A stretch of DNA of 20,757 nt, from positions 1 through 20,757 of IMG/VR virus record IMGVR_UViG_3300042517_001240. The stretch is one strand, 5' to 3'. The notes under the pieces are model-generated. The model searched no databases. It was given only the letters and a program-made list of their open reading frames with translations, and was not told where the DNA came from. The position numbers were made by a program, and so were the translations under genes. Shown here one piece after another: positions 1 to 20,757 of the stretch; position 1 is the stretch's first letter, and the number at the start of each line of letters is the position of its first letter. Source of the DNA: a virus.

Positions 1-3000
1 GTGAACACCGGCACGCCCAGCGCCTTGGCGATCTGCGCGTGCAGGGTCTCATCGGTGAGCTTGCCCTCGTTGTTGAGGAGCATCAGCTTCTCCAGCACGC
101 TCTTGGGCACCCGTTCCTTGCGGGCTTTGACCCCGGCCAACATCTTCTTGATGAGGCTCTCGCGCACTTTCTTGGCCTTGGCGGTGAACTGCCGGATCGC
201 CTGTTCGGCCAGCTTGGTGGCCTGTTTGTTCTCCATCCCGAAGTTGACCAGCATCCCGACGATCTTGTTCCGGGCGTTCCCCGGGTTCTCCGGGCTGAGC
301 ACCAGCGCGTCGCGCAGCTTGGTGTTGAGTTCGGTGAGCCGTTCGGGCGTGAGTTTGAGGGAGCGGAGGTAGTCTTGAATCTCCAGCACCGTCTCCGCGC
401 CGAGTTTGCGTTTCACCTTGGCCAGCTCGGCCTGGAGCGCGGCGATGTTCTCGTAGGCTGCGGCCAGCTCGGGCCCCATATCCTTGGCTGCCGTCCGGGT
501 AACGCTCTCGGCAAACGATTGGATGCCTTCGGGCGTGGTCTTGGCGATCGTGGAGATATACCACAGGGCCCGCGCCGGGGACGTGAGGTTCTCGGCCATC
601 TTGATCCGCACCTGGGTGGCTTCGGCGTGGCGGTCCATGGCTTGGAGCCGGAGAGCGACGTGATGCCCCAGCGCGAGCGTGTTCTCGTCGGCCTTTTTGC
701 TGTTCATGAACAGATCCTTGGCCTTGTCCACCCCGGCGGTGTCGATTGTCTCGTTGGCCTTGGCGTTGACTTCCTCGGCGGTGGTTGCCCTGTAGAAACT
801 CTCCACGTTGTCGGAGACCGAGGGCGTCACCTCCAGCATCCGGCGCACCGTCTCCACATGGCCCCGGCGTTTCTCCGGGGACGCGGCGGCGGCTTCGGTT
901 TGCGCCTGCGATGGCACCTTGGAAAATCGGATCTCCTGCGGCTTGGAGCCGTCGGGATTGGTGGTCACCACGGCCCCGTTTTCTTCGAGGATCTGAACAA
1001 GGTTCTCGTCGAAGACGACGAAGTTAGAAGTTCCGCTGCCGCCGTCTCGGCTGTTTGCGTCGAGGTAGCGGATGCCTGGGACTCCAAAAGAATTAAGATA
1101 TTCTGAAGCGGCCTTATCTCCGCCTAACATTTTCGTTAGTCCCCAATAAATTCCGACTCCGGTCCCCACTCCTCTGTCAGTTTTCTTCCAAGCAAACCCG
1201 GGGGCACCAGTTGATTCTGTTAGTCCTTTTGGGTGTGGCTCAATGAACGGCTTCAGCGCCATCCTAACCGTCTCCGGCTGTTCGCTCAGCGGCTTGTCCC
1301 AGTCCAGAAAATCCGCTTCATCGGGCAGGAGCTCGACGGTGTAGATGTTGCCCGCACGGGGATGTGTGATTCTGTTGTCTTGTTTCCATTTTTTAAGGCG
1401 TTCGTGTGCCTTATTATTTGGAAAAGGTGCGTCTGGTGCGGTGTTGGTAATTGCTGCTTCTAGGTTTCCGTAGTTTTTGAGTTGTTCGAGCGCAAATCGG
1501 TCATCGTCTGACAATCCACGGACGGAGTTGATGGGCTTGCCGTCGATCAACATTTGGTCCGAATCGACATAGCTTAGGTTGTTTCGGTATTGATCCGCAA
1601 CGGCTTGATTCTGCGCAAAGTACAGCCCCCATCCGTAAGCCTGCGAACCTTCCCCTGTCCCAATCTTTGCTGTGCTAAACCGGTCCACTTTGTGGGGCGT
1701 GCCGTGAAAGGCGCGCATGGAAAACCGGATCCCGTTCGGATCGGAGCGCCCGGACTGCACCCGGTTCCGTGCGGCGTTGAGCAACGCCACAATGTCGCCG
1801 TCGGTCATGCGGAGCTTGGGGAACACCTCGCGCAGGAGTTCGCGGATCTTGGCGATGGCGCGGGCGACAATGCCTTGGCTGGGAATTCCCGGCTCGGTTT
1901 GGCGGGCGAGATATTCGGTGACCACGTCGGCCCGGCCTTGCGGGGTGGCCACGTTGGCCTGGTAGTCGCGGGCGATCTGGGAAAGCTCGGCTTTTGGGAT
2001 CCGGGTGTAAACGCCATCGACGATGCTGTTGAAAACGCGGCGGCTCTTGGAGGTGAGCACGGCCCCGAGTCCGTCGTGGCCCACGGTTTCGTGGAGCGCC
2101 ACCTGTTGGGCCCGGGTTTCAAACGGGATGCCAAACTGGGCGGCGCCCTGGGCGATGCCGGACGCCACGAGATGCACGCGGCCCCCGAGGAAGAACCCTT
2201 CCACGGCGCGACCGGCGGCGGCTTCGGCGCGGACCAGGTCGCCGCCCACCCCGGCGGGAATGGCGTCGGGGCTGGCGTGCCAGACGGTCGAGGGGTTCAT
2301 ACCCGCCCGGGAGAAGAGGGTTTTGACTGAGGCCTTGGCTTGGGTGAGGACGCCGGGCGGGAGTGCCGGGGTGTCGGCCGTGGCGGTTTGTTTGGAGAAC
2401 GGCATCCCGGCCATGGATTCCTCGGCGCCCATGTTGGTGAGGGCGGCTCGGGGTTCTTTGTTGGTCCGCATCCACTGATCCACCAGGCGGAACACGTCGT
2501 CGGCACCGGCCACATCGAAGCCTTCTTCGCGCAGGCCCTCGGCGACGGTGTCCATGGAACGGGCTTCGTCGTCGAAGAGGTTCTCGAAGAGGCGTTTGTT
2601 GCCGAAGCGTTTGCGGGCGCCTTGGCGTTCCTCGATGAGCATGGCGAGTTCGCCGGACCATTCGCCAAAGTGGCGGCTTTTCTTGGAGGGTAGCCCGCCG
2701 ATGCGGCGCAGGGCGTCGGCGAGACCGACGGTGTTCTCTTCGTTGACGGCGTCGAGCTCGGCTTGGAGCTCGGCACGGTAGGCGGCTTCGGCTAGCTCGG
2801 CTTGGGTGGGTTTGCGCGGAGGGGGCGTGGTTACGGGCTGGGCGTTGGTGGGTCCAGCGGGCTGGGCAACGGGTGGCGCAGTTTCTGCCTGCGGTGTTTG
2901 TGCAGGCGGTTGCTCCGGCACCAGTTGCACGCGTTGTTGTTCCGGCAGTGCGGGTCGAAGCTGCGACTGTCCCGGTAAGGGCGCTTGGTTGTTCTGCTCA

Positions 3001-4631
3001 TTGGGCTGCGGATCGGTCGGATCGGACGGATTAGACGGATCGGTCGGATCTGGCTGCGCCGTTGCGGGTGCAGCTTGCGCGGCCACCGGGGTGGGCGTTG
3101 CCACCGGGGCAGGCGCTGCCACCGGGGCGGGCACCGCCTGCGCTGCGGGTGCCGTGGCAAAGAGCGCGGCTTCCTCGGGCGTGAGCTCCGTGGCACCCAC
3201 CGAAAGCGAAGCGAGGTTTGCGGGCGCAGGCGCGGCGGCTTGGTCGCCTGGCTGCGGCGTGGCAAACCGTTGCGCCACCCTGCCCACACCGGCGGCACCG
3301 CCCGTCATCATGAAACCCCCGAGCGCCTCCAGGGCCCCGGCCTTGGCAATCTCCATCGGGTTGAGCTGCTCCTGGCTGATCACCTGCGAAGCCGTCTCCT
3401 GCAACGAACCCGTCACCCCTTCGCCCGCCGTGCCTTGCACGATCGCCCGGCCCACCCCTTGCGCCGCCTTGCCGGCGGCGAGCTTCTTCATTGCACCCGC
3501 CACAATCCCCCCGCCGATCGGCTCCAGGCCACCGGACACAATCCCGTTGAGTAACCCCCTGCGGATCGCCTCGTCCTCATCCACCCCCTTGGCGCGGTTC
3601 TTCTCGTAAGTGTCCTGGTAAGTCTGCGCAAACGCCTGCGCGGTTCCCAGCGCGGGGCCCACCCCGGGCACCAGAAACGGAGCCACCGACTGCACCGCGC
3701 TCCCGGCCACTTGCGGCACCGTCTCAGCGAAAAACTCCCCTGCATAAGCCGGGTTGGGCGTGAACCGGTCCTCCGCATCGGCCACCACCGACCGGCCTGC
3801 TGAGCGGATAGCATCTGGCACATCCAGAATCTCCTTCGACGAACCGAGCGTGGCCAGCCGTTGTTCCAGCTCAGAGAGCCGGGCGTCTTTCTGCGGGAAA
3901 TCCGGCGCGGCCTTCGCCTTGGCGATGATCTGGCGCAAACTGCGCTCCTCGGCGGCGGCCTCCTGCGGAGTGCCCGTGCCGTTCCATGCCGAAACCACCT
4001 GAGCGCCCAGCGTCCCGAGCCCTTCCACCGCCTTGCCCAGCCCGGCCTCGGCCGTCTGCGCGAACGTCGAGAGCCCCGAACGGATCCGGCCCGTGCCGGT
4101 GTCCCCGTCGAGTTTCTGAGCGGGCGCAGGGTCGAGCAACTCAAAGTCCAAATTTCCTGAGCCGTTGCTCATCTGCCCGATCGCGGAATCCAGCGCCGCC
4201 ATGCGGGCATTCGCCTCCGGCCGGTTCTGCCCGGCCACATACACATCGATCACCGGCTCCTTACCGCCGGACGCCTTCCGGCTCTTCACCGCGCCGCCCG
4301 TGTCATGAGCGATGAACACCCCGTCCCTGTTCGGCGTGAGATCCGCCAGCGCCGGGATCTTCACGCGGCTCCCGTAAGGAATGACCTTGGGATCGACCGC
4401 GATCGTCACGCCTTCCTGCGACTGCCGCTTGCCCGTGAGCGGGTTCTTCCGGGCGGACTCCGAGCCGTATTGATCCTCGTGATTGTTGTAAACCGTCACC
4501 CGTGCCCGGCCACCGCCGAACGATGTCGGCAGACTGGGATCAAACGGCGGCTTGTCCGATGTCGGCAGGCTTGGATCGAACGGCGGCTTGTCGTCAAACG
4601 GCCGGCTCGGATCATAGGGAGGCTTTTGCAT
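1..4631 (-). CDS. Giant polyvalent virion protein (3D domain, HExxGH, ADP-ribosyltransferase), C-terminus cut by window edge
   Basis: One minus-strand frame stays open from the ATG at 4631 to base 1, at least 1543 residues with no stop. Residues 3-37 are a proline-rich repeat. Residues 43-140 resemble the 3D domain of MltA-type lytic transglycosylases, with the three aspartates in AVDP (D80), AHDTGG (D110) and IDVY (D129). Residues about 295-455 are Gly/Ala-rich and hydrophobic and could insert in membranes. A Pro/Ala/Gln linker follows. HETVGH at 847-852 looks like a zincin metallopeptidase motif. Residues 973-1220 match the ART-PolyVal ADP-ribosyltransferase family: FHGTPH (H976), IGTGEGSQAYGWGLYFA (Y1004) and a closing NFVVFDE segment. 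The rest is helical and charged. The gene starts 2 bases after the previous stop. By analogy with phage polyvalent proteins it is probably packaged and injected. The ART call is strong, the 3D call good, the peptidase call tentative. Confidence 0.9.
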   Translation of the reverse strand, partial: MQKPPYDPSRPFDDKPPFDPSLPTSDKPPFDPSLPTSFGGGRARVTVYNNHEDQYGSESARKNPLTGKRQSQEGVTIAVDPKVIPYGSRVKIPALADLTPNRDGVFIAHDTGGAVKSRKASGGKEPVIDVYVAGQNRPEANARMAALDSAIGQMSNGSGNLDFELLDPAPAQKLDGDTGTGRIRSGLSTFAQTAEAGLGKAVEGLGTLGAQVVSAWNGTGTPQEAAAEERSLRQIIAKAKAAPDFPQKDARLSELEQRLATLGSSKEILDVPDAIRSAGRSVVADAEDRFTPNPAYAGEFFAETVPQVAGSAVQSVAPFLVPGVGPALGTAQAFAQTYQDTYEKNRAKGVDEDEAIRRGLLNGIVSGGLEPIGGGIVAGAMKKLAAGKAAQGVGRAIVQGTAGEGVTGSLQETASQVISQEQLNPMEIAKAGALEALGGFMMTGGAAGVGRVAQRFATPQPGDQAAAPAPANLASLSVGATELTPEEAALFATAPAAQAVPAPVAAPAPVATPTPVAAQAAPATAQPDPTDPSNPSDPTDPQPNEQNNQAPLPGQSQLRPALPEQQRVQLVPEQPPAQTPQAETAPPVAQPAGPTNAQPVTTPPPRKPTQAELAEAAYRAELQAELDAVNEENTVGLADALRRIGGLPSKKSRHFGEWSGELAMLIEERQGARKRFGNKRLFENLFDDEARSMDTVAEGLREEGFDVAGADDVFRLVDQWMRTNKEPRAALTNMGAEESMAGMPFSKQTATADTPALPPGVLTQAKASVKTLFSRAGMNPSTVWHASPDAIPAGVGGDLVRAEAAAGRAVEGFFLGGRVHLVASGIAQGAAQFGIPFETRAQQVALHETVGHDGLGAVLTSKSRRVFNSIVDGVYTRIPKAELSQIARDYQANVATPQGRADVVTEYLARQTEPGIPSQGIVARAIAKIRELLREVFPKLRMTDGDIVALLNAARNRVQSGRSDPNGIRFSMRAFHGTPHKVDRFSTAKIGTGEGSQAYGWGLYFAQNQAVADQYRNNLSYVDSDQMLIDGKPINSVRGLSDDDRFALEQLKNYGNLEAAITNTAPDAPFPNNKAHERLKKWKQDNRITHPRAGNIYTVELLPDEADFLDWDKPLSEQPETVRMALKPFIEPHPKGLTESTGAPGFAWKKTDRGVGTGVGIYWGLTKMLGGDKAASEYLNSFGVPGIRYLDANSRDGGSGTSNFVVFDENLVQILEENGAVVTTNPDGSKPQEIRFSKVPSQAQTEAAAASPEKRRGHVETVRRMLEVTPSVSDNVESFYRATTAEEVNAKANETIDTAGVDKAKDLFMNSKKADENTLALGHHVALRLQAMDRHAEATQVRIKMAENLTSPARALWYISTIAKTTPEGIQSFAESVTRTAAKDMGPELAAAYENIAALQAELAKVKRKLGAETVLEIQDYLRSLKLTPERLTELNTKLRDALVLSPENPGNARNKIVGMLVNFGMENKQATKLAEQAIRQFTAKAKKVRESLIKKMLAGVKARKERVPKSVLEKLMLLNNEGKLTDETLHAQIAKALGVPVF
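1080..1690. other. Lower-GC island coinciding with the ADP-ribosyltransferase module
   Basis: Within the polyvalent gene this stretch is visibly richer in A and T than its flanks. It uses codons such as AAA, AAT, ATT, AGA, GGA, CCA and TTA that are scarce elsewhere in the window. The boundaries roughly match the ART domain (residues 973-1220). This composition change was read by eye, not computed. Confidence 0.6.
3009..3050 (-). repeat. 9-bp periodic DPT/NPS linker repeat
   Basis: The minus strand repeats GATCCGACC-like nonamers and encodes PDPTDPSNPSDPTDP in the linker of the polyvalent protein. The same nonamer repeat occurs in the N-terminal part of the scaffold-like gene at 20653-20700. 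Confidence 0.8.
3082..3135 (-). repeat. Three 18-bp tandem repeats encoding PAPVA-type linker
   Basis: Three consecutive 18-bp units beginning gccaccgggg on the plus strand (3082, 3100, 3118) encode VPAPVA, APAPVA and TPTPVA inside the polyvalent protein. This is a typical flexible Pro/Ala linker and lies between the hydrophobic region and the enzyme-like modules. Confidence 0.85.
4521..4625 (-). repeat. 36-bp coding repeat (12-residue DKPPFDPSLPTS units)
   Basis: The N-terminus of the polyvalent protein carries two near-identical 12-residue units, DKPPFDPSLPTS (residues 14-25 and 26-37), preceded by a degenerate copy, KPPYDPSRPFDD. The DNA copies are also nearly identical, which suggests recent tandem duplication. 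The segment is probably an extended, disordered arm in front of the 3D domain. Confidence 0.85.
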
Positions 4632-4633
4632 GT

Positions 4634-5392
4634 CTACTCCCAAGTTGCGGTGTTCGCGTTGTAAACGTAGCGGTGACCGCCTTGGTATTGCACCTGCCCG
4701 TGCGTTGGCTTGCCCTTTGCTGTGGGTGCCGGAGTCGCGGACCCGGGCGCAGGAGGATTAACGCCCCAGCCTAACAGCGCACCCACGCCCACGCCTTGGC
4801 TCGGCACCTTCACCGGCTTGCCCCCCATGTAGTGCCCGATCACATTCCCCTGATGATCATAAATCGGCGTTCCATCTGGCTGCATGGACAGAGGCTTGAG
4901 CACCTGCACATTTCCTTGGAACGGGCTGGTCTGTGTCACCAGCACCTCGGTGCCGTCCTGATTGAACTTCTCCGCCCTCGGCGACCACCCGGCCGGATGA
5001 TTCACATCAAACTGCCGGATATCCTCATTCAGTTTCCGCTCCTGCAACCCCTGATTCTGCCGTTGCACCTGATCCAAATAAATCGCATCCGCCTGGGAAA
5101 GAATCTCCCGTTTCTTGGCCAGATTGCCCTTCGCCATCGCCGCGTAATCCGCATCCGAAAGCACCCCCATCTGCGCGTAAGCCCGGGTCTTGCCGTCGAT
5201 CAACGCCGCCTCCTTCTCCAGCCTTTCCCGCTCCTGACCGTAACCCATAATGCCCCCGGCCACGGACCGCCCCGCTTGGGAAATCCCGTCGGCCATGGAT
5301 TGATACCCGGCCAAAGTCGTGCGGGCGACGTTGTCGGCGGAGTTCGCGATGATGTTCCCGCGGTTGTCGTTGACAGAAGGGTTGTATTGCAT
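4634..5392 (-). CDS. Putative internal virion protein, unknown function (252 aa)
   Basis: I do not recognise a family. The N-terminal half (residues about 15-125) is Ala/Gln/Glu/Lys-rich and probably helical, with a glycine-containing stretch AGRSVAGGIMGYGQ near residue 45. The C-terminal half is Gly/Pro/Tyr-rich and ends in a short beta-like tail (HGQVQYQGGHRYVYNAN). It lies directly upstream of the giant polyvalent gene (2-base gap) and 6 bases after the SET gene, among genes that look like internal or ejected proteins. That position is the only ground for the role given here. No enzymatic motif or signal peptide is visible. Confidence 0.8.
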   Translation of the reverse strand: MQYNPSVNDNRGNIIANSADNVARTTLAGYQSMADGISQAGRSVAGGIMGYGQERERLEKEAALIDGKTRAYAQMGVLSDADYAAMAKGNLAKKREILSQADAIYLDQVQRQNQGLQERKLNEDIRQFDVNHPAGWSPRAEKFNQDGTEVLVTQTSPFQGNVQVLKPLSMQPDGTPIYDHQGNVIGHYMGGKPVKVPSQGVGVGALLGWGVNPPAPGSATPAPTAKGKPTHGQVQYQGGHRYVYNANTATWE

Positions 5393-5398
5393 GGCGTG

Positions 5399-5797
5399 TT
5401 ATCGGTGAGAAAGTTTGCGGGCCGCGTCGGCATCGGTCTCCAGCCCCACAGTGAGCTCTTCCCCGGCCGCAATCGGGCGGGCGGCCACGAGCACACTCTC
5501 CCGGTCGTGCCGGGGTGGCGCGTCCTCGATCGCGTTGGGGTCGGCGGCGAAATTCCAGAACCGGGCGTCATCCCCGCACAGCACCAGGGCGCCGGGCCGG
5601 GCCGGGTTCACATAGCAGTAATGCCGGATCCGCCGTTGCACATGGGCAGGGAACCGGCCCACATCCTCGAACTCAAACCGCGTATCGATCCCCCGGGTGA
5701 ACTCCCAGAGCTGTTCCCCCCGGGCAATGTCGCGGGCGGCAAAGAGCCCGATCCCGTGAATCGTGGAGGCCGCGATGAACGTGGGCACTAAGAGCAT
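5399..5797 (-). CDS. SET-domain protein (putative lysine methyltransferase)
   Basis: This is a compact SET domain. HGIGLFAARDI (residues 14-24) matches the first SET motif. FWNFAADPNA (80-89) occupies the place of the RFINHSCxPN cofactor and substrate motif. AGEELTVGLE (111-120) corresponds to the GEELTxDY motif, but the usual final tyrosine is absent, so activity is uncertain; Tyr60 or Tyr62 in HYCYV might compensate. SET proteins methylate lysines using S-adenosylmethionine. I chose ATG 5797 because it leaves the canonical short N-terminus and has GGGGAGG 4 bases upstream. GTG at 5824, with AGGAGGT 6 bases upstream, is a real alternative that adds 9 residues. The gene overlaps the PAPS-reductase-like gene by 10 bases. 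Confidence 0.82.
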   Translation of the reverse strand: MLLVPTFIAASTIHGIGLFAARDIARGEQLWEFTRGIDTRFEFEDVGRFPAHVQRRIRHYCYVNPARPGALVLCGDDARFWNFAADPNAIEDAPPRHDRESVLVAARPIAAGEELTVGLETDADAARKLSHR

Positions 5798-6651
5798 GTG
5801 GCCTCCCCGAAATTCGAGGAGCACGTCGGCACCTCCTCCCCGAAATACGACGCCCGGAGTTCATAATGCGCCACCGTCCCGGACACATTGCGCACCTGCC
5901 GGTTGAGCTTTGGGCAATGCACCACCGGCCCGTTGCGCCGGTCGATACACGCCATGCAGGCCGTCCAGTAATCCGAGTTGGCCGTCTTGTCCGGCAACTC
6001 ATCCCACCCGAGATCATCCCGGTAATACCGATCCGTCTGCACGGGAACGGCGAACCGCTCCGTGTAATCCCAGATATCATCGTCCGTCCAGTGCCGGAGC
6101 GGGAACGCCCCGGTCGGCCCGTGGTCCACCCGGACAAGGTCCGTGTGCAACGGCACCCGCCCGGCGATCTGATCCTGGTCGCTGGACTTGTGCCCGATGA
6201 ACGCCATGTCCCACGGATATTGGAACGTGCCCGTCGGCCGGTGCATGAGATCCGCCAACCCGCACAGGTAAGGTTTCCCCTCCACGGGCGGCAAAATGTT
6301 CTTCGGCACCGAGCATGTCACCGGTTCACCCGTGGGTTTCTGGCCGATCTGGTAATGGTTCGTGAACGCCACGATGCCTTTCCCGTGCCAGAGGCTCACC
6401 GCCACCGGCTGCCAATCCCAAACCGTCAGGTTCCATTCCCGGATCATCCGATCCGCGAACGCATATTTGTGGGGAAACCACGGGTCGCGATGGAACACAA
6501 TGGGCAGGTCCAGCCCCATCGAGCGCAGGAGATGGAGCAGCACCATCGAGTCCTTGCCAAACGAGCAGAGCAAAACGGGGGCGGTGGACTGTTCCAACGC
6601 CTCGCGGATCTGCGCCCGGCTGGCCTCAATCAAATCGTCGAGTCGCGGCAT
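5788..6651 (-). CDS. PAPS-reductase-family (adenine nucleotide alpha hydrolase) protein
   Basis: The 287-residue protein has the PP-loop SFGKDSMVLLHLL at residues 30-42, typical of PAPS/APS reductases and related ATP-pyrophosphatase-fold enzymes. FIGHKSSDQDQIAGR (151-165) and FPLRHWTDDDIWDYT (183-197) fit the conserved mid-domain and the PLxxWTxxDVWxY motif. The ECGLH reductase motif is absent. Instead there is a Cys cluster at C232, C235 and C246 (CMAC, then VHCP) that could bind a metal or an Fe-S cluster. Such proteins are common in phages. Their job is unproven; sulfate reduction, DNA phosphorothioation-like chemistry and tRNA or nucleotide modification are all possible. The gene starts 3 bases after the repeat-rich virion gene and overlaps the SET gene. 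Confidence 0.88.
   Translation of the reverse strand: MPRLDDLIEASRAQIREALEQSTAPVLLCSFGKDSMVLLHLLRSMGLDLPIVFHRDPWFPHKYAFADRMIREWNLTVWDWQPVAVSLWHGKGIVAFTNHYQIGQKPTGEPVTCSVPKNILPPVEGKPYLCGLADLMHRPTGTFQYPWDMAFIGHKSSDQDQIAGRVPLHTDLVRVDHGPTGAFPLRHWTDDDIWDYTERFAVPVQTDRYYRDDLGWDELPDKTANSDYWTACMACIDRRNGPVVHCPKLNRQVRNVSGTVAHYELRASYFGEEVPTCSSNFGEATCS
5802..5846 (-). promoter_or_regulatory. Duplicated Shine-Dalgarno-bearing repeat ahead of the SET gene
   Basis: The 12-base sequence cctccccgaaat (plus strand) occurs perfectly at 5802-5813 and 5835-5846, 33 bases apart. On the minus strand each copy carries GGGGAGG. The left copy sits 4 bases before ATG 5797. AGGAGGT at 5831-5837 overlaps the edge of the right copy and sits 6 bases before GTG 5824. 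The repeat lies inside the end of the upstream gene, where it encodes YFGE and NFGE eleven residues apart. These are among the few convincing Shine-Dalgarno sequences in the window. Confidence 0.6.
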
Positions 6652-6654
6652 GGA

Positions 6655-8229
6655 TCAGAAGATGATGAGCCCGCCCGCGATTGCGCCACCGGCTCCGATA
6701 AGCGAACCTGTCATCGCGCTTTGCCCGGCGGATCTTGCCGCCCCGGCCTGCTGCCGGGCCGCGTCCTGCGCCGTGGCCGCGTTGAGCGCCGCGTTGTATC
6801 GGCTTTCGTCCCGGTTGAGGAACGCCCCGTAAGCCTGATCTTGCAGCCCCGTGAGCATTGTCGGCGTGCTCTGGCTCATGTTGAGCAGGTTGAGCCCGCC
6901 CTGCGTGGCGCCACCCGCGTTGGTGGGTCCGGCCAGAATCTGCTGCGCGGGATCGATCGCCTGGTTCAGTGTCACCGCGTTGGAGAGCAGACCGGCCCGG
7001 TTGGTTTGGAACCCGGCCCGTTGCGCGGCAGCGGCCCGGTTGAGCTGTTCCACGTTGGTGGCGAAGTCGCGGTTCTGCGCCAGCTCCTGGAGCGTCAACC
7101 CCGCGCGCTGCGCCACATCGGAGCGGTTGAGCTGTTCCACATTGGAAGCGAAGTCGCGGTTCTGCGCCAACTCCTGGAGCGTTAAACTCGCACGCTGGCC
7201 CGCCGCGGCGCGGTTCATCTGTTCCACATTGGATGCAAAGTCCCGGTTCTGCGCCAACTCTTGGAGCGTTAAACTCGCCCGCTGGCCCGCCGCGGCGCGG
7301 TTCATTTGTTCCACGTTGGATGCAAAGTCCCGGTTCTGCGCCTGCTCCCCGAGCAGCTGCTGGTTGACTCCGGAGGCGAATCCCCGGCGTTCACCGAGCC
7401 GGGCGCGTTGCGCAGCGTCCCGGTTCATGACCTCCGCGACAATGGCCGGGTTGGACCGGGCCAATCCGCGAGCCGAGAACGCAGCCCGGCTGGCCTGCTC
7501 CACGTTGCGGGCTTCATCGGCGGAGAGCCGGCCACCGAGCGCCAGCTCATCCAGCGCGCTCTGCTGGAGCGCCTGGGAGATCGCGCTGGGCCCTGCCCCC
7601 ATTGCGTTTGTGTTGAGCGACGAAAGCAGCTGGCTGTCTGCGAGGGTGTTTCCAATGACGCTCGGCCCCGCGCTCATCGCGTTTTTGTTGAGCACGGAAA
7701 GCAGCTCGCTGTCCGCGAGGGTGTTCCCCACCGCGCTCGGTCGATTCAGTGAGGCCTCTCTGTTGAGCTCAGAGAGCAGGTCGCTGCGGCCCAGCATGTT
7801 TGCGACATTTCCCTGTCTGTTCGCGGCCTCGGCGGTGAGCGAGGAGAGCAGCGCGTTGGGAGCGTTCGCGGCCTCGCCCAAGGCGGAGGCGGCCTCGTTC
7901 GTGCCTGAGTTGTAACGGTCGAGCGACCCTTGCAGCTCCGGGTTGGCCTTGAACGCAGCGGCCCTGGCCCGTTGGCCGAACTCCTCAAGAAACCCGATCC
8001 GGTTCGAGCGCGATGCGGCGTCGGCCTTGTCCATCGCCGCCGCCGTGGACGCAATCGCCTTGGGCGTCTGCTTCAGCATCGAGGCGAAACTCTGATCCTG
8101 CCGTTTCTGGAACGAGTCGAGCAGGCTGTTGGCGTAATCCTGCGCGCTCTGCTGGTTGCCAGAGTCCTTGTAGGACGGCGCACTTTTCCTCTTCTTCTTC
8201 TTTGGCGAGAGCGTGTATTGGCGCGACAT
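6655..8229 (-). CDS. Repeat-rich internal virion / ejection-type protein (524 aa)
   Basis: The protein starts with a lysine cluster (KKKKRK, residues 10-15). It continues as an Ala/Asn/Gln/Leu-rich, almost wholly helical chain and ends in a glycine-rich hydrophobic segment, SLIGAGGAIAGGLIIF (509-524). Two repeat arrays are present: four units of about 25 residues (131-229) and four units of 29 residues (297-412). No catalytic motif is visible. Composition, length, a membrane-active tail and position after the tail genes fit an internal virion or DNA-ejection protein of a short-tailed phage. A structural fibre shaft is a less likely alternative. The ATG lies 4 bases after the upstream stop. 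No family was recognised with certainty. Confidence 0.85.
   Translation of the reverse strand: MSRQYTLSPKKKKRKSAPSYKDSGNQQSAQDYANSLLDSFQKRQDQSFASMLKQTPKAIASTAAAMDKADAASRSNRIGFLEEFGQRARAAAFKANPELQGSLDRYNSGTNEAASALGEAANAPNALLSSLTAEAANRQGNVANMLGRSDLLSELNREASLNRPSAVGNTLADSELLSVLNKNAMSAGPSVIGNTLADSQLLSSLNTNAMGAGPSAISQALQQSALDELALGGRLSADEARNVEQASRAAFSARGLARSNPAIVAEVMNRDAAQRARLGERRGFASGVNQQLLGEQAQNRDFASNVEQMNRAAAGQRASLTLQELAQNRDFASNVEQMNRAAAGQRASLTLQELAQNRDFASNVEQLNRSDVAQRAGLTLQELAQNRDFATNVEQLNRAAAAQRAGFQTNRAGLLSNAVTLNQAIDPAQQILAGPTNAGGATQGGLNLLNMSQSTPTMLTGLQDQAYGAFLNRDESRYNAALNAATAQDAARQQAGAARSAGQSAMTGSLIGAGGAIAGGLIIF
6994..7341 (-). repeat. Four tandem 87-bp (29-residue) coding repeats
   Basis: Units cover residues 297-325, 326-354, 355-383 and 384-412. 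The unit begins AQNRDFASNVEQMNRAAAGQ and continues RASLTLQEL. Units 1 and 2 are identical in protein, with small DNA differences. Unit 3 changes to LNRSDVAQRAG, and unit 4 diverges after RAGF. A degenerate fifth copy may lie upstream at residues 268-296 (MNRDAAQRARLGERRGFASG). Confidence 0.95.
7543..7839 (-). repeat. Four degenerate 25-residue coding repeats
   Basis: Residues 131-155, 156-180, 181-205 and 206-229 align on the pattern N-x-N/E-A-x(3)-PS-x-I/V-GNTLADS-x-LLS-x-L. The two central units share GNTLADS followed by LLS. The outer two are degenerate (NVANMLGRSDLLSEL and AISQALQQSALDEL). Confidence 0.8.
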
Positions 8230-8233
8230 AACG

Positions 8234-8698
8234 TTAGAGGCCGAGTTTGGCGCGGCGTTCCGCGATCTCCGCTTCCAGCTCGCGCAGTTTCGCGGCTTCC
8301 TCGGCGCGGCGTTTGTCGGCGAGCGGTTTGCCGGCGAACGCGAGCAGGTCCAGCACGGCGTCGAACGTCCCGGTCTTCACCGCCTCGGGCACGACCGTCG
8401 CCGCCTTCTCCAGCACCTGGGCTTGATAGGCGAGATTGGCGTCGAGCTCGGCCTGGAGCCCGGCGCGTTCGGCCTTGAGCGCGGCGGCTTTGTCGGCTTC
8501 AAGCGCGAGCGCGTCGGCGTGGGTTTGGTTGAGCGCGGCGATCTGCGCGGCGTGTTCGGCGCGGAGCGCGGCGTCGTAGGCTACCAGGGCCCGCTGGATG
8601 TCGGAGGCGAGCTGAGGGTTGTTGGCGATGGTGTCCGCCACTGCGCCGTAGTGTTTGCCGTCGACGAGAACGCTGTGCGGGGATTCTAGGGTAATCAT
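8234..8698 (-). CDS. Coiled-coil protein of the tail region (154 aa)
   Basis: A short N-terminal segment (MITLESPHSVLVDGKHYGAV) is followed by long Ala/Glu/Leu/Lys heptads at residues about 33-98. A middle segment comes next (TFDAVLDLLAFAGKPL), and then a second coiled coil at 126-152. The start is fixed by an ATGA overlap with the fibre gene upstream; a longer reading frame to 9022 only shadows that gene. Position right after a tail-fibre gene suggests a fibre-associated structural protein or assembly chaperone, but no family was recognised. Confidence 0.82.
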   Translation of the reverse strand: MITLESPHSVLVDGKHYGAVADTIANNPQLASDIQRALVAYDAALRAEHAAQIAALNQTHADALALEADKAAALKAERAGLQAELDANLAYQAQVLEKAATVVPEAVKTGTFDAVLDLLAFAGKPLADKRRAEEAAKLRELEAEIAERRAKLGL

Positions 8699-9855
8699 AC
8701 GTTGAAAACAAAAATGTCGATGGGCTGGGTCGCCAGAGAGACAGAGGCGGCGCCGTTGTTGCCATACCAAACCTGAACAGAGTCGTTTGTGTTGCAGCGG
8801 GCCATGAGGGTCACGCTCGTTTGGACCTCCTGAATGTGCACCATGGCCCCAATGGTGGCTCCGGTTACTGTGTAGTTTGCTAGGTGGAATGATCCGGCAG
8901 AAATGGTTGTGCCGGTCTGCGTGACGGTCGCCTTGAGCACGCTTTTTAACGGAATGGCCGACGCGCCGATCTTCAGCGGCACGTTGACCTGGAGCGGAGA
9001 AGTGTCGCTCCGCATCGCGCATTGCCAGATCCCGCGCCCTGCGCCTGCCGCGGTGGTCCCGGTGAAATAGAAATTCCCGTCAGACCCCATGGTCATGTAA
9101 GGCATCGTTCCGCTCTGGTCGGTCCAAACAATGCCCGTGTTATTGGCTGTGAGCCGCACGTTGCCGGAAACGCTGAGCTTGTCCGGAGTAACGGTCGTCC
9201 CGATCCCCACGTTGTTCCCGCCTGCTGCTCCTGTAAGGAAAAGCATTGGCGCGTTGACGTTGCTTCCGTTTGTGGTTCCCAGCGCCACGCCGTAATTCAG
9301 CCCCGCCGGGTTGAACTCGATAAACCCTTGGGGCGTTGCGTCGGTGAACTGCTGCAAGCGCGTGGTGGTGGTTTCCCAGTTTGTCCCCGTCGAGTTCCGC
9401 ACCTGCAAAAGTCGGAGCGTCGAGACATTCCCGTTGTTCCACTCTGCGCGGAACATCTCCGCGCTCGATCCTGCGGAAGATCCGACAACCCCACCGGCAA
9501 CATGGAGCTTGGCCTGCGGCACGCCTTGGTTGATCCCGCAGTTGTTGTTCACGTCCCACGATGCGAGCGGAAAGCCGACGTTCTCAGCGTCGTTTGTGCG
9601 CGCAAGGCCGACGGTTCCGCTTGTCTCAACATACGCCCGAAATCGCTTTTTATCCGTCGGCGCGGAGAGGTTCGTGAGCTGCAAGAACGGATAAACGCCG
9701 TCCGTAATCCGCAACGAAGTGAAATTGGTATCCGACGCCACCACGCTCCCCGGCGAAAGCGCCACCGTCGGCTGCCCGAGTTGGTTGAGCTGCGCCTTGC
9801 TGATCGGCCCGGTGACGCTCGAAAGATTGATGCCTGGTGTGACTGTGAGAATCAT
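8695..9855 (-). CDS. Tail fibre / receptor-binding protein
   Basis: The 386-residue protein is rich in Gly, Thr, Asn and Ser, like trimeric phage fibres. It carries the fibre signatures AKLHVAGG and NNVGIGTTVTPDKLSVSGNV, which occur in shafts of many phage fibres and S74-type tail proteins. No S74 intramolecular chaperone domain is visible; the end (residues about 290-386) looks like a beta-sandwich tip. The N-terminus (ISKAQLNQLGQPTVALSPGS) may be the virion anchor. ATG overlaps the nozzle stop as ATGA, so the two are probably translationally coupled. It probably recognises the host surface; the receptor cannot be read from sequence. Confidence 0.82.
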   Translation of the reverse strand: MILTVTPGINLSSVTGPISKAQLNQLGQPTVALSPGSVVASDTNFTSLRITDGVYPFLQLTNLSAPTDKKRFRAYVETSGTVGLARTNDAENVGFPLASWDVNNNCGINQGVPQAKLHVAGGVVGSSAGSSAEMFRAEWNNGNVSTLRLLQVRNSTGTNWETTTTRLQQFTDATPQGFIEFNPAGLNYGVALGTTNGSNVNAPMLFLTGAAGGNNVGIGTTVTPDKLSVSGNVRLTANNTGIVWTDQSGTMPYMTMGSDGNFYFTGTTAAGAGRGIWQCAMRSDTSPLQVNVPLKIGASAIPLKSVLKATVTQTGTTISAGSFHLANYTVTGATIGAMVHIQEVQTSVTLMARCNTNDSVQVWYGNNGAASVSLATQPIDIFVFNV

Positions 9856-11630
9856 GCGAGTGGTTTCAGGGTGCGCTGCGGGTTGGTGGCCTCCACCGTG
9901 GTGGCCGTCACCGCGCAGACGCCTTGCGTGTTGCTGATCCGCATCGACACGGACCGCGCCGTGGCCGACACCGCCCGTTTCTCAAGGAGCGTTTGCCGGG
10001 CGTCGAAATCCACCCCGGGCGGGTCGAGCAGAATCGGCACGGCCAAATCCACGGAGTAATCCTCCCGCCGCGGCGTGGCGTGATCGAGCGCGGCGTTGCT
10101 CGGGTTCCAGTCGGGCACACCGTGCGTGTAGTAGCGGGTGCGGCTTTTGGTGATGGCCGGGCCCGTGCTCGTCGTCTCGTTGTAGCCGTCCGTGAGCAGG
10201 TCCACCATCACACTGGGCGCCCACGTCTCGAGGTTCACGCTGATCCGCCGAAGCACTTTGCTTTGGTGATCCGAGAAGGTGTATCCCCGGGTCTCCAGCT
10301 GATCCGCGATCGGATACGCCAGCCCGCCCACCTCGTCGTTGGATCCGTCGTAAAGCAGGAACGCCCCGCTCTGCGCGTTGCCGCCCGGATCGCTGTTTCC
10401 GGAGAACATCCCGTAAAGCCGTTTCTCCCCGCCCCAATCCGAGACGAGCAGGTTATCGAAATAAATCCCAGCCGGGTCCGTCGGTGAAACCGTGGCCGGT
10501 CCCTGATGAATCCCCTGCCAAGCGTCCGTCACGGTGTCATACACCAGGAGCGCATTGGGCCGGGTGGCCGTGTCGAGCGGCACGGCGAGATAGTAGTAAC
10601 GCCCCACCACCGCGCCCACACACAATCCCCGGGCGCCCGGGTTGATGCGCCGAATCAACGGCGTGATGGGATCGGAAACGGGCGTGGCCGCCGTCTGCAA
10701 CCGATCCGCGATGATCTGTTGCACCCGATAAACCCCGTTGCTGGAAAGGAAGAACACGTCGCCGCCCACCATCGCCACCGAACGCCGGGCCGCGCAGCCA
10801 ATCTCCCGGTTGATCTGGTCGAGCCGGACCTGGGAGAGATCCCCGTAAATGTTGGAGATGATGTGAACGCTCTGGTCCTTGAACACGAGGAGCGCGTTGT
10901 TCGTGAACGGGAACACGCGCACAATCGCGTCGTCGGACCCGGAGTTCACGTTGAAATCGTTCAGCGCCGCGTCAAACGCGGTGTAATCGAGCAGGTCGGA
11001 CACGGCGATCTGATCCCGTGAATACGGCACAAACAACCGGTTGCCCATGAGCTCGGCCGTGGTCGCTCCGGGAATCGGGCTCAGGCCCGCGCCCGGGTCC
11101 ACCTGCGATGCCTCCACAAACGTCGTCGTGAGTTCGCCGTCCCACACCCAAGGCACCTTGCCCGGACCCCGGAACAGGAGCACCTGGTTGAACGCCTGCA
11201 CCACGTCGATCGGGTCGCTGGTCACCAGCCCCGTGTACGGGATCGAAAACCCGGAGCTCCCCTCCCGGGTGAAATAAGCGCGATCGCTCCCCGCGTGGAC
11301 GAGATATTCCACGCCGTCCGGATCCGAATAAATCCCCGACCCGCGCACAAACGTGACAGCGGGCAAAGCGGCCGTGCCCACGCGGTGTTCGGCCGGCATC
11401 CGGAACCCTTCGCGGGTGGTGGCGGATCCGTTCACGAACACCTTGTTCAGCGCAGCGGCGCACCAGCCCGGCTCCAGGCGTTCCCGGGCCAGCTTGGTGT
11501 TGACCCCCACAAACGACGCATCGCCGTCCACGCGGCTCTCGGCATCGTTCTGTGTGGCTCGTTCGTAACGCACGGGAAAGACAGTGAAAGCGGGGCGGCA
11601 CCGCTGGCAAAGCTGCGGTGCGGAAACCAC
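9852..11630 (-). CDS. Tail nozzle / packaged-DNA stabilisation-like beta-propeller protein
   Basis: The 592-residue protein resembles the nozzle group (P22 gp10-like, T7 gp12-like). DASFVGVNTKLARERLEPG near residues 39-57 fits the usual opening of the fold. NRLFVPYSRDQIAVSDLLDY and NNALLVFKDQSVHIISN are typical propeller strands, followed by FFLSSNGVYRV and YYLAVPLD. It would close the tail below the adaptor. The start is GTG at 11630; there is no ATG between it and the in-frame stop at 11655-11657, so a later GTG is the only other option. The first 35 residues (with CQRC) are unusual for the family. A 24-base gap separates it from the portal gene, which is in the same frame. Confidence 0.82.
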   Translation of the reverse strand: MVSAPQLCQRCRPAFTVFPVRYERATQNDAESRVDGDASFVGVNTKLARERLEPGWCAAALNKVFVNGSATTREGFRMPAEHRVGTAALPAVTFVRGSGIYSDPDGVEYLVHAGSDRAYFTREGSSGFSIPYTGLVTSDPIDVVQAFNQVLLFRGPGKVPWVWDGELTTTFVEASQVDPGAGLSPIPGATTAELMGNRLFVPYSRDQIAVSDLLDYTAFDAALNDFNVNSGSDDAIVRVFPFTNNALLVFKDQSVHIISNIYGDLSQVRLDQINREIGCAARRSVAMVGGDVFFLSSNGVYRVQQIIADRLQTAATPVSDPITPLIRRINPGARGLCVGAVVGRYYYLAVPLDTATRPNALLVYDTVTDAWQGIHQGPATVSPTDPAGIYFDNLLVSDWGGEKRLYGMFSGNSDPGGNAQSGAFLLYDGSNDEVGGLAYPIADQLETRGYTFSDHQSKVLRRISVNLETWAPSVMVDLLTDGYNETTSTGPAITKSRTRYYTHGVPDWNPSNAALDHATPRREDYSVDLAVPILLDPPGVDFDARQTLLEKRAVSATARSVSMRISNTQGVCAVTATTVEATNPQRTLKPLA

Positions 11631-11654
11631 GGAAAAGCGGGAAATGAAGGCTCG

Positions 11655-13772
11655 TCAGGCGGTCGGCTCCATGAGCGGCTCCGCCCCGGTCCTTCCCGTG
11701 TTGGCGTTGGTCTGCTGCTGGATCATGAACTGGAGGTGTTTGACCCGGTTCTCGAAGAGCGCCTTGCGATCCGCCCGCACTTCCAGGCTCTGCGCGGCTT
11801 CCGGGTTCTGCTGGACGATGCCCAAGAGGGTCTGCAACCGGAGCTGATAGTTCTGACCGGACTCCCGCATGGGCGGTTCCACCCCGCTGGTGATGAGCGC
11901 GAAATTCTTCTGTTCGTCCTCGGTCTCGTTCGCGGCCACCGCCTGGGGATCGCCCACAAGCTGCTGCGCAAGAAGCGGATCGAACGAACCCATGGCCCAG
12001 TTGACCGCCCCGGCCCGGTCCACCTGTCCGGTTTGATCCATGCCCATGACCCCCTGGAGAAACTCCAGCTTTTGCTTGAGCAATTCCCGGTCGAGATTGG
12101 CCACATCGAACGCGATCCGGATATCGAACTGGCCTTGGATCTCGTCCCGGCTCACGCTGAACGGCACCCGTTGCCCGCCCGTGATGCGTTCCACGGTGGT
12201 CTCCGGGAGATACTGCTGGGCAAGTTGCACGGTCTGGGTCGCCATCTCCTGCACCTCGCTCAGGAACTTGTTCACCAAGCGGGTCTGCAAAAGCTGCGAG
12301 AGCACCGGGTTGACGGTCTGGGTGTTCCGCCCGAAATACCGGTCGAGCCGTTCCTGGCTGCTGCGCTCCACCTCCACCGACGCCCCGAGGTTCCCCGGCG
12401 GCGGGGCCATCCAGCGCAGTTCGCCCGAGCGGCGTTCGGTGTGTTGCACCCCGGGCCCGAACTCCAGCCGGGTTTTTCCCCGGTTGGGAGGGACGATCAC
12501 GGGCGGGATGGTGGCGATGCTGGTGTAGTCCGTCCGCGCATCGCTCTGGGCTTTGATGCTGTCCTGGAGGGATTTCCCCAGCTCCGGCACGCTCCGGCTT
12601 TCGCTCATGGACCGGCCCACGTATTCGCGCACCCCGGCCACGAACGGGAACCGCCCGTGTTTGTAGGGGAGCAACTCATGTTTCGCCGCCAGCTTGGGCA
12701 CATGCGGCGAGATGACCGTGCAATAAATCGCGGGCACACCCGTGTCGGTGTCCGTGCCCCGGCGGTAAACGTGAAAGATCTGGATGAGATCCTCCACATC
12801 CTCAAGGAACGGGCTGGTGGACCCCCGGCGGGCCCGGGTCCAGTCGGTGGCGGTCTGGAGGATGTTGCCCTCCCAATCTTTGCCCTTGGTTTTGAGCGCG
12901 GCGTCGATGAACTCCTCGTCGTAATCGTCCGTGGTGGCGCGGTCGGCCAGTTCGGTGGCGGTCACCCATTCGATCTTGGCGATCCAGCGGGCCGCCTGCA
13001 TGCTCTTGGTGGCCACGGGAAAGAACACGTCCACAAACGGGCGGAGCGCCTCCCAGCACGGCAGCGAGGAAAGCATCGTCTCGCGGGGCACCAGGCTGCG
13101 GCCGGTCTCGCGCAGTTCGTTGAGGATCACCCGGGCCTGTTTCTTGGAGATGCTCTCGGAATAACCCCGGATGAACGCCAGCATTTCCTCCTCGGCCAGC
13201 GGATCCTGGAGTTTCTCCACGAGCAGGGCGAGGCTGGTGAGTTTCTCGGGATCTTCCTGGGCGTCCGCATAGGTCTTCTCCAGGTCGATCTCCTCGTTCT
13301 CCAGTTGCCGCCGTTGTTCCCACCACACGCCCATCACGGCCATGCCGTATTGCTGGCGGTAGTTGGCGTAGAGCTCCAGCTCGCGCTCCAGGTCGCTCCG
13401 GAGATGGACCTTGAACAGCCATGTGAGGATATGGTTCACGAGCTGGGACGCGCCCATGCTATCGCCCCGGCTGGAAGTGACCTGCACCATGGAACGCGAG
13501 AACGCCTCCAGCATGAGGGCGACCTGTTCGTTGATGACCTCGTCCACGGCGCGCACCCTCTGATCGCTCGCGCCGTTCCACGGCATGGGGTCCACCCCGA
13601 GGCGATCCTTCCATTTCCGCCCATCGTCGCTCTGCCCGGACCATAGGCACATCCGGGTGCGCCAGTCGGCTTCCTGCTGATCGGTCAGCCCGCTGGAGTT
13701 GGTGAGGCAATCCTGGAGTTCCTTCAAAATGTCGGACACTGCGGGATCGGCGGAGGTCAGGAAATCGTTCAT
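11655..13772 (-). CDS. Portal protein
   Basis: The 705-residue protein fits large podovirus-type portals. An acidic helical N-terminus leads to DPMPWNGASDQRV (residues about 61-73), matching the PWxGASD motif of portals. It is followed by a helical wing with KLQDP and FIRGYSESISKK, and by the conserved core PELGKSLQDSIKAQSDARTD with IPPVIVPPN. A long C-terminal helical barrel rich in Gln and Leu ends in QQQTNANTG. It forms the dodecameric ring through which DNA is packaged and released. ATG overlaps the stop of the transpeptidase-like gene as ATGA. Its place downstream of the capsid and lysis genes is unusual, since portals normally lie upstream of the capsid gene. Confidence 0.9.
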   Translation of the reverse strand: MNDFLTSADPAVSDILKELQDCLTNSSGLTDQQEADWRTRMCLWSGQSDDGRKWKDRLGVDPMPWNGASDQRVRAVDEVINEQVALMLEAFSRSMVQVTSSRGDSMGASQLVNHILTWLFKVHLRSDLERELELYANYRQQYGMAVMGVWWEQRRQLENEEIDLEKTYADAQEDPEKLTSLALLVEKLQDPLAEEEMLAFIRGYSESISKKQARVILNELRETGRSLVPRETMLSSLPCWEALRPFVDVFFPVATKSMQAARWIAKIEWVTATELADRATTDDYDEEFIDAALKTKGKDWEGNILQTATDWTRARRGSTSPFLEDVEDLIQIFHVYRRGTDTDTGVPAIYCTVISPHVPKLAAKHELLPYKHGRFPFVAGVREYVGRSMSESRSVPELGKSLQDSIKAQSDARTDYTSIATIPPVIVPPNRGKTRLEFGPGVQHTERRSGELRWMAPPPGNLGASVEVERSSQERLDRYFGRNTQTVNPVLSQLLQTRLVNKFLSEVQEMATQTVQLAQQYLPETTVERITGGQRVPFSVSRDEIQGQFDIRIAFDVANLDRELLKQKLEFLQGVMGMDQTGQVDRAGAVNWAMGSFDPLLAQQLVGDPQAVAANETEDEQKNFALITSGVEPPMRESGQNYQLRLQTLLGIVQQNPEAAQSLEVRADRKALFENRVKHLQFMIQQQTNANTGRTGAEPLMEPTA

Positions 13773-14329
13773 GCGACGGGGCCTTCAATGAGAACGTAAG
13801 GGAGCGTGTGTTGATTGTTGCGGGCGAGTTGGTCTTGGACCGAGGCGATGAACGCCCGCCATTGGTCCGGGTAAATGGTCTGGCACCCGAGCGAGGAGGT
13901 CGTTCCAAACCCGCCCCGGTGGATGTTGATGCCGAACCAGCCGGTCTCGGCGGCGGCGTTGTCGCGGTCCACCGTGACGGGCGCCGCCTGGACCAGCGCC
14001 ACGTATTGGTCCTTGCGCGGTTTACTGAGCCCGTGAATGCCGATCCGATACCGCCACGTGCCGCACCGGAGCGAGGCGATCCCTTGCCGGTGACGGCTGG
14101 GGTCGGTGTTGGCGTTGAACGCGGCGGTGACGGCCGGAGCCTGGATAAAGATCGCGTCGTCGTAAATGCCCCGGTCGTTCTCGCCGGGCACGCCCATGGT
14201 GTCGCGGTAATACCCGCGCACCCCGAGCATGGCGACGGCCTCGGTCACGCCGTGATGCGCGAGCAACTTGCTCACCGCGTCGGCGGTGAGCCTAGGCCGT
14301 GCGGGCGGGAGAATTTGAGAGTCAGCCAT
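13769..14329 (-). CDS. L,D-transpeptidase (YkuD)-like protein, candidate endolysin
   Basis: The 186-residue protein has a C-terminal motif GINIHRGGFGTTSSLGCQ (residues 133-150). Its H137 and C149 in SSLGC resemble the His and Ser-x-Gly-Cys pair of L,D-transpeptidase catalytic domains. The N-terminal 40 residues look helical and the middle holds a beta-rich stretch (TWRYRIGIHG). In a phage such a protein would be expected to cut or remodel peptidoglycan during lysis. Supporting context is the neighbouring DUF1353, membrane and secreted small genes. The start is taken at ATG 14329; in-frame extension upstream is Pro/Arg-rich and only shadows the DUF1353 gene. A structural role is not excluded. 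Confidence 0.8.
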   Translation of the reverse strand: MADSQILPPARPRLTADAVSKLLAHHGVTEAVAMLGVRGYYRDTMGVPGENDRGIYDDAIFIQAPAVTAAFNANTDPSRHRQGIASLRCGTWRYRIGIHGLSKPRKDQYVALVQAAPVTVDRDNAAAETGWFGINIHRGGFGTTSSLGCQTIYPDQWRAFIASVQDQLARNNQHTLPYVLIEGPVA

Positions 14330-14382
14330 AGATAAAAGGCGAGCAGGGCGGATGCGAGAATGTGACGGTGCAAGAGCGGCAT
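14272..14382 (-). CDS. Possible 36-residue single-pass membrane peptide
   Basis: ATG at 14382 overlaps the stop of the DUF1353 gene (TGATG). The frame encodes 36 residues with one hydrophobic segment, ILASALLAFYLWLTLKF (residues 8-24), and a short basic tail. It overlaps the start of the transpeptidase-like gene by 58 bases in another frame. Translational coupling and the membrane segment favour a real small lysis peptide. The overlap and short length are reasons for doubt. Confidence 0.4.
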   Translation of the reverse strand: MPLLHRHILASALLAFYLWLTLKFSRPHGLGSPPTR

Positions 14383-14846
14383 CAGGTGAACATGAGTTTC
14401 TTGGTGTCGTCCCGGTCCCAAGCGGCCTGGCCCCCGGCCCGCACGGCGGCATACACCAGGGCGGTTTTCCACGCGGGCGCGCCGATGGCCAGCATCAGCT
14501 CGCGCAGGGTCTCATCGCATTGCTGCCGGGTGAGCGTGAGCCCGTTGGGGATCTTTCCCCACACGGCGTAAAGGTAATCGTGGGCAAACGCCGGGTAGAG
14601 AATATCGGGGTCCGAGCTGGCCAACACGGCCCACACCGCCCGGGGCACGCTGGCGCCGTCGGTCATGAACCCCGCTGGAATCACAAACCCGGCGGCTGCC
14701 ACGGTGTAAACGGGGAGATCCTGCTGGAACTCGCTCCACCACTTGAGAGAGAGCCCACGGTCGAGGATCTCCCGGCGTGCGAGTTGCCGGGTGAACGCGC
14801 TTCCCGAGAACCGGGTTATCCGCCGCAAAGGTTGCATGGTTTGCAT
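14382..14846 (-). CDS. DUF1353 family protein
   Basis: FMTDGASVPRAVW (residues 60-72) and PAFAHDYLYA (85-94) are the hallmark motifs of DUF1353, a family of roughly this length found in phages, often beside lysis genes. Its biochemical role is not established; the conserved His-Asp pair hints at a hydrolase-like or metal site. The gene overlaps the secreted Cys-rich gene by 31 bases if ATG 14846 is used. ATG 14837 is an alternative, and neither has a clear Shine-Dalgarno sequence. It probably belongs to the lysis module. Confidence 0.87.
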   Translation of the reverse strand: MQTMQPLRRITRFSGSAFTRQLARREILDRGLSLKWWSEFQQDLPVYTVAAAGFVIPAGFMTDGASVPRAVWAVLASSDPDILYPAFAHDYLYAVWGKIPNGLTLTRQQCDETLRELMLAIGAPAWKTALVYAAVRAGGQAAWDRDDTKKLMFT

Positions 14847-15028
14847 TCGTTGGCTGGACCGAGTCGGCCTCGGCAGTTTTTAAAGAAACGGCACTCTTTG
14901 TTGTGTCGGATCCCGCTGCTGGAAATCCAATGGGTGCCCGTGGCTTCGCGGTAACATTGCCGACCGGCCCGGGCGCCGGGGATTGCGAGGGCCGCAGCCA
15001 CGAGCCACGGCACCAGCCACCGGTTCAT
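14816..15028 (-). CDS. Small secreted Cys-rich protein
   Basis: The 70-residue product has a clear signal peptide (WLVPWLVAAALAIPGARA, cut after residue 21). The mature part of about 49 residues has six cysteines: C25, C46, C52, C62, C65 and C68. The segment THWISSSGIRHNKECRFF followed by CKPCNLCGG resembles a small Cys-rich motif I have seen in secreted proteins of Verrucomicrobiota and relatives, where it may bind metal or form disulfides. ATG overlaps the stop of the upstream membrane-protein gene as ATGA. In this position it could act in the periplasm during lysis, for example as a spanin-like or envelope-modifying factor. That role is inference only. Confidence 0.78.
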   Translation of the reverse strand: MNRWLVPWLVAAALAIPGARAGRQCYREATGTHWISSSGIRHNKECRFFKNCRGRLGPANECKPCNLCGG

Positions 15029-15294
15029 CCCAGCTTTTGGAGCACCTTCTCCATGACATGTTTAGTTTCCGACACCACATCGGCCATTCGTTCTGCGAGC
15101 TCCCGGTATTGGGAAGCGTGCAGATCCTGCTTGGCCTCAAGCGCCGAGATGCGATCATCGCGCCGGGTGCCGATCTCCAAGCGTTCCTTGTCGCGTTTCT
15201 CGTCCCGTTTCCAGAGGGCCAGCACCGCCACGGCCAAGAGCACCGTGGGGCCCGCTTCGGGAAGCAGATGGAGGAGATCCGGGTCGGCGGACAT
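15025..15294 (-). CDS. Small membrane protein with coiled coil, holin-like candidate
   Basis: The 89-residue protein has one membrane segment, GPTVLLAVAVLALW (residues 15-28), followed by a highly charged coiled coil (about 29-87: KRDEKRDKERLE, then ISALEAKQ). The layout is like small phage holin accessory proteins or inner-membrane spanin subunits, and somewhat like XhlA with the order of parts reversed. The start is set by TAATG overlap with the upstream stop; the longer frame to 15339 is a shadow. It is followed by a secreted Cys-rich peptide and other lysis-type genes. Holin, antiholin and i-spanin cannot be told apart here. Confidence 0.75.
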   Translation of the reverse strand: MSADPDLLHLLPEAGPTVLLAVAVLALWKRDEKRDKERLEIGTRRDDRISALEAKQDLHASQYRELAERMADVVSETKHVMEKVLQKLG

Positions 15295-15506
15295 TAGAGG
15301 CTGATGGGTTGACCGACGATCGCGCTGCCCACAAGGCAAACGTCTTCGTTCTCCCAGGTGTCGGCTCCCCTGGCTTCGGCGGCTTCGTAAAGCAACGACT
15401 CGGGCACGGTGAACGGGACCACAACCGGGTTGCCCTGGACGAACAACACGCAGGCGCAGGTAACTGTTTCGTTGTCGTAGTCGATGGAAAGGGATTTGAT
15501 TTTCAT
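15294..15506 (-). CDS. Small protein of unknown function (70 aa)
   Basis: Starting at ATG 15506, the product MKIKSLSIDYDNETVTCACV continues with beta-like strands and an acidic, helical middle (PESLLYEAAEARGAD). It has three cysteines but no CxxC motif, and no signal peptide or membrane segment. The longer frame upstream to 15674 is Ser/Arg-rich and shadows the neighbouring gene. No family was recognised. It lies between a structural gene group and the lysis-like genes, 7 bases after the upstream stop. Confidence 0.7.
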   Translation of the reverse strand: MKIKSLSIDYDNETVTCACVLFVQGNPVVVPFTVPESLLYEAAEARGADTWENEDVCLVGSAIVGQPISL

Positions 15507-15513
15507 AAATAGG

Positions 15514-15744
15514 TCAGACGTTGACGGTGATCTGCGAGAAGGGGAGCGGGTAGGGTTTGGGCTCGGCGTCAAAAAGCTTTTTGAACTCGGCCACAAAACG
15601 CGCCTGTGACTGCTCAAACGTGAGTTTTTCAAGCTCCGCAATAGGCAGCGACACGCGGCGGGTTTTTCCGTCAAACGTGCCCGTCACGGTGCGATAGCCG
15701 TTGGCGTCTGTTGCGGTGAGGTTGGTGATGGTGATGGTTGGCAT
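15514..15744 (-). CDS. Small protein of unknown function (76 aa)
   Basis: The N-terminal half forms likely beta strands (TITITNLTATDANGYRTVTG, then KTRRVSLPI). The second half is an amphipathic helix (ELEKLTFEQSQARFVAEFKK) with a short Pro-rich end and a last strand, QITVNV. The fold might be a small structural or assembly protein. It starts 1 base after the stop of the upstream beta-rich structural gene. No family was recognised. Confidence 0.72.
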   Translation of the reverse strand: MPTITITNLTATDANGYRTVTGTFDGKTRRVSLPIAELEKLTFEQSQARFVAEFKKLFDAEPKPYPLPFSQITVNV

Positions 15745-15745
15745 G

Positions 15746-16882
15746 TTAAACGGTGCGGCTGAGCTTCACTTTGATCTGACCGGCAGCGACGGCGGTGGTG
15801 TCGGCATCCGCCATGCCGCCAGTGACAGCGATGCCGAGCCCGAGGGCGAACCGGTATCCGTTGAACCCGGGCGTAAATTCACCGACGCCGGGCACCCCGC
15901 CCACGGCGGCAGGCACTGGAATGATCATTTCGGGAACGTCGGTGCCCACAACCGGAGCGGTGGCTTTGTTGTAGAGCTTCACAAACGCTGGTGTCGCCCC
16001 GATGTTGGTCGCATAAAACGCCTGAACCCCGCTGGTGCCGGTTATGATGAGAGCTCCGTTTGTGCTCGCTGCGCTGTTGAGAAAAAACGGTGTGGTGGGC
16101 GCGGCGGGCGTTCCTGCCGTCGTCACAGCAGATAGAGTCTGACCAGACGGCAACGAAAACTGAAACGGAACGTAGGGAGCTTGATTCAAAACCGCGAACG
16201 CCCGGATGGTGCCAGCCGTCAGGCCGGTTGTAAGGTTCACCCTGAGGAAGTTGACTCCTTGTAGATTCAGTTGAAACACACGGGTCGCTGCTGTCGGAGT
16301 AACAGCCGCGTTGAGCGGGGCAACGGTCTGCACCGTTTTTTCCTGTGCCTGCAGCGTGTGGACGCCCTTTGTGAACGCTGAATCAAGCGCGGCTTGAATC
16401 GTGTAAGAGCCTGTGGTCGCCGTGGAAATAATCACCAAGTCGCCGCTCTGGTAGTCGGTGACATCAAGTGCAGCGGTGCCAGCCGCAGAGTCGAGCAGGT
16501 TGGTGTAAGTGGTCGCTGTTGCGACCGTGGCAAACCCGTTGACGGTGAGTTTTTTCGGCGCTGAAACCGGAGTAGACGCCGACACAAGCGCGGACCCGAG
16601 CACGGGAACACGGGACAGGTAAGTGGTCCAGTTTTGGAGCCCGCGCTTGAAAAGCATGTTGAAACTTGCGGGGCCATCGTCGGTTGTCGCCGGGGCGTGG
16701 CCAACATCGCCAAGAATATCTACAAGCGTCCCATTGGACGCCAATGTCACGCGCTGAGTTGTTGCGTCAGTTGGGCCCCCGCCCATCGAGACGTTGGGCG
16801 CCACGATGAGTCTGCCTTCGTCGTCCCCCTGTAAAGGAACAGCTTTTCCAGTGGATGTGGTGCCGTAATTCAGATTCTTCAT
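15746..16882 (-). CDS. Beta-rich virion structural protein (378 aa)
   Basis: The protein is dominated by Ala, Thr, Val and Gly in beta-like strands. The opening (TSTGKAVPLQGDDEGRLIVA, then TTQRVTLASNGT) is of a type seen in phage structural proteins. A jelly-roll-like middle contains TGSYTIQAALDSAF and LQGVNFLRVNL. The end is Gly-rich (GFNGYRFALGLGIAVTGGMA). No membrane segment or enzyme motif is seen. Its place after the connector suggests a capsid-surface, head-fibre or tail-associated protein. Start ATG 16882 lies 10 bases after the upstream stop. The exact role is unknown. Confidence 0.8.
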   Translation of the reverse strand: MKNLNYGTTSTGKAVPLQGDDEGRLIVAPNVSMGGGPTDATTQRVTLASNGTLVDILGDVGHAPATTDDGPASFNMLFKRGLQNWTTYLSRVPVLGSALVSASTPVSAPKKLTVNGFATVATATTYTNLLDSAAGTAALDVTDYQSGDLVIISTATTGSYTIQAALDSAFTKGVHTLQAQEKTVQTVAPLNAAVTPTAATRVFQLNLQGVNFLRVNLTTGLTAGTIRAFAVLNQAPYVPFQFSLPSGQTLSAVTTAGTPAAPTTPFFLNSAASTNGALIITGTSGVQAFYATNIGATPAFVKLYNKATAPVVGTDVPEMIIPVPAAVGGVPGVGEFTPGFNGYRFALGLGIAVTGGMADADTTAVAAGQIKVKLSRTV

Positions 16883-16892
16883 AAGGTGGCAT

Positions 16893-17723
16893 TCAGGCCC
16901 GGACGAATGCGCGGGCGGTTTGGCTTTGCTGCTGGTTTACTTTGTCCATCTCATCGTCGAGCAGGCTGTTCGCCTCGCTGCGTTCGATGCGGGCTTTGTC
17001 GTGTTGCCCGTCCTCGCGCAGGGCGTCGGCATACGCGGCATGGGTCACATGCGGGGCGAGCACATACGGGAAAGGTTCCACCGCCCAGAAGGTCGGCGCC
17101 ACGTTGGGCACTTGGTTGGTGTTGGTCGCAAGCGCCCGATACGTCTGGCCCGTGGCGGCGAGATACACCCGATCCCCGGCGGCATACGTGGTGAGCGTGG
17201 AATGCGTGGTGGCGCTCATCTCACTGGGCCGGATCCGGTATTCCACCCACACGGACACGAGCCCGAGATCGATCGTCACGGCGTCGTCGACGATCCGGAA
17301 CGGGATGGGTTGGCCGGTCTTGGCGGGGTTGCCCGTGAACACGTTGAACACCTCGCCCATGACCGTCTTGCCGGCTTGTTCCAGCGGGACCGACCGGTCG
17401 AGATCCGTGAGCGGCGTCCACCAGGCGGTTTCGGTGAGGGCGTGGTTGGTGTTCGCCGCCTGGAGGCTCTGGTAATAGCCGCCGTTCCCATACACCTCGG
17501 CGCCGAGCGCGTAGGTGGTCGCGGCCGAATAAGCGTCCCGGAAGAAGCGTTGTTCGCTCCGGCTCAGCTCCGGCCACGGATAAATCTCCCACGCCCGGCG
17601 GAGATGTTTGTTGATATACCGGGTGAGACCCTCGGCTTGGGCCGAGGTGAAATTGGTTGCGGGATCCAGCCCCAGCGCACTGGCCACCCCGTGAAGAACG
17701 CTCTTGAAAGTGACGGTCCTCAT
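16893..17723 (-). CDS. Head-tail adaptor-like protein with two carbohydrate-binding-like inserts
   Basis: The 276-residue protein begins with a helical part containing GLTRYINKHLRRAWEIYPWP (residues 32-51), like short-tail adaptor proteins. The C-terminal helices (YADALREDGQHDKARIERSE) also fit that group. Two similar inserts are visible: YALGAEVYGNGGYYQSLQAA through WW (71-105), and YAAGDRVYLAATGQTYRALA through FW (180-217). They match the pattern of CBM5/12 chitin- or cellulose-binding modules (YxxGDxVxxxGxxYxAxxxxxxxxPxxxxxW). It would join portal and nozzle, and the inserts could decorate the neck. The start is fixed by an ATGA overlap. The adaptor call rests on pattern and context. Confidence 0.78.
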   Translation of the reverse strand: MRTVTFKSVLHGVASALGLDPATNFTSAQAEGLTRYINKHLRRAWEIYPWPELSRSEQRFFRDAYSAATTYALGAEVYGNGGYYQSLQAANTNHALTETAWWTPLTDLDRSVPLEQAGKTVMGEVFNVFTGNPAKTGQPIPFRIVDDAVTIDLGLVSVWVEYRIRPSEMSATTHSTLTTYAAGDRVYLAATGQTYRALATNTNQVPNVAPTFWAVEPFPYVLAPHVTHAAYADALREDGQHDKARIERSEANSLLDDEMDKVNQQQSQTARAFVRA

Positions 17724-17908
17724 CGGCGCAGGGCTTTCTCGCGTTTGAGCAGTTCCTCGACGATCTTCCGGAGCCGCGGCTCGGCGTCGGGTTCGAGTTC
17801 AATGATGTGCCCCTCCAGTTCCCACGCGCATTTGCCCTCCGGCGCGGGCACCTGGAGGAACCCGAGCACACTCATGGCTTTGCATTGTTGGGGACTCGGC
17901 GACGTCAT
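17720..17908 (-). CDS. Small charged protein of unknown function (62 aa)
   Basis: The true start is ATG 17908, in an ATGA overlap with the upstream gene; the stop overlaps the next start the same way. The product begins MTSPSPQQCKAMSVLGFLQV. It has a short hydrophobic stretch, an acidic middle (ELEGHIIELEPDAEP) and a basic helical end (LRKIVEELLKREKALRR). It resembles a small head-completion or assembly factor in size and place only. No family was recognised. Confidence 0.72.
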   Translation of the reverse strand: MTSPSPQQCKAMSVLGFLQVPAPEGKCAWELEGHIIELEPDAEPRLRKIVEELLKREKALRR

Positions 17909-18234
17909 GCTCGGAGTCCGTTCACCCGCAGCGTGGTGTTCTTGCTCTGGCTCTTCACCCGGAGATGCGGGTTGTCGCGCAGATACCGTTTCCGGAAATC
18001 TTTGTCCGCCCAGCACCCTTTGCCGTGCAGCGCTTCGAGCCCGAAATAAATGTCCGGATGCACGGAGAGCGTGCATTGACCCAACCCCTTTACGTGTGCC
18101 CGCTGAAGCCGTTCGTTGGCCGAGGCGATCTGCGCCTGTTGCACCTCGGCCATGGCGGCCCGTGCGTTCCAGCCAGCGCGAAACTCCGCCGCAAGCGGGG
18201 CAAGCTCCTCGTTCCAGTCGATCTGTTGGATCAT
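17905..18234 (-). CDS. Protein of unknown function (109 aa)
   Basis: The N-terminal half is helical (NEELAPLAAEFRAGWNARAA, then EVQQAQIASANERLQRAH). The rest is basic and mixed (CTLSVHPDIYFGLEALHGKG, then DFRKRYLRDNPHLRVKSQSK). There is no signal peptide, membrane segment or catalytic motif. Its start lies just downstream of a strong hairpin and has no visible Shine-Dalgarno sequence, so expression may be kept lower than that of the capsid genes. The head-connector location suggests a minor virion or assembly protein. Confidence 0.75.
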   Translation of the reverse strand: MIQQIDWNEELAPLAAEFRAGWNARAAMAEVQQAQIASANERLQRAHVKGLGQCTLSVHPDIYFGLEALHGKGCWADKDFRKRYLRDNPHLRVKSQSKNTTLRVNGLRA

Positions 18235-18242
18235 AAAGAGGG

Positions 18243-18273
18243 GCCGCCCGGGGTGGATCTCACCCCGGACGGC
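18243..18273 (-). terminator. Strong intergenic hairpin after the capsid genes (terminator or attenuator-like)
   Basis: On the minus strand, 18273-18261 (GCCGTCCGGGGTG) pairs with 18255-18243 (CACCCCGGGCGGC). This makes a 13-bp GC-rich stem with one G-U pair and a 5-base loop. It is followed by CCCTCTTT, a weak T-tract, and then the next ATG at 18234. It fills the widest gap in the window (57 bases). It may partly stop transcription or protect the 3' end of the capsid message. Confidence 0.5.
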
Positions 18274-18291
18274 TTTGGGTCGCGGAAGCGG

Positions 18292-18744
18292 TTAGGACAC
18301 CTTGTTGAGGTTGATAAGCTTCACGAACAGGTGCACCTCGCCCTCATTGAGTGCCGCGAGGCTCTTTGCGGACATGGACCCGAACGTGAGCTTGAACGTG
18401 TCGGCCGCCGTGTAGGCTTTGCCGGTCGTCGCGGTGAACACGCCGAAATCCACTTTGCTCCCGTTGGCGTTGAGCTCGGCCGCAGTCCGCCAGGTCGTGG
18501 CCGATGCGTTGTCGCCGATGCTCAGCGTGGTGGTGTTGTGGGCCGCGTCCGCGCTGTTGCGGAACGGGGTCTTGAGCTTGAACCCGCCCAGGGGGCCCAC
18601 GTAATACCCGGCGGCTAGGGCGATGTTGATCGCCTGCGCGGTGTTTGCGGTGGCCTCGGTCAGGTCGGTGTGGTCCACCTTGATGAGGTGACTGCACCCG
18701 GTGGACACTTTTTCTTCGATGGGAAGTTCGATGACTTGGCTCAT
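18292..18744 (-). CDS. Capsid-associated (putative decoration) protein
   Basis: The 150-residue beta-rich protein follows the major capsid gene after 3 bases. The pattern GGFKLKTPFRNSADAAHNTT then LSIGDNASATTWRTAAELNA and NGSKV resembles a widespread group of phage virion proteins encoded next to capsid genes, likely decoration or head-surface proteins. The tail (AALNEGEVHLFVKLINL) is a final beta pair. There is no membrane segment or signal peptide. The role is inferred from pattern and position. A strong hairpin lies directly after the gene. Confidence 0.78.
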   Translation of the reverse strand: MSQVIELPIEEKVSTGCSHLIKVDHTDLTEATANTAQAINIALAAGYYVGPLGGFKLKTPFRNSADAAHNTTTLSIGDNASATTWRTAAELNANGSKVDFGVFTATTGKAYTAADTFKLTFGSMSAKSLAALNEGEVHLFVKLINLNKVS

Positions 18745-18747
18745 AAC

Positions 18748-19749
18748 TTAGGAAGCGGCGATTTTACCGTGGGCAAGAGGGCTGGTGACGCAGAGGGACA
18801 CGATGGCGTCGATGACGCCGCGTGGGCCGCCGCCAGCGTCGGGCAAGGGCCGGAAGTAAGGCGCGGTGTGGGTGCGCAGCTCGATGAACTCCATGTCCAC
18901 CAGGGCCGCGTGTTTCATGTTGGGAACGCCGCCCCCCGTGGTGGCGCCGACGAACAGGTCGGGGATGATTTCAACCACCCCGTAGTCGCCTTCGTAGAGG
19001 TCGACCGCCGTCACAAAGGTGCGGTCCTTGAGCTCGCCTTTGAATTGGCGGATCACGGTGTTGCTCGCCTTGTTCGGCGCATACCGGCCGAAGTCGGTGA
19101 TGGCGTTTTTGACCTGGGTGCCCGCGAACAAAACGAGTTCCTTGGCAACGCCGGTCTGCTCGTAACGGCTCTGGAGTATGGCGCGGAAATCGTCCTCGTC
19201 GAAGTCCGTCAGTGCGCCGCTGTAGATGCTCGCCGCCGGGGTGCGATAAGCCGCGTCGGTGATGGGCAGATCGGTCTGCACGGCGGACTGAACCCATTTC
19301 TGGAAGCCGCGCTGTTTGCTGCCGTCCTGCCCGTTGTCCTCTGCGGACTCCTGGTTGGAGAGCATCGCAATCTCCATGTTGCGCTTGATCTCGTACATGC
19401 TCTTGCGCTTGGCTCGGGCAAACTCGCGCTCGGGAACTCCCGCGACGGTCTGCACGTTCTCGGCGATGAAGCCCACCATGGGCGCTTCACGGTACACCTC
19501 GCACCGGGCGCCGAGACGGGCCCGGCGTTCGGCGGAGTTGGAGAAGGTGTCGACGTCTTTGCCGTCGGGCACCCCGCCCGCCTTCGGGTCCGCGTAGCGG
19601 TCCACTTGGAAGGAGTAGAGGATGTTGGTCGGAGTGTCGCCTTTCGGCAGCTTCGACATGAAAGGCATTTGCTTGGCATCGGCCACGGCGAGGATGTCGG
19701 AGAGATCCTCGCGTGCGCCGACTTGGGCGACTTGGTTGGTGTAAGGCAT
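18748..19749 (-). CDS. Major capsid protein, SU10/DUF5309-like
   Basis: The 333-residue protein begins with VGAREDLSDILAVADAKQMP then FMSKLPKGDTPTNILYSFQVD, which matches the start of SU10-type (DUF5309) capsid proteins. These open with REDLxD, a TPFxS segment, and a strand leading into the E-loop. GVPDGKDVDTFSNSAERR follows. A helix (FARAKRKSMYEIKRNMEIAM) acts as the HK97-fold spine, and later strands include ELVLFAGTQVKNAITDFGRY. It forms the head shell. It sits 15 bases after the scaffold-like gene and has no clear Shine-Dalgarno sequence. Synteny and motifs agree well. Confidence 0.9.
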   Translation of the reverse strand: MPYTNQVAQVGAREDLSDILAVADAKQMPFMSKLPKGDTPTNILYSFQVDRYADPKAGGVPDGKDVDTFSNSAERRARLGARCEVYREAPMVGFIAENVQTVAGVPEREFARAKRKSMYEIKRNMEIAMLSNQESAEDNGQDGSKQRGFQKWVQSAVQTDLPITDAAYRTPAASIYSGALTDFDEDDFRAILQSRYEQTGVAKELVLFAGTQVKNAITDFGRYAPNKASNTVIRQFKGELKDRTFVTAVDLYEGDYGVVEIIPDLFVGATTGGGVPNMKHAALVDMEFIELRTHTAPYFRPLPDAGGGPRGVIDAIVSLCVTSPLAHGKIAAS

Positions 19750-19764
19750 AGAAACAGGGTCTGG

Positions 19765-20757
19765 TTATGCCCGGCTTGCTGTGGCCAGGAAGAACCGCTC
19801 GATCGCGTCGGAGCTGCCGCCGCTCTGGAACACTTCTTCAAGGGCCTTGGTCCGCACCAGTTTGTCGGTGGAGACTTTGGGCACGGGCGTTTTGGTGACC
19901 GGCGCAGCAGGTGCGCGCTCGGGTTGTTTGATGGGTGTGGGCTTGGGCGTTTCGCCGCGCTGCATCCGGGCCCGGTGACCTTCGAGCCATTCGCCCACGA
20001 ACACCTCGGGATCGGCGAAGCGCCGAATCTCGGGCAACGCCTGGAGCACTTGCTGGAAGAGCCGGTGTTCGTCGCTCTTCGTGTCGAAGAGCGCCGGATA
20101 CTCCGTGCGCGCCAGCTCGATTTGTTCGGTGCGTTGCCGGAGAAACTCCGCTCGCGCCGGGGCGTGTTCGCTGAGCACCTCGTCGCACCGCGAGAAATGG
20201 CTGCGGATCTCCGCCGCCGTGGCTACTCGGGTGCCGCCGTTGCCGTCGGGCACTTCCACGGGATCGCCCGTCTCCGGGTCGACACCGTCCCAGTGCGTGA
20301 TGGCCCAGGCGCGGATGCGTTTGGCTCGGGCGATTTCTTCCTGGAGTTGCGCGGCGTTCTCGACGTGGGCCAGCGGGGTTTCCGCAGACGTCGGCACGGG
20401 CGCCTCGGCAGGAGAGGCCGGGGTGGTTTGGGTGAGCTTGGCTTCCAGCTCGGCGATGCGGGCCTCGCGTTCCGCCACCGCATCGGACACCGCTTTCGCG
20501 GAGGTCTCCTCGGCAGTCTTGGCGCGGGCGGTGAGCTTGTTGATCCGCTTGAGCATCTTGGCGATGGCGCGCGGATCGTTCTCGGCGATGTCGTCTTCCT
20601 CCTCGGGCTGGGCCTTCTGTTCTGGCTCGGCTTCCGGGGTCGGCTCCTGAAGATCGGTCGGATCAGGCTGATCCGTCGGATCGGTCGGATCTTGAACATC
20701 GGCCGGAGTGGTCGGATTTTCTGCTGTGGTTTGCTGGCCGAGAAACTCGCGTTCCTG
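19765..20757 (-). CDS. Scaffolding-like capsid assembly protein, N-terminus beyond the window
   Basis: The frame is open to the right edge, so the start lies outside; 330 residues are visible. The first 60 are acidic, Pro/Asp/Thr/Glu-rich and disordered, with a DPT repeat. A helical coiled coil follows (KMLKRINKLTARAKTAEETS, then AEREARIAELEAKLTQ), and then a helical region with AQLQEEIARAKRIRAW. The basic C-terminus has PVTKTPVPKVSTDKL and a last helix, SDAIERFFLATASRA. Low-complexity acidic start, coiled coil and basic C-terminal helix directly upstream of the capsid gene are typical of phage scaffolds. ATG 20556 is an internal methionine, not needed as the start. A fused protease further upstream cannot be excluded. 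Confidence 0.85.
   Translation of the reverse strand, partial: QEREFLGQQTTAENPTTPADVQDPTDPTDQPDPTDLQEPTPEAEPEQKAQPEEEDDIAENDPRAIAKMLKRINKLTARAKTAEETSAKAVSDAVAEREARIAELEAKLTQTTPASPAEAPVPTSAETPLAHVENAAQLQEEIARAKRIRAWAITHWDGVDPETGDPVEVPDGNGGTRVATAAEIRSHFSRCDEVLSEHAPARAEFLRQRTEQIELARTEYPALFDTKSDEHRLFQQVLQALPEIRRFADPEVFVGEWLEGHRARMQRGETPKPTPIKQPERAPAAPVTKTPVPKVSTDKLVRTKALEEVFQSGGSSDAIERFFLATASRA
20653..20700 (-). repeat. 9-bp periodic DPT repeat in the scaffold-like gene
   Basis: Aspartate codons (GAT) recur every 9 bases, at 20653, 20662, 20671, 20680, 20689 and 20698, giving DVQDPTDPTDQPDPTD. The nonamer is the same type as at 3009-3050 in the polyvalent gene 17 kb away. Confidence 0.85.

Follow-up and report, generated by a model that had tools for sequence, protein, structure and literature searches.

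The question raised by this locus is whether the tandem repeats lying inside one putative virion gene differ in number between closely related phages, and what such a difference could mean for the protein. The window, i.e. the whole stretch of DNA analysed here (20,757 nucleotides, positions 1 to 20,757 of IMG/VR virus record IMGVR_UViG_3300042517_001240), carries a 524-aa gene with two repeat arrays placed on opposite sides of a conserved core. The explanation favoured here, with reasonable rather than strong confidence, is that this gene encodes a mainly alpha-helical ejection protein of a short-tailed phage with an SU10-type capsid, in which both arrays have been lengthened by in-frame duplication. 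The parts of the gene are the following:

6655-8229, minus strand: repeat-protein gene (524 aa), coding for a probable ejection/internal virion protein, present in five IMG/VR contigs
7591-7890, minus strand: second array, about four 25-aa units of the LLSxLNxxAxxAG type, single copy in relatives
7630-7851, minus strand: stretch of the second array seen in the window allele only, 74 residues (127-200), missing in single-unit relatives
7342-7572, minus strand: conserved core, residues 220-296, common to a distant family of proteins (L007-type)
7081-7341, minus strand: window-only block of 87 residues (297-383), equal to 29-aa units 1-3, missing in single-unit relatives
7255-7341, minus strand: 29-aa unit 1
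7168-7254, minus strand: 29-aa unit 2, same protein as unit 1
7081-7167, minus strand: 29-aa unit 3, 23/29 residues as in unit 1
6994-7080, minus strand: 29-aa unit 4, the closest to the lone unit of the relatives (26/29)
6661-6717, minus strand: Gly-rich hydrophobic C-terminal segment, residues 505-523, Kyte-Doolittle 19-residue mean 1.62

The initial annotation had described four near-identical 29-residue repeats. Four 87-base units, numbered in protein order, do span 6994-7341 and the first three are alike, but the fourth shares only 19/29 residues with unit 1, so that the array consists of three similar units and a diverged one. Units 1 and 2, rightly said there to be identical in protein, agree in 83/87 nucleotides and 29/29 residues, with all four mismatches at codon position 3. 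The agreement drops to 68/87 nucleotides and 23/29 residues between units 1 and 3, to 58/87 nucleotides between units 1 and 4, and to 63/87 nucleotides and 19/29 residues between units 3 and 4. TRF reported the array at 7031-7342 (period 87, 3.6 copies, 88% matches, score 428), and the self-match of the gene at lag 87 (best 261-base stretch) reached 222, whereas none of 1000 codon shuffles exceeded 111. That annotation does not list the second array, whose units are of 25 aa. TRF placed it at 7582-7740, with weaker copies beyond (to 7890); its copies were counted by eye on sequence segments, in the window and in the relatives, and the only close pair is formed by the two middle copies (60/75 nucleotides). 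The N terminus of the protein is lysine-rich, and the hydrophobic C-terminal segment is a possible membrane segment.

The repeat gene proper was found in five related IMG/VR contigs. One of them (3300042448_001764) carries a gene identical to that of the window and is 99.96% identical to it over 14,154 bases, while the other four (3300042569_002692, 3300034102_003688, 3300044642_000851 and 3300044634_003656) carry a single 29-aa unit. These four contigs represent two distinct alleles, 3300044634_003656 differing from the other three, whose sameness was established across the gene for one pair (L003 and L004) and across 1050 bases for another (L003 and L005). The number of 29-aa units thus varies between close relatives, being four in 2/6 genes and one in 4/6, with no intermediate number among the six genes examined (three alleles). 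Such copy-number variation had been predicted from the window alone, and the comparison of relatives that was then proposed as a check bears it out.

In both single-unit alleles the lone 29-aa unit agrees with unit 4 of the window at 26/29 positions and is accompanied by one 25-aa unit, whereas the window has four and about four, respectively. The orthologues and their surroundings are otherwise alike, with 82-84% amino acid identity outside the extra blocks and portals 99-100% identical to that of the window; one single-unit allele has one basic residue fewer around residues 10-14, and the L006 protein has six additional residues near its C terminus. At the DNA level, blastn pieces of the window matched the relatives mostly at 85-96% identity, and at 77-85% inside and beside the repeat gene. 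Codon position 3 holds 102/168 and 114/193 of the differences in this gene. Replacement changes are not uncommon, a point that tells against the favoured explanation: in plain counts, the codons that differ from L003 are 73 synonymous and 56 replacement ones, and those that differ from L006 are 79 and 65.

Every record with the repeat gene is an assembled contig, and the array could in principle have been over-expanded in the window or collapsed in the relatives during assembly. This is highly improbable, given that the identical gene occurs in a second contig, that the longest exact repeat inside the 29-aa array (27 bases) is short for a collapse, that the unit of the relatives resembles unit 4 and is not a mixture, and that the second array differs as well. 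Scans of IMG/VR viral contigs and of genome contigs yielded no sixth contig with the repeat gene proper; the genome contigs gave one match, to the core only, in a Verrucomicrobia MAG (L102). Five of ten records searched whole share the portal yet gave no repeat-gene match, three of these five being under 10 kb.

A wider family was reached through the conserved core. With residues 220-296 as query, 125 matching stretches were obtained and 80 loci kept, in which 75 ORFs match the L007 protein (phmmer; 80 of the 125 stretches). These L007-type proteins share with the window the core motif and the place between a nozzle gene and a large protein, but their N-terminal half is unlike that of the repeat protein and they lack the 29-aa array. 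Four distant loci have the nozzle first, then two small genes, the core protein, a gene of 204-451 aa and a gene of 707-1184 aa. The repeat protein matched the L007-type profile with probability 87.4 (E 3.7e-06), and a second comparison, run both ways, gave 84.0 and 79.6 (pairwise E up to 1.5e-05), the match covering only 162-177 aligned columns; the next best of 37 profile targets reached 2.4 for the window profile and 4.7 for the L007-type one. The large proteins compared less firmly (probability 85.1 one way, 19.5 the other), and the nozzle profiles gave a very high score that denotes kinship, although it is not independent because their members may overlap. Taken as profile similarity, these data support a relationship between the repeat protein and the L007-type family. 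With two other alleles and a distant family that lack the extended 29-aa array, it is likelier that the window lineage gained units than that the others lost them.

Expansion does not appear to recur across the wider family. Self-repeat scores exceeded the best of 30 shuffles in 16/61 distinct proteins of at least 300 aa, but only the window allele (352 vs 71) and L080 (87 vs 43) stood far above their shuffles, the other proteins listed scoring at most 50 against null maxima of 40-68. The array of L080, an L007-type protein, is its own: it is made of 11-residue units in the C-terminal part (about residues 410-451) of a core-family gene at 4520-6037 of that locus, and is an expansion unlike that of the window, in a gene of the same kind. 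As a separate observation, four of the 15 distant relatives aligned (L061, L085, L026 and L018) share an extra C-terminal domain (CWVAREVYG...) not present in the other eleven. The equation of the small genes of L007-type loci with T7 gp13/gp14, suggested by position, found no support in hhalign.

The gene neighbourhood indicates what kind of protein this may be. The main neighbours are:

9852-11630, minus strand: nozzle/head-closure Hc3-like protein, 592 aa, upstream synteny anchor with matches to PHROG, the Hc3 of phage C75C1 and the L007-type family
5788-6651, minus strand: PAPS-reductase-like gene, between the repeat gene and a 252-aa gene
5399-5824, minus strand: SET-domain gene, between the repeat gene and the 252-aa gene
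3-4643, minus strand: large downstream protein with a 3D domain, 1547 aa in the window and running past its end

The order in the window is nozzle, fibre-like gene, small gene, repeat protein, two accessory genes, 252-aa gene and 1547-aa protein. The best PHROG of the nozzle gene was 5107 'amidase' (E 2.8e-10), followed by 578 'head closure Hc3' (E 7.9e-09), and the 386-aa gene upstream of the repeat gene, which had no significant family match, was taken as the fibre gene. The 1547-aa protein contains a Pfam 3D domain above the cut-off (E 4.5e-08), an ART-PolyVal match below it (24.9 bits, cut-off 31.2) and a match to PHROG 873 'endolysin' (E 1.4e-13). It was assigned as a large ejection protein by domains and position and not by homology to T7 gp16, so it can be called gp16-like by position only. 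The major capsid protein matched Pfam SU10_MCP (PF17236, E 5.3e-37, 128.3 bits against a cut-off of 24.1), which places the phage, as judged from this profile, in the SU10-type capsid lineage. Of the annotated records, C75C1 (OQ984151) matched portal, nozzle and capsid best, with 27.2% identity over 95% of the query for the portal, 32.0% over 99% for the capsid and 26.9% over 47% for the nozzle; C75C1 has no match to the repeat protein, and no literature on this phage was found.

The repeat gene sits between a nozzle/tail tube gene and a large enzyme-bearing protein, which in short-tailed phages is the place of ejection proteins. In T7 the internal virion genes 13-16 come after gene 12, and the neighbourhood also resembles that of SU10, where gp20-24 follow the nozzle gp17 and the needle gp18. 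One report describes SU10 gp20-24 as ejection proteins that are present in virions and gone after genome release (PMC9509320). By this analogy of position the repeat protein would function as an ejection protein, as the initial annotation had assumed in naming it an internal virion protein. No library searched gives it that label, and neither T7 gp13-16 nor SU10 gp20-24 has detectable sequence similarity to it: in hhalign comparisons with T7 gp10-17 and SU10 gp9, gp11 and gp16-24 the best probability was 2.4 (SU10 gp22). Ejection-protein families are known to diverge past sequence detection. The repeat protein had no match in Pfam, NCBIfam or PDB sequences, a 39-row profile picked up just two PDB sequences, neither of them significant (E 0.26 and 0.37), and PHROG returned sub-significant rows only (best E 0.025). 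Nor did tblastn find a match in phage records, whether the query was the window protein, the protein of a single-unit relative or the L007 protein.

The same position would also suit a tail needle, or a different external protein of the tail tip, with a helical shaft lengthened by the repeats, because the gene comes soon after the nozzle, in the place of the SU10 needle gene gp18, and needle shafts are known to differ in length between phages. Nevertheless, SU10 gp18 reached a probability of at most 0.6 and was outside the best four of the 37 targets. Moreover, a trimeric coiled-coil shaft should show heptads, and with the 29-aa array as shaft no such periodicity is seen (hydrophobic moment 0.037 at 3.5 residues/turn over residues 297-412). 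The Gly-rich hydrophobic C terminus would also better suit a membrane-entering protein. A needle is accordingly considered unlikely.

The structural predictions are consistent with a mainly helical ejection protein, the reading preferred here, but leave its architecture loosely drawn. AlphaFold (18-row alignment) modelled the 524-aa protein as mostly helical, with a mean pLDDT of 48.5 and a pTM of 0.21; the L007 protein (39 rows) reached 59.5 and 0.33. A single helix was predicted for residues 261-415, with pLDDT of 83-90 over 301-380 (units 1-3 nearly whole) and 49-72 over 381-410 (unit 4). At 3.5-3.75 residues/turn the array (residues 297-412) has a hydrophobic moment of just 0.030-0.084; the value is 0.213 at 4.14 and highest, 0.36, near 3.22. 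Within every 29-aa unit the amphipathic face of the second half is turned by about 170 degrees relative to the first. The low moment and the face flip in every unit argue against a coiled-coil rod. The flip could reflect two short helices per unit, or one helix with partners on opposite faces, and the unbroken helix may be a default of the modelling, given the low moment at helical periods and the weakness of the model beyond units 1-3. Among the top seven Foldseek chains compared by VIA-align, five had Z of at least 2 (3.7-5.2); these are generic long helices (Vipp1, PspA, axoneme), a likeness that is no evidence of kinship. The helical repeat proposed in the initial annotation hence agrees with the predicted helix, on which the array is taken as helical, and is tempered by the low overall confidence of the model and the missing coiled-coil periodicity. 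A rod or channel formed during ejection is possible on such a model.

In the mechanism that is envisaged, the repeat protein, presumably packaged in the virion, would leave the head ahead of the DNA and line its path across the cell envelope. In-frame duplication would have raised the 29-aa units from one to four and the 25-aa units from one to about four, lengthening putative helical arms with the core left undisturbed. The reach of the protein, or the length of the tube, might change as a consequence: 87 residues correspond to about 130 Å if fully helical (1.5 Å/residue). For comparison, a preprint on phage DEV describes a tube-like complex, about 300 Å long, built by two ejection proteins (PMC10925440).

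Two readings of the arrays diverge at this point. The first sees a neutral length polymorphism, produced by slippage or unequal recombination in a tolerant stretch and having no functional effect; it is compatible with an ejection protein and is a rival only as to the meaning of the array. The single-unit phages, with portals 99-100% identical to that of the window, manage without the array. In addition, DNA identity falls across the array, toward the strongly diverged fibre-like gene, from 0.97 to about 0.81 for L093 and from 0.92 to 0.80 for L095; read in the direction of transcription, identity to relatives climbs again through the repeat gene, being 0.79-0.82 at 7301-7600, immediately before the 29-aa array, and 0.84-0.97 at 6701-7000. 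The third-position differences between units 1 and 2 suggest, on the other hand, that the protein sequence of the repeat is kept, a point weakened by the fact that recent conversion would be expected to leave the same pattern. Neutrality is thus a serious contender, if somewhat short of an even chance. The second reading views the two arrays as paired arms of a single helical assembly that would be obliged to change length in step, a molecular ruler matching the tube used for ejection to how wide the host envelope is; the arrays have indeed risen jointly from one unit to about four (+74 and +87 residues). This is improbable.

Repeat lengthening is by itself genuine but of a rather common sort. 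A survey of literature titles on repeats in ejection proteins, internal virion proteins and tape measure proteins found none on repeat number in an ejection protein. If the repeat protein is an ejection protein, the one- and four-unit phages, with nearly identical portals, would constitute a natural length series, suited to the question of whether the length of a DNA-delivery tube is set and, if so, whether it limits host choice. If it is not, the arrays would represent another lineage-specific repeat expansion in a virion protein.

Some features of the surrounding DNA deserve mention in their own right. The stretch 4898-7093, which includes the SET-domain and PAPS-reductase-like genes, is 90-94% identical in DNA to L095 and L093. 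Over the fibre-like gene (8801-9700, minus strand) identity to relatives ranges from 0.41 to 0.97 per 150-base bin, this being the most diverged part of 4898-10000 (lows of 0.41 for L095 and 0.55 for L093), and the divergence may reflect host-range gene exchange beside the repeat gene. Finally, short tandem repeats also occur in other genes of the window: Pro/Asp-rich ones in the 1547-aa protein (4521-4625 and 3009-3050, minus strand), and DPTDP-type repeats (20652-20691, minus strand) in a gene upstream of the capsid gene.
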